This document shows positions 1 through 64,000 of a stretch of 64,000 nt of DNA, piece after piece. The notes below the pieces were generated by a model that was not told the origin of the DNA, searched no databases, and saw nothing but the letters and a program-made list of their open reading frames with translations. Position numbers and translations under genes: made by a program. How positions within the stretch are numbered: position 1 is the stretch's first letter; every line of letters begins with the position of its first letter. The stretch lies in the NCBI RefSeq assembly GCF_003601975.1, contig NZ_QZWZ01000010.1, forward strand, positions 62,001 through 126,000. Direction: 5' to 3'. Origin of the DNA: Mesorhizobium waimense. GTDB lineage: Bacteria; Pseudomonadota; Alphaproteobacteria; Rhizobiales; Rhizobiaceae.

Positions 1-1141
1 GGGCACGCCCGAACACGTCATCAACTTCTTCTTCTATGTTGCGGAAGAAGTCCGCGGGCTGCTCGCCGAAATGGGCTTCACTCATCTCGACCAGATCATC
101 GGCGATGCCGATCTGCTGGAGAAGCGAGACGTGATCCAGCACTGGAAGGCGCGCGGGCTCGATTTCAGCAAGATGTTCTTCAAGCCGGACGCGCCGCATG
201 AGGCCGTGCACTGGACCGAGCGGCAGAAGCATCCGATCGACGACGTGCTCGACCGCAAGCTGATCGAGCTGGCGAAGCCGGCGCTGGAAGCCAAGCAGCC
301 GGTGACCATCGAGCTGCCGATCCGCAATGTCGATCGTTCGGCAGGCGCGATGCTGTCGGGCGAAGTGGCCAAGCGCTTCAAGCACAAGGGCCTGCGCGAA
401 GACACGATCTCGGTCAAGCTCACCGGCACCGCTGGCCAGTCCTTCGGCGCCTTCCTGGCGCGCGGCATCTCGTTCGAGCTGGTCGGCGCCGCCAACGACT
501 ATGTCGGCAAGGGCTTGTCGGGCGGCCGCATCGTCATTCGTCCGCCGGAAGAGGCCAAGATCGTCGCAGCCGAGTCCATCATCGTCGGCAACACCGTGCT
601 CTACGGCGCGACCGAGGGCGAGGCCTATTTCGCCGGCGTCGCCGGCGAGCGGTTTGCCGTGCGCAATTCGGGCGTCGCAGCCGTTGTCGAAGGCGTCGGC
701 GACCATGGCTGCGAATACATGACCGGCGGCATCGTCGTCGTCATCGGCAAGACCGGCCGCAACTTCGCTGCCGGCATGTCGGGTGGTGTTGCCTATGTGC
801 TGGACGAGGTAGGCGACTTCGCCGAACGCTGCAACATGGCGATGGTCGAACTGGAGCCGGTCCCGGAGGAAGACGATCTGATGGAGAAGCTGCTCCATCA
901 TGGCGGCGACCTCGACCACAAGGGCCGCGTCGATGTCTCGGGCGACATGACCAGCCACGACGAGGAGCGGCTCTACCAGCTGATCTCGAACCACGTCCAC
1001 TTCACGGGTTCGGTGCGCGGCCGCGAAATCCTCGACAACTGGACGGCTTTCCGGCCGAAATTCCGGAAAATCATGCCAGTCGAGTATCGCCGCGCGCTGA
1101 TCGAGATGGAGCGCATGCGCATGAGCGTGGCGGCGGAATAG
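1..1141 (+). CDS. gltB: Glutamate synthase large subunit, C-terminal part (5' end outside window)
   Basis: The reading frame is open from base 2, so this is the last 379 residues of a protein that begins upstream of the window. The sequence matches the C-terminal end of NADPH-dependent glutamate synthase alpha subunit: the end of the FMN/synthase domain followed by the glycine-rich right-handed beta-helix (GXGXG) domain, with repeated turns such as GLSGGRIVI and GMSGGVAYV. The enzyme transfers the glutamine amide nitrogen to 2-oxoglutarate in ammonia assimilation. gltD follows 141 bases downstream on the same strand, the usual gltBD arrangement. The ATG at base 71 is internal, not a start. 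Confidence 0.95.
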   Translation, partial: GTPEHVINFFFYVAEEVRGLLAEMGFTHLDQIIGDADLLEKRDVIQHWKARGLDFSKMFFKPDAPHEAVHWTERQKHPIDDVLDRKLIELAKPALEAKQPVTIELPIRNVDRSAGAMLSGEVAKRFKHKGLREDTISVKLTGTAGQSFGAFLARGISFELVGAANDYVGKGLSGGRIVIRPPEEAKIVAAESIIVGNTVLYGATEGEAYFAGVAGERFAVRNSGVAAVVEGVGDHGCEYMTGGIVVVIGKTGRNFAAGMSGGVAYVLDEVGDFAERCNMAMVELEPVPEEDDLMEKLLHHGGDLDHKGRVDVSGDMTSHDEERLYQLISNHVHFTGSVRGREILDNWTAFRPKFRKIMPVEYRRALIEMERMRMSVAAE

Positions 1142-1282
1142 GCTTTGGGCGTTGCCGGGGAGCGAGGCTTCCCGGCCGACACCTCATCAACAATCCTGAC
1201 CTCGGACTGAAGGTTGCCATGGCTGCCTTATGAGGTTAACGGGTGCGCCGACGAGCGTGCCTTCGGACAGCAGGGACTGACT

Positions 1283-2737
1283 ATGGGCAAGGTAACAGGC
1301 TTTCTCGAGATCGACCGGCAGGTGCACAAGTACCAGCCGGCCTCCGACCGCATCCGGCATTTTCGCGAATTCACGCTGCCGATGTCGGATAAGGAGGTCG
1401 AGAAACAGGCCGCGCGCTGCATGGATTGCGGTATTCCGTTCTGCCACGGGCCGACCGGCTGCCCGATCCACAACCAGATCCCGGACTGGAACGACCTCGT
1501 CTACAATGGCGACTGGGACAATGCGATCCGCAACCTGCATTCGACCAACAATTTCCCGGAATTCACCGGCCGTATCTGTCCGGCGCCTTGCGAGGAAGCC
1601 TGTACGCTGAACCTCGAGGACATTCCGGTCGCCATCAAGACCGTCGAGCAGGCGATCGCCGACAAGGCCTACGAGACCGGTCATATCCGGCCCTATCCGC
1701 CGGAGAAGAAGACCGGCAAGCACGTCGCCGTCATCGGCTCCGGCCCGGCCGGCATGGCGGCCGCGCAGCAGCTCGGCCGCGCCGGTCACGACGTTCATGT
1801 CTATGAGCGCGAGAGCCGTCCGGGCGGGCTGATGCGCTACGGCATTCCCGACTTCAAGATCGAGAAGCACTATATCGACCGCCGCATCGAGCAGATGCAG
1901 GGCGAGGGCGTGACCTTCTATTGCGGCGTCAATGTCGGCGTCGACAAGCCCGTGGCCGAACTGCTCGCCGAGTACGACGCAGTGCTCTATTGCGGCGGCT
2001 CGGAAACGCCACGCGCCGCCAGCATCCCCGGTGACGATCTCGGCGGCGTCTACGATGCGATGCCCTATCTGGTGCAGCAGAACAAGCGCGTCGGCGGCGA
2101 GCCGATCCAATCGGTGGCCTGGCCTTCGCATCCGATCATCGCCAGCGGCCAACATGTCGTGGTCGTCGGCGGCGGCGATACCGCTTCCGACTGCGTCGGC
2201 ACCGCTTTCCGGCAGGGCGCCGTGCGCGTCACCCAGCTCGACATCCGGCCGCAGCCGCCGGAGAAGGAAGACAAGCTCGCGGTCTGGCCCTATTGGGCGA
2301 CCAAGATGCGTACCTCGTCGTCGCAGGCCGAGGGTGCGGAGCGCGAATTCCAGGTGGCGACGCTCGAATTCATCGGCGAAGAGGGCCAGCTGACCGGAGT
2401 CAGATGCTGCGAGGTCGACGACAAGCGCAAGCCGATCGCCGGCACCGAATTCGTCATCCGCGCCGATCTTGCCTTCATCGCCATCGGCTTTGCCGGGCCG
2501 GCGGCAGCCGGCGTGGCGGCGGAACTGGACGGGCAGATGAAGATTGTCACCGACGTCCGCCGTTCGAAGAATGTCGAGGCCAATGACCTCGACTACAGGA
2601 CCAGCGTCGACAAGCTCTATGCGGCAGGCGATGTGCGCCGCGGCCAGTCACTGGTGGTCTGGGCGATCCGCGAAGGCCGCCAGGCGGCGCGTTCGATCGA
2701 CGAGTCGCTAATGGGATCGAGCGTTCTACCTCGCTGA
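1283..2737 (+). CDS. gltD: Glutamate synthase small (beta) subunit
   Basis: The 484-residue protein is full length for GltD. The N-terminal domain carries the Fe-S cysteines (CMDCGIPFC from residue 46, then GCPIHN and ICPAPCE). A first dinucleotide fold [10 protein letters not shown] lies near residue 150 and a second, [10 protein letters not shown], near 294; these bind FAD and NADPH. The subunit passes electrons from NADPH to the GltB FMN site. The ATG at 1283 was chosen because it has an AGGGA ribosome site six bases upstream and gives the usual start MGKVTGF; the frame is open further upstream to 1214 without a better site. It is probably co-transcribed with gltB. Confidence 0.95.
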
Positions 2738-2765
2738 AGAACGGTCTCCGAGCAGCCTTGCCGTA

Positions 2766-3992
2766 TTAAGGATTGATTGCCGTCGTCTTGTCGGTCACGG
2801 CGCTAGCCGTGGCGGGCTGGGTTCTCGGCGGCGAGGAAAAATCGTCGGCGCGGCCGGGCGAGGCATTGGGCGCCTTGCCCTCGATGACAAGTTTTTCGCC
2901 GGGCAAGTTCGGGTCGCCCTTTGCCGGCGGCGCGGCGCCGAGAAGTTCGGAGCCGCCATCGAGCGCCGGATCGCCAAGCAGCATCGGCGGGGTGCGGTCG
3001 ACCACGATCGGAGCGGCGGCTGGTGCCGGCGCTTCCACCGGAGCGCCAGCGGGGGCGGAGGCCGTCACCGCGCTTCCCGGCGCGGTGATGCCAAGGATCT
3101 TCATCAGCGGCTTTTCGGTGTAGAAGGCGAGCTTGCGCTTGCCGGCCTTCGACACGTTGATGCCGTCGTTGGAGCGCAGGCGCACCGGCTGGCCGTTGAT
3201 GTCGGGGCCACTGGTGACGAAGGCGCCGTTCTCGTCGACGAAACCGTCCCAGACATCGACGAATTCACCACCATGCTTTTGCGCCACCGAGTGGTAGATG
3301 TCGTTGAAGGCCAGCATGTCGGAGGTCATTTTCGAGACCCGGAACGCGGGCATGCCGACCCACAGGAACGGTACCTTGGCGGCGGCGATGGCGCTGCCGA
3401 GCGCATCGGTCCGGCGTTCATATTCCTTGGTCCAGTTCTCCGATCGCGGCTGCTCGCGCACGTCGGCGACCTTCATCTGCTGGCGGTCGTTGGAGCCGAG
3501 CATGACGATCACGGCCGCGGGTTTTTCGGTGTCGATCAGCGATTTGATCTCTTCCGGCCAGTTGTAGAAGTCGTCGCGCACGAAACCGGATGAGCCGTTG
3601 CTGCGCGCGACGATCCTGACGCCGGGGGTCTCGGCAAAGGCGGTGTCCAGGCCTTCGGCGAGACCCGCCGCCATGAAATCGCCGACCACCAGGACGACGC
3701 GGGCATCCGGCGTCTTTTCCACGATCGGCGTGGCCGGTTCGGCCGGCAGGCGGGGCCGGGATTTTTTAGCCTTGGGCTTCGGCCTTGCCTTCTGGATGTC
3801 GAGCGGTGGTTCGACCCGCTCGCTGCGGCGCGGAAACAAGAGGTCGCGCAATGACCAGCCGCGATTTAGCTGTTCCTGCGCCAGGGCCGGCGTGTGGAAG
3901 GAACTGGCCACAGCGACAGCCAGGACGGCGATCGCCAGAACCAGGATCGGCATGCGGCGAAGGATCACCCGGATACGCGCAACCGAAACCAA
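2766..3992 (-). CDS. Secreted SGNH-hydrolase family protein (DUF459-like)
   Basis: The 408-residue protein has an N-terminal hydrophobic signal ending near ALAQ, then a basic Lys/Arg/Pro-rich stretch. An SGNH-type domain starts with [14 protein letters not shown] (block I, with Asp in the usual GDS position) and continues with [11 protein letters not shown] (block III). An Ala/Pro-rich tail of about 100 residues follows. DUF459 proteins are predicted periplasmic esterase-like hydrolases found beside cell-wall genes; the substrate is unknown. The TTG start at 3992 is supported by a GGGGGGA site five bases upstream; an ATG at 3953 would shorten the signal. A lytic transglycosylase gene lies immediately upstream on the same strand, suggesting a shared peptidoglycan role. 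Confidence 0.75.
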
Positions 3993-4018
3993 GTATTCCC
4001 CCCGTTTCTAAGTCAGCA

Positions 4019-5242
4019 CTACTTTTGCCGGAGCCATTTGAGCACTTCCATGCTTGGATAGCCGTCCTGGGTCAAGCCGGTCTTTGCCTGGAAGGCCAGG
4101 ATGGCGGCTTTCGATCCGTCACCGATCTTGCCGTCGAACTTACCGTCATAGTAGCCATGCTCGGAAAGCCGTTGCTGAAGCTCCTGCCTTTCCTCGAAGG
4201 TGAGCTTGGTGAAAGGCCGTTTCCAATCCTGCACCAGACCGCCATAGCCGGCGATTTCGTCGGCAAGAAGGCCGACGGCGAGCGCGTATTTGTCGGCGTT
4301 GTTGTAGGCTTTGATGACCGAGAAGTTCTTGATCATCAGGAAGGCTGGCCCACCGCGGCCATCCGGCACCTTCAATGTCGCCTTGTCGGAGCCGTTCTTG
4401 AAAGGCTTGCCGCTGGCCCTGACAACGCCGAGCGCCTGCCATTGCGCCAGTGTCTTGGAGCCGCCGGGAAGTTTGCCGGCCGGCAAGGTGACCTCATAGC
4501 CCCAGGTCTTGCCGGCCTGCCAGCCATTCTTCCTGAGCAGGTTGGCGGCTGTCGCCAGTGCGTCGGGAATCGAATTCCAGATGTCGCGCTTGCCGTTGCC
4601 GTCCATGTCGACCGCATAGGCCTGATAGCTGGTCGGGATGAACTGGGTGTGGCCCATCGCGCCGGCCCAGGAGCCGCTCAGATGGCTTTCGTCGATATCG
4701 CCCCTCTGCAGGATCTTCAGTGCCGCGATCAGCTGGGTGCGGGCGAACTTCGATCGCCTCGGGTCGGCATAGCCGAGCGTCGCCAGCGAGCGGATGACAT
4801 TGCGCATGATGTCGTCGCGCTTGAGGATCTCGCCATAATTCGATTCCATCGACCAGATGGCGAGCAATATGCTGCGGTCGACGCCGAATCTGGCCTCGAT
4901 CCTGTCCAGCCACGGCTTCCATTTCCTGGCCATCTGCTGGCCGACGGCGACCGACTGGTCATGGACGCGGTTGTCGAAATAGTCCCAGGCGGGAGCGGTG
5001 AATTCGGGTTGGGTACGGGCCTTCTCCAGCACCACGGGGTCGATATCGGTGATGTTCTTGAAGGCCTGGTCGTAGAGAGCGCCGGAAACGCCGCTCTGCA
5101 CCGCTGTGGCGCGGAAGCTGGCAACCCATTGCCGGAACCCGGCATCGGCGAAAGCAGGGCCGGGGGGCATCAGCAGGGCGAGCGAGAGGCTGGCCGCCGT
5201 CACGGCGCTCGCCAGGCGCTTTGCGGTGTTGCGAACGGACAT
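4019..5242 (-). CDS. Lytic murein transglycosylase, MltB family, with peptidoglycan-binding domain
   Basis: The 407-residue protein has a signal peptide (residues 1-28, ending AFADA). An MltB-like SLT_2 catalytic domain follows, with the catalytic Glu in AIWSMESNYGEI and the conserved block GAMGHTQFIPTSY. A C-terminal PG_binding_1 domain contains LQQRLSEHGYYDGKFDGKIG. It cleaves the glycan MurNAc-GlcNAc bond with 1,6-anhydro ring formation in the periplasm. The start at 5242 has a perfect AAGGAGG site upstream; the frame extends to 5278 without support. No lipobox is visible, so it is likely soluble rather than a lipoprotein. Confidence 0.92.
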   Translation of the reverse strand: MSVRNTAKRLASAVTAASLSLALLMPPGPAFADAGFRQWVASFRATAVQSGVSGALYDQAFKNITDIDPVVLEKARTQPEFTAPAWDYFDNRVHDQSVAVGQQMARKWKPWLDRIEARFGVDRSILLAIWSMESNYGEILKRDDIMRNVIRSLATLGYADPRRSKFARTQLIAALKILQRGDIDESHLSGSWAGAMGHTQFIPTSYQAYAVDMDGNGKRDIWNSIPDALATAANLLRKNGWQAGKTWGYEVTLPAGKLPGGSKTLAQWQALGVVRASGKPFKNGSDKATLKVPDGRGGPAFLMIKNFSVIKAYNNADKYALAVGLLADEIAGYGGLVQDWKRPFTKLTFEERQELQQRLSEHGYYDGKFDGKIGDGSKAAILAFQAKTGLTQDGYPSMEVLKWLRQK

Positions 5243-5451
5243 CTTTTCCTCCTTCGTCATATCAGGAAGATCATTCATCGCCGAACCCGGTTAGCATTTA
5301 GTTTACCATAGGTGGGGTCGGGAACGAAAAGACGCCTCGATGCTTTACGCACTGCAATGTTAAGCCCTGCTCTTGTCCAAGTCTCGATTCCGACGCGAAA
5401 ATGTCTCAGAACGGGATTGCGGAGCAGGCCCTCAAACGGATAATTGACAGC

Positions 5452-6357
5452 ATGAAGAGAGTTCGCAAGGCAGTCTTCCCGGTCGCCGGTCTCGGCACGC
5501 GGTTCCTCCCGGCCACCAAGGCCATTCCAAAGGAAATGCTGACCGTCGTCGACCGGCCGGTCATCCAGTATGTGGTCGATGAGGCGCGCGAGGCCGGCAT
5601 CGAGCATTTCATCTTCGTCACCGGCCGCAACAAGGCGGTCATCGAAGACCATTTCGACGTCCAGTTCGAGCTCTACGACACGCTGGCGCAGCGCGGCAAA
5701 GACGACCAGCTTGCCCGCCTGCAGCGGCTGCAGCCGGGGCCGGGCCAGACCAGTTTCACCCGCCAGCAGGTGCCGATGGGGCTCGGCCATGCCGTCTGGT
5801 GCGCGCGCGAGCTTGTCGGCGACGAGCCTTTCGCGCTGCTTTTGCCCGACATGATCATGCAGTCGGAAAAGAGCTGCATGAAGGACATGGTCGAGCTCTA
5901 TGCCGAGACCGGCAACAACATCATCGCGGTCCAGGAATGCGATCCGGCCGAGGCGCATAAATACGGCATCGTCGGCCGCGGCGAGGATACCCATCACGGC
6001 TTCCGCATTACTGGCATGGTCGAGAAGCCGAAGACTGGCACCGCGCCGTCCAACCTGTTCATCAACGGCCGCTACATCCTGCAGCCGGAGATCTTCGGCA
6101 TCCTCGAGAGCCAGGAGCGCGGCGCCGGCAACGAGATCCAGCTCACCGACGGGATGTTGAAGCTGGAAAAGCAGCAGCCCTTCTACGGCTACCACTATCA
6201 GGGCCGCACCTTCGATTGCGGTTCGCCGGAAGGCTTCGTCGAGGCCAATGTCGCCTTCGCCCTGTGGCGCAACGACATGAACGAGAACATGCGCGGTGTC
6301 ATCCGCACGTTGCTCGATGAGATGAAGCCCTCCGAGCGCCGCGGCGCCGCCCTCTAG
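5452..6357 (+). CDS. galU: UTP--glucose-1-phosphate uridylyltransferase
   Basis: The 301-residue protein starts [13 protein letters not shown] and carries the nucleotidyltransferase signature [18 protein letters not shown], typical of bacterial GalU. It makes UDP-glucose for exopolysaccharide, LPS and cyclic glucan synthesis. The start is uncertain: an in-frame ATG at 5401 would add 17 residues, but GalU homology begins with the KAVFPVAG strand, so 5452 is preferred. It is transcribed divergently from the transglycosylase gene. The TAG stop (6355-6357) overlaps the first bases of a dispersed palindromic repeat. Confidence 0.95.
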
Positions 6358-6454
6358 AGCGGTTCATCGTTTCATCGAAACGCCGAACCGCTCTATCTGT
6401 TTGTTTTGACGCAATTCCGGGCGGAAAACCGTTTCACACTTTTCCTGGAATTGC
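6356..6454. repeat. Dispersed two-hairpin palindromic repeat, copy A (RIME-like)
   Basis: Perfect 10-base arms AGAGCGGTTC (6356-6365) and GAACCGCTCT (6385-6394) enclose an inner CGTTT/AAACG stem. A second hairpin is bounded by GCAATTCC (from 6411) and GGAATTGC (6447-6454), with CGGAAAACCG inside. A closely similar copy lies at 27120-27219. The design matches the dispersed intergenic palindromes of Rhizobiales. The galU stop codon lies in its left edge. Confidence 0.85.
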
Positions 6455-6473
6455 TCCAGGGCATGCCGATATA

Positions 6474-6490
6474 CAGGTGATGCCGGCCTG
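6474..6490. repeat. 17-base repeat core shared with 9515-9531
   Basis: CAGGTGATGCCGGCCTG occurs here and again, identically and in the same orientation, at 9515-9531. Here it directly follows RIME-like copy A and precedes a GCC/GGC-rich mirror (GGCCGGCTTCC). It is probably part of a second dispersed repeat family. Confidence 0.6.
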
Positions 6491-6521
6491 CGAATGGCCG
6501 GCTTCCTAGCCATTTCTGGCG

Positions 6522-8303
6522 CTACCGCTGCACCTTCACGCCAAGGAAGATGCTGTTGGCGGTGTAGTCGCGGCCGGGCAGGTTGCTGGTCAGTTTCTCG
6601 GTCCTGACACGGGTGGTGAGGCCGGCGTAGCGGTTCAGCCACCATGTCAGACTGCTCTCGGCGCTCAGCACCTGATCATGACCATCGATGCCGACATAGT
6701 CGCGCCAGTCAACGCCGAGCGCGGCGTTCGCCGTCAGATTGGCGCGGATCTGCCGCTCGCCGGTGAGCCGGCCGGAATAGAGGATGTCGCCGCTTTGGGC
6801 GGCGTTCGTGGTGTCCTCGATGGTGGTCTGGCCCGTCAGTCCGATCGAGGTGCCGCGCTCTGGCGACCATTTGAGGTCGGCATTCACCGTCGGTCCCGAA
6901 ATCGCTTCCAGGTTATTGTCGTCGATGGCCTCCCGCAGCCAGCCGGCGGAGAATTCGCCGGAGAGCTTGTCGCCCATATCGAGCTCAAGGCCGGCGCGCG
7001 CGCCAAATCGCGTCGAGGAGCGTTCGAACCCATTGCTGTCGAAACGCAGATCATAGTCCCTGCGCCCGACCTCGACCTCGGTGAACGGGATGAGGGCCGG
7101 AGAAATTTCGTAACCGGCGCGCAAGGTCGCGGTGTAGAGGGTGGAGTCGCGGTCCTTCTGCGACATCGAGGTGCCGTCTGAAAGCTTGGCGTCGCCATAG
7201 AAATCGTGCGTCACCGCGCCGGTCAGCGCATAGCGCATCTTGCCGACATCCTTCTCGATGCCGAGGCTGCCGTTGACGGTCTGCCGCAGCGGCTGCGAAG
7301 AGACCCCAGCAATGGCGTCCGGTGAGGAGGCCGATTCCGGCACGGCTTCGTAACCGAGCTTGGCGATGGCGCGCAGCTCGTCGTCGAGATCGACGTTGAG
7401 CGTTCCCTCGATCCGCCCTTGCGCGTCGGAGACCTCGTCGCCCGATATGGTCTTGCGGAAGATGCCGTAGCCATTGATGAGCGCCGAATTCTCACGCCAG
7501 TCGGAGGCGGCGGAAAAACGCAGCGCCGTTTCCGAAAGCAGCGCCGGTGTGCCGCCGCTGCTGGAATCGGCGTTGGACGATGACGTCAGGCCCTGCTCCA
7601 GCGTTGGCCGGATGAGGAAGGAGCCGACCTTGATGCCGGTCGCGGCGAAGGGGTCGTCCTCGGGTTTCTTGTCCTGCCCTTCGATGGACCCGGTGCGTTC
7701 GGCGCCAGGATCAAGTTTTTGCGTGTCGGCGCTGTCGACAGTGACGGCGCGGCGGTTGGCCGTGCCCTGATCGGCGTCAGTGGTCGCGTTGTCATCCGTG
7801 GCGGCTGCGTCTGCGGTCGCGTCAGTGGTCTTCTTCGCCTTCTTCTTGTCCGCGGCCTTGGTCTTGGCGTCCTTGGTCTTGTCCTGGTCGGCGGCACGCT
7901 GTCGAGCGGCCGAGAGCCGACGGGGCTTAACCGGAGCCGCGTCGTCGGCCGATGTGTCGTCGGTGGCAGCCGGCTGATCGAAAATGCTGGTTGCGCCCGT
8001 TGCGTTGGTGTCGTCAGGCACTGCGCCGGGGCTGGCCGGCTGATAGGTGTCCGCCGGCGCATCGTCCTGGGGCGTTGCGTTCGCTTGTGCCTGCTGGTCC
8101 TGGGAACTGGCCATGCCCAGTTGTCTGGCCTTGCGCTGCTGATCGGCCAGGATCGCCGATTCCGAAACCTCGCCGCGCAGCTCGGTTTCCTGGGCGTGGA
8201 GCGGAATCGGTCGCAGCAAAGCCAGGACGCTGGCCGCCAGCAGCAGGGTGCTGACGGATGTGTCCCTTAGACCTCTTCTCGTTCCAGGCTGGGCCCGCGA
8301 CAT
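6522..8303 (-). CDS. Outer-membrane beta-barrel protein with long disordered N-terminal region
   Basis: The 593-residue protein has an N-terminal signal (cleavage near LHAQE), then about 180 residues rich in Asp, Thr, Ala and Lys with low-complexity charged runs. The C-terminal half has alternating hydrophobic/polar strands with aromatic girdles and ends in the barrel-like FLGVKVQR. This fits the outer-membrane beta-barrel (OMP_b-brl type) proteins common in rhizobia; substrate and role are unknown. The ATG at 8303 is chosen; a GTG at 8312 is possible. It sits between galU and an LPS-precursor isomerase gene, suggesting envelope or polysaccharide work, but this is inference only. Confidence 0.7.
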   Translation of the reverse strand: MSRAQPGTRRGLRDTSVSTLLLAASVLALLRPIPLHAQETELRGEVSESAILADQQRKARQLGMASSQDQQAQANATPQDDAPADTYQPASPGAVPDDTNATGATSIFDQPAATDDTSADDAAPVKPRRLSAARQRAADQDKTKDAKTKAADKKKAKKTTDATADAAATDDNATTDADQGTANRRAVTVDSADTQKLDPGAERTGSIEGQDKKPEDDPFAATGIKVGSFLIRPTLEQGLTSSSNADSSSGGTPALLSETALRFSAASDWRENSALINGYGIFRKTISGDEVSDAQGRIEGTLNVDLDDELRAIAKLGYEAVPESASSPDAIAGVSSQPLRQTVNGSLGIEKDVGKMRYALTGAVTHDFYGDAKLSDGTSMSQKDRDSTLYTATLRAGYEISPALIPFTEVEVGRRDYDLRFDSNGFERSSTRFGARAGLELDMGDKLSGEFSAGWLREAIDDNNLEAISGPTVNADLKWSPERGTSIGLTGQTTIEDTTNAAQSGDILYSGRLTGERQIRANLTANAALGVDWRDYVGIDGHDQVLSAESSLTWWLNRYAGLTTRVRTEKLTSNLPGRDYTANSIFLGVKVQR

Positions 8304-8498
8304 CGTCACCACTGCTTGCGCTGCGCATGCGCGCCATACTTACCGAACCGTAAATGGGGATGGTTAACGGAGGGTTGAGGCGGCGGCGTCCAGCACGGCC
8401 CGGTGGCATGATTTCCTAGGTCCGCGCGATTTCGAGTTGGGACGCCGGCAGGCATTTCTGTTGGACAGGCGTGCGGCAAAGCGCTAATCGCATCAACC

Positions 8499-9500
8499 AT
8501 GCATGCGGGGTCCCCAGAAAAGAAGCAGCCGGACAGGCAGGCTGCGATCGATTCGGCGCTGAGAACGGTGGCGACCGAGCAGGCGGGTGTCGAAGCACTT
8601 GCCGCGGCGCTCGAAGACGGACTGGCCGAGCCGTTCGCGCGGGCCGTCGCTATCGTCTCGCAGATCGACGGCCGCGTCATCGTCACCGGCGTCGGCAAGA
8701 GCGGACATATCGGCTCTAAGATCGCCGCGACGCTTGCCTCGACCGGCACGCCCGCCTTCTTCGTCCATCCGGCCGAGGCCAACCATGGCGATCTCGGCAT
8801 GATTGCCAAGGACGATGCCATCATCGCCATGTCATGGTCCGGCGAGAGCAAGGAACTGATGGGGATCGTCGCCTATTCCAGGCGCTTTTCCATCCCGCTG
8901 ATCGCCATCACCTCCGGCGCGACATCGGCGCTGGCGCGGGCGGCCGACGTGGTGCTGCTTTTGCCGCCGGCGCCGGAAGCCTGTCCGCACGGGCTTGCGC
9001 CGACGACGTCGACGCTGCTTCAGCTGATCATGGGCGATGCGCTGGCCATAGCCCTGCTCGAGGCGCGGGGCTTCACGCCGGACCATTTCCGTACCTTCCA
9101 TCCCGGTGGCCAACTCGGTGCCAACCTGACGCAGATCCGCGAGATCATGCATGTCGGCGACAGATTACCGCAGGTGCCGACGGGCACCGGAATGCAGGAC
9201 GCGATCCACGAATTGTCGCGCAAGGGCTTTGGCTGCGTGGCGATAACGGCCAGCGACGGCGCGCTGATCGGCATCATCACCGATGGCGACATCCGCCGCC
9301 ATATCGCCAATGATCTGTTGTCGATGAGCGTCGATCAGGTGATGACCAGGAAGCCGAAAACGGCGAGCCCGGACACGCTGGTGGCGACGGCGCTGCAGAC
9401 CATCAACACTTCGGCCATCACCAGCCTGATGGTGGTCGAGGGCGGACGCCCGGTCGGCCTCGTCCACCTGCATGACCTGCTGCGCATCGGCGCAGCTTAG
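8499..9500 (+). CDS. kdsD: Arabinose-5-phosphate isomerase, KpsF/KdsD family
   Basis: The 333-residue protein has an N-terminal SIS domain (about residues 45-180; VTGVGKSGHIGSKIAATLAS, then SWSGESKEL) followed by two CBS domains (about 210-265 and 275-330, including GIITDGDIRRH). This is the standard architecture and length. It converts ribulose-5-phosphate to arabinose-5-phosphate, the first step to KDO for LPS. It is divergent from the beta-barrel gene across about 195 bases. Paralogues for capsule (kpsF) cannot be excluded by sequence alone. Confidence 0.92.
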   Translation: MHAGSPEKKQPDRQAAIDSALRTVATEQAGVEALAAALEDGLAEPFARAVAIVSQIDGRVIVTGVGKSGHIGSKIAATLASTGTPAFFVHPAEANHGDLGMIAKDDAIIAMSWSGESKELMGIVAYSRRFSIPLIAITSGATSALARAADVVLLLPPAPEACPHGLAPTTSTLLQLIMGDALAIALLEARGFTPDHFRTFHPGGQLGANLTQIREIMHVGDRLPQVPTGTGMQDAIHELSRKGFGCVAITASDGALIGIITDGDIRRHIANDLLSMSVDQVMTRKPKTASPDTLVATALQTINTSAITSLMVVEGGRPVGLVHLHDLLRIGAA

Positions 9501-9554
9501 GGTGTGTCGATCTTCAGGTGATGCCGGCCTGACCTGAATCTCGAAACACCCTAA
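9497..9554. repeat. Palindromic intergenic repeat after kdsD
   Basis: Outer arms TTAGGGTGT (9497-9505) and ACACCCTAA (9546-9554) are perfect complements. An inner TCAGG/CCTGA pair surrounds GTGATGCCGG. It contains the 17-base core also found at 6474-6490. The kdsD stop codon TAG (9498-9500) lies in the left arm, as galU's does in copy A. Confidence 0.7.
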
Positions 9555-9566
9555 CCTGTCTTTGGC

Positions 9567-10031
9567 TCAGACAGCTTCGACGGTCAGCTCCAGATCCGTA
9601 TCGGCGGCAGCTGTCACGCGCACCTGCGTGCCGGCCGGCAGGTCCGGACCGGAAACGCGCCAGAGCGTGTCACCGAGCTTGATGCGGCCGCGGCCGTCCT
9701 TGATCGGCTCGGCAAGTGTCGCCATCTTGCCGACCATCTGAGCGCCTCGACGGTTGAGCAGTGGCTGGTCGGTTGGATCATCGCGACCGCCCACCAGCTT
9801 CTTGCCGACATAGGCGGAGACCAGCGACAAAGCGAGGAAGGCGAGAACCTGGATTTGCCAGGTCCAAAAGCTTGCATCCCAGATCAGCAGCGAGACCACG
9901 CCGATGATGAGCGCGGCGATGCCGATCCACAGCATGAAAATGCCGGGCGCGATGACTTCCATCACCAGCAGGACGAAGCCGAGAACCATCCAGTTCCACG
10001 GCCCGAGTTCCGAAATGATGCGGTCGAGCAT
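9567..10031 (-). CDS. NfeD family protein (short form)
   Basis: The 154-residue protein has three or four hydrophobic segments in the first 90 residues (WMVLGFVLLVMEVIAPGIFM, IGIAALIIGVVSLLIW, VLAFLALSLVSAYVG) and a C-terminal OB-fold-like domain. The ClpP-like protease domain of long NfeD proteins is absent. Short NfeD proteins pair with SPFH proteins in membrane microdomain organisation. The gene lies 20 bases downstream of the SPFH gene on the same strand, so the two are probably one operon. Confidence 0.88.
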   Translation of the reverse strand: MLDRIISELGPWNWMVLGFVLLVMEVIAPGIFMLWIGIAALIIGVVSLLIWDASFWTWQIQVLAFLALSLVSAYVGKKLVGGRDDPTDQPLLNRRGAQMVGKMATLAEPIKDGRGRIKLGDTLWRVSGPDLPAGTQVRVTAAADTDLELTVEAV

Positions 10032-10051
10032 GGGAGTGTGCTCCTGTGATC

Positions 10052-11002
10052 TCAGTTCTCGCCGGGACGAACGACCGGCGGACGTGCCGCCTGCCTTTGC
10101 GCACCGGTCGTGCCTTCGCTGCGGAAGACTTCCTTGGCGATCTCGCCAATGCCGCCGAGCGTGCCGATCAGCGACGAGGCCTCCATCGGCATCAGCACGA
10201 CCTTGCTGTTGGTGGCCGAACCGATCTTGGTCAGTGCCTCGGTGTATTTCAGCGCGACGAAGTAGTTGAGCGCCTGCACATCGCCCTGGGAGATGGCGTC
10301 GGAGACGACCTGGGTGGCACGGGCTTCGGCTTCGGCCGAGCGTTCGCGTGCCTCGGCGTCGCGGAAGGCGGCTTCCTTGCGGCCCTCGGCCTCGAGGATC
10401 TGCGACTGCTTGAGACCTTCGGCGGCGAGGATTTGCGCGCGCTTGTTGCGCTCTGCCGTCATCTGCCGACCCATCGATTCGATCAGATTGGCCGGCGGGT
10501 TGATATCCTTGATCTCGACGCGGGTGATCTTAATGCCCCACGGGTGCGCGGCTTCGTCGACGACGCGCAGCAGGCGCTCGTTGATGGCGTCGCGGTTCGA
10601 CAGCAATTCGTCGAGGTCCATCGAACCCATGACGGTACGGATGTTGGTCATCGTCAGGTTGAGGATGGCGTTCTGCAGGCCGGAGACCTGGTAGGCCGCC
10701 TGCGCCGCATTGAGGATCTGGAAGAAGGCGATGCCGTCGACGCCGACGATGGCGTTGTCGCGAGTGATGATCTCCTGGCTCGGTACGTCGAGCACCTGTT
10801 CCATCATATTCATCTTGGCGCCGACACGGTCGACGAACGGCACGATGAGGTTGAGCCCGGGGCTCAATGTCTTGGTATAGCGGCCGAAACGCTCAACCGT
10901 ATAATTGTAGCCTTGCGGGATTGTCCGGATACCCTTGAAAAGCACCAGTACGACAAGTGCAACAAGAACCATAATCGCGATATCGAAACCGCTGAAGCCC
11001 AT
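10052..11002 (-). CDS. SPFH domain (stomatin/prohibitin-like) membrane protein, QmcA type
   Basis: The 316-residue protein has a single N-terminal membrane segment ([17 protein letters not shown]), then an SPFH/Band-7 domain ([15 protein letters not shown], through [12 protein letters not shown]) and an Ala/Glu-rich coiled-coil region (about 190-250). Length and order fit the QmcA/stomatin family. A GAGGGAG site precedes the ATG. It is the first gene of an SPFH-NfeD pair that scaffolds membrane complexes; direct partners are unknown. Confidence 0.92.
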
Positions 11003-11133
11003 TTCGTTTCTCCCTCAATAGGCGCCGACTTCACGGAATGACTTAAGTGTGTTTCCGCAACGTTACAATCAGGTGATCACGAATATTGGTTAGCGAAGGC
11101 TTTTGCGCACCGGTTTCGTGCCGCCGCAGCCCG

Positions 11134-12192
11134 TCAGACCCAGCCTGACAGCTCGCGCCGCACCATCGCCTCGATCACGGCCATGCCCTCAGCGCTGTCG
11201 TTGAGGCAAGGGATGTGGGCGAATTTCTCGCCGCCGGCGTGATGGAAGGTTTCGGCGGCCTCGCGGCCGATCTCGTCCAGCGTTTCGATGCAATCGACGG
11301 AAAAGCCAGGATTGACGATGGCTATCGATTTCACGCCATCATGCCCGAGTTTCTCGACCGTCTTGTCGGTGTAGGGCTGCAGCCATTCCTGCGCGCCGAA
11401 GCGCGACTGGAAGGTGGTGATCAACTTTTCGTCGCTCCAGCCCAGCTTTTCGCGCAGCAGCCGCGTCGTCTCCAGGCAATGGGCCTGATAGGGATCGCCT
11501 TTGTCGGAATAGGGTTTTGGGATACCGTGATAGGAGGTAATGACCACCTCCGGCTCGAAGTCGAGGCTCGCCAGGTGCCGTTCGATCGAACGGGCGAGCG
11601 CGTCGATGTAGACAGGCTCGGCATAGTAGGGCGGCACGCTGCGGATCGCAGGTGCCGCCCGCATCTTCATCAGCGCGCGAAACAACTGGTCGTTGGCGGT
11701 CGCCGTCGTCGTTGCCGAGTATTGCGGATAGAGCGGGAAGGACAGGATGCGGTCGCAGCCTTGCTCGACCAGTCTTTGGGCGACGCTCGCCGTGGAGGGG
11801 TTGCCGTAGCGCATCGCCCAATCGACGACGATTTCGGGCAGGCCGCCGAGCGCCTGGCCGAGCTTCTCGCTTTGGGCGCGGGTATAGGTGCGCAGCGGCG
11901 ACTCGTCGCGTTCCCGGTTCCAGATCCTGGCGTAATTGGCGCCCGATTTCTTCGGCCGGGTGGTTAGAACCAGACCGTAGAGGATCGGATACCAGATCGC
12001 CTTGTTGAGCTCGATCACCCGCGGATCTGAGAGGAATTCCCTCAAATAGCGCCACATCGGCTTGAAGTCGGTGCCGTCGGGCGTGCCGAGATTGATCAGC
12101 ATGACGCCGATCTTGCCGGCCGGCACATGACCCGTTGGCAGCGGGCCGGCGGCCTTCGCGGCTTTGGGATCGGCAGGGCTGGAAAGCGTCAT
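11134..12192 (-). CDS. hemH: Ferrochelatase
   Basis: The 352-residue protein contains ferrochelatase hallmarks: the N-terminal GVMLINLGTPDG, the metal/porphyrin-site motif TSYHGIPKPY with catalytic His, and the C-terminal NPGFSVDCIETLDEI with the conserved Glu. It inserts Fe2+ into protoporphyrin IX at the end of heme synthesis. It appears monocistronic, with non-heme neighbours on both sides. Full length for the family. Confidence 0.95.
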   Translation of the reverse strand: MTLSSPADPKAAKAAGPLPTGHVPAGKIGVMLINLGTPDGTDFKPMWRYLREFLSDPRVIELNKAIWYPILYGLVLTTRPKKSGANYARIWNRERDESPLRTYTRAQSEKLGQALGGLPEIVVDWAMRYGNPSTASVAQRLVEQGCDRILSFPLYPQYSATTTATANDQLFRALMKMRAAPAIRSVPPYYAEPVYIDALARSIERHLASLDFEPEVVITSYHGIPKPYSDKGDPYQAHCLETTRLLREKLGWSDEKLITTFQSRFGAQEWLQPYTDKTVEKLGHDGVKSIAIVNPGFSVDCIETLDEIGREAAETFHHAGGEKFAHIPCLNDSAEGMAVIEAMVRRELSGWV

Positions 12193-12294
12193 AAAGGTCT
12201 CCGGACACTGCGCCAGACCGGCGGCGTCGCGGCGAAACTAACGATGCCGCGCCGGTTTTCAATGCTGCGTCTGGCCGCACCTTACCTGGAAAGC

Positions 12295-12322
12295 AAAAAA
12301 CCCGCCCGGTTTCCCGGACGGG
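12295..12322 (-). terminator. Rho-independent terminator of the 5'-nucleotidase gene
   Basis: Read on the minus strand, a nine-base stem (CCCGTCCGG/CCGGGCGGG, one G-U pair) with a four-base loop is followed by six T. It lies 28 bases beyond the stop of the gene ending at 12350. Confidence 0.85.
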
Positions 12323-12349
12323 TGATCTGATCGTAGACACGAAGCGAGG

Positions 12350-14413
12350 TTACTTCGGTGGAATGGTCAAGGTAGCGCCGAGCGGCAGACGGCGTGGCTC
12401 GTAGCCCTTGTTGGCTTCGGAAATCGCCTTCCACTTGGTGCCGTCGCCATAAGCTTTCTTGGCAAGATCCCAGAAGGTGTCGCCGGCGACGATGACATGG
12501 CTGGCTTCAGCTGGCGCGGCCGGGGTCGCCTCTGCCGGCTTGGCGGGTTCCGCGGCCGGGGCCGGCGTCGCAGGTGCGGCTTCGGCGGGTTTGGCAGGCT
12601 CCGCCGGTGCGGGCGCCGCAGGAGCGGTTTCGGCCGGGACGGTCGGCGGGGTCGTGGCGATGTCGCCAGAGTTGTCTGGCAAGGCGGGCATCGCCGGCTC
12701 GGCGGGAGCTGCTTCCGCGGGCTTCGTCGGTTCCGCTGCCGGAGGCTGTGCTGCCGGCTCGGCTGGCTTGGCCGGTTCGGCCGCAGGAGAGGCCGCGACG
12801 GTCGCGGCGATCTCGGTGATGCGGCCGTCGAGCTTGGGCGTATAGGGCCGGTGCGCGCCAAGATAGTCGGCGACCACCTGCTCCAGGCCCGGACCGTAGT
12901 CATAGGCATTCTGGGCCTTTTCGGCGAACACCTTGTAGCCGTCACCGCCCTGGCGGACATAGTTGTTGGTGGCGACCAGATAGTCCTTGTCGGGATTGAG
13001 CGGGGTCCAAGTGCCGCCTTCCATCACTTCGACCGACTTGACGCGTCCGGCATTGGGCGCGACCGACTTGTCGAAGGAATATTTCAGGCCGGCGACCTGC
13101 GGGAAGCGCCCGGCGCCGTCCTCGATCTGGCTGAGGCCGCTTTCCAGCCCGGCCACCAGATCCTTGCCCGAGATCTTGAATGTCGCCAGCGTGTTCTGGA
13201 ACGGCAGCACGGTCAGCACTTCGCCCATGGTGACGGTGCCCTGGTCGATCGAGGCGCGCAGGCCGCCGCCATTCGAGATGACGATCTCGACGCCTTGGCC
13301 CTTGACGCGGTCGAGGATGGCATCGGAGACGAGATTGCCCATCTCGCATTCGCGGGTGCGGCAATTCTCGCGGCTGCCGTCGATGGGCTTGGTGGTCTCG
13401 GCCACCTCCTTGTTCTTCAGTTCCTCGATCGGCGCGCCAAGTTCCTTGATGCGGGCAAGCACGGCGGGATCGGGCGTGATCGACTTGTCGAGATAGATCG
13501 GATCGCCGCTGGCTTCCTTGACGACGCCATTGTCGTCGAACACGACCTTGAACTCACCGAGATATTTCGAATAGGACGCCGCCTGCACCACCGGCACCTT
13601 ATAGCCGTCGGGGTTGTCGACCATCGTCGGATAGGGGCCTGCCGCCTTCGGATCGGTGTTCGACAAAAGCGTATGGCTGTGGCCACCGACCACCACATCG
13701 ATACCTGGGATTTTTGCAATGACATCGCGCTCTCTGTTGTAGCCGATGTGGGTCACCGCGATGATCTTGTTGACGCCTACGCCCTTCAGCTTCTCGACCT
13801 CGGCCGTGATTGACTTGACGTCGTCCTCGATGGTGATGTTGGGGCCAGGCGTAGCCAGTTCCGGCGTGTCGTTGGTGACGGCGCCGATGATGCCGATCTT
13901 CTGGCCGCCGACTTCGACCACGATCGACGGCTTGACGCGGTCGCCGAGCTTGGATTGCGCGTTGGCCTTCACATTGGCGCCCAGCACGGGGAACTTGATC
14001 ATGTCGAGAAACGGCGCAAGTGCGGTCTCGCCATCGTCGAATTCGTGATTGCCGAGCGCCATGGCGTCGAATTTCATTTCGTTGAGGAACTCGCCTTCGA
14101 CCTTGCCCTTGTAGGTGGTGTAGAACAGCGAGCCCTGGAAATTGTCGCCGGCGCTGAGCAGCAGCACATTCTGGCCTTCCAGCTTCTTGCGCTCCTGCGC
14201 GATCGCGGTGATCAAGCGGCCGGCGCCGCCGATGCATTCGCCCTTGGTCTCCTCTTCGGCCGAACAGGTCGACTCGTATTTGTTGTTGCTCTCGATGCGG
14301 CTGTGCCAGTCGTTGATATGCAGGATGTTCAGTGTGTAGTCGGCAAAGGATACGCCGGCCGACAGGCCAAGCGTGGATGCCGAAAGGGCGGCAATGGCGG
14401 CGATCTTCTTCAT
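12350..14413 (-). CDS. Secreted 5'-nucleotidase (UshA-like) with C-terminal LysM domain
   Basis: The 687-residue protein has a signal peptide (cleavage near SFADY). A calcineurin-like metallophosphoesterase domain follows (LHINDWHSRIE, GDNFQGSLF, ALGNHEFDDGE, GGHSHTLL), then the 5'-nucleotidase C-terminal domain (NGGGLRASIDQG; PQVAGLKYSF). Next come about 120 residues of Ala/Pro/Glu-rich linker and a LysM motif (GDTFWDLAKKAYGDG through ATLTIPP). It likely hydrolyses nucleotides in the periplasm, with LysM tethering it to peptidoglycan. The start is set at the ATG preceded by GGGAG; the frame is open to 14632 but the signal peptide begins here. The LysM fusion is unusual for UshA-type enzymes. 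Confidence 0.88.
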   Translation of the reverse strand: MKKIAAIAALSASTLGLSAGVSFADYTLNILHINDWHSRIESNNKYESTCSAEEETKGECIGGAGRLITAIAQERKKLEGQNVLLLSAGDNFQGSLFYTTYKGKVEGEFLNEMKFDAMALGNHEFDDGETALAPFLDMIKFPVLGANVKANAQSKLGDRVKPSIVVEVGGQKIGIIGAVTNDTPELATPGPNITIEDDVKSITAEVEKLKGVGVNKIIAVTHIGYNRERDVIAKIPGIDVVVGGHSHTLLSNTDPKAAGPYPTMVDNPDGYKVPVVQAASYSKYLGEFKVVFDDNGVVKEASGDPIYLDKSITPDPAVLARIKELGAPIEELKNKEVAETTKPIDGSRENCRTRECEMGNLVSDAILDRVKGQGVEIVISNGGGLRASIDQGTVTMGEVLTVLPFQNTLATFKISGKDLVAGLESGLSQIEDGAGRFPQVAGLKYSFDKSVAPNAGRVKSVEVMEGGTWTPLNPDKDYLVATNNYVRQGGDGYKVFAEKAQNAYDYGPGLEQVVADYLGAHRPYTPKLDGRITEIAATVAASPAAEPAKPAEPAAQPPAAEPTKPAEAAPAEPAMPALPDNSGDIATTPPTVPAETAPAAPAPAEPAKPAEAAPATPAPAAEPAKPAEATPAAPAEASHVIVAGDTFWDLAKKAYGDGTKWKAISEANKGYEPRRLPLGATLTIPPK

Positions 14414-14547
14414 ATTTGTCTCCCGGATGAGCTGACCTGAAGCGCTTAACGCCTTCGCTTGACGGGACGATAACAGCCAGCTTTGCGGCATGTTCACATC
14501 GCGTTTCGGCCGATGCAAGCGGAAATCAGGACGAGGTTTGCCGGCAC

Positions 14548-14581
14548 AAAAAAAGGACGGCGGATTCGCGCCGCCGTCCTT
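14548..14581 (-). terminator. Rho-independent terminator of the Omp10-like lipoprotein gene
   Basis: On the minus strand an eleven-base perfect stem (AAGGACGGCGG/CCGCCGTCCTT) is followed by seven T. It lies about 78 bases beyond the stop codon at 14659 and upstream of the nucleotidase gene, separating the two transcripts. Confidence 0.9.
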
Positions 14582-14658
14582 GGATGGATCGATGTCGTGC
14601 CGGGCTTTTTCAGCCGCCTTGTACGACGCCAAGTGATTTCACCTGGCTGCAAAATGCT

Positions 14659-15036
14659 TTAGGCCCGGCGCGTCAGCACGAAATTCTGCCCGGCCGCGCT
14701 GGTGCAGTTGAGCTGGCTGGTGGAGACCATCAGGCAGTTGAAGCTGACCGGCGTCTGGCGGATCAGCGAGGTGCCGTGGATCTCGACCGATGTGGCGCCG
14801 GTCATGGTGTAGCTGCCCTCGGCGAGCTTCTGGCCGGTATCGGTCGCGACGGTGGTGAACGTGCCGGTGGCGAAGGTCGACAGGCCGGTGCCCTTGGCAT
14901 CGATCCAGGAGCCTTCGACGCCTTTCGGTCCAGACGCAATCGACGGCCCATCAGGGCCGCTGGTGGCGCAGGCGGCAAGCATCGTCGCAAGGACGCCAGC
15001 CATGCCCATAGAAAGAACTTTGCGCGCAATCGTCAT
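14659..15036 (-). CDS. Omp10-like outer-membrane lipoprotein
   Basis: The 125-residue protein begins with a lipoprotein signal whose lipobox is MLAAC, giving a lipidated Cys near residue 22. The remainder is a small beta-rich domain with two Cys (FNCLMVS, LNCTS) and resembles Brucella Omp10 in length and pattern (GSWIDAKGTGLSTF). Role: surface or outer-membrane structural lipoprotein; no enzyme motif. GAGGAG lies about a dozen bases before the ATG. A dispersed repeat sits just upstream, in the presumed promoter region. Confidence 0.7.
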   Translation of the reverse strand: MTIARKVLSMGMAGVLATMLAACATSGPDGPSIASGPKGVEGSWIDAKGTGLSTFATGTFTTVATDTGQKLAEGSYTMTGATSVEIHGTSLIRQTPVSFNCLMVSTSQLNCTSAAGQNFVLTRRA

Positions 15037-15056
15037 TTCTAAAACCCTCTCCTCAC

Positions 15057-15156
15057 GCATCGGCCCGAAAATCGGTTCGATTTTCGGAAAGGCACGATGC
15101 GAACACCAAAGTGCTAGAGCGTACTTTGTGCGTCCAAGTGGACGCACGCCGCTCTA
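15057..15156. repeat. Dispersed palindromic repeat, second family
   Basis: Nested inverted repeats: GCATCG (15057-15062) with CGATGC (15095-15100), and CGAAAATC with GATTTTCG inside. These are followed by TAGAGC (15115-15120) and GCTCTA (15151-15156), which enclose TGCGTCCA/TGGACGCA. This two-module layout is that of a repeat common in Mesorhizobium intergenic regions. It lies between two minus-strand genes, Omp10-like and hss. Confidence 0.75.
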
Positions 15157-15222
15157 GGCCGCTTCCTTCAATCGGCCGATTTCCGGGCGATTGCAAGGCA
15201 GTCGGACATGCTGGTGGAACCG

Positions 15223-16668
15223 CTATCGCACAAGGATGTTGCGGAATTGCCACGGATCGTTGTGGTCGAGATCCTCGGGGAAAAGTCCCGGACGGTTATC
15301 GAGCGGGGTCCAGTCTGTATAGTGGCCCTTGACCGGCCCGAGATAGGGCGACTGCACTTCCAGGCAGCGCTTGTAGTCCATCTCATCGGCCTCGACGATG
15401 CCGGCCTCGGGGTGCTCCAGCGCCCAGACCATGCCGGCGAGCACTGCCGAGGTGACCTGCATGCCGGTGGCGTTCTGATAGGGCGCCAGCTTGCGGGCCT
15501 CGGCCAGGGACAACTGAGAGCCATACCAGTAGGCGTTCTTGTCGTGGCCGTAGAGCAACACGCCGAGCTCGTCGACGCCGTCGACAAGCTCGTTCTCGTC
15601 AAGCACGTGATGCACGGGTTGCGACTTGCCGGTGGCGCCGAACATCTCGTGCAGCGACAGCACTGCGTCATTACAGGGATGGTAGGCATAGTGGCAGGTC
15701 GGGCGGTACTGGACCTTGCCCTTCTTGCCGCGCACGGTAAAGAAATCGGCGATCGATATCGCCTCGTTATGCGTCACCAGGAAACCATATTGCGGGCCGG
15801 GCGTCGGGCACCATGAGCGCACGCGCGTGTTGGCGCCGGGCTGCTCCAGATAGATCGCGGCCTTGGAACCGTGCTTGTGCTTCATGCCGTTCTTCGGCAT
15901 CCATTTCTCATGCGTGCCCCAGCCAAGCTCGGCGGGCTGCAAGCCTTCCGAGATGAAGCCCTCGACCGACCAGGTGTTCCAGAACACGTTCATCGGCTTC
16001 GGCTTCTTGGTGCGCTGGGTGTCGCGCTCGGCGACGTGGATGCCCTTGACGCCGGCCTTCTTCATCAGCCTGGCCCAGCCCTCACGGTCGTCTTGCGCCG
16101 GCTCGGAAAATTCGAGGCCGAGATCGGTGGCGAGGTTCAGCAGCGCCTGCTTGACGAACCAGGAGACCATGCCGGGATTGGCACCGCAGGTCGAAATCGC
16201 CGTCGCGCCGCCGGGCTTCTCGTGCTTTTCCTTGATCATCGCTTCGCGCAGCGCATAGTTGGTGCGGCTGGCATTGTCGGCCTTGGCATCGAAATAGAAA
16301 CCGAGCCACGGTTCCACGACTGTGTCGATGTAGAGCACGCCGAGCTTGCGGCAGAGCCGCATGAGATCCACCGAACCGGTGTCGACCGACAGGTTGACAC
16401 AAAAACCCTGGCCACCGCCATTGGTCAGAAGCGGCGTCAAGAGCTTCTTGTAATTCTTTTCGGTCACCGCCTCCTGGACAAAAGCGATGCCGCGCTCGTC
16501 GAGCAGCTTGCGGTCGGTGTCGCGCGGGTCGATGACCGTCATGCGCGACTTGTCGAACTTGAAATGGCGTTCGATCAGCGGCAGCGTTCCCCGTCCGATC
16601 GAGCCGAAGCCGACCATCACCACCGGGCCGGTGATCTCACCGTAAACGGGCCAGTTTTCATTCGCCAT
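15223..16668 (-). CDS. hss: Homospermidine synthase
   Basis: The 480-residue protein begins MANENWPVYGEITGP and has an N-terminal Rossmann fold (VVMVGFGSIGRGTLPLIERH) and family motifs such as STCGANPGM, YIDTVVEPW and WCPTPGPQYG. It condenses two putrescines (or putrescine and spermidine) to sym-homospermidine using NAD+, the main long polyamine of rhizobia. The length is standard. The ATG at 16668 is preceded by GAAGGAG. A putrescine-producing decarboxylase gene lies in the same window at 40627. Confidence 0.95.
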   Translation of the reverse strand: MANENWPVYGEITGPVVMVGFGSIGRGTLPLIERHFKFDKSRMTVIDPRDTDRKLLDERGIAFVQEAVTEKNYKKLLTPLLTNGGGQGFCVNLSVDTGSVDLMRLCRKLGVLYIDTVVEPWLGFYFDAKADNASRTNYALREAMIKEKHEKPGGATAISTCGANPGMVSWFVKQALLNLATDLGLEFSEPAQDDREGWARLMKKAGVKGIHVAERDTQRTKKPKPMNVFWNTWSVEGFISEGLQPAELGWGTHEKWMPKNGMKHKHGSKAAIYLEQPGANTRVRSWCPTPGPQYGFLVTHNEAISIADFFTVRGKKGKVQYRPTCHYAYHPCNDAVLSLHEMFGATGKSQPVHHVLDENELVDGVDELGVLLYGHDKNAYWYGSQLSLAEARKLAPYQNATGMQVTSAVLAGMVWALEHPEAGIVEADEMDYKRCLEVQSPYLGPVKGHYTDWTPLDNRPGLFPEDLDHNDPWQFRNILVR

Positions 16669-16823
16669 CTTATCGAACACTCCTTCAAAACATAGACAAA
16701 GCCGGGCAATACATGGGGGCAAAGCAGGGCATTTGCGCCGGACGGCCAAGCGCTACACCACAGATCATTGTCATAAACCAGTGAAAAGCGCCAACCGCCG
16801 GCCAGGCCGGCTTGGCAGCGTGG

Positions 16824-17759
16824 TTAAGCCGCCTTTGCCATGTCGTCGAGGAAGGCGACCAGCCGGTCGCGGTCGGCGGTCAGCCCCTTGTAGTCGAGCT
16901 GGGCCTGGTCAAGCTCCTGAAGCTGTGCGGCAAAAGACACGGCCAGCGCCTGCCTGTCGGGGTGGCTGGCCAGCACCTTGAGCGGATCGAGATGGATGCG
17001 GATGGTGAACAGCACATCGCGCGAGACTGGCAGCTTCCTGAGTGTCTGCCGCTCGACGCGGATGAAGGCGTGGGCGTCGACGTCGCCGTCGGGGAAGCGC
17101 GTCGGGCGGTTGCTGGCGCGGTCGATGCGCTGGAGATTGGAGAGCGGATGGTAGAGCGCGTCGCCTGCCTGGATCGACCAGTTGTAGCGTTCGACTGCCT
17201 GGCCCTGCAGTCCGTCGAACATGCGGTTGATGAGATCGGCCGGTCGCGTGCCCGGTCCGAAGCCCGGCACCGGCGCGTGGATCTGCTGCAGCGGCTTGCC
17301 AAATTTTTCAAGCAGTGACCATGACGAGGGAAAGCAGAGCGAGCCGGCGACGAGCCGCCAGCCACGTTCGTCCCGCCGCATCAGGATCAGGTCCTCCTGG
17401 ACGAGCAGGGAGGCCGCGAGAAGCGGGGCGTCGAGGGCATCGCCAACCGGTCGGGTATGCCTGCCTTCGGCGTCGACCAGCTCGATATCGGCGCCAGAGC
17501 GCCGGTACAGGTCCGGATGCTTCGCCAGAAGATGCTCGCCGAGCAGGTCGAGCACTTCGCGCTGCGCGTCGCGTGTGCCGTCTTCCTCGACAAAAACCTT
17601 CTCGGGGATTTCCGCATCGAGCCGACGCTTCTCGGCTAGATGCGACTGCAGTTGCTCGTCAACCTCTATCCACCGGTCAAGGTCGAGCGGCTTCAGCCCG
17701 ATGGTGAAGAGCTTTGATGAGCCGTCATAGGGCGTGTGGGTGGGCTGGCGAGAAGTCAT
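16824..17759 (-). CDS. Heme-dependent oxidative N-demethylase alpha-like protein (DUF3445)
   Basis: The 311-residue protein matches the DUF3445/HODM alpha-subunit family: an N-terminal PYDGSSKLFTIGLKPLD, a central LCFPSSWSLLEKFGKP and IHAPVPGF, and a later RYNWSIQAGDALYHP. Characterised members oxidise secondary amines such as dimethylamine, releasing formaldehyde. No beta or gamma subunit gene is visible nearby, so the substrate is open. The ATG overlaps the yciI stop as ATGA, which suggests translational coupling, and the gene ends the pabB-pabC-yciI-DUF3445 operon. Confidence 0.75.
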   Translation of the reverse strand: MTSRQPTHTPYDGSSKLFTIGLKPLDLDRWIEVDEQLQSHLAEKRRLDAEIPEKVFVEEDGTRDAQREVLDLLGEHLLAKHPDLYRRSGADIELVDAEGRHTRPVGDALDAPLLAASLLVQEDLILMRRDERGWRLVAGSLCFPSSWSLLEKFGKPLQQIHAPVPGFGPGTRPADLINRMFDGLQGQAVERYNWSIQAGDALYHPLSNLQRIDRASNRPTRFPDGDVDAHAFIRVERQTLRKLPVSRDVLFTIRIHLDPLKVLASHPDRQALAVSFAAQLQELDQAQLDYKGLTADRDRLVAFLDDMAKAA

Positions 17760-18043
17760 GCTTCGTTGAAGGCGTCCAATCCGGCGGCGGTCATTCTCGC
17801 GGTGAATTCGGTGATGTTGTAGTCGGCGGCGCCCGCCTTGGCGAACGGGTCGGCCGCCAGCCTGGCATCCAGCACATCCCGCGGACCGCGTGCGATGATG
17901 ATGCCGCCAGTCCTTGGTTTCTTCGGTCCGGACGCGACAAAAATACCTTCCGCGTAGCAGGCTTTCAGCCATTCGACATGAGCTGGCGCCAGCCGGTCGA
18001 TCTCGGCGAGCGGCACCTTGTAGTTCAGCGAAACGACGAACAT
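17756..18043 (-). CDS. YciI family protein
   Basis: The 95-residue protein has the YciI fold pattern: FVVSLNYKVPL, a conserved His in PAHVEWLK, ASGPKKPRTGGIII, and the Asp-Pro pair in AADPFAKAG. YciI-like proteins share the dimeric alpha/beta-barrel (ABM-like) fold with a His-Asp pair of unknown chemistry. It sits 18 bases after pabC and overlaps the next gene by four bases, so it belongs to the pab operon. Its biochemical role there is unknown. Confidence 0.85.
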   Translation of the reverse strand: MFVVSLNYKVPLAEIDRLAPAHVEWLKACYAEGIFVASGPKKPRTGGIIIARGPRDVLDARLAADPFAKAGAADYNITEFTARMTAAGLDAFNEA

Positions 18044-18061
18044 CGTTATCTCCCGCCTGTG

Positions 18062-18724
18062 TCAGGCCAACCTGGCTGGGATCAACCCGCGCAGCGAATT
18101 GCCGACGAAGATCGCCTTGGCCGATTTCAGATCGTCAAAGCTGTAGATCGCTTCGCCGGCGCGGCCTTCGTCCAGCAGCTGGCCGCGCAATACGCCAGGC
18201 AGCAGGCCGCAATCGAGGCGGGGCGTCACCAAGATACCGTCGCCGAAGTCGGCGAAGAGATTGGTGATTGTGCCCTCGCACAGTTCGCCGCGCTCATTGG
18301 CCAAAAGCACCTCGTCGGCCTGGGTGATGAGATGTTCGGCACGGGCATGCGTGTAGGTCTGTCGCCTGGTGGTCTTGTGGCGCAGCAGAGAATCGCCGGA
18401 ATCGAGCCGCACCCGCGCCAATTGCAGCCTCCAGACCTTGTCGGCCGCCAGCGGTTCATAGGGTTGCGCCGAGGCAGCCACATTGCCATCGCGCGACAGG
18501 ACGAGGCGGGTGCGGAGTGCGGTCACCTGCCGGCCGACCGTATTCATTAGCATCTCGCCCACCCGTTGTGGATCGCAAGCGAAGCCCAGCTCCGCAGCCG
18601 AGCCATAGAGCCGCGCGAGATGGCGATCGAAGCGCAGGAAGCCTGAGCCGGGTTCCCATCGCATCGTTTCGATCAGCTCGAAATCGGCAGCGTTCCCGTC
18701 GCGAAGCGTGCTTTCAAGAGACAC
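18062..18724 (-). CDS. pabC: Aminotransferase class IV, probable aminodeoxychorismate lyase
   Basis: The 220-residue protein belongs to fold-type IV PLP enzymes, with the C-terminal signature EGTITNLFADF and GLLPGVLRGQLL. The probable PLP Lys is in LRHKTTRRQTY. With pabB upstream it would release pyruvate from aminodeoxychorismate to give p-aminobenzoate for folate. The GTG at 18724 is chosen: GAGGAG lies 8 bases upstream, and the start then overlaps the end of pabB by 52 bases, implying coupled translation. The frame remains open upstream but only as a shadow of pabB. Confidence 0.85.
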   Translation of the reverse strand: MSLESTLRDGNAADFELIETMRWEPGSGFLRFDRHLARLYGSAAELGFACDPQRVGEMLMNTVGRQVTALRTRLVLSRDGNVAASAQPYEPLAADKVWRLQLARVRLDSGDSLLRHKTTRRQTYTHARAEHLITQADEVLLANERGELCEGTITNLFADFGDGILVTPRLDCGLLPGVLRGQLLDEGRAGEAIYSFDDLKSAKAIFVGNSLRGLIPARLA

Positions 18725-19818
18725 TCCCGATACTCCTCTTCGGTCGTGGAATCGAAGACGACGCCACCGCCGACATTGTAGACGGCCTCGCCGCTGGAAA
18801 AGAGCGAGATGGTGCGGATCGCCACGGAAAAGCGCATCGTGCCGCCGGGCGCGATCCAACCGATGGCGCCGCAATAGACGTCGCGCGGCACGCCTTCCAA
18901 TTCGTGCAGTATCTCCATGGCGCGTATTTTCGGCGCTCCGGTGATCGAGCCGCAGGGAAACAGCGCCGCCAGGATCTGGCGAATGCCGACATCCGGCAGG
19001 AGCTTCGCCCGCACGCGGCTCACCATCTGGTGCACGGTCGGATAGGTCTCGATGCGGAACAGTTCGGGCACCTCCAGCGTGCCGACCTCGCTGATTAGCG
19101 AAATGTCGTTGCGCAGGAGATCGACGATCATCCGGTTCTCGGCCTGGTTCTTTTCGTCGTTGCGCAGGAACGCCTTCAGCCGCGCGTCATCCGCCTTGGT
19201 TGCGCCACGCGGCGCCGTGCCTTTCATCGGATGCGTCTCGATCATGCCGTCGGCGTCGATCTCGAAGAACAGCTCAGGCGAACGCGACAGCACGATCGGA
19301 TCGCCGAGCGCAACCAGCGCGCCATACTTCACCGGCTGGCGCTCGGTCAGCGCATTGAAGGCCGCGAGCGGGTCGCCGGACCATTGCGCGTGGACCGGAA
19401 AGGTCAGGTTGCCCTGATAGCAGTCGCCCTTGCGGATGTGATCGTGCAGCCGCGCAAAACGTCTTGCGTAATCTTCGGCGGACCAGGCGGCCCTGGCGTC
19501 GAAGATCGGACCGTTGGTGGCCGGCGCACTGTTTTGCGGCAAGGGCTGCTCAAGCGGGGCATCGAAGACCCCGAGGCAGACCAGCGGCGCGCGCCGGCCC
19601 TCGGGGAGCAGCGGCACCAGTTTCGGCTCGAGCAAGTAACCCGCCTCGTAGGAGAAATAGCCGGCCAGCCATTTGCCTGCGTCGCTTGCCGCCTGCGCGG
19701 CTTCCAGCGCCGGCAGGAAATCGCGCGCTTCATGCGCCGTGATGATTTCGGCCGGATGGTCGAAGACGAGCTGACGCGCGCTCTCATCATTGCGGAAGAT
19801 GGCGGAGGGCAGGGACAT
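18673..19818 (-). CDS. pabB: Aminodeoxychorismate synthase component I
   Basis: The 381-residue protein is a chorismate-binding enzyme: HPMKGTAPRG (PIKGT-type motif), NRMIVDLLRND, and the C-terminal FPCGSITGAPKIRAMEI. It lacks a glutamine amidotransferase domain, so a separate pabA-type subunit must lie elsewhere. It adds ammonia to chorismate in folate synthesis. The start MSLPSAIFRND at 19818 fits family length. First gene of the pabB-pabC-yciI-DUF3445 operon. Anthranilate synthase is an alternative but is less likely with pabC adjacent. Confidence 0.92.
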   Translation of the reverse strand: MSLPSAIFRNDESARQLVFDHPAEIITAHEARDFLPALEAAQAASDAGKWLAGYFSYEAGYLLEPKLVPLLPEGRRAPLVCLGVFDAPLEQPLPQNSAPATNGPIFDARAAWSAEDYARRFARLHDHIRKGDCYQGNLTFPVHAQWSGDPLAAFNALTERQPVKYGALVALGDPIVLSRSPELFFEIDADGMIETHPMKGTAPRGATKADDARLKAFLRNDEKNQAENRMIVDLLRNDISLISEVGTLEVPELFRIETYPTVHQMVSRVRAKLLPDVGIRQILAALFPCGSITGAPKIRAMEILHELEGVPRDVYCGAIGWIAPGGTMRFSVAIRTISLFSSGEAVYNVGGGVVFDSTTEEEYRECLLKARFATGTLPISS

Positions 19819-19932
19819 TGGGACTCGGATGCTGCGGTCTGTGACGCCAGCGATCGCTCTATATGGGGGTTCGGCCGCGTGCAATCGAGGGAGCGGCGTC
19901 CAAGGACGCAAAGGTTGCACGGCTACAAGAAC

Positions 19933-19958
19933 AATGGCGGCACCGGGGCGCCGCCATT
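19933..19958 (-). terminator. Possible terminator of the helix-hairpin-helix gene
   Basis: Eight-base perfect arms AATGGCGG (19933-19940) and CCGCCATT (19951-19958) flank a GC-rich loop. On the minus strand it is followed by TGTTCTTGT, a weak T-rich tract. It lies about 30 bases beyond the stop at 19987. Confidence 0.45.
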
Positions 19959-19986
19959 GTGTCCACGGCCCGCAGGCTGAATACGC

Positions 19987-20703
19987 TCAGGTGTTGTTGG
20001 CGGTTCCCGCGGTCGGGAAGCGGAGGGCGAATTCCTTTTCGTCGCCGGCGGCCAAAAGTTTCGCCTGGTCGATCCACTGCTCTCGCGCGATACGCCCGTC
20101 GAAATTCAGCACGTCTTCGATCCGCTTGACGTCAGCAGCCGTCCAGGCGGCGATCTGGGCGTAGGAGGTGACCCCCAGGCCCTTGAGCAGCTTTTCGTTG
20201 ACCGGGCCGATGCCGATCAAGCGCCGCAGATTGTCGGCCTTGCCGGCTGCCGCCTTGGCCGACGCAGGTGCTTTCTTCGCCGCGGCTGGCTTGGACGCAG
20301 CAGCCTTGGGGGCGGCGGCTTTCGCCGCCGGCTTTGGCGCGGCTGCCGACTTGGCAGCGGCTGGCTTGACAGCGGGCTTGGCGGCGGCGGGTTTGGCCGG
20401 AGCAGACTTTGCCGTCGGGGGTGTCGAAATCAGTGCGGCTGGTGCCTGGCCGGAGGCCTTTGCCGTGCCGGATGCGGCTGGCGCTTCGCCCAGCCGGCGT
20501 TCGAGATCGGCGCGGGCGCGTCCACATGCATCCAGTTCGCCGGTCAGCCGGTCGGCATCGGCGCGGAGCTTGACACGTTCGCTGCGGCTCCGGTCCAGAT
20601 CACCGCGCAAGCTGTCGAGTTCGCCACGCAGGCGACCCCAGAGGAACCAGCCAACCAACACACCTACAACGAACGCCAGGAGCATGTAGAAAAAAGTGCC
20701 CAT
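19987..20703 (-). CDS. Membrane-anchored helix-hairpin-helix protein (COG3743-like)
   Basis: The 238-residue protein has an N-terminal membrane segment (FFYMLLAFVVGVLVGWFLWG) and a charged coiled-coil stretch (LDSLRGDLDRSRSERVKLRA). A Lys/Ala/Pro-rich linker follows (about 90-165), then a C-terminal helix-hairpin-helix fold (LRRLIGIGPVNEKLLKGLGV, IAAWTAADVKRIEDVLNF) like the H3TH domains labelled 'predicted 5' DNA nuclease'. No catalytic acidic cluster is visible, so DNA or protein binding is more likely than nuclease activity. The start at 20703 has a GGAGAG site. Function unknown. Confidence 0.75.
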   Translation of the reverse strand: MGTFFYMLLAFVVGVLVGWFLWGRLRGELDSLRGDLDRSRSERVKLRADADRLTGELDACGRARADLERRLGEAPAASGTAKASGQAPAALISTPPTAKSAPAKPAAAKPAVKPAAAKSAAAPKPAAKAAAPKAAASKPAAAKKAPASAKAAAGKADNLRRLIGIGPVNEKLLKGLGVTSYAQIAAWTAADVKRIEDVLNFDGRIAREQWIDQAKLLAAGDEKEFALRFPTAGTANNT

Positions 20704-21071
20704 TGTCTCTCTCCACTCCGATCCCGTCTGCCGTGGCCGGAGTGATGACCTTGGCGCAAGGACCATTCAAAGGTGGTTCCGCGGTTGACGGAACTGCCGG
20801 CTTCAATCGAGCTGTCGGCGATCGGCTTAGCGCCCATGGCCAACGGTCGATCGCATTCGCCAAGGCGCCACGACCGGCCGAGAGTGTCCCTGGCCTGAGC
20901 AGTGCGTCCGGCTGAGCTTGAGGCGGGACGCTATCATACGGCCTGCGGAAAGCTAACGGAAAAATCCCACGGAGAGTTATTCAAGAACTGATATTTAGGA
21001 CAAGAATAGAACGGTCCCAACATGCGCTTGGGCTAATCTATTTTGATTAAGCCGAGCGTCGAGACAGTGTG
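20704..21071. other. Intergenic region, no gene seen
   Basis: This 368-base gap lies between the minus-strand helix-hairpin-helix gene start and the pepF stop. It should carry the promoter of the former and the end of pepF. The part near 20980-21060 is locally AT-rich. I see no convincing coding frame, terminator or RNA in it. Confidence 0.5.
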
Positions 21072-22910
21072 TCATTTGTCCAGCGCTTCCAGCTCGTCGA
21101 TAAGGCCGCCGATCACGCTGAGCCCGATCTGCCAGAAGGCGGGATCGGTGGCGTCGAGGCCGAACGGCGCCAGAAGCTCGGAATGATGCTTGGTGCCGCC
21201 GGCGCGCAGCATCTCGAAATACTTCTCCTGAAAGCCGCGCTCGGCATTCTGGTAGACCGCATAGAGCGAGTTCACCAGGCAATCGCCGAAGGCATAGGCA
21301 TAGACGTAGAAGGGCGAATGGATGAAGTGCGGGATATAGGTCCAGAACACTTCATAGCCATCGCGCAGCTTGATCGCCGGCCCGAGGCTTTCAGCCTGCA
21401 CCTCCAGCCAGAACTGGCCGAGCCGGTCGGAGGTCAGTTCGCCGTTCTTGCGCTCGGCATGCACCTTGCGCTCGAATTCGTAGAAGGCGATTTGGCGCAC
21501 GACCGTGTTGATCATGTCCTCGACCTTCTGGGCCAGCATGGCCTTGCGCTCGCGCTTGTCGGTGGTCTGGTCGAGCAGCGAGCGGAAGGTCAGCATCTCG
21601 CCGAACACGGATGCGGTCTCGGCCAGCGTCAGCGGCGTCGAGGCCATCAATGCGCCCTGGCCGCCGGCCAGCACCTGGTGAACACCGTGGCCAAGTTCGT
21701 GCGCCAGCGTCATGACATCGCGCGGCTTGCCCATGTAGTTGAGCAGCACGTAAGGGTGTGCCGACGGCACGGTCGGATGGGCGAAGGCGCCGGGCGATTT
21801 GCCCGGCCTGACCGGCGCGTCGATCCAGTTGCGGTCGAAGAAGGTCCGGGCGATTTCCGCCATGTCGGGCGAAAAGCGCTGATAGGCCGACAGCACCGTG
21901 TCCCTGGCGTCGTCCCAGCGGATGACCGCCTGGGGGGTCTCGGGCAAGGGCGCGTTGCGGTCCCAGTGGTTCATCACTTCCATTCCCAGCCAGCGCGCTT
22001 TCATCGCGTAGTAGCGGTGCGACAGGCGCGGATAGGCTTCGCGTACGGCCAGGGCCAGCGCGTCGACGACGCTGCGCTCGACGCGGTTGGCGAGATGGCG
22101 TGAATCGGCGATGTCCTCGAAGCCACGCCAGCGGTCGGAAATTTCCTTGTCCTTGGCTAGCGTGTTGGTGATCAGGGTGAAGGTACGCAAATTCTTGCGG
22201 AAGGTGGCGGCCAGCGCTTCGGAAGCCTGGCGCCGCACCTCGCCGTCGGCGTCCTGCAGGCGGTTCAGCGCCGGCTCTAGCGCCAACTCCTCACCGTCGA
22301 CGTCGAAGCGTAGATCCGTCATCGTCTCGTCGAACAGCCGGTTCCAGGCGCCGCGCCCGGTGATCGACTTTTCGTGGAAGAGCTGCTCGACCCGGTCCTC
22401 GAGCTGGAAAGGTTTGTCCTTGCGCAGGTCGAGCACCCAGGGCCGGTAATGGGCGAAGCCCGCATCGGCGGCGAGCGCGCTCTCGATCACGGCATCATCG
22501 ATCAGGTTTAGTTCGAGCACGAAGAACAAAAGATGCGCGCTGGCGTCGGTCATCTTCTCCTGGATGTCGCCATAGAGCTTTGCACGCTGCGGATCGGCCG
22601 TGTTGCCGGCATAGACCAGCCCGGCATAGGAGACGATGCGGCCGATCAGTTCCTCCAGTGCCTCATAGGCGCGCAATGCCTCGCCCAGCCTGCCGGCGCT
22701 GCCGCGTTCGGCCTCGGCGGCCAGCGTGCCCTTCCAGCGGCTCTCGAAGGCGGTGGCATCGCTTGCCGCCCTGGCGATATCGCGCTTCAGCTCGGGAGCC
22801 TCCATGCCGGAGTAGAGATCGGCGAGGTTCCATTCCGGCAGATCGCCCAACTCGGACGCGCCGTGACCGATTGCTGGCGCCGCAAGCCGCCGATCGAACA
22901 TCATGCGCAT
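21072..22910 (-). CDS. pepF: Oligoendopeptidase F (M3B metallopeptidase)
   Basis: The 612-residue cytoplasmic protein contains the zinc-binding HExxH motif in LAHELGHGVHQVLAG and the downstream Glu region ETASVFGEMLTFRSL, as in M3B peptidases (PepF/PF3). It degrades short peptides. The ATG at 22910 is preceded by GGAAGG; two more in-frame ATGs lie within nine bases. It is divergent from the NtrC-type regulator gene, across about 145 bases that must hold both promoters. Confidence 0.93.
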   Translation of the reverse strand: MRMMFDRRLAAPAIGHGASELGDLPEWNLADLYSGMEAPELKRDIARAASDATAFESRWKGTLAAEAERGSAGRLGEALRAYEALEELIGRIVSYAGLVYAGNTADPQRAKLYGDIQEKMTDASAHLLFFVLELNLIDDAVIESALAADAGFAHYRPWVLDLRKDKPFQLEDRVEQLFHEKSITGRGAWNRLFDETMTDLRFDVDGEELALEPALNRLQDADGEVRRQASEALAATFRKNLRTFTLITNTLAKDKEISDRWRGFEDIADSRHLANRVERSVVDALALAVREAYPRLSHRYYAMKARWLGMEVMNHWDRNAPLPETPQAVIRWDDARDTVLSAYQRFSPDMAEIARTFFDRNWIDAPVRPGKSPGAFAHPTVPSAHPYVLLNYMGKPRDVMTLAHELGHGVHQVLAGGQGALMASTPLTLAETASVFGEMLTFRSLLDQTTDKRERKAMLAQKVEDMINTVVRQIAFYEFERKVHAERKNGELTSDRLGQFWLEVQAESLGPAIKLRDGYEVFWTYIPHFIHSPFYVYAYAFGDCLVNSLYAVYQNAERGFQEKYFEMLRAGGTKHHSELLAPFGLDATDPAFWQIGLSVIGGLIDELEALDK

Positions 22911-23054
22911 CAACAATACCTTCCGGGAATCAAGGGGAAAGGAGAAGCCGGTCAAATCCTAAGGAATTCGTTCACCGGGTTTTTTGAAACCTTATTTAGA
23001 ACCCTGTGCCAAGATGATCCATGGGGAATTCTCAGGCGGGCATAAAACACAGTC

Positions 23055-24599
23055 ATGACAGGTTCCATTCTCATAGTCGATGACGATCCCGTGCAGCGCA
23101 GGCTGCTCGAGGCGGCGGTGACGAAATTCGGCCACAGCGCGATCATCGCCGATGGCGGCGAAGCAGGTCTCGGGGTTCTCGACGGGCCCAATGCGCGCGA
23201 GGTCTCGGTGGTCATCCTCGACCTGGTCATGCCGGGCATCGACGGAATCGGCGTGCTCAAGGCGATGCGCGAGCGCGGCATCCATGTGCCGGTGATCGTG
23301 CAGACCGCGCAGGGCGGCATCGAGACCGTCGTTTCGGCGATGCGCCACGGTGCGTTCGATTTCGTCGTCAAGCCGGCCTCTCCCGACAGGCTGCAGACAG
23401 CGATCGGCAACGCGCTCAAGGTCGAGGCGGTCGAGGACGAGATGAAGCGCACGTCGCGGCGGCGCGGCGGCCATCTCACCTTCAAGGACATGATCACCCA
23501 CAGCCCGGCGATGGACCGGGTGATCCGCCTCGGCCAGAAGGCGGCGGCGTCCAACATCCCGATCCTGATCGAAGGCGAATCGGGCGTCGGCAAGGAACTG
23601 GTGGCGCGCGCCATCCAGGGCAGCGGCGACCGCCGCTCGAAGCCTTTCGTCACCGTCAATTGCGGTGCCATCCCCGAAAATCTGGTCGAATCGATCCTGT
23701 TCGGCCACGAGAAGGGCTCGTTCACCGGCGCCACCGAAAAACACACCGGCAAGTTCGTCGAGGCGCATTCGGGCACGCTGTTCCTCGACGAGATCGGCGA
23801 CCTGCCGCTCGACGTGCAGGTCAAGCTGCTGCGCGCCGTCCAGGATGGCGAGGTCGATCCGGTCGGCGGCCGCTCGACCGTCAGGGTCGACATCAGGCTG
23901 ATCTCGGCGACGCACCGCAACCTCTTGCAGCAGGTCAAGGACGGCAAATTCCGCGAGGATCTGTTCTACCGGCTGAACGTCTATCCGATCTTCGTGCCGC
24001 CGCTGCGCGACCGACGCGACGACATTCCCTATCTGGTCAGGCATTTCATGGAGAAGGTGGCGCCGGCCGATCCGCGCCGTCGCCTGCAGGGCATTTCGGC
24101 CAAGGCGCTTGACATGCTGCAGGCCTATGACTGGCCGGGCAATATCAGGCAACTGGAAAACGCCGTCTTCAGGGCCTCGGTGCTGGCCGAGGGCGATGTG
24201 CTGACGGAAGAGGAATTTCCGCAGATCCGCGCACAGCTGGTAGGCACGGTCAATCTCGATGCCGAGGCCGTGATGCCCGGTCCCGACCCTGCTTCCGACG
24301 ATTCGCCACGCGCCAACGGTGTTGCGGCCGCCGATGAAGGATTTGCCGCCGGTGAAGCTGATCCGCCGACCAGGCTGCAGCCGCGTTTCGGTACGCTCAA
24401 GGCGCTGGACGAGCGCGGCAATGTGCGCGCGCTGGCCGATGTCGAACTTGAAATGATCAAGCTGGCGATCGATCACTATAACGGCCAGATGAGCGAGGTC
24501 GCGCGCCGTCTCGGTATCGGCCGCTCGACGCTCTACAGGAAGCTCAAGGAATACGGCATCGACCCGGAAAGCGGCCGCATCGACCGGCTCGCTTCCTGA
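23055..24599 (+). CDS. Sigma-54-dependent response regulator, NtrC family
   Basis: The 514-residue protein has three domains. The receiver (1-120) has acidic pocket DDD at 10-12 and phospho-Asp in VVILDLVMPGIDG. The AAA+ domain (about 145-390) has Walker A GESGVGKE, GSFTGA, Walker B GTLFLDEIGD and an arginine-rich HFMEKV/DWPGN end. The C-terminal Fis-type helix-turn-helix has MSEVARRLGIGRSTLYRKLKEYGI. An Ala/Pro-rich insert of about 70 residues separates AAA+ from the HTH. The sigma-54 contact loop reads GSFTGA rather than the usual GAFTGA. No kinase gene is adjacent, so signal and regulon are unknown. Confidence 0.92.
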   Translation: MTGSILIVDDDPVQRRLLEAAVTKFGHSAIIADGGEAGLGVLDGPNAREVSVVILDLVMPGIDGIGVLKAMRERGIHVPVIVQTAQGGIETVVSAMRHGAFDFVVKPASPDRLQTAIGNALKVEAVEDEMKRTSRRRGGHLTFKDMITHSPAMDRVIRLGQKAAASNIPILIEGESGVGKELVARAIQGSGDRRSKPFVTVNCGAIPENLVESILFGHEKGSFTGATEKHTGKFVEAHSGTLFLDEIGDLPLDVQVKLLRAVQDGEVDPVGGRSTVRVDIRLISATHRNLLQQVKDGKFREDLFYRLNVYPIFVPPLRDRRDDIPYLVRHFMEKVAPADPRRRLQGISAKALDMLQAYDWPGNIRQLENAVFRASVLAEGDVLTEEEFPQIRAQLVGTVNLDAEAVMPGPDPASDDSPRANGVAAADEGFAAGEADPPTRLQPRFGTLKALDERGNVRALADVELEMIKLAIDHYNGQMSEVARRLGIGRSTLYRKLKEYGIDPESGRIDRLAS

Positions 24600-24991
24600 C
24601 GGGCAAGGCCTTGTCCCGCAAGGTCCGAACCAGCTTGCACCCCTAACTGTCGTGACGAGATCGACGGTTTCGACCGGGCATGGCGCGTGCCGGACGCGGG
24701 GCGGCTCCGTTCACACATTAAGGCTGGCGGTAACAGATCGTGTTTCGATCGGAGGCGGAATCATGATCTAAACCAGCAGTTTACCAAGAAACCCCGTGCA
24801 ATATTTTTGACGGGATATCGCCACGGTGTTACCGCATTTCGGCTTCAATAAGCGATGATTAACCATTAGGATCGATATTCGGATGTGATCAACCACGCAT
24901 CCGTTTGGGCAAATCCGGGGACAAACGGCAGCCTACAAGGCCTTTTGATTTGAACAAAGTCGAACGACACAAAGACGGGCGGCACTATCAC
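24600..24991. other. Intergenic region with a CtrA-like half-site
   Basis: This 392-base gap lies between the NtrC-type regulator and the DUF882 gene. A TTAACCAT octamer (24859-24866), identical to a CtrA half-site, lies about 125 bases before the DUF882 start in a locally AT-rich stretch. The DUF882 frame is open back to a TTG at 24905, so the gene could start earlier. No RNA or further gene is seen. Confidence 0.35.
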
Positions 24992-26857
24992 ATGAGCGTC
25001 TGGCCGAGATGGCTGGCAGCGGTGATCCTTGCTGTTTCGTTCCTGTCCGTAGCCGCGACCGGCGCAAGCGCCGATACACGTTCGCTGAAGCTTTATCACC
25101 TCCACACGCACGAAAAAGCCGAGATCGTCTACAAGCGAAATGGCCGCTACGTTCCGGAGGGTTTGAGAAAGATCAACATCATCCTGCGCGACTGGCGCCG
25201 CAACGAGCCGACCAAGATGGACCCGCGCCTGCTCGATCTGGTGTGGGAAGCCTATCGGCAGAGTGGTGCCACCGACTATATCCAGGTGGTCTGCGGCTAT
25301 CGCTCGCCGTCGACGAACTCGATGCTGCGCAGCCGCAGCCGGGGCGTCGCCGAGAAAAGCCAGCACATGCTCGGCAAGGCCATGGACTTCTACATTCCAG
25401 GCGTGCCGCTGAAGAAGCTGCGCGACATCGGCTTGAGGATGCAAGGCGGCGGCGTCGGCTATTATCCGTCGTCCGGCTCGCCCTTCGTGCATATGGATAT
25501 CGGCAATGTGCGTCATTGGCCGGGCATCAGCCGCCAGGAACTCGTCAGGGTATTCCCCAACGGCAAGACGCTGCATGTGCCGAGCGATGGCAAGCCGCTA
25601 CCCGGCTATGAACAGGCTATGGCTTCCTACAAGGCGCGCAAGGGCTCCGGCTCTCCCGCCATCGAACTGGCCAGCGCTGGCGGCGGTTACAAGAAATCCG
25701 GTGGCTTCCTTTCTGCTTTCTTTGGCGGCGGCGACGACGAGGCCGACGACAGTGCCGATGTGGCAAGCGCGGCGCCCGCGCCCAAGCCGAAGACCGCAAA
25801 GCCGGCGGCGAGCGCCAAGCCGAGCAATTTGCCCGGCATAGCCATCGTGTCGCCGAAGGATGCGCAGCGCGCCAACCTCCCGCAGCTTGCCGACGACAAC
25901 GCAGCCGAACCGGAGCAGCAGGATACGCCGGAGACGATCATCGCGGCGCTGCCGGCGCGCGAGATCCCGCTGCCTGACTTCGCGCCGCGTCCGAAGACCG
26001 ATGTCGGCCAGCAGACGGCAGAGAACGTTCCGTTCGGCATGGCTGACGCCACCGCCACCACCGAGCAGACGGTGGCGACCGCGCATGCGCCGGTCAATGT
26101 TCCGTTCGGCATGACCGAGCCGACCAATGCAGCCGATGCCAATACGGCTGCCGCCGACCCGGCGCAGGTTGCGGTCAACAACATTCCGCTGCCGACCTGG
26201 CGGCCGGAGCGTACGCTGCCTGCCGATCTTGCACAGCAGGACAAGAATGTGCTGCTGGCGCTGGCCGATACGGCCCAGCACAACACAACCGCGACCGACG
26301 CGTTCTCGGTCTTGCCGTCCGCGCGTCCGGATGAGGTCAAGCCGGATCAGGTCGGGCAGGATGAGGTCAAGGCGGTTCTCGAACGGGTCAGCGCGACGAG
26401 CGATGCAGGTGCTGCGGCGGGCGCCGACTATCAGGTCGCCTCGATCTCCCAGCCGCGTTCGGCGTTCAACGACCCGGCCGGCGTCGATGCGGCGTCACCG
26501 CGCGATGCCATTGTTGCCCGTCCCGCCGGTACCGATCCTGCGCTGGCGATCGGCGCTGGGGTCAAGACGACGCGCAAGGAAGCCAGAGCCACGGCCCGCG
26601 ATCTGAAGCCAGGCCCGAAGTCGGTGGTGGTTGCCGCCGCGCCGCAGGCCGCGCGCTGGGCACTGAACAGCAGCGAATACGTTGCCACCGTGTCCAGCCC
26701 GACGACGGCGCCGCGCTTTGCCTACAACATCGTGCACACGCCGCCGAGCGAGGTCTATACGGCCGGTTTCCAGCCGGACAGCGAGACGGTGGATCCCAAC
26801 CGCTTCACCGGCAACGCGGTCAAGTTCCTTTCGGTCGCCCGCTTCCAGACCAAGTAG
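24992..26857 (+). CDS. DUF882 (peptidase M15-like) secreted protein with long disordered tail
   Basis: The 621-residue protein has a signal peptide (MSVWPRWLAAVILAVSFLS, cleavage near ASADT). A DUF882/M15_2 domain follows (about 35-190), with VVCGYRSPSTN, the metal-ligand pattern SQHMLGKAMDFYIPG and FVHMDIGNVRHWPG. About 420 residues of low-complexity Ala/Pro/Thr/Asp sequence come next, including two copies of the phrase NVPFGM. DUF882 proteins resemble zinc D,D- or L,D-carboxypeptidases acting on peptidoglycan peptides. The start at 24992 gives a clean signal peptide; the upstream TTG at 24905 is not supported. Confidence 0.85.
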   Translation: MSVWPRWLAAVILAVSFLSVAATGASADTRSLKLYHLHTHEKAEIVYKRNGRYVPEGLRKINIILRDWRRNEPTKMDPRLLDLVWEAYRQSGATDYIQVVCGYRSPSTNSMLRSRSRGVAEKSQHMLGKAMDFYIPGVPLKKLRDIGLRMQGGGVGYYPSSGSPFVHMDIGNVRHWPGISRQELVRVFPNGKTLHVPSDGKPLPGYEQAMASYKARKGSGSPAIELASAGGGYKKSGGFLSAFFGGGDDEADDSADVASAAPAPKPKTAKPAASAKPSNLPGIAIVSPKDAQRANLPQLADDNAAEPEQQDTPETIIAALPAREIPLPDFAPRPKTDVGQQTAENVPFGMADATATTEQTVATAHAPVNVPFGMTEPTNAADANTAAADPAQVAVNNIPLPTWRPERTLPADLAQQDKNVLLALADTAQHNTTATDAFSVLPSARPDEVKPDQVGQDEVKAVLERVSATSDAGAAAGADYQVASISQPRSAFNDPAGVDAASPRDAIVARPAGTDPALAIGAGVKTTRKEARATARDLKPGPKSVVVAAAPQAARWALNSSEYVATVSSPTTAPRFAYNIVHTPPSEVYTAGFQPDSETVDPNRFTGNAVKFLSVARFQTK

Positions 26858-26877
26858 CGGATCGGTCAAATCAAACC

Positions 26878-26909
26878 AAAGCCGCGCTGGGCAACCCGCG
26901 CGGCTTTTG
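26878..26909 (+). terminator. Rho-independent terminator of the DUF882 gene
   Basis: Eight-base arms AGCCGCGC and GCGCGGCT (26898-26905) flank a ten-base loop. They are followed by TTTT and, after GC, TTTTT. It lies about 20 bases after the stop at 26857. Confidence 0.85.
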
Positions 26910-27000
26910 CTTTTTCAGGACGTGGTTTGTTGTTGCAAATAGGACCGTCAAGCCTCGCGCTGGCTTTCGTAGCATCGGGATGCTAACCAAGCTCGACTTC

Positions 27001-27074
27001 TCCCGCTTCGTCTAATGGTAGGACAGCGCCCTTTGAAGGCGTGAATCGTGGTTCGAGCCCATGAGCGGGAACCA
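27001..27074 (+). tRNA. tRNA-Gln, anticodon UUG, CCA encoded
   Basis: A full cloverleaf can be drawn. The acceptor stem TCCCGCT (27001-27007) pairs perfectly with AGCGGGA (27064-27070). The D arm GTC/GAC has loop TAATGGTAG. The anticodon stem GCGCC/GGCGT has loop CTTTGAA with U33 and anticodon TTG at 27033-27035. The variable loop is four bases, and the T arm CGTGG/CCATG has loop TTCGAGC. Discriminator A and CCA follow (27071-27074). The U1-A72 pair fits glutamine identity. It is an isolated tRNA with no integrase nearby. The A73 discriminator is slightly unusual for tRNA-Gln. Confidence 0.82.
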
Positions 27075-27119
27075 GCCGGCAACAGCAATCATCCAGGGCT
27101 GACTGAGGTCCGAACCGGC

Positions 27120-27219
27120 TAGAGCGGTTCGTCGTTTCACGGAAGCGCAGAACCGCTCTTTCTCACTGTTATGACGCAATTCCGGACGGAAAACCGTTTC
27201 ACACTCTTCCTGGAATTGC
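27120..27219. repeat. Dispersed two-hairpin palindromic repeat, copy B (RIME-like)
   Basis: Same design as 6356-6454: AGAGCGGTTC (27121-27130) with GAACCGCTCT (27150-27159), then GCAATTCC (from 27175) with GGAATTGC (27212-27219). The second hairpin is nearly identical to copy A, while the first loop differs. It lies between the tRNA and a small secreted-protein gene. Confidence 0.85.
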
Positions 27220-27303
27220 CACGGCGGACAAAACTTCCCGTGATGGCGGAACGGCACACTCTTCTCCGGGTTAGAATGTGTGCGTTCCAACCTGGGGATA
27301 TTC

Positions 27304-27480
27304 ATGAAGAACATTCTATTCGCATCAGTCCTGGCTCTGGCTGCTGTTTCCGCGGCTGTCGCTCCCACGCAGGCCGAAACGGTGATCATCAAGACCGGCA
27401 AGCATCACTGCAAGACCAAACTGGTCACGCACTGGGTGCATCACCACAAGGTCGTTGAAAAAGTCAAAGTCTGCCACTGA
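27304..27480 (+). CDS. Small secreted His/Lys-rich protein (58 aa)
   Basis: The protein is MKNILFASVLALAAVSAAVA (signal, cleavage near TQAE) followed by a mature chain of about 35 residues rich in His and Lys, with two Cys (HHCKTK and VCH). GGGGA lies 6 bases before the ATG and a good terminator follows, supporting a real monocistronic gene. No family is recognised. The two Cys could form a disulfide and the His cluster could bind metal; both are inference. Confidence 0.65.
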   Translation: MKNILFASVLALAAVSAAVAPTQAETVIIKTGKHHCKTKLVTHWVHHHKVVEKVKVCH

Positions 27481-27503
27481 TCCTGTTCACGGCAGAAATC
27501 CTG

Positions 27504-27533
27504 ACCCGGTCGGCGAAAGCCGGCCGGGTTTTT
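27504..27533 (+). terminator. Rho-independent terminator after the 58-aa gene
   Basis: CCCGGTCGGC/GCCGGCCGGG stem (one G-U pair) with a GAAA tetraloop, followed by five T. It lies about 25 bases past the stop at 27480, between convergent genes. Confidence 0.9.
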
Positions 27534-27555
27534 CCATTCTTTCGGGAGAAGAGCG

Positions 27556-28194
27556 CTATCGGCCGAGCTGGCTCGCCGCACGCGCCAGGGCTTCGATCTC
27601 GTCCCACTTGCCGGCCTTGACCAATTCGTCCGGCGCCACCCAGGAGCCGCCGACGCAGGTGACATTGGGCAGGCTAAGATACTCGGCGGCGTTCTTGCCG
27701 GTGATCCCGCCGGTCGGGCAGAATTTCACGTCGGCGAGCGGCGAGGCGAAGGCTTTCAATGAGGCGATGCCGCCGGACTGTTCGGCCGGGAAGAATTTCA
27801 GGAAGCGCAAGCCGGCTTCGCGCGCGGCCATGATCTCGCCGGGTGTGATGGCGCCGGGCAGCAGCGGCACGGGGCTGTCTTTCGCCGCGTCCAGAAGCTG
27901 GTTGGTGATGCCGGGGCTGACGATGAACTTCGAGCCGGCGGCCGCCGCCTCGTCGAATTGTTTTGCATCCAGGATGGTGCCGGCGCCGACGACGGCGCCC
28001 TCGACCTCGCCGGCCACGCGGCGGATCGCTTCCAGTGCGTCGGCGGTCCTGAGCGTGATCTCGATCGCCGGCAACCCGCCGGCGGCCAATGCCCGGGCCA
28101 GCGGCACGGCATCCTTGACGTCGGCGATCTTCAGCACCGGGATGACCGGCTGGCCATTGAGGAGCGACAGGAGCTTTTCGGTCTTGCTGGGCAT
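27556..28194 (-). CDS. eda: KDPG/KHG aldolase (2-dehydro-3-deoxy-phosphogluconate aldolase)
   Basis: The 212-residue class I aldolase has the family motifs: catalytic Glu in IEITLRT, GAGTILDAKQ, the Schiff-base Lys in RFLKFFPAEQSGG, and FCPTGGIT. It splits 2-keto-3-deoxy-6-phosphogluconate to pyruvate and glyceraldehyde-3-phosphate, the last Entner-Doudoroff step. The start MPSKTEK at 28194 has GGAGAG upstream. No edd or zwf is adjacent. Confidence 0.93.
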   Translation of the reverse strand: MPSKTEKLLSLLNGQPVIPVLKIADVKDAVPLARALAAGGLPAIEITLRTADALEAIRRVAGEVEGAVVGAGTILDAKQFDEAAAAGSKFIVSPGITNQLLDAAKDSPVPLLPGAITPGEIMAAREAGLRFLKFFPAEQSGGIASLKAFASPLADVKFCPTGGITGKNAAEYLSLPNVTCVGGSWVAPDELVKAGKWDEIEALARAASQLGR

Positions 28195-28364
28195 TCGCTT
28201 GTCTCTCCGTATCGATGATTTCAACCGATTAGCAGAAGGCAGATTCTGAGTCCACGAAACGAGGCGTGTCGCGATGTCACGCGCACCGGGCCGCTTGCAA
28301 CGCCCAAGGCTGTCCTGTTCGCTCCGCCTTGAATTGGCTTTCAGCAGAGTTTAGTGGCTTGGCG

Positions 28365-29294
28365 ATGACAAGGTCCACCCACGATCAACCTGTTCGCGTC
28401 GCCGCGCTCTACAAATTTGCCCGGCTCGATGGCTTCGAGGCGCTGCGCGCGCCGCTCGCCGCCTTCTGCTGCGGGCGCGGCATCAAGGGCACGCTGCTGC
28501 TGGCGCATGAGGGCATCAACGGCACGGTCGCCGGCAGCGAGGCTGATATCGCCGCGCTGATCGATCATCTCCAGTCGATCGAAGGGCTTGCCGGCCTCGA
28601 GGTCAAATACAGCAGCGCCGCCGAGATGCCCTTCCATCGCATGAAGGTGCGGCTGAAGCGTGAGATCGTCACCATGGGTGTTGAGGATATTGACCCCTCG
28701 GCGAGTGCCGGCACCTATGTCGCGCCAGCCGACTGGAACGCGCTGATCTCGGACGCCGACACCGTCGTCATCGACACGCGCAACGCCTATGAAGTGTCGA
28801 TCGGCAGCTTCAAGGGCGCGGTCGATCCGGCGACATCGAGTTTTCGCGAGTTCCCGGCCTGGGTGGAAAAACATCGGGAAGAGTTGGAAGGCCGCAAGGT
28901 CGCCATGTTCTGCACCGGCGGCATACGCTGCGAGAAGGCGACGGCCTATGTGAAGTCGCTCGGCTTCGAGGACGTGTTCCACCTCAAGGGCGGCATCCTC
29001 AAATATCTCGAAGAGGTGCCGGCCGAGGAGAGCCTGTGGCAAGGCGAATGCTTCGTCTTCGACGAGCGCGTTTCGGTATCGCATGGCCTCACCGAGGGCG
29101 AGGCCGAGCTCTGCCGCGCCTGCCGGCATCCGCTGATCGCGGAGGACCTGCTGTCGCCGCGCTATACCGCGGGCATCTCATGCCCGCATTGCTTCGACGC
29201 GCGCTCGGATGAGGATCGCGCCCGCTATGCCGAGCGCCAGCGCCAGGTCGAACTTGCGCAAGCGCGTGGTGACGGTCCGCATATCGGCGGATAG
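28365..29294 (+). CDS. trhO: tRNA uridine(34) hydroxylase, rhodanese-like (TrhO/YceA family)
   Basis: The 309-residue protein has the TrhO layout: an N-terminal acylphosphatase-like domain ([17 protein letters not shown]), a central rhodanese domain with catalytic Cys in [16 protein letters not shown], and a C-terminal Cys-rich segment ([15 protein letters not shown]). TrhO makes ho5U34 in tRNA wobble positions. The ATG at 28365 is chosen because the conserved region ([10 protein letters not shown]) starts soon after; the frame extends upstream to 28266. No strong SD is visible. Confidence 0.9.
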
Positions 29295-29329
29295 CGCTGC
29301 GGTAACAACTGTTGCCGGCTTCGGCTGCA

Positions 29330-29692
29330 TCACCACGCGACGGAGTAGCGGTCGATCACCCAAAGCCATGTGCCGTCGTCCTGCCGGCGGGCGACCTCGG
29401 TGGTTATGCTCCCGTCAGGCAGCCTGGTTGAGGTGAGCGCTAGATCGCCATTGATCAGGGCAGGGCGCTGCTCTCCGGAGGCAAATTTCCGGCCCGTCGC
29501 GTTGATCTCCGCGAAGAGCGCTCGGATTGCCTCGCGGCCTCGCGTCAGCTGGCCCTCGCCATTGTCGACCATGGCGTTTGGCTCGAACAGCGCTACCATT
29601 CCGTCGATGTCACTTGCCCATTGGCGGGCAATCAAAAGGCACTCCAGATCCTGCGGATCCAGCGCCGGCGCGCGGTCTGGTTCAACGGTCAC
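29330..29692 (-). CDS. NTF2-like / SnoaL-type small protein
   Basis: The 120-residue protein has a cone-fold pattern: helix IARQWASDIDGMVALFEPNA, then RGREAIRALFAEI and the beta-strands LALTSTRLPDGSITTEVARR and WLWVIDRYSV. Such proteins (DUF4440/SnoaL groups) range from isomerases to unknown. The GTG at 29692 is chosen because GGGAGGAG lies immediately upstream; the frame extends to 29764 without support. Specific function unknown. Confidence 0.75.
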   Translation of the reverse strand: MTVEPDRAPALDPQDLECLLIARQWASDIDGMVALFEPNAMVDNGEGQLTRGREAIRALFAEINATGRKFASGEQRPALINGDLALTSTRLPDGSITTEVARRQDDGTWLWVIDRYSVAW

Positions 29693-29886
29693 GGCGAACT
29701 CCTCCCTCGTCGAGGGTTGCGACACTAGCCGAAGCCGGGGCCGGTTTCGACACACCGGTTTCAACTTGAGCTGTCACCGGCATTTCCGACAAAGCACCCG
29801 CCCGTCATTGTAATGTCAATGTACGGGCCCTACCTCTTCGACGTTCGAAACATGCCCGTTCGGCCGGGCAAATTCTGGAGGCACTG

Positions 29887-30627
29887 ATGTTCGATCCCAA
29901 GAAGCTCCTCGACGATCTGCTCGGCTCGCAAATCCCCGGCACAAGCGGCACCGTCCGCGACAAGGCAGGCCAGGCCGTGCAGATGGCCAAGGACAATCCG
30001 CTTGCTGCCGGTGCGCTGGCCGCGGTGCTGCTTGGAACCGGCGCCGGCCGGCAGGTCACCGGTACGGCTGTGAAGCTCGGCGGACTGGCCGCCATTGGCG
30101 GCCTCGCCTACAAGGCTTACCAGAACTACAAGGCCGGCAATGCGCCGGCGCAAACGCCGGCCGCCGGCGAGCCGGAATTGCTGCCGCCGCCCGCCGACAC
30201 CGCCTTCCATCCGTCACAGGCGCCGCAAGGCGAGGACGAATTCACGCTGACGCTGGTGCGGGCGATGATCTCGGCGGCGAAGGCCGACGGCCATGTCGAC
30301 GACGAAGAACGCCAGAAGATCGCCGGCAAGCTCAGCCTGTCCGGCATCGGCACGGAAGCGGAGGAATTCCTGATGTCGGAACTGGAAAGTCCGCTCGACC
30401 TCGATACGCTGGTCGCCGGCGCCAAGACCGATGCGCAGAAGCTCGAACTCTACACGGCCTCGCGCCTCACCATCGATCCCGACACGCGCGCCGAACGCGG
30501 CTATCTCGACCTGCTCGCCGGGCGTCTCGGCCTGCCGGACGCGCTGGTCGATCATGTCGAGGCGACGGTGTCGGCGGCGAAGGTTCCGGTCACGAACGCC
30601 GGCACGTCACCCAACCCGCGCTGGTAG
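29887..30627 (+). CDS. DUF533 / TerB-like protein
   Basis: The 246-residue protein has an N-terminal region with small Gly/Ala-rich hydrophobic segments (AAGALAAVLLGTGAG, LGGLAAIGGLAYKAY). A C-terminal TerB-like helical domain (about 118-235) follows, with the acidic motif SAAKADGHVDDEERQKI. This is the DUF533 (YebE) family, inner-membrane-associated proteins of unknown function sometimes annotated with tellurite resistance. GGAGG precedes the ATG. No other ter genes are nearby. Confidence 0.88.
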   Translation: MFDPKKLLDDLLGSQIPGTSGTVRDKAGQAVQMAKDNPLAAGALAAVLLGTGAGRQVTGTAVKLGGLAAIGGLAYKAYQNYKAGNAPAQTPAAGEPELLPPPADTAFHPSQAPQGEDEFTLTLVRAMISAAKADGHVDDEERQKIAGKLSLSGIGTEAEEFLMSELESPLDLDTLVAGAKTDAQKLELYTASRLTIDPDTRAERGYLDLLAGRLGLPDALVDHVEATVSAAKVPVTNAGTSPNPRW

Positions 30628-30659
30628 GCGAGAGCTTGCAGCAGGGAGGCCGTTCTCGC

Positions 30660-30769
30660 GTTAGTGCCTCGTTAACCGAGCAAGCGCATCATTCTAAGCA
30701 GTCGGACCGGCTTTTCCTCCTCCCAAGCCCGGTTCAGATCAGGGGCGGTCGCCAATGACCGCCCTTTTT
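30660..30769 (+). ncRNA. Candidate anti-Shine-Dalgarno sRNA (alpha-r14/suhB-like)
   Basis: The gap between two plus-strand genes holds three consecutive hairpins: CTCG/CGAG (30668-30680); then ACCGG (30706-30710) pairing with CCGGT (30729-30733) and exposing TCCTCCTCCC (30715-30724), a perfect anti-SD loop; then a terminator. This is the layout of the alphaproteobacterial alpha-r14/suhB family of trans-acting sRNAs that sequester ribosome sites with an unpaired CCUCCUCCC motif. The 5' end is approximate. It could instead be a 3' UTR product of the DUF533 gene. Confidence 0.62.
30741..30769 (+). terminator. Rho-independent terminator of the candidate sRNA
   Basis: Perfect eight-base stem GGGCGGTC/GACCGCCC with a six-base loop GCCAAT and five T at 30765-30769. 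It ends either the sRNA or the DUF533 transcript, before the SDR gene. Confidence 0.88.
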
Positions 30770-30859
30770 GTTGAACTGATCACGAATGGTTCGGCTTGCC
30801 ATGGGAGCCGTCATTTGCGATGGCACATGTTCTTCCAGCCATGATCAGGGAGGTCGGCG

Positions 30860-31621
30860 ATGACAGCCATCACAGAGAAAACCGCCATCGTCACCGGCGC
30901 CGGCACCGGCATCGGCAAGAGTGTCGCCACCGCGCTGCTCAAGGCGGGCTGGAACACGGTGTTCTGCGGCCGCCGCAAGGCGGTGCTGGAGGAGGCGATC
31001 GCTGAAGCCGGGAAAACGGATGCCAAGGCGCTGGCGGTTGCCTGCGACATCAGCAAGGCCGACCAGGTCGACGATCTCTTCGAGACGGCGCTGGAGGCAT
31101 TCGGGCGTGTCGACCTGCTCTTCAACAATGCCGGCATGGGCTACAAGTCGACATTGATCGACGAGATTCCTGTCGAGGTGTGGACCGACATCGTTGGCGT
31201 CAATCTCACCGGCTCGTTCCTGTGCGCGCGCGCCGCTTTCGGCGCCATGCGCCGGCAGCAGCCGATGGGTGGCCGCATCATCAACAACGGCTCGGTGTCG
31301 GCCTATGCGCCGCGGCCTGGCTCGGTGCCTTACACCGCGACCAAGCACGCCATCACCGGGCTGACCAAGACGTTGGCGCTCGACGGCCGGCCCTATGACA
31401 TCGCCTGCGGCCAGATCGACATCGGCAACGCACTGACCGACATGGCGCAAGCGATGACGGTCGGCGTGCCGCAGGCCAACGGGTCGATGGCCGCCGAAGC
31501 GGTGATGGATGTCGAGCGCGTCGCCGACGCCGTCGTCCACATGGCGAGCCTACCGCTCGATGCCAACGTACTGTTCATGACCGTGATGGCGACCAAGATG
31601 CCGTTCGTCGGGCGCGGGTGA
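30860..31621 (+). CDS. SDR family oxidoreductase
   Basis: The 253-residue classical short-chain dehydrogenase has the cofactor motif TGAGTGIGKS (about 14-23), NNAG in LLFNNAGMG, catalytic Ser in NNGSVSAYAP and YTATK (Tyr-x-x-x-Lys) after SVP. The Arg in CGRRK after strand 2 suggests NADP(H). GGAGG precedes the ATG at 30860. The substrate cannot be inferred. It is convergent with the aminotransferase gene. Confidence 0.9.
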   Translation: MTAITEKTAIVTGAGTGIGKSVATALLKAGWNTVFCGRRKAVLEEAIAEAGKTDAKALAVACDISKADQVDDLFETALEAFGRVDLLFNNAGMGYKSTLIDEIPVEVWTDIVGVNLTGSFLCARAAFGAMRRQQPMGGRIINNGSVSAYAPRPGSVPYTATKHAITGLTKTLALDGRPYDIACGQIDIGNALTDMAQAMTVGVPQANGSMAAEAVMDVERVADAVVHMASLPLDANVLFMTVMATKMPFVGRG

Positions 31622-31643
31622 GCAGCCGGTTTGCGTAAGCGAA

Positions 31644-31668
31644 TTCATCGTGCCAGTGGCACGATGAA
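31644..31668. repeat. Perfect 12-base inverted repeat between convergent genes
   Basis: TTCATCGTGCCA (31644-31655) and TGGCACGATGAA (31657-31668) are separated by one base. No T-run follows on either strand, so it is not a classic terminator. It may be a dispersed palindrome or a dyad binding site. Confidence 0.6.
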
Positions 31669-31725
31669 AGGCCGGCGAACGCCGGGACGCTGCGCAGCAG
31701 CGGGGACCCGGCCGGGCGACCTTGG

Positions 31726-32910
31726 TTACTTCTTCAAAAACGCCTCGATCCGCTCCAGCGCGCGCAGGATGTTCTCCTCGGAATTGGCGTAGGAGAGCCT
31801 GATATAGCCTTCGCCGAGAATACCGAAGTCGGGGCCGCCGATCAGCGCCACGCCGGCATCCTCAAGCAGCGCCGAGGCGAGTTTTTTTGCTTTCCAGCCG
31901 GTCTTGGAGACATTCGGGAAGGCGTAGAATGCACCCTTCGGCGTGATGCAGGAAACGCCGGGCAGAGCATTCAGCCCCTCGACCACGACCTTCCGGCGGC
32001 GATCGAAGGCACGCATCATCTTGTCGACATCGTCCTGCGGACCGTCGATGGCGGCGATGCCGGCGAACTGGCTCGGCGCGTTGACGCAGGACCAGCAATT
32101 CACCGCCAGCTTGCGCACCTTGTCGTAGAGATGGGCACCTTTGTCGCCGTTCGGCCAGATCGACCAGCCCATGCGCCAGCCGGTCATTGCCCAGGTCTTC
32201 GACCAGCCGTTCAGCACGATCAGCCGGTCACGGATTTCGGGGAAGGTGAGCAGCGAGCAATGCTTCTCGCCGTCATAGGTCATCACGTCGTAGATCTCGT
32301 CGGAGAGGATGGCGACGTGCGGGTGCGCCTGCAATCCCTTGACCAGCTTTTCGATCTCGGCCCGCGGCGTCACGCCGCCGGTCGGGTTGGCCGGCGAGTT
32401 GAGGATCAGGAGCCTCGTCTTCGGCGTGATCAGCGCCAGCGTCTCGTCGGCCGAAAAGGCGAAGCCGTTTTCCTCACGGATCGGCACCGGGATGGGGGCC
32501 GCGCCGGTGAATTCGATCATCGAGCGGTAGATCGGAAAGCCGGGGTCGGGATAGAGGATTTCCGTCCCCGGTTCGCCGAACATCAGGATCGCGGCGAACA
32601 TGGTCGGCTTGCCGCCTGGCAGGATCATCACGCTCTCCGGCGACACCTCGACGCCGGTGGTGGTCAGCGTACGGCGCACCACCGCTTCGCGCGTCGCCAG
32701 CAAGCCGTTGGCCGGCGTGTAGCCATGGTGGCCATCGCGCAGCGCCTTGATCGCCGCCTCGACGATGTGCTGCGGCGTCTTGAAGTCGGGCTGGCCGATG
32801 CCGAGATTGACGATGTCGCGGCCCTGGTGCGCTAGTGCTGTCGCCCGCGCGAGCACCGCGAAGGCATTTTCCTCGCCGAGACGGTCAAAGGCCGAAATCG
32901 TGTGGAGCAT
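31726..32910 (-). CDS. PLP-dependent aminotransferase class I/II (aspartate/aromatic type)
   Basis: The 394-residue fold-type I enzyme has the family elements: NLGIGQPDFKTP at the N-terminus, NSPANPTGGV, ILSDEIYDVM and the PLP Lys in SKTWAMTGWRMGW. It resembles the aspartate/alanine aminotransferases annotated as class I/II in rhizobia; amino donor specificity is not readable. The ATG at 32910 lies after a GGGACGGG stretch. The next gene upstream is divergent. Confidence 0.9.
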   Translation of the reverse strand: MLHTISAFDRLGEENAFAVLARATALAHQGRDIVNLGIGQPDFKTPQHIVEAAIKALRDGHHGYTPANGLLATREAVVRRTLTTTGVEVSPESVMILPGGKPTMFAAILMFGEPGTEILYPDPGFPIYRSMIEFTGAAPIPVPIREENGFAFSADETLALITPKTRLLILNSPANPTGGVTPRAEIEKLVKGLQAHPHVAILSDEIYDVMTYDGEKHCSLLTFPEIRDRLIVLNGWSKTWAMTGWRMGWSIWPNGDKGAHLYDKVRKLAVNCWSCVNAPSQFAGIAAIDGPQDDVDKMMRAFDRRRKVVVEGLNALPGVSCITPKGAFYAFPNVSKTGWKAKKLASALLEDAGVALIGGPDFGILGEGYIRLSYANSEENILRALERIEAFLKK

Positions 32911-32993
32911 TTTTCCCGTCCCTGTGGTTCTTTCTCTCAGCGTGCGTTTTTGTGAGCGTCCGGTCACAAAAGTCAAACGGATTGGAGCCTTGC

Positions 32994-33680
32994 GTGTCGG
33001 AAAATCTCGAGAATTGGCGGCCGCGTCCGCGGCCCGAACGCAAAGTGCTTGAAGGCCGCACTGTCAGGCTTGAACCACTGAGCGCCGCGAAGCATGGCGA
33101 CGGCCTCTACGAGGCGTCGTCAGTGTCCGACGTCGGCGGCCGCTTCGCCTGGCTGCCCGAGTATCCGCCAGAAACCCGCGCCGCTTTCCAGCCCTGGCTG
33201 GACAAGGTCGAAGCCAGCGAGGATCCGCTGTTCTTCACCGTCATCGACAAGGCAAGCGGCAAGGTCGCCGGACGCCAAACGTTGATGCGCATAGATCCGG
33301 CCTATGGCGTGATCGAGATCGGCAACATCTATTGGGGGCCAATCATCTCGCGCAAGCCGGCGGCGACCGAAGCGCAGTTCCTGTTCATGAAGTACATATT
33401 CGACGAGCTCGGCTATCGCCGTTACGAATGGAAATGCAACAACCGCAACGAGCCGTCGAAGCGCGCGGCCGAGCGTTTCGGCTTCAAGTTCGAGGGCATT
33501 TTCCGCCAGCATCTTGTCGTCAAGGGTGAAAACCGCGATACCGCGTGGTACTCGATCATCGACAAGGAATGGCCTGATCTGAGCAGAGCCTATGAGGCAT
33601 GGCTCGACCCGGCCAATTTCGACGGCAAGGGCCAGCAGAAGCGGCGGCTCGAGGATTTCCGCGCCGAGTTCGGTGCGTAG
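32994..33680 (+). CDS. GNAT acetyltransferase, RimJ/RimL-like
   Basis: The 228-residue protein has the GNAT pattern of RimJ/RimL enzymes: LEGRTVRLEPLSAA, IEIGNIYWGP, FDELGYRRYEWKCNNRNEPS and SKRAAERFGFKFEG. A GTG start at 32994 is chosen because GGAG lies 8 bases upstream; the frame is open from 32835 but that overlaps the divergent aminotransferase. It probably acetylates an N-terminal or small-molecule amine; substrate unknown. The metal exporter gene starts 13 bases downstream, likely in the same transcript. Confidence 0.85.
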   Translation: MSENLENWRPRPRPERKVLEGRTVRLEPLSAAKHGDGLYEASSVSDVGGRFAWLPEYPPETRAAFQPWLDKVEASEDPLFFTVIDKASGKVAGRQTLMRIDPAYGVIEIGNIYWGPIISRKPAATEAQFLFMKYIFDELGYRRYEWKCNNRNEPSKRAAERFGFKFEGIFRQHLVVKGENRDTAWYSIIDKEWPDLSRAYEAWLDPANFDGKGQQKRRLEDFRAEFGA

Positions 33681-33693
33681 CAGGAGTTCATGG

Positions 33694-34689
33694 ATGGCGC
33701 ATAGCCACGATCATGGTTCGCATGGGCACGGTTCGCCGGGACACGCCCACAGCCATGGTGCCGGCCATGTGCACGGCTCGACCGACAAGAAGCGTGTGCT
33801 GATCGCCGCCTGCCTGACGGCCGGCTTCATGGTCGCGGAGGCGCTTGGTGGCCTGCTGACGGGGTCGCTGGCGCTGCTGGCGGATGCCGGCCATATGCTC
33901 GCCGATTCGATCGCGCTCGGCCTTGCCTGGTATGCCTTCCATCTTGCGGGACGGCCAGCGACGGTCCGGCTCACCTATGGCTTCGGCCGGGTCAAGACAT
34001 TAGTCGCCTATACCAACGGCATCGCCATCTTCGCCATCGCACTGTGGATCATCTACGAAGCCTGGGGCCGCCTGCTGACGCCGGCGCCGGTGCTCGGCGG
34101 ACCGATGCTGGTGGTGGCGATCGCCGGCCTGCTGGTGAACATCGGTTCGTTCTTCGTGCTGCATGGCGGCGATCGCGACAACCTCAACATGCGCGGCGCC
34201 ATCCTGCACGTGCTGGGCGACCTGCTCGGCTCGGCGGCGGCCATCGTTGCGGCCCTGGTCATCCTGGCGACCGGCTGGACGCCCATCGATCCGATCCTGT
34301 CGGTGCTGGTCTCGCTGCTCATCCTGTCGACGGCGTGGTCGCTAATGCGTGAAGCCGCCCATGTCCTGCTCGAAGGCGTGCCGGCTAGCCTCGACCGTGA
34401 TCTCATCGCCAAGGACCTGGAAGGGACGGTGAAGGGCGTACGCGAGGTGCATCACATGCATGTCTGGTCGCTCGATGGCTCAGCCAACATGGCGACGCTG
34501 CACGCCTGCCTCAATGACGGGGTCGATGCCCATACCGCGGTCAGCGCCATCAAGAAACGGCTTGCAGCCGAGCACGGCATCAGCCATGCCACTGTCGAAC
34601 CGGAATTCGGGCACTGCGCCGATGACGAGCATGACCACGACCATGACCATGCACACGGTACGACGCCGCATCACGGTCACTATCACTGA
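33694..34689 (+). CDS. Cation diffusion facilitator (CDF) metal exporter
   Basis: The 331-residue protein has His-rich ends (HSHDHGSHGHGSPGHAHSHG at the start; HDHDHDHAHG near the end). Six membrane segments follow the N-terminus, with the metal-site motif LLADAGHMLADS and NMRGAILHVLGDLLGS (HxxxD pairs typical of Zn exporters). A cytoplasmic domain has HHMHVWSLDG. It exports Zn2+ (or Co/Cd) by proton antiport. CAGGAG precedes the ATG at 33694. Next comes a small two-span membrane protein. Confidence 0.93.
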   Translation: MAHSHDHGSHGHGSPGHAHSHGAGHVHGSTDKKRVLIAACLTAGFMVAEALGGLLTGSLALLADAGHMLADSIALGLAWYAFHLAGRPATVRLTYGFGRVKTLVAYTNGIAIFAIALWIIYEAWGRLLTPAPVLGGPMLVVAIAGLLVNIGSFFVLHGGDRDNLNMRGAILHVLGDLLGSAAAIVAALVILATGWTPIDPILSVLVSLLILSTAWSLMREAAHVLLEGVPASLDRDLIAKDLEGTVKGVREVHHMHVWSLDGSANMATLHACLNDGVDAHTAVSAIKKRLAAEHGISHATVEPEFGHCADDEHDHDHDHAHGTTPHHGHYH

Positions 34690-34743
34690 CGCAGGGAGTT
34701 CTGTGACATTGGCAACGAAGTTTCGCCGCGTCGGGCGCACGTG

Positions 34744-34950
34744 ATGGATCGTGACACGCGCAATGCGCTGATCGCGGCGGCATGGATCATGCTGCTGTTC
34801 GGCCTCGCCGCCTATTGGCTGCCAACGGTGATGCTGGCAGTCGGCAGCGTGTCGACCGTTCTTGCAGTCATTGTCGCGGCAATCTTCCTGCTGGCGTTGT
34901 TCGTCGTGTTCTGGCTGCGCGGCCGCAGCCAACGCAAAAAGGGTCTTTGA
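34744..34950 (+). CDS. Small two-span membrane protein (68 aa)
   Basis: The protein has two hydrophobic helices (AAWIMLLFGLAAYWLPTVML; VSTVLAVIVAAIFLLALFVV) and a basic tail FWLRGRSQRKKGL. It lies between the CDF exporter and a dehydrogenase gene, two bases from the latter, so it is probably in the same operon. No family is recognised. It could be an accessory to the exporter, but nothing in the sequence shows this. Confidence 0.6.
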   Translation: MDRDTRNALIAAAWIMLLFGLAAYWLPTVMLAVGSVSTVLAVIVAAIFLLALFVVFWLRGRSQRKKGL

Positions 34951-34952
34951 CA

Positions 34953-35930
34953 ATGCGCATTCTGATCACCGGCGCGGCAGGCATGGTCGGCCGCAAGCTC
35001 ATTGCCCGGCTGGCGAAGGACCGGACGCTGCGCGGGCAAAAGATCACCGCGCTCGACCTGCACGACATCGTGCCGCCGCAGGCGCCCGCCATTGAAGGCG
35101 TCGATGCCTCCATCCATACGGGCGATCTCGCAGCCCCCGGCGCGACGGCAAGCCTGGTCGCTTTGCGTCCCGACGTGATCTTTCATCTCGCGGGTGTGGT
35201 GTCGGGTGAGGCGGAGGCCAATTTCGATCTCGGCTACCGCGTCAATCTCGACGGCACGCGGGCGCTGTTCGACGCCGTCCGGCTGGCGGCGTTCGCACCA
35301 CGCCTTGTCTTCACCTCGTCGATCGCCGTGTTCGGCGCGCCGTTCCCCGAGATCATCCCGGACGAGTTCCATCCCACGCCGCTGACCTCCTACGGCACGC
35401 AGAAGCTGATGGGCGAGGCGCTGCTTGCCGACTATTCCAGGCGCGGCTTCTTCGATGGCATCGGCATCCGGCTGCCGACCATTTGCGTGCGGCCCGGAAA
35501 GCCGAACAAGGCCGCCTCCGGGTTCTTCTCCGGCATCATCCGCGAGCCGCTGAGCGGTCAGGAAGCGATCCTGCCGGTGCCGCGCTCGGTCGTGCACACC
35601 CATGCCAGCCCGCGCTCGGCGGTGAACTTCCTGATCCATGCGGCCGGGATCGACGGCAGCGCCGTCGGACCGCGCCGCAACCTGACCATGCCCGGCGTCG
35701 CCGTCACGGTCGGCGAGCAGATCGAGGCGCTGGAACGCGTCGCCGGCGCCAGCGCGGTGAAGCTGATCCGCGAGCAACCCGACGAAACGGTCTGGGCGAT
35801 TGTGAAGGGCTGGCCGACGCGGTTCGAGGCGCGGCGTTCGAGGGAGCTTGGCTTCAGCGCCGAAAAGAGTTTCGACGAGATCATCCACGCCCATATCGAG
35901 GATGAGCTCGACGGCAAGGTCGCGGGTTAA
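34953..35930 (+). CDS. NAD-dependent epimerase/dehydratase, DenD-like (D-erythronate dehydrogenase)
   Basis: The 325-residue extended SDR starts MRILITGAAGMVGRKLI (GxxGxxG). It has FHLAGVVSGEAEANFD, Ser in FTSSIAVFG and the Tyr/Lys pair in LTSYGTQKLMGEALL. RLPTICVRPGKPNKAASGF is characteristic of the DenD/YfcH-like branch that oxidises four-carbon sugar acids. The companion denABC genes are not adjacent, so the substrate stays tentative. It begins two bases after the small membrane protein and converges with the NicO gene. Confidence 0.8.
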   Translation: MRILITGAAGMVGRKLIARLAKDRTLRGQKITALDLHDIVPPQAPAIEGVDASIHTGDLAAPGATASLVALRPDVIFHLAGVVSGEAEANFDLGYRVNLDGTRALFDAVRLAAFAPRLVFTSSIAVFGAPFPEIIPDEFHPTPLTSYGTQKLMGEALLADYSRRGFFDGIGIRLPTICVRPGKPNKAASGFFSGIIREPLSGQEAILPVPRSVVHTHASPRSAVNFLIHAAGIDGSAVGPRRNLTMPGVAVTVGEQIEALERVAGASAVKLIREQPDETVWAIVKGWPTRFEARRSRELGFSAEKSFDEIIHAHIEDELDGKVAG

Positions 35931-35944
35931 GCGGCGCCCTGGCG

Positions 35945-37141
35945 CTATACGCTGCCCGTCAGGCTCGCCGACAGCAGCAGCAATCCGAACAGGAAGACGA
36001 ACGCCGCGCCGCCGATCTCGACGATCGAGTGGATGCGGTTGCCCATGCGGCCGTCGCCGGCAAAATAGACGGCCCAGTTCTTGGCGGTCACCGCGAGCGT
36101 CGCCAGCGCCGAGACCGTGATGGCCGTGCCGAGCGACATCGCAAGGACCGACAGCAAGCCGCCGAGCCAAAGCCCGTTGAGCAGCGCGAAGCTCAGCACG
36201 ATCAGCGCGCCGGAGCAGGGGCGGATGCCGACGGCGGCCACCGCCGACCATGCAGTGCGCCAATCGAAACGATCGCCCGACAGTAGCGCTGGGTCCGGTG
36301 CATGCGAATGGCCGCAGGTCTCGCAGACCTCGCCTGCGGCGTGGTCGTGATGGGCATGCGCGCCATGATCGTGGTGATCGTGCGCGCCATGGCCGTGATG
36401 ATCGTGGGAATGCGCCGCGTGATCGTGATCATGCGAATGGTCATGGTCCGTATGATTATGGTCGTGACGCGCGTGGGAATGCGCAGAATTCGCATGCGCG
36501 GCATGGGAATGGCCACCATGCGAATGTCCGCCATGCGAATGGGCATGGGCAGCCGAGAGGCTGTAGGCCGGGCCAGCACCGAAGAGGCGAAGGACGGTCG
36601 GGCCAAGCTTGCGCCACAGCAGCCAGGCGCCGAACAAGGTAACGAAGACGAAGCTCATGATCTCCATGAACCATGCAGCGTCGGTCATCGAGACGGTGGT
36701 GCCGCGCAGCACGAAATAGGCGAGCAGCATGACGGCGATAGCGGTCAGCCCCTGCAGCAGGGCCGAGACGAAGGACAGCAGGATGCCGCGCTTCAGCGCC
36801 ACTTCGTTGGCCACCATGTAGGACGAGATAACCGCCTTGCCGTGACCGGGACCAGCGGCGTGGAAAATGCCATAGGCGAAAGACAAGGCAATCAGCAGCC
36901 ACATCTTGCTGCCGTCCTGACGCATCGCCTTCATCGTCGTCGCCAGCGCGCGGTAGAATTCCTGCTGTCTGAGATTGATCCACATCAGGATGTGGGCGAG
37001 CGGGCCGCTGGCGGTGGGGGCCATGCCATCATTGGTGCCGATGCCGAGCGAGCTCTGGGCATGGGCGGAGCCGAGGAGGTGCGTCATCAGCAGAGCCGCG
37101 GCCACAAGGCCGAGCGCCAGGCGCAGGGACGGTTTCATCAC
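35945..37141 (-). CDS. Nickel/cobalt transporter, NicO/RcnA family, with long His-rich loop
   Basis: The 398-residue protein has a signal-like N-terminus. Membrane segments then carry the family motifs YGIFHAAGPGHGKAVISSYM and GIRPCSGALIVLSFAL. A cytoplasmic loop of about 90 residues lies between segments and is dominated by His, Asp and Gly with one CETCGH motif. It is predicted to export or import Ni2+/Co2+. The DUF1007 gene lies six bases upstream, the usual pairing in Rhizobiales. Start at the first of two consecutive ATGs. Confidence 0.9.
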   Translation of the reverse strand: MMKPSLRLALGLVAAALLMTHLLGSAHAQSSLGIGTNDGMAPTASGPLAHILMWINLRQQEFYRALATTMKAMRQDGSKMWLLIALSFAYGIFHAAGPGHGKAVISSYMVANEVALKRGILLSFVSALLQGLTAIAVMLLAYFVLRGTTVSMTDAAWFMEIMSFVFVTLFGAWLLWRKLGPTVLRLFGAGPAYSLSAAHAHSHGGHSHGGHSHAAHANSAHSHARHDHNHTDHDHSHDHDHAAHSHDHHGHGAHDHHDHGAHAHHDHAAGEVCETCGHSHAPDPALLSGDRFDWRTAWSAVAAVGIRPCSGALIVLSFALLNGLWLGGLLSVLAMSLGTAITVSALATLAVTAKNWAVYFAGDGRMGNRIHSIVEIGGAAFVFLFGLLLLSASLTGSV

Positions 37142-37146
37142 CGGAT

Positions 37147-37815
37147 CTATCCTTCTGGCGGGCAGTTCAGTTCAAGCTTGGTAGCGAAGATCTTGCTCAT
37201 GTCGGTGCCTGTCGGATCGTTGAAGAAAGCTTCCGTCAGGGTCTTCTGGTTCTCGGCGATGGCCTCGTCCGGATCCGGACGGACGACCTTCTTGGTGCAT
37301 GTCGAGGGCAGGCCTTCGACCGTGATGTTGGAATCCTCGGTGAAGTCGATCGCCGTGTAGAAGGTCGGATCGTAGACGCCGATGTCGATCTTGCCGGACA
37401 GCTTGATAGGCTGCTTCGGCTCGGACTCGAACAGGATGATCAGCTGGTCGTTTTCGAAATTGGCCATGAGATGCGGCGGCGGCGTCATCGCCACATCCTT
37501 GCCGTCGACGGTGACGAGCTGGAAATAGTTGAACTCGGCCAGCGAAGCATGGACGGTGTCGGCGACATCCTTCAGCTCCTTGTCGTCAAGCTTCAGGTCG
37601 GAGTTCTTGTCGAACTCCATCATCACCGTACTAGAAAACAGGTCGTCGAAGCGCCAGAGATGGCGCAGCGCTTTCACACTTTGGTGATCCGGGCTGAGGA
37701 TGACGTCAAGGCGGGCCTCGGCGAAGACGTGGGGGTGCGCAGCGGCCGACTCGACCGCGGCAAATGTCGCCGCCATGGCCGAAGCCATCACAATTGCCTG
37801 CCGTTTCAGCTGCAT
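37147..37815 (-). CDS. DUF1007 family periplasmic protein
   Basis: The 222-residue protein has a signal peptide ending in ESAAAHPHVFAEA. The exposed His-Pro-His near the mature N-terminus is typical of DUF1007, and the acidic motif MEFDKNSDLKLDDKELKDV resembles an EF-hand-like metal site. DUF1007 proteins accompany NicO-type transporters and probably hand metal to them in the periplasm. The start is uncertain between 37815 and 37833; neither has a strong SD. Confidence 0.85.
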   Translation of the reverse strand: MQLKRQAIVMASAMAATFAAVESAAAHPHVFAEARLDVILSPDHQSVKALRHLWRFDDLFSSTVMMEFDKNSDLKLDDKELKDVADTVHASLAEFNYFQLVTVDGKDVAMTPPPHLMANFENDQLIILFESEPKQPIKLSGKIDIGVYDPTFYTAIDFTEDSNITVEGLPSTCTKKVVRPDPDEAIAENQKTLTEAFFNDPTGTDMSKIFATKLELNCPPEG

Positions 37816-37893
37816 TCTCGGTCGCGATTCCATCGACTTCGGAGGTGGACCTGACAGTTATCAGAAAGGGGGCGAAATTGGGACCGCTGTCGG

Positions 37894-37930
37894 GTGTCGC
37901 CCAAAAGTGCGCAGCGGTTTTGGGCGACAC
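37894..37930. repeat. Perfect 13-base palindromic repeat near the DUF1007 promoter
   Basis: GTGTCGCCCAAAA (37894-37906) and TTTTGGGCGACAC (37918-37930) flank GTGCGCAGCGG. The core resembles the CAAAAGTGCGCAGCGGTTTTG palindrome widespread in rhizobia. It lies between the DUF1007 start and the LysR stop, so it may act as a transcript end or promoter element. Confidence 0.75.
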
Positions 37931-37982
37931 GCACACAAAAAGCTCAGCGTCGCGGGGCGACGCGCTTCGAGCGCCGAAGGTA

Positions 37983-38882
37983 TTACGACTGTTCGCGCGC
38001 CTTGAACCATTGCACCAGGAAATCGACGAAGACGCGGACCTTGGCGGGCAAATAGCGCCGATGCGGGTAGACGGCGAAGATGCCGGCGCCCGACAGGATA
38101 CGGTCGTCCAGCGCGGTCACCAATTGGCCGCTCTCGAGATCGGGCGCGGCGATGAAATCCGGCAGTATGGTGAACCCTAGCCCCGACACAGCGGCAGCTC
38201 TTGCCGCCATCGGGCTGTTGACCTCGACCGGACCGGAGACCGAAACGCTCACCGTGTCGCTGCCGTCGCCCTTGAACTGCCAGTTGTTCAGCCCGCGCCC
38301 GTTGGTGTCGACGATGCAGGGAATTCGGGCAAGGTCTTGCGGCCGCGCCGGCATGCCGTGCTTGGCGATGAGTTCCGGAGAGGCGCAGAGCCGCACCGAA
38401 AACGGCGCCAGACGCCTGGCGATGAGCGAAGAATTCTCCAGCCGCGAGATGCGCACCGCGAGATCAAAGCCCTCCTCGACCAGGTCGACGAAGCGGTCGT
38501 CGAGCTGGATGTCGAGCACGATGTCGGGGTGCTGCTTGGCGAAGTCGATCAGCGACTGGCCGATCGGCGCGTCGGCGAAGGTGCGCGGCGCCGAAAGCTT
38601 GATGCGGCCGCGCACATCGCCGGAGGATTCGCGCACCGCATCCGCAAGGCTGTCGACCTCGCGCACGATCTCCGAGGCGCGCCGGTAATAGGTATGGCCG
38701 GCCTCGGTCATCGAGAACTGCCGCGTCGTGCGGTTCAAGAGCAATGCGCCGAGCTCGTCCTCCAGCTCGCGCACATATTTCGACAGCAGCGCCTTGGAGC
38801 GGCCGATCTTGCGCGCGGCGGCCGAAAAGCCTTCGGCTTCGACCACGTCGATGAAGGCGCGCATGCGGGTCAGCGTGTCCAT
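37983..38882 (-). CDS. LysR family transcriptional regulator
   Basis: The 299-residue protein has an N-terminal winged helix-turn-helix (FIDVVEAEGFSAAARKIGRS, with the LSKYVRELEDELG recognition part) and a C-terminal LysR substrate-binding domain (about 90-295). Its gene follows an amidase gene after a three-base gap on the same strand, so the two are probably co-transcribed rather than divergent as is usual for LysR. It may regulate the amidase or a distant locus. Confidence 0.93.
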   Translation of the reverse strand: MDTLTRMRAFIDVVEAEGFSAAARKIGRSKALLSKYVRELEDELGALLLNRTTRQFSMTEAGHTYYRRASEIVREVDSLADAVRESSGDVRGRIKLSAPRTFADAPIGQSLIDFAKQHPDIVLDIQLDDRFVDLVEEGFDLAVRISRLENSSLIARRLAPFSVRLCASPELIAKHGMPARPQDLARIPCIVDTNGRGLNNWQFKGDGSDTVSVSVSGPVEVNSPMAARAAAVSGLGFTILPDFIAAPDLESGQLVTALDDRILSGAGIFAVYPHRRYLPAKVRVFVDFLVQWFKAREQS

Positions 38883-38885
38883 GGC

Positions 38886-40085
38886 TCAGGCCTTTCGTGC
38901 CGCGTCGAGAAGTTTGCGGCCGAGCCGTATCAGGGCAGTGTCGCTTCCGGAAGGGCCGAGCAGCGAGAGGCCGAAGGGTGCGCCGTCAACCGATCCGAGC
39001 GGCAGCGTGATCTGCGGAAAACCGGACAGGCCCGAAAGGCACAACAGATGCAGCGCCCTTTCGCGATAGGCCTGGAGCTGCTCCGCCGTGCCGTTGACCA
39101 GCGGTGCCGGGCCTGGAACCGTCGGCAGGACGAGAAAGCCATGGTTGCCAAGCAATTTGGCGAGCTCGGAGCGGAAGGCCAGCCGGCGCGCTGCCTCTGC
39201 GTCGGCCGTCCTGGTGTCGACCGCGCGGCCGAAACCGAAGCGCTCGTCGACGCCGGGACCAAGGCGAGGCTCGCCAGCCGAAATCCAGTCGCCATGAACC
39301 TGCCAGGCCTCGTAGGCCTGCAGCCGGCGAAAGCACCAGTAGAGTTCGTCGGGTAAAGAGGCGAAGGTATTTTCGACCGGCGCGGGCTCACCCAGAACGG
39401 CTGCTGCCCGCGCCTTCATTTCAGCATATTCGGCGGCCTCGGCCGGCCCGGCGACGAAGCCGTCCAGCCAGCCGATCGAAAGCGGGCGGTTGAGCGCGTG
39501 CTGATGCGGATCGCGGCCGAGCAGCAGTTTGCCGACTGCCTCGTAGGTCTCGATGTCGTCGGCGAACCAGCCGAACGTGTCGAGGCTTGGCGCCAGCTTC
39601 ATGGCGCCCTCAAGTGAGATGCGGCCATGCGTGGTACGCAGCCCAATCAGCCCGCAGAAGCTGGCCGGGGCGCGGATCGAGCCGCCGGTGTCCGAGCCGA
39701 CGGCAATGTCGGCAAGCCCGCCCGCCACCGCGGCGGCCGAGCCGGACGAGGAGCCGCCGGTGACGCGGTCGGGCGCGGCCGGGTTCACCGGAAACGGGAA
39801 ATGCGCATTCTGGCCCATCAGCGAAAAGGCGAGCTCGTCGGTCTGGGTCTTGCCGACGAAGCGCGCGCCGGCGTCGAGAATCACCTGCACGGCCTCGGCC
39901 GTCTGCGAGGCGGCGTGGGCCTCGGCGAATTTGTGCGGGTTGCCGCAGCCGGTGCGGTAGCCGACGACGTCGTAGATGTCCTTGACGGCCAGCCGCAGGC
40001 CGGCGAGCGGGCCCAATTGCGCATGCGCCACCGGCATTTGGCGCAGGTCGAGGAAAGCGTTGAGCGGGCCGTGCGTGCCTGTCAT
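38886..40085 (-). CDS. Amidase (amidase signature family)
   Basis: The 399-residue protein has the amidase signature GGSSSGSAAAVAGGLADIAV, including the catalytic Ser-Ser pair, with the Lys of the Ser-cisSer-Lys triad in LAVKDIYDVVG and GSDTGGSIRAPASFCG. It is shorter than GatA and lacks the tRNA-amidotransferase context, so a catabolic amidase is likely; the substrate is unknown. It is followed by a LysR gene and is divergent from the decarboxylase leader. Confidence 0.88.
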   Translation of the reverse strand: MTGTHGPLNAFLDLRQMPVAHAQLGPLAGLRLAVKDIYDVVGYRTGCGNPHKFAEAHAASQTAEAVQVILDAGARFVGKTQTDELAFSLMGQNAHFPFPVNPAAPDRVTGGSSSGSAAAVAGGLADIAVGSDTGGSIRAPASFCGLIGLRTTHGRISLEGAMKLAPSLDTFGWFADDIETYEAVGKLLLGRDPHQHALNRPLSIGWLDGFVAGPAEAAEYAEMKARAAAVLGEPAPVENTFASLPDELYWCFRRLQAYEAWQVHGDWISAGEPRLGPGVDERFGFGRAVDTRTADAEAARRLAFRSELAKLLGNHGFLVLPTVPGPAPLVNGTAEQLQAYRERALHLLCLSGLSGFPQITLPLGSVDGAPFGLSLLGPSGSDTALIRLGRKLLDAARKA

Positions 40086-40319
40086 CGTTCAATATCCGTA
40101 TACGGTCATGCGTAGATTGTTCGGTGCCGGAAATTTTACAACCGGGGGATACGATTTTTATTGATTGTGAAATCCTTCGCTCTTATATCGCGCTTGCCCA
40201 AAGTCGCACGTGCCTGTGGGTGTCCGCCGATCCTCGAATGGTGAGGGCAATCGGTAAGGTAACTGGAGCTAACCCCTCCAGTCGGTTTAGCGGCCAACCG
40301 CCAGACCGAGGACACCTTG

Positions 40320-40626
40320 AAGCAACGACGGTGCGGGCCTTTCTGGTGTTCTGCCGGTTGTCCAAAGACCGGGGTTACTGAAGAGGCACACCTTCATTGC
40401 CGGCAGTGCGGACGGGTCTCCCATCCAAGCCAAGGCAGACAAAGCGAACCGAGGCCGGGCAAGGCCAAGGTTCACCGCCGCGAGACGGCGCTTCATGGTT
40501 CCGGGGTCTCCACCGGCTGGTTCCATGGATTTCCGTCCCGCCTTTGTCCACCGCGTGTTCGCGAGGCCGACAGCCCGCGTCCCGCAGCCTTACTGCGCGC
40601 CGCAAGGCGCTGATGGAGAGACCCCG
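40320..40626 (+). promoter_or_regulatory. Structured leader of the decarboxylase gene (speF-type motif) with two anti-SD copies
   Basis: The gap upstream of the ornithine/lysine decarboxylase is over 500 bases and rich in hairpins: CCGGT/ACCGG (40353-40371), GAACC/GGTTC (40446-40473) and CGCCG/CGGCG (40476-40490). CGGGGTCTC (40502-40510) is the perfect nine-base complement of GAGACCCCG (40618-40626) over the ribosome site. A second copy, GGGTCTC (40414-40420), also pairs with it. This fits a translation-controlling leader. A conserved speF RNA motif is known upstream of these genes in alphaproteobacteria; I propose this is it. Bounds are approximate. Confidence 0.6.
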
Positions 40627-41760
40627 ATGGCTACCCAGCGCATCCTTGACTTCCTCGCCACTCGACGTCCGAACGGCCCGTGCCTCGTCGTCGACCTCGA
40701 TGTCGTGCGCGACAATTTCCGCGCCTTCGAGAAGGCGCTGCCCGATTCGAAAATCTACTATGCGGTGAAAGCAAACCCGGCGCCGGAAATCCTGCGCCTC
40801 CTTGCTACGATGGGCTCGTCCTTCGACACCGCTTCCGTTGCCGAAGTCGAGATGGCGATGGACGCCGGTGCGCCGGCGGACCGCATCTCCTTCGGCAACA
40901 CCATTAAGAAGGAGCGTGACATCGCACGCGCCTACCAGCTCGGCATTCGCCTGTTCGCCGTCGACTGCGTCGAGGAAGTCGAGAAGATAGCCCGCGTCGC
41001 TCCCGGCTCGCGCGTGTTCTGCCGCGTGCTGACCGACGGCGAGGGCGCCGAATGGCCGCTGTCGCGTAAGTTCGGCTGCGTGCCGGCGATGGCGGTCGAC
41101 GTGCTGCGCCATGCCAAGGCGCTCGGCCTCGACGCCTATGGCGTGTCGTTCCATGTCGGCTCGCAGCAGACCGACCTGACCGCGTGGGACCGCGCGCTGG
41201 GCGACGCCAAAAAGGTGTTCGCGACGCTTGCCGACGAAGGCATCGTCTTGAAGATGGTCAATATGGGCGGTGGCTTCCCGACCCGCTACCTGAAGGACGT
41301 GCCGGTGGCGCAGGCTTATGGTCAGGCGATCTTCTCGGCGCTGCGCAAGCATTTCGGCAATGCGCTGCCCGAGACCATCATCGAGCCGGGCCGCGGCATG
41401 GTCGGCAATGCCGGCGTCATCAAGTCGGAAGTCGTGCTGATCTCGAAGAAGGCCGACAACGACAATGTGCGCTGGGTGTTCCTCGACATCGGCAAGTTCG
41501 GCGGTCTGGCCGAGACGATGGACGAGGCGATCCGCTACCCGATCGTGACCGCGCATGACGGCACCGAGACCGCGCCTTGCGTGCTCGCCGGCCCGACCTG
41601 CGATTCGGCCGACGTGATGTACGAGAAGACGCCGTATCCGCTGCCCCTGTCGCTGACAATCGGTGACGAGGTGCTGATCGAAGGCACCGGCGCCTACACG
41701 ACGACCTATGCCTCGGTCGCCTTCAACGGCTTCGAGCCGCTCCGATCCTACGTGATCTGA
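40627..41760 (+). CDS. Ornithine/lysine decarboxylase, alanine-racemase fold (group IV)
   Basis: The 377-residue protein has the PLP Lys motif YYAVKANPAPEIL (Lys near 43), GVSFHVGSQQ, the glycine loop NMGGGFPTRY, EPGRGMVGNAG and the intersubunit Cys motif GPTCDSADVM. It matches the eukaryote-like ODC/LDC group. It makes putrescine (and perhaps cadaverine), feeding homospermidine synthase, whose gene is at 15223. GGAGAG precedes the ATG at 40627. The upstream frame from 40495 is part of the structured leader, not coding. A GNAT gene follows. Confidence 0.92.
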   Translation: MATQRILDFLATRRPNGPCLVVDLDVVRDNFRAFEKALPDSKIYYAVKANPAPEILRLLATMGSSFDTASVAEVEMAMDAGAPADRISFGNTIKKERDIARAYQLGIRLFAVDCVEEVEKIARVAPGSRVFCRVLTDGEGAEWPLSRKFGCVPAMAVDVLRHAKALGLDAYGVSFHVGSQQTDLTAWDRALGDAKKVFATLADEGIVLKMVNMGGGFPTRYLKDVPVAQAYGQAIFSALRKHFGNALPETIIEPGRGMVGNAGVIKSEVVLISKKADNDNVRWVFLDIGKFGGLAETMDEAIRYPIVTAHDGTETAPCVLAGPTCDSADVMYEKTPYPLPLSLTIGDEVLIEGTGAYTTTYASVAFNGFEPLRSYVI

Positions 41761-41776
41761 CGGTTCGAAAGAACCG
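41761..41776 (+). terminator. Short hairpin directly after the decarboxylase gene
   Basis: CGGTTC-GAAA-GAACCG forms a six-base perfect stem with a GAAA tetraloop immediately after the stop codon. No T-run follows, so it may stabilise the 3' end or attenuate transcription into the GNAT gene rather than terminate. Confidence 0.35.
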
Positions 41777-41857
41777 CTCAGATCATCCCAGGTGGGCGCC
41801 TGTCGCCCGCCCGGGCTCGCCTGTGGAACAGATCTCCGCTCGTGAAGGATCGCGGAA

Positions 41858-42427
41858 ATGGAAATGCCAGTTGAAATCGTGAACCACTCGCCGGCCTTTG
41901 TGATGGTCGCTGAAACCGCTGCCGATGAGGCGGCGCGCGAGGCTTTGCTTGATCGTGCCATGGGGCCGAAGCGGCGGAAAAAGTCGTCGGAGAAGCTGCG
42001 GCGCGGCCGCCGGCCTTCCGAAGGTCTGGCCTTTGTCGTGCGTGACGCCTCGGGTGCTGTCGTCGGCACCGTGCGGCTTTGGGACGTAAGGCTGGGCGAG
42101 GGCGGTCCGGCAGCGCTGCTGCTCGGCCCGCTTGCCGTCGACCCCGCGCTCAAGAATGCCGGCATCGGCTCGGCGCTGATGCGGCACGCGGTGGCCGAGG
42201 CGGGCCGCCTTGGCCATGGTGCCATCCTGCTGGTCGGCGACGCACCTTACTATGGGCGCTTCGGTTTCTCGGCGGCAAAGACCGGCGCGCTTGCCATGCC
42301 TGGCCCCTATGAGCGGCACCGGCTGCTGGCATTGGAACTGACGGACGGCGCGCTTGACGGCGCGCAGGGCACGTTGCGGGCAGCGGGGCGCAAGCTGAAG
42401 GCGCTGCCGCTGACTTTCGCGGCGTAG
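41858..42427 (+). CDS. GNAT N-acetyltransferase
   Basis: The 189-residue protein has the GNAT core LLLGPLAVDPALKNAGIGSALM (acetyl-CoA loop with the variant NAGIGSAL) and the later PYYGRFGFSAAK, as in the predicted N-acetyltransferase YhbS-like group. It lies 97 bases after the decarboxylase on the same strand, an arrangement that suggests co-expression, possibly polyamine-related. That link is inference. It is the last gene before the accessory patch. Confidence 0.85.
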   Translation: MEMPVEIVNHSPAFVMVAETAADEAAREALLDRAMGPKRRKKSSEKLRRGRRPSEGLAFVVRDASGAVVGTVRLWDVRLGEGGPAALLLGPLAVDPALKNAGIGSALMRHAVAEAGRLGHGAILLVGDAPYYGRFGFSAAKTGALAMPGPYERHRLLALELTDGALDGAQGTLRAAGRKLKALPLTFAA

Positions 42428-42450
42428 AGCTTCCAGGTGGATATAAAGCA

Positions 42451-42471
42451 AAAACGCCGCCCGATGGGCGG
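42451..42471. repeat. 21-base direct repeat, left copy, bounding the accessory patch
   Basis: This 21-base sequence (AAAACGCCGC, then CCGATGGGCGG) is identical to 47330-47350. It contains the stem CCGCCC/GGGCGG. At the right copy it is part of a complete terminator for the SCP2-like gene; here the right side of the hairpin diverges after GGGCGG. Confidence 0.75.
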
Positions 42472-42564
42472 AAAATTGCCCTTTTGAATCAATGCGAAAT
42501 CGGCAGTAAGGCCTTGTGATTGCTGCATAGTTTACGCTGTGGCTATTATAGCTATCCATGGTAC

Positions 42565-42843
42565 AAACATCCTGCCGTCCATGACGCATGTTGCGTCGCG
42601 GCCATGATCGATCCGACCGTCTTCACCACGGAGAAGGCCGATATCCGCGTCGAGCTTGCCGGCCGGTGGACCAAGGGCATGACGGTCTGCAATTTCGAGA
42701 AGATGGGTGGCATGCGCCATTTCGGCGGCACGGCGAGCGAGCAGGTCAACTTCCGCCACATCGTGGCGATGAAGCTCGACCATCCGAAATTCTGCGATTT
42801 GATCGTCGACGCGCTGGAGCGGCTGACCAGACTGAAGACATGA
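42565..42843 (+). pseudogene. Nucleoside hydrolase, C-terminal remnant
   Basis: About 90 residues match the C-terminal end of inosine-uridine type nucleoside hydrolases: HPAVHDACCVAAMIDPTVF (the HD active-site pair), FTTEKADIRVELAGRWTKGM. The upstream catalytic N-terminal domain (the DTDPGxDD region) is missing; the frame before 42565 is unrelated sequence. The remnant lies just inside the left 21-base repeat, consistent with a deletion or rearrangement scar. Confidence 0.6.
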
Positions 42844-42901
42844 TCGCCCTACGTCCGAACGACCTGACCGCAGTCGCGGAGGAAACCGGGCTAATGGCTT
42901 T

Positions 42902-43129
42902 TTAAAAAAAGCCGGACAGAATATTCGGACCCGCTTCGCCCGGCCGCAGCCTGATCCCGTCCTCGAAGCCGTTCAGCGTCACGCACTCGAAGCCGTTGTG
43001 TGCGAGGAGTGCGACCAGCGAGTCACGGTCGAAGTGGTGCAGGTGCTCGTTGGGCAGACGCATGCGCCACGTCCGGAACCACGCATCGCCATCACGGGCG
43101 GCCAGGAGCTCGATATGGGTGACCACCAA
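42902..43129 (-). pseudogene. Methyltransferase-like C-terminal fragment
   Basis: This 75-codon frame (TTG or upstream start; stop at a run of A) reads like the tail of a class I SAM methyltransferase: WRMRLPNEHLHHFDRDSLVA, LLAHNGFECVTLNG. No SAM-binding glycine motif precedes it, as the frame closes at a stop near 43169. It is probably a gene remnant; a standalone small protein is possible. Confidence 0.4.
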
Positions 43130-43260
43130 AAGGCTTATCGCGTCGCAGGAAAGGGAGGCACATAAGCCTTATTGGGTATTTGGCGCAGACAGCGAACAAT
43201 CTAAACTGAGCACGTCCGCAATGTGAGCGCTCGAGTCAGTAGCAGTGAGGATCGCGGCGG

Positions 43261-44298
43261 GTGACGTATAGAAAGAAATCATCTGCACAGTTCCAGGGCA
43301 ACACGAGTCGGGCCTGGATTAACTTCAGCAGGCGCCACTGGAGGTGGAGCGCCATTCCCTTATGCATATTCCTGCTATGGCTGATAACTCCGGCAGACAA
43401 TGGCGCCGACATGCAACAGAAGCTCGTGGCGCAACGCGAATTGGCGGCGGCAGAAGCGGAACTGGATTTGATGCAGCGTGCTGCACGCGACGCCAGCGCG
43501 CAGGCACGTGCAGCGACCGACACCGCGGCTGAGCAAGGACAGGCCCTGGAAGAGCAACGGCGACGAGCCGAAGCGCTCACGCTCGATCTGGAAGCGGAGC
43601 ACCACGTTATCGACGACTTCAAAGCCAAAGCCATTCTGGCGGATGAAGCGCGTCACTCAATGGAAGTTTCTCTGGCTGAGGCGAACCGAGCGCTTGATGA
43701 AGAGCGGCACAAGGTTGAGCTCTCCGAACACGAACTCACCGCGGTCCGCCAAACTAGCGACGCCAACAAGATGAGCGCGGATCTGGCCGCGGTCGAGCGG
43801 GCCAATGCCGTAAGGGACCGACAGGTGGCCGAGGCCGCTTTAAGGCAAGCTGACGATACACTCGAACTTGAACGCGCACGTGGAGATTCAACCGCACGTG
43901 ATCTCGTCAGTGCTCGCCGTGATCTCGACAGTGCCCGTCGGGAACGCGACGCTGCAACGCAGGTCTCGGTAGAATTGAGTGCGGCGCTGGACCAAGAACG
44001 TGAAAGGGCTACCGGTTTAGCCCGCAGCCTCAGTGCCGCGCGGGAGGCGATTGACATTGTCAAAGATGAGCTTCGCACTGCTGCTGTGGTGCGCACGCCG
44101 AAAGCACGCACCCCAGCGGGTGGACTGGCAAGTACATCATCGGGCGCGCAACCAGCCCGCAAACCGCGCTTGCCGGAAAAACAGAAAGTGAAGGACCGGA
44201 AGTCACCGCAACCTGTTCTGCCGGCAATCATCGCTCTTCCCGCCGCATTGCTGCCTACGCGACCACCGAACAAGCTCGACCTCGCCAGCGAAGACTAG
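43261..44298 (+). CDS. Membrane-anchored coiled-coil protein (345 aa), unknown function
   Basis: The GTG-started protein has a basic N-terminus, one membrane segment (WSAIPLCIFLLWLITPA, about residues 29-45), then about 220 residues of charged Ala/Glu/Arg-rich heptad sequence (for example AELDLMQRAARDASAQARAA, ARRDLDSARRERDA). The tail is Pro/Lys/Ala-rich. No enzymatic motif or family is recognised. It is followed 30 bases later by a secreted repeat protein gene, possibly as a two-gene unit. It lies in the accessory patch and is less GC-rich than core genes. Confidence 0.65.
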   Translation: MTYRKKSSAQFQGNTSRAWINFSRRHWRWSAIPLCIFLLWLITPADNGADMQQKLVAQRELAAAEAELDLMQRAARDASAQARAATDTAAEQGQALEEQRRRAEALTLDLEAEHHVIDDFKAKAILADEARHSMEVSLAEANRALDEERHKVELSEHELTAVRQTSDANKMSADLAAVERANAVRDRQVAEAALRQADDTLELERARGDSTARDLVSARRDLDSARRERDAATQVSVELSAALDQERERATGLARSLSAAREAIDIVKDELRTAAVVRTPKARTPAGGLASTSSGAQPARKPRLPEKQKVKDRKSPQPVLPAIIALPAALLPTRPPNKLDLASED

Positions 44299-44328
44299 TG
44301 AGCGAAATGTGTGTCGCAGGAGGAGAGT

Positions 44329-45084
44329 ATGAAAATGATTAAATACGTCGTAGCCGCGTTGACGATCGTGATTGCAATCGGGCCTGCCTCGGCTCTTGAC
44401 ACAAGTATAGGCGGCAAGGTCGGCGGTCTCGGAGTCGATGCTGGAGTGAGCGCCGGTTCGCAAGGCGCATCTGTGGGAGTGGGTGCGAGCGTCGGCGGTC
44501 TCGGAGTCGATGCTGGAGGGAGCGCCGGTTCGCAAGGCGCATCTGTGGGAGTGGGTGCGAGCGTCGGCGGTCTCGGAGTCGATGCTGGAGTGAGCCCCGG
44601 TTCGCAAGGCGCATCTAAGGGAGTGGGTGCGAGCGTCGGCGCAGGTGCCGGCGATGATCCGTCCGCCGAGAACCAATCGGCTACCGCTCCCGGTAGTCCG
44701 GCCTCAGTCACGACAGCCACTGCCCCTGCCAAGACCGCAAAGCAATCGGTGGTCCTGCCACCCATTCTCAGGCCTTCCAAAGCCGGTCAGGGCCACTCCA
44801 CCAAGGGGTATCCCTTTGGATCTCTGCGACCACTGAAAGGAAAACCCGGTACGCCAGCTGCGGTCGTGCGAACCTGCCGTGCGGCGATCATATCCGCTGC
44901 CGCGCCGCTTGGCGCCGTCCGTGTCCAGGCCGTAAGCGCAGGTGCCTTGCGCCAACGTCGAGGCGCACTGACGGCGCCGATCGAGGTGCGAATAGACTAC
45001 ACAAGAAAAGATGGCATCGAAGTCCGGCGCGCACACGTCGATTGTCGCCTCGATGCGGCGGGCAGGGTCATTGCAATAGTATAG
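44329..45084 (+). CDS. Secreted Gly/Ser-rich repeat protein (251 aa), unknown function
   Basis: A strong AGGAGGAG site precedes the ATG. The signal peptide (MKMIKYVVAALTIVIAIGPA, cleavage near ASALD) is followed by three tandem 24-residue repeats (VGGLGVDAGVSAGSQGAS plus VGVGAS), then a Pro/Ala/Thr linker. A C-terminal domain of about 75 residues follows, with a Cys in RTCRAAI and another in HVDCRLDAAG. The C-terminal domain recalls uncharacterised rhizobial proteins. Repeat-rich exported proteins often form surface or matrix structures; that is inference only. Confidence 0.72.
   Translation: MKMIKYVVAALTIVIAIGPASALDTSIGGKVGGLGVDAGVSAGSQGASVGVGASVGGLGVDAGGSAGSQGASVGVGASVGGLGVDAGVSPGSQGASKGVGASVGAGAGDDPSAENQSATAPGSPASVTTATAPAKTAKQSVVLPPILRPSKAGQGHSTKGYPFGSLRPLKGKPGTPAAVVRTCRAAIISAAAPLGAVRVQAVSAGALRQRRGALTAPIEVRIDYTRKDGIEVRRAHVDCRLDAAGRVIAIV
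44419..44634 (+). repeat. Three tandem 72-base in-frame repeats
   Basis: Units at 44419-44490, 44491-44562 and 44563-44634 differ by only a few bases, including GTG/GGG and CTGTGG/CTAAGG changes. A partial unit GTCGGCG follows. Each encodes 24 residues of the secreted repeat protein. Near-identity suggests recent expansion or homogenisation. Confidence 0.95.
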
Positions 45085-45104
45085 CACCAAGTACACGGCG
45101 CCGA

Positions 45105-45237
45105 AGGGGATGTAGCGGCCGGCGACGCAAATGGGTCAAGCCGGGGCTGATAGGCCGTGTGAAGCACCTACGGGGCGAGGAAGACCTGCGGCACGCGTCG
45201 CTGCAGGATTTCCGAGAGGAACCGGATAAAAAGCCCC
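45105..45237 (+). pseudogene. ATP-dependent DNA ligase C-terminal remnant
   Basis: An open frame here encodes WVKPGLIGRVKHLRGEEDLR followed by HASLQDFREEPDK. This matches the end of the OB domain of LigD/LigC-type ATP-dependent ligases (WVxPxLVAxVxF...LRHxxxxGxRED). Nothing upstream in the frame resembles the adenylation domain. It is a short scar within the accessory patch. Bounds are approximate. Confidence 0.45.
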
Positions 45238-45258
45238 TGCAACCAAGCTCAACAAACG

Positions 45259-45477
45259 CTAATCGATCCGCTTGAAGCGGCCCTTCTCGATGCGAAATAC
45301 TCCGGTGTTTCCGCCTTGCTTCTCAAAGTCGGTTTGTAGCTCATCCCAGGTGCCAAGGTACTCCCCACAATCATCGCAAAAAATCGGCGTGTCTGGACGA
45401 GCGTCAGCAGGAATTCTCAGCCTTATGGTGAGGCAGTATGGGCATTCCAGCTTATGATTGAGGAATTTCGGTAGCAT
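45259..45477 (-). CDS. Small zinc-ribbon protein (72 aa)
   Basis: The protein has two Cys pairs, CPYCLTIRL and FCDDCGEYLG, about 20 residues apart. They suit a zinc ribbon, and a C-terminal basic stretch IEKGRFKRID follows. No strong ribosome site is seen before the ATG. No family name can be given; such proteins occur as uncharacterised ORFs in rhizobial accessory DNA. Confidence 0.55.
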   Translation of the reverse strand: MLPKFLNHKLECPYCLTIRLRIPADARPDTPIFCDDCGEYLGTWDELQTDFEKQGGNTGVFRIEKGRFKRID

Positions 45478-45833
45478 TTCGCCTGCAACACTTCACCCTC
45501 TGCCTGATTTTGGCAAGATGGGTATTGATGGAGGTTTTGGGGACTCAAACCCACCTGCGGAGGGCAATCAGACTTCAGTCGCATCAAGGCAGGGACCGTG
45601 GTCGCAGGGGCGGAACGAACGCATCTAAGCGGCGTTTGGCCAATACCGGCCGCTCCCGCTAACTGAAAGCGGTTGAGCGCAGGGCAGAGGCTCCGGCGCC
45701 CCGATGGGAGGTATCGCGCTGGAGCCTTTTGCTGGGGGCCCACCAAAAGGAAGACCGGCCAGGCCCTTGCCAACGCCACCGGTTTCAGGAATATAATCCT
45801 TCGTTGCGGCGAACCCCTTCAACGGAGATCGCC
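45478..45833. other. Intergenic region in the accessory patch
   Basis: This 356-base gap lies between divergent small zinc-ribbon genes and must hold their promoters. Weak frames on the minus strand (45423-45779 and 45625-45822) have no supporting motif or ribosome site. No RNA structure stands out. Confidence 0.45.
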
Positions 45834-46124
45834 ATGCCCCAAAAGACCCTCGCCGACACCTTGGCCGCCCACGAAACGGTCTATGTCAATTGCGGTCACC
45901 CAAAGTGCTGCAAGTCGACAATGCTCGATATCGCAGCGCTGACCGAAAGGCTCGGGCCCGATCACGGTTCGATGCATCAGGATTTGGTCGGCCTCTTTGG
46001 CTGCTCAAAATGCAAGGCCGAGGGACGCGACCGCCGCCCGGTGTTCTTCACCTGCATTCCCGACTACCAAGGCCAGCAACGAGAGCGGAACCGCACCTGG
46101 AAGCCTACTTTCGAGAAGCGCTAA
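45834..46124 (+). CDS. Small Cys-rich zinc-ribbon-like protein (96 aa)
   Basis: The protein carries CGHPKCCKSTMLDIAALTER and later FGCSKCKAEGRDRRP, two Cys clusters spaced for a zinc site, plus a lone Cys in FFTCIPDYQG. CGGAG lies 7 bases before the ATG. It resembles small uncharacterised rhizobial proteins with a DNA- or RNA-binding look, but no family is recognised. Confidence 0.6.
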   Translation: MPQKTLADTLAAHETVYVNCGHPKCCKSTMLDIAALTERLGPDHGSMHQDLVGLFGCSKCKAEGRDRRPVFFTCIPDYQGQQRERNRTWKPTFEKR

Positions 46125-46251
46125 CGAAAAAGGACGTAGGCGCCCAGGCTGGCCATAAGCAGGCAGGCGGCCATTCCGACCATGTCCCGCTGCCTCTAGC
46201 GCCAGACGGCGCAGGCAAGCATCGTGGCGGCGATGGTGGCGACGTAGAGAG

Positions 46252-46440
46252 CTACTGCCAAAGCCGCGTCACAACGCGCGAGCCTAGCTGTCTGATTATC
46301 ACCCCAAGAGCGAGTGTGATTGAGCCGAACCCGAACGCACAGACGGAAAGGATCTCGTGAATTACGGTCTTGGCTACACCAAGTGTCACAAAGCCTGCCA
46401 GCATCTCCAATAAGCCGAGCAGTATGATTAGAACCCCCAT
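46252..46440 (-). CDS. Small two-span membrane protein (62 aa)
   Basis: Two hydrophobic helices (MGVLIILLGLLEMLAGFVTL; LSVCAFGFGSITLALGVII) are separated by a short polar loop, and the basic tail is RQLGSRVVTRLWQ. A good GGGAGGGG site precedes the ATG. Function unknown. Confidence 0.6.
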   Translation of the reverse strand: MGVLIILLGLLEMLAGFVTLGVAKTVIHEILSVCAFGFGSITLALGVIIRQLGSRVVTRLWQ

Positions 46441-46533
46441 TTTGCCCCTCCCTTTTCCCCGGCGACAAGCATGCGCTTGGGCAAAGCTTTGGTCAAATCA
46501 GAGGGAACACGCGCGGGAGGCTACTCACTGGCC

Positions 46534-46698
46534 TCAACCTGCCAGCGCGCGACCGACTGCTATCCCAATTCCAATCGCCAAGCCGGTAGCGGGTTTTCCG
46601 CCCATGTCTATGGCAATGGCGCCGACAGTGATGCGCCAGGCTTTGCCTGGTTGCGCGATGGCCTTTGAGAGTTCATCGAAGATACGATCGTGCTTCAT
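46534..46698 (-). CDS. Possible small membrane protein (54 aa)
   Basis: The frame begins MKHDRIFDELSKAIAQPGKA and ends in a Gly/Ala/Ile-rich hydrophobic stretch (GLAIGIGIAVGRALAG). The start has only a weak AGAAG site. Composition is protein-like, with a charged N-terminus and a hydrophobic end, but coding is unproven. Confidence 0.4.
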   Translation of the reverse strand: MKHDRIFDELSKAIAQPGKAWRITVGAIAIDMGGKPATGLAIGIGIAVGRALAG

Positions 46699-46798
46699 GG
46701 TACTTCTTGTATTACTCAGATATGCATGGATTACACAAAATAGCGGTGGAGTCCATATTAGACCTTAAAAGCTTTCCTCGAAGACACAATAGAAAACG

Positions 46799-46843
46799 AC
46801 TAGGCGTTTTCACATGTTTTTACTTATCAAACTAGGCGTTTTC
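46799..46843. repeat. Two 13-base direct repeats in an AT-rich gap
   Basis: ACTAGGCGTTTTC occurs at 46799-46811 and 46831-46843, spaced 32 bases, about three helical turns. The first copy is preceded by GAAAACG, making a small dyad. The surrounding 46740-46870 is much more AT-rich than the window. Possible regulator sites or a promoter region. Confidence 0.5.
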
Positions 46844-46920
46844 GCAATTTATTGAACGTGTCGCGCCCCGTTGCAGTCGCAATCAAAACTCCTTACTGTT
46901 GAGTTGGCGCGTCGGATCGG

Positions 46921-47223
46921 ATGCGCTGGTTGTCGGGAGAACCGATTGTCGACGCTTCGGCGATCGTGGCGCGTTCTGGCGTGGTAACTGGAACGCGCCT
47001 TCTACCTGCAGATGGTCAAATCGTAAGCCAGATCTTGCTACAATCCCCTATGGCCGTCCGAATAGCGGTTCTCCTGGCGCTTCTGTTCGCCTTCGCCTAC
47101 GGATTCGCAAAACTCGTGGAACGTGATGGCAGTGTTGGCGATCCGCCCTCTACGTGTGAGGAATGGTCAAACCCTGATTGCCCAGACCCGGACGCGCCGC
47201 CGGTAGATCCCCCATCAGAGTGA
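46921..47223 (+). CDS. Possible small membrane protein with acidic Pro/Cys tail
   Basis: This 100-codon frame has one membrane segment (MAVRIAVLLALLFAFAYGFA) and a tail rich in Asp/Pro with two Cys (STCEEWSNPDCPDPDAPP). An internal ATG at 47050, just before the membrane segment, is the more natural start. No good SD is seen for either. Function unknown. Confidence 0.4.
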   Translation: MRWLSGEPIVDASAIVARSGVVTGTRLLPADGQIVSQILLQSPMAVRIAVLLALLFAFAYGFAKLVERDGSVGDPPSTCEEWSNPDCPDPDAPPVDPPSE

Positions 47224-47328
47224 GTAGGGTGCCCGCCCTACATCTCACTTCCTTTGACGACTCGGCACGTTATGTAGGCCGTTATGTATGATTGTCGTTG
47301 GCTCAACAAAAACAATAGCTTAATAACG

Positions 47329-47354
47329 GAAAACGCCGCCCGATGGGCGGCGTT
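47329..47354 (-). terminator. Rho-independent terminator of the SCP2-like gene
   Basis: A ten-base perfect stem AACGCCGCCC/GGGCGGCGTT with a GAT loop. On the minus strand it ends in TTTT. It lies 20 bases after the stop at 47375. Confidence 0.85.
47330..47350. repeat. 21-base direct repeat, right copy, bounding the accessory patch
   Basis: Identical to 42451-42471 in the same orientation. This copy is embedded in the full terminator of the SCP2-like gene, so the left copy is probably the derived one. Confidence 0.75.
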
Positions 47355-47374
47355 CTATCTTGATCTGGAGTGGA

Positions 47375-47659
47375 TCAGCCGAGCAGCTGGCTGAGCGCCA
47401 TGGCGACCGTCATGTCGCCCTCGACCTTGATCTTGCCGGACATGAAAGCCATGGTCGGGTTCAGGTCGCCGGCAATGAGCGAGTCCAGATCGTCGAGTGA
47501 GAGCTTCACGGTGCAATCGGTTGGTGCGTCGGTGGTCGAGATGGTCGCGCCGTCGATGACGATGACGCCGTCGCTGCCCGTGTCGAACTTCACCGAGTGC
47601 TCGAAACCGGCGCTTGCCACGCGCGACTTGATCCGGTCGGCAATCTCCTGAACGCCCAT
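47375..47659 (-). CDS. SCP2 sterol-binding domain protein (94 aa)
   Basis: The protein is a single SCP2-like domain: FDTGSDGVIVIDGATIS, CTVKLSLDDLDSLIAGDL, PTMAFMSGKIKVEGDM. Such small SCP2 proteins bind lipids or act as carriers; the role in rhizobia is unclear. GAGGAG precedes the ATG at 47659. A clear terminator follows. Confidence 0.88.
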   Translation of the reverse strand: MGVQEIADRIKSRVASAGFEHSVKFDTGSDGVIVIDGATISTTDAPTDCTVKLSLDDLDSLIAGDLNPTMAFMSGKIKVEGDMTVAMALSQLLG

Positions 47660-47826
47660 GGCTGTTCTCCTCGTCTGGTTGCGTTGATGCGCATATAGCT
47701 TCGAGTTGACGTTTACGTCAACGCGGTTGGCATGCGTCATCTTGGTTTCGGCCCGGATATGTGAGGCGCCATCTGAGCTTTCGCCCGAAACCAGAAGAGC
47801 GCGCGGCCGAGCCGCCTTGCGGCAGG

Positions 47827-48348
47827 TCAATGTGCCGCGGGAGCCTTGGGCGGTTCTGTCGCTGTCTCACCGTCATTTTTGCGCCGGCGCATGGCGTTGT
47901 CGCGGATCTCGTCCTTGGTCAGGAAGTTGACCTGGTCGATCAGCACATCATGCACCAGCTCGACGCCGACGCGCGCATTGACGGTTTCACGGATGGCGTT
48001 GCGGAACGCGTCGAGGTCGATCGTTTCCTTCTTGGTGAAGTCGATCTGCGGATTGCCATAGAGGTAGGAATAGACCTGGTCGGTCATCAGCGTGCCGGCC
48101 GGGATCGACAGTTTCTTTATCTCGGCGGGTTCGACCGTGTAGACGAGCTTGGTCAGAAAGTAGCCGTCGATCCGGGAATCGCGGATCAGCGGCACCGAGA
48201 TCATGTCGGTCTTGACGTAGTCGAGACCGCCCAGCATCGGCTTGGGCGTCTCGCCGACGCCTTTTTCGCCGGCCACCTGGAACGAGTAGAACACCGCGCC
48301 GAGCGTGGCGGCGCAGATCCAGATCGCGGCGGCGATGAATTTGATCAC
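47827..48348 (-). CDS. Membrane-anchored protein in the flagellar locus (173 aa)
   Basis: One N-terminal membrane segment (FIAAAIWICAATLGAVFYSF) is followed by a periplasmic domain with PLIRDSRIDGYFLTKLVYTV, resembling FliL-like inner-membrane proteins in layout but without a clear match. It lies after flgJ and a FlgN-like gene on the same strand, so it is likely in the flagellar operon. Exact role unknown. Confidence 0.6.
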   Translation of the reverse strand: MIKFIAAAIWICAATLGAVFYSFQVAGEKGVGETPKPMLGGLDYVKTDMISVPLIRDSRIDGYFLTKLVYTVEPAEIKKLSIPAGTLMTDQVYSYLYGNPQIDFTKKETIDLDAFRNAIRETVNARVGVELVHDVLIDQVNFLTKDEIRDNAMRRRKNDGETATEPPKAPAAH

Positions 48349-48382
48349 CTGCTGTTTCCTCGCGCGGTTCTTCCGCCCGCTG

Positions 48383-48805
48383 TCACGCTCTCGCCCAGCC
48401 GAATTCGCCGGCCGAATAGGTGCCGTCGGCTTCGGCGCGCTGGATGGCGTTCTTCAAAAGACTGGCGACCTCGTTGACGGCATTGAGATGAGCGAGGATC
48501 GCCGCCTCGTTCCGCGCCAGCTTCTGGCGCAGCCGCGTCAACCCCTCGCGGTGCTGCTCCAGGAATTCGACCTCGTTGCCGCCCTTGATGGCGCGGGTCA
48601 GCTCATAGAGGTAGCGGCTCTTGCGGGCGTTCGACGCCTTGAGGTCGAAACCGGTGCCGGTGCGGATGCCCGCCGTCTCTTCGTCGACCGCTTCCTCGAT
48701 GCGGCCGATGATGGCGGCAAGGTTCCCGGGGCGCGCGAAGGGGATCGGCGCATCAGGCGCGACCGTGCGGGCAGGCAGATTGGAGAAGTCCGATTTGTCG
48801 GCCAT
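48383..48805 (-). CDS. FlgN-like flagellar protein
   Basis: The 140-residue, mostly helical protein has IIGRIEEAVDEETAGIRTG, YLYELTRAIKGGN, LRQKLARNEAAILAHLNAVN. This helical layout resembles FlgN-type export chaperones for hook-associated proteins. The start MADKSDF at 48805 lies 8 bases after the flgJ stop. FlgN is a suggestion from position and fold pattern. Confidence 0.55.
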   Translation of the reverse strand: MADKSDFSNLPARTVAPDAPIPFARPGNLAAIIGRIEEAVDEETAGIRTGTGFDLKASNARKSRYLYELTRAIKGGNEVEFLEQHREGLTRLRQKLARNEAAILAHLNAVNEVASLLKNAIQRAEADGTYSAGEFGWARA

Positions 48806-48813
48806 GTAGGTCC

Positions 48814-49383
48814 CTAGATTTTGATATCTGTTTTTATGGTTGTCTCGTCGCCGGTCATCGACCGCGCGGCCTGGCGCTGCAATTCCTGGACCATGGAGGT
48901 CGACAGCCGGGTCTGCTGGTCGATCTCGGCCTTGTCCGGGCCGCCCGAAACGGGACCGACGGGCACCATGCGCTTGCCGTCCATGTAGTGGTCGGCCAGC
49001 AGCGATTTGGCGATGCCGATGCCGCCGCGCGCGGCCATGACATCGGCCATGTGCTCGGCGAGCTGCGATTTCCACATGTCGCCGGCCAGGCCTTTGCCGT
49101 AAACGCCCTCGGTGTCCTTGGGCATCATGTTCTGGATGAAGGTCTGTAGCACCATCGCCTCGAAGCGCTGGAATTTTTCCGCCGGGTTGGTCGCCCCGGC
49201 TGCGTCAGCCGTGGCGCGCGACAGGATCGAGCCGGCACCAGCCGAAGCGGCAGTATCGACCGAAAAGGTTCCCGAAACGCCGCCGGCCCGCTTCGCCAGC
49301 GCCGTGCGGGCGGCTTCGATGTCCGCCGGTTCGACTGCGCGGGCAACATCCAGAACGATGTCGCTGGGTGGAGAAATGGCCAA
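48814..49383 (-). CDS. flgJ: Rod-binding protein, FlgJ N-terminal type
   Basis: The 189-residue protein contains the rod-binding domain: FQRFEAMVLQTFIQNMMPKD, the conserved GDMWKSQLAEHMADVMAARG and IAKSLLADHY. The muramidase domain of enterobacterial FlgJ is absent, as is normal in alphaproteobacteria. The TTG start at 49383 is proposed because the family begins MAISPPSD-like; there is only an AAGGCGGA site upstream. The next upstream gene, DUF924, ends at 49469. FlgJ caps rod assembly in the periplasm. Confidence 0.82.
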   Translation of the reverse strand: MAISPPSDIVLDVARAVEPADIEAARTALAKRAGGVSGTFSVDTAASAGAGSILSRATADAAGATNPAEKFQRFEAMVLQTFIQNMMPKDTEGVYGKGLAGDMWKSQLAEHMADVMAARGGIGIAKSLLADHYMDGKRMVPVGPVSGGPDKAEIDQQTRLSTSMVQELQRQAARSMTGDETTIKTDIKI

Positions 49384-49468
49384 GAAGGTCCGCCTTTTGC
49401 CCGTTTTCGTCTCAGGACAATGCCCCAACAAGCTTGCGGCAGGCTTGCGAAGAGAGCCGATGCCCTTG

Positions 49469-50065
49469 TCAGCCAGCGAAGCCGCCTTCATCGAGAAAGC
49501 ATTGCTCCTCCGGCCGCATGGCGCGGCCGAGGATCGGGTTGCGATGGGGGAAGCGTCCAAACCGCCTGATGATGTCGCGGTGGTGTTCGGCGCGCTCCAG
49601 GTTTGGTCCGCCGGTCTCGCCGGCCAGCGCCACCGAGCGGTCCTGGTCGGCGAGGCTCTCGGAATGGGCGAAGGGCAGCCTCAAGAACAGCTGCCAGGTC
49701 GGGTGCACGTCGTGCTCGAAACCCGCATCGATGGCGTCGGCCGCGATGCGGCGAGCCTTCTCGTCGGTCGCATACATGCGCGGCGTGCCGCGAAAGGCGT
49801 TGCGTGGGAACTGGTCGAGCAGCACCAGCAGCGCCAGAGCGCCGTATGGTGTCGTCGCCCAGCCGTCGCAGTCGCCGCGTGCCGCCGCCTCGTGCAACGG
49901 CAGGAAGCGGTCGCGAAAGACGCGGTCGAATTCCGCGTCCTTGGCGAACCATGCGGTGGGGCCCACCAGCCACCAGAAGTCGACGACTTCGGCGGCTTCG
50001 TGCGGCACATTTTCGAGCCCGGACGAAGCGGCCCGGTCCTGGGTCATGATCGCTGCCATGGTCAT
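49469..50065 (-). CDS. DUF924 family protein
   Basis: The 198-residue protein has the DUF924 hallmarks VVDFWWLVGPTAWFAKDAEF, LLVLLDQFPRNAFRGTPRMY, LFLRLPFAHSE and HRDIIRRFGRFPHRN. It is a TPR-like helical fold of unknown function. Its ATG overlaps the stop of the upstream NmrA-like gene (ATGA), implying coupled translation. It separates flgJ from the rest of the flagellar cluster. Confidence 0.88.
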   Translation of the reverse strand: MTMAAIMTQDRAASSGLENVPHEAAEVVDFWWLVGPTAWFAKDAEFDRVFRDRFLPLHEAAARGDCDGWATTPYGALALLVLLDQFPRNAFRGTPRMYATDEKARRIAADAIDAGFEHDVHPTWQLFLRLPFAHSESLADQDRSVALAGETGGPNLERAEHHRDIIRRFGRFPHRNPILGRAMRPEEQCFLDEGGFAG

Positions 50066-50973
50066 GCCGCCCTCACCGCGCCAGCAAGTACCGGCCAGTC
50101 CTGGGCCTTTGCCCAGTCAGCGAGCGAGGTCGGCTTGACCGGCAGCATGCCGATTGTGTCGGCGATCTCGACGGCGAACAGCATCGAGCGCTGCCGGTGC
50201 ACCCAGGCGTAGTTGGCGGCGACCTGATCGGCCGCATCCTTGCCCAGCATTGCCGTGAGGCCCGTGGCAAAGTCCGCCAACGGCACCGGATAATACTGGA
50301 CGTGGCGGCCGACAATGTCGGACAGAACATCGCCAATCTGCTGTCCGGTGAGCGCCTCGGGGCCGCCAATGTCGAAACTCGCGCCGGCAAGCTCCGGCCG
50401 GCGCATTGCCTCGATCACATAGGCCGCCATGTCTTCCCATGAGATCCAGGATGTCCGAAAGTCCGACGGCAGCGGATAGGCGAACACGCCACGGTGGACG
50501 ATCGCAGGCGCGCTCCAGGGCGCGGCGATGTTGCTCATGTAAAGCGTCGGCTTGAGGACAATCGATGGCAGGCCGGAAGCCTTCAAACGGTCGATGAGTT
50601 CGACCTTGGCGTCCATCAGCGCCGTGCCGGAATGCCTGGAAACATGACCGCTGGTGTTGAGCACCATAAGCTTGACGTCTGCCGCCAGCGCCGCATCGAT
50701 CATGTTGCGGCCGTAGCGGAGAATTTCCTTGGGGCTGGCGTTGAGCGGCAGCGTCAGGGCCACCGCATCGACGCCCAGGCAGGCGAGGCCGACACGGTCG
50801 GCATCGGCAAGGTCGCCGCGTACGATGTTGACGCCTTCGCCAAACGGGTCGGGCGAGCCTTTGCGCAAAAGGACGCGCACGGTGGCGCCCGCCGCGCGGC
50901 AGGCTTGCACGACGGCTGATCCCTGGGCGCCGCCGGCGCAGGTGACCAGAATTGAACTGGGGAAATCAGACAT
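50062..50973 (-). CDS. NmrA-like NAD(P)-binding protein
   Basis: The 303-residue atypical SDR has an N-terminal ILVTCAGGAQGSAVVQ (GxxGxxG-like) and RVLLRKGSP, with LSDIVGRHVQYYPVPLADFA later, as in NmrA/TMR proteins. Cys replaces the usual Gly in VTCAGGAQG. Such proteins act as redox sensors or reductases. The ATG at 50973 has a GAGGA site. It is translationally coupled to the DUF924 gene. Confidence 0.85.
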   Translation of the reverse strand: MSDFPSSILVTCAGGAQGSAVVQACRAAGATVRVLLRKGSPDPFGEGVNIVRGDLADADRVGLACLGVDAVALTLPLNASPKEILRYGRNMIDAALAADVKLMVLNTSGHVSRHSGTALMDAKVELIDRLKASGLPSIVLKPTLYMSNIAAPWSAPAIVHRGVFAYPLPSDFRTSWISWEDMAAYVIEAMRRPELAGASFDIGGPEALTGQQIGDVLSDIVGRHVQYYPVPLADFATGLTAMLGKDAADQVAANYAWVHRQRSMLFAVEIADTIGMLPVKPTSLADWAKAQDWPVLAGAVRAA

Positions 50974-51000
50974 TGAGTTTGCTCCTCGGTCGCGAGGTGA

Positions 51001-51032
51001 TTCCAAGCGGCGGGCGAGCCCGCCGCTTGGAA
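51001..51032. terminator. Strong symmetrical hairpin between NmrA-like and DUF680 genes
   Basis: TTCCAAGCGGCGGG (51001-51014) pairs perfectly with CCCGCCGCTTGGAA (51019-51032) around a CGAG loop. There is no T-run. It lies 33 bases after the DUF680 gene stop and probably stabilises or ends that transcript. Confidence 0.5.
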
Positions 51033-51065
51033 GTCGGATGTCGACCGTGCCGGCCGACTTTGTTG

Positions 51066-51335
51066 TCAGCGACCCCAGATGCCCTGCCCATAACCCGGTG
51101 CGGGGATATCGAAGCTCGAATTTCCCTTCTGGGCCACTGCGCTGTCGGCAGTGCCGATGCTCGCCGTGCTGCTCAGGTCGACCGAGTAGGCGCCTTCGGA
51201 CTTCATCGAATGGTGACCGGCGTTCGGATAGCTGCCGGCGCCAGGGATGTAGTCCGTGCCATAGTTGTCGCTGCCGGCAAAAGCCATGCCGGAGGCAAAC
51301 AGGAAGGTGGCAGTGGTAAGAACGATCTTCATCAT
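51066..51335 (-). CDS. DUF680-like small secreted protein (89 aa)
   Basis: The protein has a signal peptide (MMKIVLTTATFLFASGMAFA) and a mature Gly/Ser/Tyr-rich domain starting GSDNYGTDYIPGAG. This is the pattern of DUF680 proteins, found in many copies in Mesorhizobium. GGAG lies 7 bases before the first of two ATGs. Function unknown; a Mesorhizobium marker. Confidence 0.75.
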   Translation of the reverse strand: MMKIVLTTATFLFASGMAFAGSDNYGTDYIPGAGSYPNAGHHSMKSEGAYSVDLSSTASIGTADSAVAQKGNSSFDIPAPGYGQGIWGR

Positions 51336-51650
51336 TTCAATTCTCCATCTTCGAGAGTTAAACAACAGACCTCAACGCGCCGCCCGCACCGCGTTGACGA
51401 GGCCCTCTTTCTTCATGCTCTAGGCGAAACCGACCAATCGCTATCCTTCCTGGATCCGCGTCGGCAGGTTGTTCAGCGCACGTTGTCTTGGTGTGCGTGC
51501 GCTGTTCTGAGGGCTGCTTCACAGCAGCCGATATCCTCGAGAAGGCTGGTTCTCCTTTGAAGGTCGCGGCCGAGCCATCCGGCTGCGTCAACGCAGCCTG
51601 CAGGAATGGCGGCTCTTCCCGGTCGGGTGGTTAAGTTGATGCCTGGCGTC
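51336..51650. other. Intergenic region, no convincing gene
   Basis: This 315-base gap lies upstream of the DUF680 gene and after the methyltransferase stop. A 77-codon minus-strand frame (51358-51591) lacks motifs and an SD and is judged non-coding. The DUF680 promoter must lie here. Confidence 0.45.
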
Positions 51651-52520
51651 TCATTGCGGCAAGCGTGTCCAGGCGCCGGTCATCGGCGGAAACATGATGC
51701 AGGCCTCATGCGCGACAGCCTCGTCGCGCCGGCGGTCGGCAAGGTCGTCGATGCCGATATCCGCCGCAGTGGTGATGCCCATCCTCTCCAGAGCGGGAAT
51801 GAGGCTTCTGACGGTTTGCGCCATGTACTCATAGCCTGGCGACTCTGCACCGCCTTCGACGCGAGCGCCGGAGATCATCTGCGGAATGGGCAAGCCGGCG
51901 GCGAGATAGGTCGAAAACAGTTTGCCGCCCATGTCCGTCTCGAAACCTGTCCGCGCGAAGGCTCGGATGATCCAACTCAACGCCTGCGTGAAAAGTGGCG
52001 TTGGCGGAAGGCTTCGTGCGTATGGCATCGACATTTCCTGGAACGCGACTATGCCAGCTGGGCGCAAGAAACCTGCCAGACGGCGCAGCGTCTCAGCCGG
52101 TTCGGGCAAATACATCAGGACAAGCCGCCCGATGATCGCGTCGAACTTCCGCTCCGGAACGAAGCTTGCAAGATCCGCCGAGGTGAAGCGCACCCAGTAG
52201 CATTGTCCCGCTTCGACGGCGCGCCGTTCGGCGGCCTCGACCGCATCCTGCGACCGGTCGATGCCCAACACCGACCCGCTCGGGCCAACCAGTTGCCCGG
52301 CAAGCAGAGAAACGTCGCCAACGCCACAGCCCAGGTCGAGCACGTGCATGCCTTGCTTCAGTCCGGCCCGGCGCAGCACATCCTCGGTCAGGTCACGCAC
52401 GAAGTCGCCCTGCAGCTGCAGCCGTTTGAATTCGCCTTCGGAATAGCCGCGCGTATACTGTCTGATATCATGGGTTTCGGGCCGGCCGTTTGGCCGGCGT
52501 TCGACAAAGCTGGTGTTCAC
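51651..52520 (-). CDS. Class I SAM-dependent methyltransferase
   Basis: The 289-residue protein has SAM motif I VLDLGCGVGDVSLLAGQLVG (about 61-80), the acidic strand end GIDRS, and ADLASFVPERKFDAIIGRLV (motifs II-III). The following FLRPAGIVAFQEM matches methyltransferase_11/25-type enzymes. The substrate is unknown. It lies upstream of and divergent from the SARP-like pseudogene. Confidence 0.88.
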   Translation of the reverse strand: MNTSFVERRPNGRPETHDIRQYTRGYSEGEFKRLQLQGDFVRDLTEDVLRRAGLKQGMHVLDLGCGVGDVSLLAGQLVGPSGSVLGIDRSQDAVEAAERRAVEAGQCYWVRFTSADLASFVPERKFDAIIGRLVLMYLPEPAETLRRLAGFLRPAGIVAFQEMSMPYARSLPPTPLFTQALSWIIRAFARTGFETDMGGKLFSTYLAAGLPIPQMISGARVEGGAESPGYEYMAQTVRSLIPALERMGITTAADIGIDDLADRRRDEAVAHEACIMFPPMTGAWTRLPQ

Positions 52521-52819
52521 TGCCCCGTCTCCTCAACAGTCGGTTTCGTGCTGAGGGCTGTCGATATCGCTCGGATCCGTACGACTGGGCGGAGCCTCAT
52601 GCTCCACCTTGCCCAAACTTGTCCTGGGCCGGTACCGGGTCCGAGTTGCTTTGATATCTGCCGCCCCGCAACGGCACGGGAACAAAAATCCCGCCGACGA
52701 TCTAACGCGATCAACGTGGTAGCAGGATCAGGGAGCCGCGTTTAAGCGAGCGTGGTAGCGAGCGTGGTAAGAAACGCTGCAAATGTGGTATTTTGCGTTG
52801 AAAGCAACCGGGAGCGGGG
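52521..52819. promoter_or_regulatory. Divergent promoter region with repeated GTGGTA heptamers
   Basis: Between the methyltransferase and SARP-like genes, the heptamer (C/T)GTGGTA occurs at 52715, 52751, 52763 and 52784. The middle two belong to a perfect 12-base tandem repeat (GCGAGCGTGGTA at 52746-52757 and 52758-52769). Direct-repeat heptamers upstream are the binding style of SARP-type activators. This is a suggestion, not a demonstrated operator. Confidence 0.45.
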
Positions 52820-54443
52820 GTGAACGCAGCCGGGGGCACAATGTCATCGCACATTCAGATCTGCCTTCTGGGCGAATTGCGTATCGTGTCGGACGGACGC
52901 CAGCTCGACCTGCCGCCGTCCAAGAAGACGCGCGCGCTGTTGGCCTATCTGGTGCTGACCGGTCGCCCGCACCGGCGCGAGCGGCTGTGCGAGATTTTCT
53001 GGGAACTGCCTGACGATCCGCGCGGATCGCTGAGATGGGCGCTGAGCAAGATCCGTGCCCTGGTTGACGTGCCCGGCTCCGAGCACTTGAGCGCCGATCG
53101 TGAACGCGTTTCCTTGATCCGGGATTCGGCGACGGTGGACTATCTTGAAATCGTCCAGCGACTGCAGGCTTCCGCGCCGCCGGCCACTCTCGATGAACTG
53201 CACGAAATGGGAAGCTTCTGGCGCTGCCTTTGCTCGACGGGCTCGATCTGCCGCAGCTTGACGCCTACCAGGCCTGGCTTGCGGCCGAGCGCGAGGAGGT
53301 GCTGCAACTCCGTCTCAGCGTGCTGGAGCGCATTACGCTTCATCCCGAAACCAGCGACCGCGACGCGGTCAAATGGTTGCGCCAATGGCAAAGCGCGGAC
53401 CCGAGTTCAGAACAGGCTGCCGGCATGCTGGTTCGAACGCTCAAGCGGCTCGGCCGCGGCGACGAAGCAGCCGGGGTGATGAGCAATTACCAGCGGATTG
53501 CCAGGGATACCGGGTTGTCGCCTGTCGACGATCTTTCGGAAGTGGGTCCCCCGCCCTCAGCGACCGAGACGGCAACAACGGTGCATAGCCTTCTGAAGCG
53601 CCAGTCGATCGGGTTTTGTCAGTCGGCGGATGGAGTGCGTATCGCCTACGCTACCGTGGGCACTGGACCGCCACTGGTCAAAGCCGCCAACTGGCTCAAT
53701 CACCTCGAACTCGACTGGCAGAGTCATATCTGGAGCAAGACTTTTCAGGCACTGTCCGACGGACGTACTTTCATCCGCTACGACGAACGCGGCAACGGTC
53801 TTTCCGACTGGGAGGTGGACGACATCAGTTTCGAGGCGTTCGTACGCGACCTCGAAACCGTTGTCGATGCGCTGCGGCTGGAGCGTTTCCCACTGCTCGG
53901 CATGTCGCAAGGCTGCGCGGTATCGATCGCCTATGCCGTGCGCCATCCCGAGCGGGTGTCCGCGCTGTATTGATAGGCGGCTACGCGACAGGCTGGCGCA
54001 TCGGCTGCTCGCCGGAAGAGCAGGAGCGGCGTCGGGCGGTGATGACCTTGACCAAGCTCGGCTGGGGAACCAACAATCCCGCATATCGCCATATCTTCTC
54101 GCAGACTTTCATGCCCGATGGCACCTCGGACGAACTTGCCTGGTTCGACGAATTCCAACGCCAGACCACCTCGCCGGACAACGCCGTTCGGTTCCAGGAT
54201 GCATTCGGCGATATCGACGTGCGCGATCAGCTGGCGCAGCTGCGCGTGCCAACACTGGTGCTGCATGCCCGACACGATCAACGCATAGCGCTCGATCAAG
54301 GTCGGGAACTTGCCATCGGCATCCCGAATGCCCGCTTCGTCGTACTGGAGAGCCGAAGCCACATCATTCTGGGCCACGAACCCGCCTGGCCGATATTCAT
54401 GGACGAGGTCCAACGATTCCTCGCCGAGACGAGTACAGCATAA
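52820..54443 (+). pseudogene. SARP/BTAD-type regulator fused to alpha/beta hydrolase, two frameshifts
   Basis: The coding path uses three frames. Frame one (from the GTG at 52820; ATG at 52841 possible) encodes an N-terminal winged helix of OmpR/SARP type (ICLLGELRIVSDGRQLDLPP, KKTRALLAYLVL, SLRWALSKIRALV). At about 53223 it shifts; frame two gives the bacterial transcriptional activation domain (LLDGLDLPQLDAYQAWL, MSNYQRIARDTGL) and most of an alpha/beta hydrolase (nucleophile Ser in LLGMSQGCAV). It hits a stop at 53971. Frame three continues LIGGYATGWRI to HARHDQ and SRSHIILG. Adding one base at each point restores one protein. Either a true pseudogene or sequencing error. Confidence 0.8.
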
Positions 54444-54667
54444 AGCTGTTCAATTTTCAGGGCAGATCAGACAGCGCCGATTTTTCGCGCACCTTTGCGG
54501 CTTCCTTCGGAAGCACGCAGGCAGTCTGCCGATAACCTCAAATCTTATTTTAGAAAGTATTAATCTGTTAACGAGGCTGCCTCGCTTGGGGCCAAATTGG
54601 GCAGTTTAGAAACCGCTCATTAACCCGCCCCGCTCATCCTCAATTCCACGCACTGGAGACGTTGATT

Positions 54668-55255
54668 GTGAAACGCGATGTCGCGCTGATCGCTTTTTTG
54701 CTGTCGTTGGCCTGCCCGTTTGCTGCCCAGGCAGGGACGACCATGGAAACCAAGGGCAAGGCGTTCGCGCCGCCCGCCTTCTATTCGTTCTGTAGCCGCC
54801 AGCCCAGCCTGTGCAGCACGGCCGGCGGAAAGAAGGTCGTCGCCCTGCAGCCCAAGCTCAGCTCGGAGTTGAAGCAGGTGAACCGATCGGTCAATTCACG
54901 CATCACGGAGCTCAGCGATCGTGTCGCTGTCGGCAAGGACGACGACTGGCGCTTGCCGACCGTCTCTGGTGATTGCGAGGATATCGCGATCCTGAAGAAG
55001 CTTGAACTGATGCGGCGCGGCTGGCCGGCTTCGGCGCTCCTGTTGACCGTGGCAAGCTATGGCGGCGATGGGCACACGGTGCTGACGGTGCGCACCAGCG
55101 AAGGCGACCTGGTGCTCGACAATCTCACGAACTCCGTCCGTGACTGGTCCAGCACTCCCTACAGCTACTTCGCCCGGCAGGCACAAGGGAATGGCAAACG
55201 CTGGGAGCGGATCGGCGGTGCCAAGCCTATCCAGACGACCGCGACGGGCGGCTGA
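54668..55255 (+). CDS. Transglutaminase-like cysteine peptidase (BTLCP type), secreted
   Basis: The 195-residue protein has a signal peptide (ending AAQAG) and the catalytic triad motifs: Cys in VSGDCEDIAI, His in GGDGHTVLTV, Asp in DLVLDNLTNSV. A conserved YSFCSRQPSLC lies near the mature N-terminus. This is the bacterial transglutaminase-like cysteine proteinase family, often near c-di-GMP or adhesin systems (LapG relatives). The GTG at 54668 has GGAG about nine bases upstream. It lies among genes that split the flagellar locus. Confidence 0.85.
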   Translation: MKRDVALIAFLLSLACPFAAQAGTTMETKGKAFAPPAFYSFCSRQPSLCSTAGGKKVVALQPKLSSELKQVNRSVNSRITELSDRVAVGKDDDWRLPTVSGDCEDIAILKKLELMRRGWPASALLLTVASYGGDGHTVLTVRTSEGDLVLDNLTNSVRDWSSTPYSYFARQAQGNGKRWERIGGAKPIQTTATGG

Positions 55256-55299
55256 GGCTTCTCAGGTCGAAGTTCAGCGCCACGGCAGATTCCCCTCCG

Positions 55300-55683
55300 C
55301 TATTCGTGCCCTCGTTTCTGCGTGATCAGATCGAGACGCTCGCGGTCCGAGCGCTCACGCTCGTCGCGGCGGCGCACGTCCTTGTAGGCACGCTCGACCA
55401 TGTTGGTGCGCGCGGTCGCCGTGGCGATCAGCGCGGCCTCCCGCCTGGCGCTCTCCAGGCTCGCCTCCTGGCGAACCAGCGCATTGGCGATGCGGCGATG
55501 GTAGAGGTCGGGAAACAGGCCGGCGAGCGACTGGTCGGCGTCGAAACGCTCGACCAGTTCCTTGGCTTCGGCTTCGGCGGCCGCGGCGGTTGTCAGGAAT
55601 GTCGCGTGACGGGTTTCGTGCAGCGCCTTCAGCTGCTCCTGCACCTTGACCAGTTTCCTCAGGCGGTCCTTGCGCGTGGTCAT
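55300..55683 (-). CDS. FliJ-like coiled-coil flagellar protein
   Basis: The 127-residue charged helical protein begins MTTRKDRLRKLVKVQEQLKA and continues with long Ala/Glu/Arg heptads (QEASLESARREAALIATATA), typical of FliJ-type export chaperones. It lies four bases after the fliR stop on the same strand. FliJ is weakly conserved in sequence, so the name rests on layout and position. Confidence 0.6.
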   Translation of the reverse strand: MTTRKDRLRKLVKVQEQLKALHETRHATFLTTAAAAEAEAKELVERFDADQSLAGLFPDLYHRRIANALVRQEASLESARREAALIATATARTNMVERAYKDVRRRDERERSDRERLDLITQKRGHE

Positions 55684-55687
55684 GTGG

Positions 55688-56440
55688 CTACCGGGCGAGC
55701 GTCAGGTCGACAAAGCCGTTGACGAACAGCGACAGCATGGTACCGACTGCGAAATAGAAGATGATCATCCCGCCGGCGATGACGAAGGGCAGCGAGATGA
55801 AATAGACCGGGATCTGCGGGGTCAGCTTGTTGACGAAGCCGATCGTCAGATTGACGAGGATGGCGTAGGCGACGAAAGGGCTGCCGAGGCGGATGACCAG
55901 GAAGAAGGCGTCCGACACGGTGTCGGTAACATCGACCAGCGCTGCTTGCGGGTTGAAGAAGACATTGACCGGCGCGACCGTGTAGGAGGCGACCAGCGCG
56001 CGCACGATCTCATGGTCGAAATCGAAGACGAACAGCAAAAGCAGCGCCGAGAACGAGATGATGGCGGCAAGGGCTGCCTGCGGCTCCGCCTCCTCGATGG
56101 CCGGCCCGCCGGTGCCGCCATAGCCGATCAGCATGGCGATGGCCGCGCCCATGAAGCGAAACGCCTCCATGTAGAGCCTGGTCATGGCGCCGATCAGTCC
56201 GCCGACCAGCAATTCCGAGACGATCATCGGCACCAGAATCTGCGGACGCGGGTCGACGAAGGGAAAGATGCGGTCCCAGAGGAAGGCGAGCAGGCCGCCG
56301 GTGGCGGCGACCGCCACGAACAGCCGAACCTGGATCGGCACGCGGGCGCTGGACAGGCCGGGCATCAGCATGAAGCAGGCGCCGATGCGGCAGAAGGCGA
56401 GGAACGCCGCTATGACGACGCCTTGCGAGAGCGCGCTCAC
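55688..56440 (-). CDS. fliR: Flagellar biosynthetic protein FliR
   Basis: The 250-residue membrane protein has about six hydrophobic segments with FliR-like motifs near the start ([20 protein letters not shown]) and [20 protein letters not shown] at the end. FliR is part of the export gate of the flagellar type III apparatus. The ATG overlaps the flhA stop by four bases. Confidence 0.92.
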
Positions 56441-58524
56441 GATATGGTCCCGAGCACCTTGATCTCGACGCCCTTGGCGATTTCGACATGGCTCAGCACC
56501 GGCAGCGTGGTGAACAGGCGCTCGATGATCATGCGCACATAGGGACGCGCATCCGGCGCGGTGACGAGCACGAAGCGCTCGCCGGCCTCGAGATGCTTGC
56601 GGATCGCCTTGGTCGCGTCCTGGCCGAATTCCTCGAGCTGGCGCGGGTCGATGTCGAATTCGCGCACCTCGCCCTTGGCGTCGCGCTTGAGGCTCTGGTG
56701 GAAGGCGAGGTCCCAGCGGTTGCCGAGGCGCAGCACCTTGAGCACGCCGCCCTCGGAGAGGTCGCCGCAGATCTGCTGCGCCATGCGGATGCGGACATGC
56801 TCGACGATCTGCTCGGTGCGGCGCACATGCGGGGCGATCTCGGCGATGGCCTCGATGATCAGGTGCAGATTGCGGATCGAGACGCGTTCGGCCAGCAAGA
56901 GCTTCAGTACCGCCTGCAGACCCGGATAGGAGATGTGCGTGGTGCAGATCTCGTCGGCGAGCTTGCGGTATTCGGGATCCTGGCGTTCGAGGAGGGCCTT
57001 CATGTCCTTGTAGGACAGAAGCTGCGGCAGGTTGTTGCGGATGACCTCGGAGAGGTGGGTGAGCAGCACGGACATGTTGTCGGCGAAGGTGTAGCTCTCG
57101 CGCTTCAAGTCTTCGGCGAAGGTTTCGAGCACCGAGAAGGCGCGCATACCGAAGGCCGGCTCGCGGATCTCCTCGCCGGGAAGTTCCGGCACGTCGCGGG
57201 TGCCGAGCAGCACCATGATCTCGCCGACGCGCATCTGGTATTCAGCGACCACGGTGCCGTGGACCTTGATCTGGTAGCTCTTCGGTGGAATGGCGAAATC
57301 GTCGGCGACGCGCACTTCCGGCACTACGAAGCCGTATTGCGTGGCAAACTTCTTGCGCATCTTCCCCATGCGGAAGACCAGTTCCTGATGCGACACCAGC
57401 AGCCTTGTCGAAAGCTGCTTGCCGATCAGCAGTTCGATCTCGGCGGTGGCCAGCGATGCCTTGACCGAGTTCTTCTCTTCCTCAGCCTTGTTGGCCTTTT
57501 CCTGGCTCTTCACCGCTTCGGCGGCGGCGACGGCACGGTTGTGGCGCATCGGAATGATGTAGCCGAGAGCGGCCATGCCGCCGGCAAGGGCAAAGAACGG
57601 GAACAGCGGCAGGCCCGGCATCAGGCCCAGAACGACGAGCAGCGACGCTGCGACATAGAGCGCGCGCGGATGGGCGCCGAGCTGGCCGAACACCGCCTGG
57701 TTGGTCGAGCCGCGCGTGCCGCCTTTGGAGACGAGCAGGCCGGCGGCCAGCGAGACGATCAGCGCCGGGATCTGGGTGACGAGGCCGTCGCCGACAGACA
57801 GCTTGATGAACACGTCGGCGGCCTGGCCCATGCCCATGTCGTGGCGGATATAGCCGATGGCGATGCCGCCGACGATGTTGATGGCGGTGATGATGAGGCC
57901 GGCGATGGCATCGCCGCGGACGAATTTCGAGGCGCCGTCCATCGAACCGAAGAAGGAGGATTCCTCCTCCAGTTCGCGGCGGCGCAGCTGCGCCGTCTTT
58001 TCGTCGATCATGCCGGCGGAAAGGTCGGCATCGATCGACATCTGCTTGCCGGGAATGGCGTCAAGGGTGAAGCGCGCGCCGACTTCGGCGATACGGGTGG
58101 CGCCCTTGGTGATGACGATGAAGTTCACCACGATTAGGATCAGGAAGACGATGAGGCCGATGACGAAGTCGCTGGCCATCACCAGCCTGGAGAAACCGGC
58201 AATGACATAGCCGGCGGCATGCGTGCCTTCATTGCCATGCGACAGGATCATGCGCGTGGTGGCGATGTTGAGCGACAGCCTGAGCATGGTGGCGATCAAG
58301 AGCACGGTCGGGAAGGAGGAGAAATCGAGCGGGCGCTGGATCCACAGCGCCACCATCAGGATCAGCACCGACAGCGCGATCGAGAAGGCAAGGCCGATAT
58401 CGATCAAGAAGGCCGGGATCGGCAGGAACAGCACGGCCAGGATGATGACGATGCCGATCGCGAAGAAGACGTCGCGGCCGTTCTTGGCAACGGTGCCGGC
58501 TGCAATGCTTTCGCTGATCGCCAT
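56437..58524 (-). CDS. flhA: Flagellar biosynthesis protein FlhA
   Basis: The 695-residue protein has about eight N-terminal membrane helices (to about 330), with the FHIPEP signature region [20 protein letters not shown] and [20 protein letters not shown]. The large cytoplasmic domain runs from about 370 to the end. It is the central ring of the flagellar export gate. The start MAISESI at 58524 has GAGGA upstream; the frame extends to 58536. Confidence 0.96.
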
Positions 58525-58631
58525 AATCGTCCTCAAATCATAAGCCTGCCGCGCGCGACAGCCTTGTGAGCCTAGCTGGCCAAGCTTGCGCGAGGGTGGG
58601 AGAAAGCACCCTGAGAGAAGAAGGGAATCGC

Positions 58632-58931
58632 ATGCTCCTGATCATCGGCACGGTCCGTTTGCCGCCGGACAAGCTCGCCGAGGCAAGACCGGCCATGCAG
58701 CGGATGATCTCCGCCAGCCGCGCCGAGCCCGGCTGCATCGAATACTCCTATGCGCAGGATGTCCTCGACGCGGGGCTCATCCACGTCTCGGAAGTCTGGA
58801 GCGATCGGGCCGCGCTCGACGCGCATTTCAGGTCGGCGCATATCGCGGACTGGCGTGCAAGCTGGGCGGCACTCGGCATCCGCGATCGCAATCTGATGCT
58901 CTACGAAGCGGGCGATGCCAAAGCGACCTGA
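58632..58931 (+). CDS. Antibiotic biosynthesis monooxygenase (ABM) family protein
   Basis: The 99-residue protein has the ABM dimeric alpha-beta barrel pattern: [56 protein letters not shown]. Substrates in the family range from quinols to heme. GAAGGGA lies 8 bases before the ATG. No partner gene. Confidence 0.88.
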
Positions 58932-59105
58932 TCGATCGAAGACAGTCTCGGCGATGCCGGCTCCCCGCCGCTGAGGTTCGGGGTGCATTGCCCGCGCCGG
59001 TGCCAAAATGGCGCCACAAGCAGTCGGCATTGCGGTTGCCACGCAGTGTTGCCGGGCGTATCAGGCGGCAGCTTTCCACCTCTTGCCCTACGGCGAGCCG
59101 TTCCA

Positions 59106-60887
59106 GTGCTTTCCAGAAACGAACCTCAAGTCTATGCCCGCCGGCTTCGCGCGGTGCTGATCAGATCGATCCCGCTGCTCGAGGCGCGCGGCATCGTGAT
59201 CGTCGTCCTGGCCGGTGTCGTGGGCGTGATGGCGGGCGTGCTGGTCACGGCGATGAGCCAGATGGTGCAGGGCATGCATGGGCTGCTGTTCGGCGTCCAG
59301 CCGGGCGGCCGGCTGTCGGCGATGTTTTCCTTGTCCGACCCGGTTCAGGCGGCGATCCCGGCGATCGGCGGCATCCTGCTCGGTCTGTCGGTGGTCTGGC
59401 TGCGGAAGCGAAAGTTCCGCACCCCGGTCGATCCGATCGAGGCCAATGCGCTTTACGGTGGACGCATGTCGCTCACCGACACTTTCATCATCGCCGGGCA
59501 GACGATCATCTCGAGCGGCTTCGGCGCTTCGGTCGGCCTGGAGGCCGGCTACACGCAGGTCGGCTCCGGGCTGGCATCGCGGCTGGCGCGTGCGCTCAGG
59601 CTGCGTCGCAATGACGTGCGTATCCTGGTCGGCTGCGGCGCGGCAGGTGCGATCGCCGCCGCCTTTGATGCACCGCTGACGGGAGCCTTCTACGGGTTCG
59701 AGCTGGTCATCGGCATCTACTCTGTCGCCAATGTCGCGCCGGTGATGACCGCGGCGATCTGCGCTTCGCTGACCGCCGAGGTCTTTGGCGGCGTGCCCTT
59801 TCCGCTGGAGCTTGCCGGCCTGCCCGCACTCACCGCCAGCCAGTACCTGCCGTTCCTGCTGCTCGGGCTTCTGGGCGGCGCTGCCTCCATCGCCATCATG
59901 CATTTGGTCAGCCTGATCGAGCGCGGCTTTGCCAGGCTCTCGATCGACGCCTCGCTGCGGCCCTTCATCGGCGGCATCCTTGTCGGGCTGCTGGGGCTGG
60001 TCACGCCGCAGGTCCTGTCCAGCGGCCATGGCGCGCTGCATCGCGAGTTCGCGATGAACTACGGCATCGCCGTCGTCGCCAGCGTCTTCGTGCTGAAGCT
60101 GGCGGCGTCGGCGATCTCGCTGGGCTCGGGCTTTCGTGGCGGCCTGTTCTTCGCCTCGTTGTTCCTCGGCGCGCTGCTCGGCAAGATCTTTGCCGGCGTG
60201 ATGGCCGTCGTCTCGCCGGCTACCGGGATCGATCCGGCCGTCGCCGCTGTCGTCGGCATGACCTCGCTTGCCGTCGGCGTCGTCGGTGGACCGCTGACCA
60301 TGACGTTCCTGGCGCTGGAATCGACGCGCGACCTGACGCTGACCGGCGTCGTGCTGGCGGCTTCGATCATGGCGGCGATCCTGGTGCGCGAAACCTTCGG
60401 CTATTCGTTCTCGACCTGGCGCTTCCATTTGCGCGGCGAGACGATCCGCAGCGCACACGACGTCGGCTGGATGCGCAGCCTCACCGTCGGGTCGATGATG
60501 CGCAAGGATGTGCGAACCATCGACGCGTCGACGACGCTTGGCGCATTCCGCAAGGAAATACCACTCGGCTCGGCGCAGCGCGTCATCGCCGTCGATGAGG
60601 GCCGGCACTATGTCGGCGTGCTTATCGTGGCCGAACTGCACAGCGAACTGTCCAACGGCGAGACGCCGGTACGCTCGCTTGCCCAGTTCAAGGATGCGGT
60701 GCTGGTGCCGACCATGAACGTCCAGTCGGCGGCCGAAACCTTCCAGCGCGCCGGCGCGGAAGAACTGGCCGTGGTCGAGGATTTCGCCGACCGCGTCGTG
60801 CTTGGGCTTCTGACCGAAAGCCATCTGATGCGGCGCTATGCCGAAGAACTCGACAAGGCGCGGCGGGATCTCTCGGGCGAGGGCTAG
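59106..60887 (+). CDS. ClC-type chloride channel/antiporter with C-terminal CBS domains
   Basis: The protein of about 593 residues has ClC selectivity motifs in modified form: GASVGLEAGYTQVGSGLASR (for GREGPxV), GCGAAGAIAAAFDAPLTGAF, and ISLGSGFRGGLFFASLFLGA (for GxFxP). A C-terminal pair of CBS-like domains follows from about 465. The residues replacing the standard E of GREGP suggest altered coupling (channel versus antiporter). The start is uncertain: GTG at 59106 is proposed, since the first membrane segment follows within 30 residues; GTG at 58983 is also open. Confidence 0.82.
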   Translation: MLSRNEPQVYARRLRAVLIRSIPLLEARGIVIVVLAGVVGVMAGVLVTAMSQMVQGMHGLLFGVQPGGRLSAMFSLSDPVQAAIPAIGGILLGLSVVWLRKRKFRTPVDPIEANALYGGRMSLTDTFIIAGQTIISSGFGASVGLEAGYTQVGSGLASRLARALRLRRNDVRILVGCGAAGAIAAAFDAPLTGAFYGFELVIGIYSVANVAPVMTAAICASLTAEVFGGVPFPLELAGLPALTASQYLPFLLLGLLGGAASIAIMHLVSLIERGFARLSIDASLRPFIGGILVGLLGLVTPQVLSSGHGALHREFAMNYGIAVVASVFVLKLAASAISLGSGFRGGLFFASLFLGALLGKIFAGVMAVVSPATGIDPAVAAVVGMTSLAVGVVGGPLTMTFLALESTRDLTLTGVVLAASIMAAILVRETFGYSFSTWRFHLRGETIRSAHDVGWMRSLTVGSMMRKDVRTIDASTTLGAFRKEIPLGSAQRVIAVDEGRHYVGVLIVAELHSELSNGETPVRSLAQFKDAVLVPTMNVQSAAETFQRAGAEELAVVEDFADRVVLGLLTESHLMRRYAEELDKARRDLSGEG

Positions 60888-60908
60888 CCAGAGATCGTGC
60901 CGGCCCGA

Positions 60909-62552
60909 TCAATGCTCGATCGGCCCCTTCGCCATGACCAGCGCGGTGCCGGCGGTCGTCGGCCGCTCGATCATGCGCCGGACGCGGGGCGGCTCGCTGC
61001 CGCTGTGCAGCGCCCGTATGCGCTCGCCGATGACGGCGTCGGCATGGGTGGCGCGCCTGTTGTGGCGGATGTATTCGAGCCAGGTCGGCGTGTGGTAGTG
61101 CTCGATCCAGATCGCCGGATTTTCGAGGTCGCGCGCCAATGTCCAGTTGCGGGCACCGTCGCGGCGGCGGATGCGGCCGCGCTCGGCCATGGTGGCAAGG
61201 AACTCCGGCACGTCCTCGTCACGGATGATGTATTCGATCATGATGGCGATCGGGCCGCTGCGCGGCTTGAGGTCGAGCCCGAGAGGCGGCTCCTTGAAGC
61301 GGTTGAGCGGATCGAGATTGAGCACCGCCTGCTGCGGCAACGGCAGGAAAAGGCCGATGGCGCCGCCCGCCAGCATTGCGATGCTTGCCACGATCAGCGC
61401 GGTCTCGGCGCCATGCGCGTCGGCGACGACGCCCCAGATCCAACTGCCCAGCGCGATGCCGCCGAAGGTCGCCGTCTGGTAGACCGAGAGCACCCGGCCG
61501 ACCACCCAACGCGGTGTCGACATCTGCACCGTGACGTTGAAATGCGACAGCGCGATCACCCAGCAGGCGCCGCCGACGAGCAGTCCGAGCGAGGTCTGCC
61601 AGGCGTGGTCGCTGATGGCGGCGTTGAAAGCGCACACGGCGAAGCCGGCGAAAGCCATGCGCACCATCGTCTCGCTCGACAGCAACTGCCGCAGCCGCAC
61701 GCTGATCAGCGCCCCGCCGACCGCGCCGATGCCGAAGGCGCCGAGCATGATGCCGTAGGTCAGGGCGTCGCCCTTGACGACATCGCGCGCCACCAGCGGC
61801 AGCAAGGCGAGTACCGCGCCGGCGCTGAAGCCGAAGGCAAACCCCCTGACCAGGACCTTGCCGATGTTGGGCGACATGGCGACATAGCGCAGGCCGGCGC
61901 CCATCGCCGCTCCCAGCGTCTCGCGCGGCAGCGTCGACACCGGCAAATCCGGCTTCCAGCGAAACAGCACGATGATCAGGCCGACATAGCTCAATGCGTT
62001 GGCGGCGAAAGCGGCGGCAGCACCCGCCGCGGCGACGATAATGCCGCCGATCGCCGGGCCGACGCTGCGCGTCAGATTGAAGCCCAGTGAGTTCAGCGCG
62101 ACGGCTGCCGGCAGCTTGGCGCGCGGCACCATATCGCCGACCGAGGCCTGCCATGACGGATTGTTCAGCGCCGTGCCGCTGTCGATCAGGAAGGTGAAGG
62201 CAAGAAGCGTCCACGGCGTTATCAAGCCGAGGTAAGTGAAGATGGTCAGAAGCACCGAAACGACCAGCATGAAAGTCTGTGCGACCAGCATCACCTTGCG
62301 ACGGTCGAAGCTGTCGGCGATGGCGCCCGCAACCAGCGCAAACAGCATGATCGGCAAGGTGGTCGAGGCCTGGACGAGCGCGACCTGATAGGACGAGGTG
62401 GCGATCGAGGTCATCATCCAGGCGGCGCCGACGCCCTGGATTAGGCCGCCGAAATTCGACACCAGGCTGGCCGACCATACGGCCCGGAAAATGCCGTGCC
62501 GGAAGGGCGCCAGCGCCGAGACGCGTTCGCCGCCCGGCTCGTCATCGATCAT
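60909..62552 (-). CDS. MFS exporter (MFS_3/EntS-like) with C-terminal cytoplasmic extension
   Basis: The 547-residue protein has twelve membrane segments and the RRKVM loop of MFS (IADSFDRRKVMLVAQT), with GFNLTRSVGPAIGGIIVAA as in the MFS_3 (transmembrane secretion effector) family. The last about 110 residues, from IAIMIEYIIRDEDVPEFLAT, form a soluble ABM-like domain. Family members export siderophores or other small molecules; substrate unknown. Start ATG at 62552. Confidence 0.88.
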   Translation of the reverse strand: MIDDEPGGERVSALAPFRHGIFRAVWSASLVSNFGGLIQGVGAAWMMTSIATSSYQVALVQASTTLPIMLFALVAGAIADSFDRRKVMLVAQTFMLVVSVLLTIFTYLGLITPWTLLAFTFLIDSGTALNNPSWQASVGDMVPRAKLPAAVALNSLGFNLTRSVGPAIGGIIVAAAGAAAAFAANALSYVGLIIVLFRWKPDLPVSTLPRETLGAAMGAGLRYVAMSPNIGKVLVRGFAFGFSAGAVLALLPLVARDVVKGDALTYGIMLGAFGIGAVGGALISVRLRQLLSSETMVRMAFAGFAVCAFNAAISDHAWQTSLGLLVGGACWVIALSHFNVTVQMSTPRWVVGRVLSVYQTATFGGIALGSWIWGVVADAHGAETALIVASIAMLAGGAIGLFLPLPQQAVLNLDPLNRFKEPPLGLDLKPRSGPIAIMIEYIIRDEDVPEFLATMAERGRIRRRDGARNWTLARDLENPAIWIEHYHTPTWLEYIRHNRRATHADAVIGERIRALHSGSEPPRVRRMIERPTTAGTALVMAKGPIEH

Positions 62553-62719
62553 CAATACTGTCCCGCCTGATTACGTCCGTACCCCTCACCGTCATGCCAC
62601 CCATGGAGGCTGAGCAGACGAACACCACTTCGAAAAAGGCCATGGTCCAACAACAGGATAGCACGGCAAAAATACGTCCGGACGCAACTAATCCAAAGGT
62701 CTTGCCGCTCTGGACCAAT
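62553..62719. other. Intergenic region between MFS and asparagine synthetase genes
   Basis: About 167 bases lie upstream of the MFS gene start and after the asparagine synthetase stop. They should hold the MFS promoter. No terminator hairpin with a T-run is evident. Confidence 0.35.
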
Positions 62720-64000
62720 TTACGTCTGATCATTCCTGGCCGCGGCGTGCAGTGTCTCGGTGAGTTTTTCCGTCGTCTCGCCGCCGGCATGGAGGCGCAG
62801 GAAGAGTTCCATGCCGACAAGCCTCAGCCTCGAGGCCACGTCACGCCTGGCCAGCCCGACAAAATCGTCGATGGAAGCGGCAGGCCATTTCATCGCATCG
62901 CGCAAGAACCCGCCACGCAGCAGACCATGAATGCCGGCGGTGAAGTGGGGCGAGATCTCGAAGCCGACCTTGGGCGCATGGATGTTTTCGCGCGGGATGT
63001 GTTTTTCGGCGACCTTCTTCAAAAGCCATTTTCCGGTTTTGTCGCGGTATTTGTGGCGCCTCGGCAGATGGATCGCGTAGTCGATCAACCGGTTTTCGAG
63101 GAACGGAACCCTGAGTTCCACCGAGGCCGCCATGCTCAGCCGGTCGTGCCGGTGCAGCAGGTCCTGCAAATGCGAGTACATGTCGAAGAAGCAGCTTCCC
63201 AGGAAGGCTCGGTCGGTCAGTGGCGTCACCGGCTGAAGCCGGTCGAAGATTTCGGGCTGCAGGAAATTCAGGTCCGGCGACAAGGCCCGCAGGACCGCAT
63301 TGTGGCTCCAGCCTCCGCCATGGCCGATCGACCTGCTGAATGGCGCCTGGCGAAGGCGCTGAAATTTCCGGTCCAGCCAGCGCTTCGAGCGAAACAGCCG
63401 CGCCGGCCAGGACCACGCACGCCAGGCTCTCATGCTTGAGGCCTGCCACGCGTAGCCGCCAAAAAGCTCGTCGGCGCCTTCGCCGGTCAGCAGAACCTTG
63501 ACGCCGTCGGCCCGACACTGTTCGGCCATCGCCATTAGCCCGACATGGCTTGCATGCCAGCCGTCGCTTTCGAGATGCCAGATCACTTTTGGCCAGAGCT
63601 CGAAGAACCGGTTCCTGTCGACCGGCACCCGGCGCAGGCTGACGCCGACATGGCGGCCGGTCCGTTCGGCGTTCGCGGCCTCGCTGTGGCCGAGAAGGGG
63701 GTCGACGACATAGCCGTGGATTTCTGGCCTGAACCGCTTCGCCAGTGCGGTGATCAGGCCGGAATCGACCCCGCCGCTGCAGGCCGCGGCGATGCTGGTG
63801 TCGGCAATGCAGTGAAGCTCGACGCTGTCTTCGAGCAGTGTCTGGAGCGTCGCCATCTGCACCGCATCGGAGGCGGTATCGCCGGTGATGCGCGCCGTCT
63901 CCAGCACATCGAGTACATGCCAGAAGCGGCGCTTCTCAATGCCGCCATCGGTGATCTTCCACAGGCCGGCGGGCGGCAGCCGCTCGATCCCCTCGAACAG
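62720..64000 (-). CDS. Asparagine synthetase (glutamine-hydrolysing), C-terminal part; 5' end beyond window
   Basis: The frame is open to the right edge of the window, so the N-terminal glutaminase domain lies outside it. The visible part holds the synthetase domain: the interdomain RLPPAGLWKI, the PP-loop ACSGGVDSGLITAL, LLTGEGADELFGGY, and ELRVPFLENRLIDYAIHLP near the C-terminus. The PP-loop ends SGG rather than SSS, as in many AsnB-like polysaccharide or antibiotic paralogues. It could be an AsnB homologue serving a surface polysaccharide locus. Confidence 0.88.
   Translation of the reverse strand: MFEGIERLPPAGLWKITDGGIEKRRFWHVLDVLETARITGDTASDAVQMATLQTLLEDSVELHCIADTSIAAACSGGVDSGLITALAKRFRPEIHGYVVDPLLGHSEAANAERTGRHVGVSLRRVPVDRNRFFELWPKVIWHLESDGWHASHVGLMAMAEQCRADGVKVLLTGEGADELFGGYAWQASSMRAWRAWSWPARLFRSKRWLDRKFQRLRQAPFSRSIGHGGGWSHNAVLRALSPDLNFLQPEIFDRLQPVTPLTDRAFLGSCFFDMYSHLQDLLHRHDRLSMAASVELRVPFLENRLIDYAIHLPRRHKYRDKTGKWLLKKVAEKHIPRENIHAPKVGFEISPHFTAGIHGLLRGGFLRDAMKWPAASIDDFVGLARRDVASRLRLVGMELFLRLHAGGETTEKLTETLHAAARNDQT

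Follow-up and report, generated by a model that had tools for sequence, protein, structure and literature searches.

Within the 64,000-nucleotide stretch of Mesorhizobium waimense DNA that was analysed (contig NZ_QZWZ01000010.1, positions 62,001 to 126,000; hereafter the window), we have identified an ornithine decarboxylase gene preceded by a leader in which two Rfam families adjoin (Table 1). The protein exceeds the cut-offs of both Orn_Arg_deC_N and Orn_DAP_Arg_deC in Pfam, and against NCBIfam no model scores above its own cut-off. It is 80% identical to the odc2 product of S. meliloti Ak57, annotated as an ornithine/lysine decarboxylase, whose leader is present in our comparison set (L222). 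According to the available part of PMC13293326, virtually all putrescine of S. meliloti is made by the enzyme whose gene this RNA precedes. Covariance models place ar45 (RF02347) at 40196-40342 with 161.3 bits (threshold 40) and speF (RF00518) at 40352-40498 with 87 bits (gathering threshold 37), both 5' of the decarboxylase gene and each with this one match in the 8.15 Mb genome. A preliminary description, made from the sequence alone, had taken the region for a decarboxylase leader with a speF motif and had called for the Rfam search, which confirms it. Promoter-like boxes end 7 bases before the first conserved base of the leader, GCCC at 40196, and a strict sigma-70 scan found no promoter. 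The start codon is the ATG at 40627-40629.

Table 1. Features of the ornithine decarboxylase leader and gene, by position in the window
Feature	Position	Strand	Basis
Promoter-like boxes TTGATT, 16 bases, TTATAT	40161-40188	+	Read from sequence
ar45 domain (RF02347), 5' part of leader	40196-40342	+	161.3 bits; Rfam pairing when folded alone
Shared strand S, closing ar45 or pairing with speF core 40376-40400; contains T-rich GGGCCTTTCTGG	40322-40348	+	
Hairpin H1, TCCA in loop	40352-40374	+	TCCA conservation near ar45 end
speF core strand, alternative partner of S	40376-40400	+	Full-length fold, triplet complement, speF match
Mini-hairpin GGA-C-GGG-TCT-CCC-A-TCC, start-open state	40410-40426	+	Constrained fold; local fold against shuffles
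Anti-Shine-Dalgarno strand, containing the second strand of the preliminary description	40414-40425	+	12-bp helix; own-versus-other tests
GACAAAG, closing helix of the 3' domain with CTTTGTC 40542-40548	40438-40444	+	RNAalifold (121 leaders), window fold
Hairpin H3, loop 40505-40516, stem CCGG:CTGG	40492-40529	+	Stem covaries in two groups
Ribosome site GATGGAGAGACCCCG, target of the anti-Shine-Dalgarno strand	40612-40626	+	Sequence, duplex, window fold
Ornithine decarboxylase gene, 377 residues	40627-41760	+	Pfam domains

The two families occur together well beyond this genome. In 289 genomes sampled evenly across the class, speF was found in 12 and ar45 in 12, with both in 11, and in all 11 the gap from the end of ar45 to the start of speF is 7-9 bases; the twelfth ar45 match is weak (29.5 bits). 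Within the order, speF matched 205 of 397 genomes, and within the family 218 of 257. The decarboxylase lies downstream of the leader at 219 of 221 loci, 11 of which were counted twice within the same genome, and at all 106 named loci with enough sequence among the matches listed. The set of 208 leaders was compiled after removal of the 11 duplicate ar45-match loci, and start codons were placed by tblastn and the nearest start rather than by annotation. The RNAalifold consensus used 121 leaders, excluding ten named loci and any that lacked the core pattern. The link between ar45 and speF is not new, since the available text of the 2005 study (PMC1273637) lets speF begin close to the transcription start and describes a stem with a branched insertion, which fits ar45, and the part of a 2008 survey at hand (PMC2573895) lists “smrC45 (speF)” and remarks on possible independent transcription. 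A separate ar45 RNA has in fact been described, in the accessible passages of the respective reports, as a 148-base species in S. meliloti (PMC2873474) and beside a leader of >700 bases in Bartonella (PMC7717549).

Some individual loci depart from this arrangement. L112 (genome G812, 247-550) is one of the two loci with no decarboxylase downstream; immediately 3' of its ar45 and speF lies the acetyltransferase gene that normally comes next after the decarboxylase, which seems to have been lost from between. Viral contig IMGVR_UViG_3300047524_000011 (L344) carries ar45 at 1513-1661 on the minus strand (167.5 bits) and, next to it, four tRNA genes; speF did not reach its threshold there, and the sequence after ar45 resembles speF only faintly. 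An ar45 kept on its own is hinted at; alternatively, the sequence may come from the host at the margin of a prophage. A search for its relatives gave no match among 50,697 phage records and no second viral contig. Very short ar45-like domains lacking the branched insertion, with 35 bases from GCCC to the GCAACGACG strand, were seen in L195 and L214 and are possibly a minimal 5' domain. The ar45 3' end pattern also occurs, among the matches listed, in a metagenome bin titled Candidatus Kuenenia stuttgartiensis (L273), non-alphaproteobacterial by name, perhaps from a mis-binned contig. The 5' strand of ar45 hardly varies among leaders, and in the window it contains a perfect palindrome, GCACGTGC at 40207-40214.

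Folded alone, ar45 takes the pairing of its Rfam model, in which its 3' end, GCAACGACG..GGGC..TTT, is joined to its 5' strand; in the fold of the full-length leader that 3' end is paired with ACTGAAGAGGC..CACCTTCATTGC of the speF core instead. The latter pairing fits the bulged stem-loop of the 2005 study, compared by the verbal description in its available text (PMC1273637). Moreover, the triplet after CGAC is GGT, GTA, GGA or GAA, and 202 of 206 leaders carry its complement in the core loop (the core pattern is missing from 2 of the 208), against a mean of 123.9 and a maximum of 141 in shuffles, a control that leaves relatedness in. In 198 of 201 leaders, 10-11 of the 11 positions of the T-rich strand pair with core bases. 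Because of this core pairing, conservation of the T-rich strand does not prove a terminator; across the 208 leaders the longest T-run is six in 71, five in 15, four in 1, three in 118 and two in 3, and a T-run terminator scan of the window found none. Leader comparison and computed folds together support two partners for the ar45 3' strand (40322-40348), namely the ar45 5' strand and the speF core, the second of which covaries. Strand S, shared in this way, could couple the formation of a short ar45 RNA to translation. The window fold also contains an outer helix GCACGTGCC:GGCAGTGC joining the leader 5' end to the core; it is nearly invariant, has uncompensated breaks in L008 and L012, and was set aside as speculation only.

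Regarding the start site, the preliminary description had proposed a translation switch, plausibly polyamine-sensing, in which two strands compete for the ribosome site, a first one, CGGGGTCTC at 40502-40510, complementary to GAGACCCCG at 40618-40626, and a second one, GGGTCTC at 40414-40420. The letters are right in both cases and both complements are perfect. The two strands behave very differently in the fold of 40195-40665. In the minimum-energy structure 40414-40425 pairs with 40612-40624 through 12 bp and one bulge, and in the ensemble the second strand has 6.99 of 7 expected pairs with its target, against 1.6e-6 expected pairs for the first. Extended with bulges, the second strand forms a 15-pair duplex of -28.3 kcal/mol with the start region, and the core pairs less strongly with each of the other 130 putative starts in 284 kb. 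When the ribosome site is forced single-stranded, the 40414-40425 strand closes a mini-hairpin instead (GGA 40410-40412 with TCC 40424-40426, GGG with CCC). In 123 of 125 leaders this local fold is more favourable than that of shuffled sequence. Opening the ribosome site has a computed cost of 13.7 kcal/mol, so the computed fold is mostly closed. Complementing the second strand in silico abolishes the core pairing and leaves the site still mostly paired elsewhere (unpaired 0.01-0.30), and complementing the first leaves start-site pairing unchanged.

In order to compare species, leaders were placed by anchors and the pairing of each segment with its own ribosome site was set against its pairing with the sites of dissimilar species; the window scan, segment map, permutation and fold swap used 125 non-redundant of 207 leaders. 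Over 107 windows of 12 bases, z exceeded 4 only at +4, +7 and +10 after GTGCGG (4.4, 5.0 and 4.2; next best windows 3.2 and 3.1), and these three windows cover 40416-40433, overlapping the second strand. A map of 848 segment pairs has its maximum (z 5.8) at the cell of the second strand and the start site, and one further cell above 4 (z 4.5), taken as a shorter-range pair. Pairing of 21 core bases with the 24 bases upstream of the start was 1.49 kcal/mol stronger for the own site, a difference reached in 0 of 2000 permutations, and only 10 of 125 leaders fell in their own best 5% with this segment. Most of the signal comes from the loop and CCC with the Shine-Dalgarno part (z 2.8), less from the flank with the pre-Shine-Dalgarno bases (z 1.3) and little from the 5' arm with the spacer (z 0.6).

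Sister pairs, 77-100 of them depending on the segment, gave a similar picture. With the 21-base segment, 60 of 99 pairs were better, 36 worse and 3 tied (P 0.0019), the controls being 39/32 (better/worse) upstream and 45/49 downstream; the 11-base core segment was not significant (P 0.054). When segment folds were swapped, the own site had 6.27 expected pairs with the core against 3.43 for swapped sites and was better in 83 of 125 leaders (P 3.6e-8). Further leaders were collected from named genomes through the ar45 3' end only. Among the matches listed these amounted to 119 loci, of which 13 were without decarboxylase (incomplete, <=320 bases), 13 were identical to earlier leaders and 93 were usable; 25 of the usable ones were near earlier leaders, and 46 non-redundant ones entered the test. 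Among these listed matches the own site was again better in 30 of 46 (4.85 against 2.58 expected pairs, P 0.0018; duplex version P 0.016). In 42 of 125 leaders and 36 of 99 sister pairs, and among the matches listed in 16 of 46 further leaders, the own site had no advantage; the 18 leaders closest to the window gave no significant signal by themselves (P 0.18). Matched changes can be read directly in single cases, such as TTATTCCC with GGGAATAA in L065 against GATATTCCC with GGGAATATC in L056, or GGGTTCTCC with GGAGAACCC in L038; in the S. meliloti odc2 leader the core strand is TTATTCCC and its match at the ribosome site GGGGAATA. As judged from this comparison of sequences, the results suggest that the second strand, not the first, acts as anti-Shine-Dalgarno, with a moderate effect.

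The first strand fared otherwise. It overlaps the stem and loop of H3, a stretch to which the available 2005 text (PMC1273637) assigns no structure, and its nine-base match is only mildly unusual, since 4000 rounds of dinucleotide shuffling of the leader gave 62 sequences with a 9-mer complementary to some 9-mer of -20 to +3. All nine pairs of its register, G-U counted, are kept in 3 of 45 close relatives. In its favour, only one of 131 putative start sites gives a 22-base segment of H3 a stronger duplex than the decarboxylase start does. As a species-specific anti-Shine-Dalgarno element the H3 loop was not supported, with an own-versus-other percentile of 0.500, i.e. no signal (120 non-redundant of 202 leaders), and 40 better, 48 worse and 3 tied sister pairs (P 0.67). 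The H1 loop was not supported either (percentile 0.484 in the same test; 51 better and 42 worse sister pairs, P 0.059). The H3 stem itself covaries around TCCA, at pairs -5:+5 to -8:+8 and -11:+11 to -13:+13 in the leaders with an interrupted T stretch and at -2:+3 to -7:+8 in the T5-6 group. H3 was first picked by stem score, which is circular for covariation, and was then rechecked using sequence alone, whereupon -7:+7 equalled the best shuffle, -3:+4 fell below it and the other eleven pairs exceeded it. Part of the TCCA invariance of H3 exists by construction, as H3 was located via TCCA; a sequence-only search found GTCTCCA in 127 and some form of TCCA in 203 of 208 leaders. In H1, TCCA lies <=50 bases from the ar45 end in 208 of 208.

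Support from related leaders, which the preliminary description had asked for as a check of both pairings, is found for the second strand and not for the first. The idea of a translation switch survives in altered form, with the second strand as anti-Shine-Dalgarno and its own mini-hairpin, rather than the first strand, as the competitor. The idea was to be abandoned if neither a speF match nor support for either strand appeared; it is retained, since a speF match is present and related leaders support one strand. The strand 40414-40425 can enter two conserved pairings that rule each other out, one of which is with the ribosome site (moderate effect), and is best read as choosing between the mini-hairpin, with the start open, and the 12-bp helix with 40612-40624, with the start closed.

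We consider, with a probability of about 0.6, that ar45 and speF together make up a single continuous regulatory leader RNA, which controls translation of the ornithine decarboxylase through this core-strand switch. The early transcript would take the closed ar45 fold, from which a short ar45 RNA may arise by termination or processing. As transcription continues, strand S would move from ar45 to the speF core, and the state of the core would then decide between mini-hairpin and anti-Shine-Dalgarno helix, a choice that may be biased by a polyamine-related signal or a bound factor. Perhaps the switch has two stages, where S decides a premature 3' end, releasing a trans-acting Hfq-bound ar45, and the core anti-Shine-Dalgarno strand then sets translation, with a polyamine such as homospermidine involved; this extended version we regard as rather unlikely.

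Control of the leader by a trans-acting protein or small RNA on the TCCA loops of H1 and H3, the RNA itself being no sensor, is a doubtful alternative, and we know of no factor that binds these loops. TCCA does lie in the loops of two hairpins, no ligand was found according to the available text of the 2005 study (PMC1273637), and Hfq co-immunoprecipitation of S. meliloti ar45 is cited in the accessible part of PMC7717549. Alone, however, such a factor leaves the signal between core and ribosome site unexplained; it could act alongside the switch. It is quite improbable that this pairing is real and sets a constant low level of translation, with ar45 as a separate sRNA and the promoter merely shared. 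The large computed opening cost, the separate ar45 RNAs of S. meliloti (PMC2873474) and Bartonella (PMC7717549), taken from the portions of these reports available, and the viral contig with ar45 and no speF match would agree with it, whereas conservation of both mini-hairpin and anti-Shine-Dalgarno helix on one strand, as well as covariation of the ar45 3' strand with the speF core, speak against it.

The competition of 40414-40420 and 40502-40510 for one start site, as originally proposed, draws on two exact complements in the window and on the strong H3 duplex, and with its H3 partner giving no own-versus-other signal, essentially unpaired with the start site in the ensemble and rarely kept in register by close relatives, it has become very improbable. 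In enterobacteria, a speF leader peptide senses ornithine. Comparable control here could use the open frames that traverse the GC-rich leader, yet the 3' half shows many length changes among 45 close relatives and its conservation tracks stems and loops, which makes this explanation hardly credible.

In translational riboswitches, an anti-Shine-Dalgarno strand chooses a local hairpin or the ribosome site, and the same choice by one strand is predicted here, except that the strand lies ~200 bases before the start codon and no ligand is known. As given in the available text of the 2005 study (PMC1273637), ornithine, lysine, diaminopimelate, putrescine, cadaverine and spermidine were not bound, and homospermidine is absent from the compounds which that text lists as tested. 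In most rhizobia, homospermidine and putrescine are the only soluble polyamines (PMC13293326, in the part available). We rejected the idea that the 2005 construct (-400 to +3) lacked the 5' strand, since the leaders of three Agrobacterium-like genomes measure 400, 405 and 407 bases and the construct was thus nearly complete; Agrobacterium-like is our own assignment, from a telomere-resolvase gene (PF16684) in 3 of 36 genomes.

The RNA described here shares with speF (RF00518), as far as the 2005 text at hand goes (PMC1273637), its sequence, its place before ornithine decarboxylase, the stem with branched insertion and the following ~80 conserved bases described as a bulged stem-loop. That text gives the last 150 bases no structure and offers no mechanism, and the anti-Shine-Dalgarno strand, mini-hairpin and H3 are added here. 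Likewise, 40196-40342 matches the ar45 sRNA family (RF02347; Smr45C) with 161 bits; in the available part of PMC7717549 ar45 is an independent, possibly trans-acting sRNA, whereas here it forms the 5' part of a leader, and speF provides a second partner for its 3' strand. The Salmonella speF control, in the accessible portion of PMC6386406, also involves an ornithine decarboxylase leader with alternative conformations, and differs, judged by these models only, in that RF00518 and RF02347 have no match in 14 control genomes. No publication assigning an anti-Shine-Dalgarno strand to the speF leader was found in the literature searched, which was mainly open-access.

Finally, speF, an orphan among regulatory RNAs since 2005, gains a testable mechanism from the proposed strand choice. 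Placing the anti-Shine-Dalgarno strand, its rival mini-hairpin and strand S yields exact compensatory mutations and probing positions. Our analysis further suggests that what Rfam holds as an “sRNA” and as a “leader” belong to a single RNA, as two pieces whose pairings exclude one another. If the two-stage switch is true, it would represent a new riboswitch class whose terminated product itself regulates.
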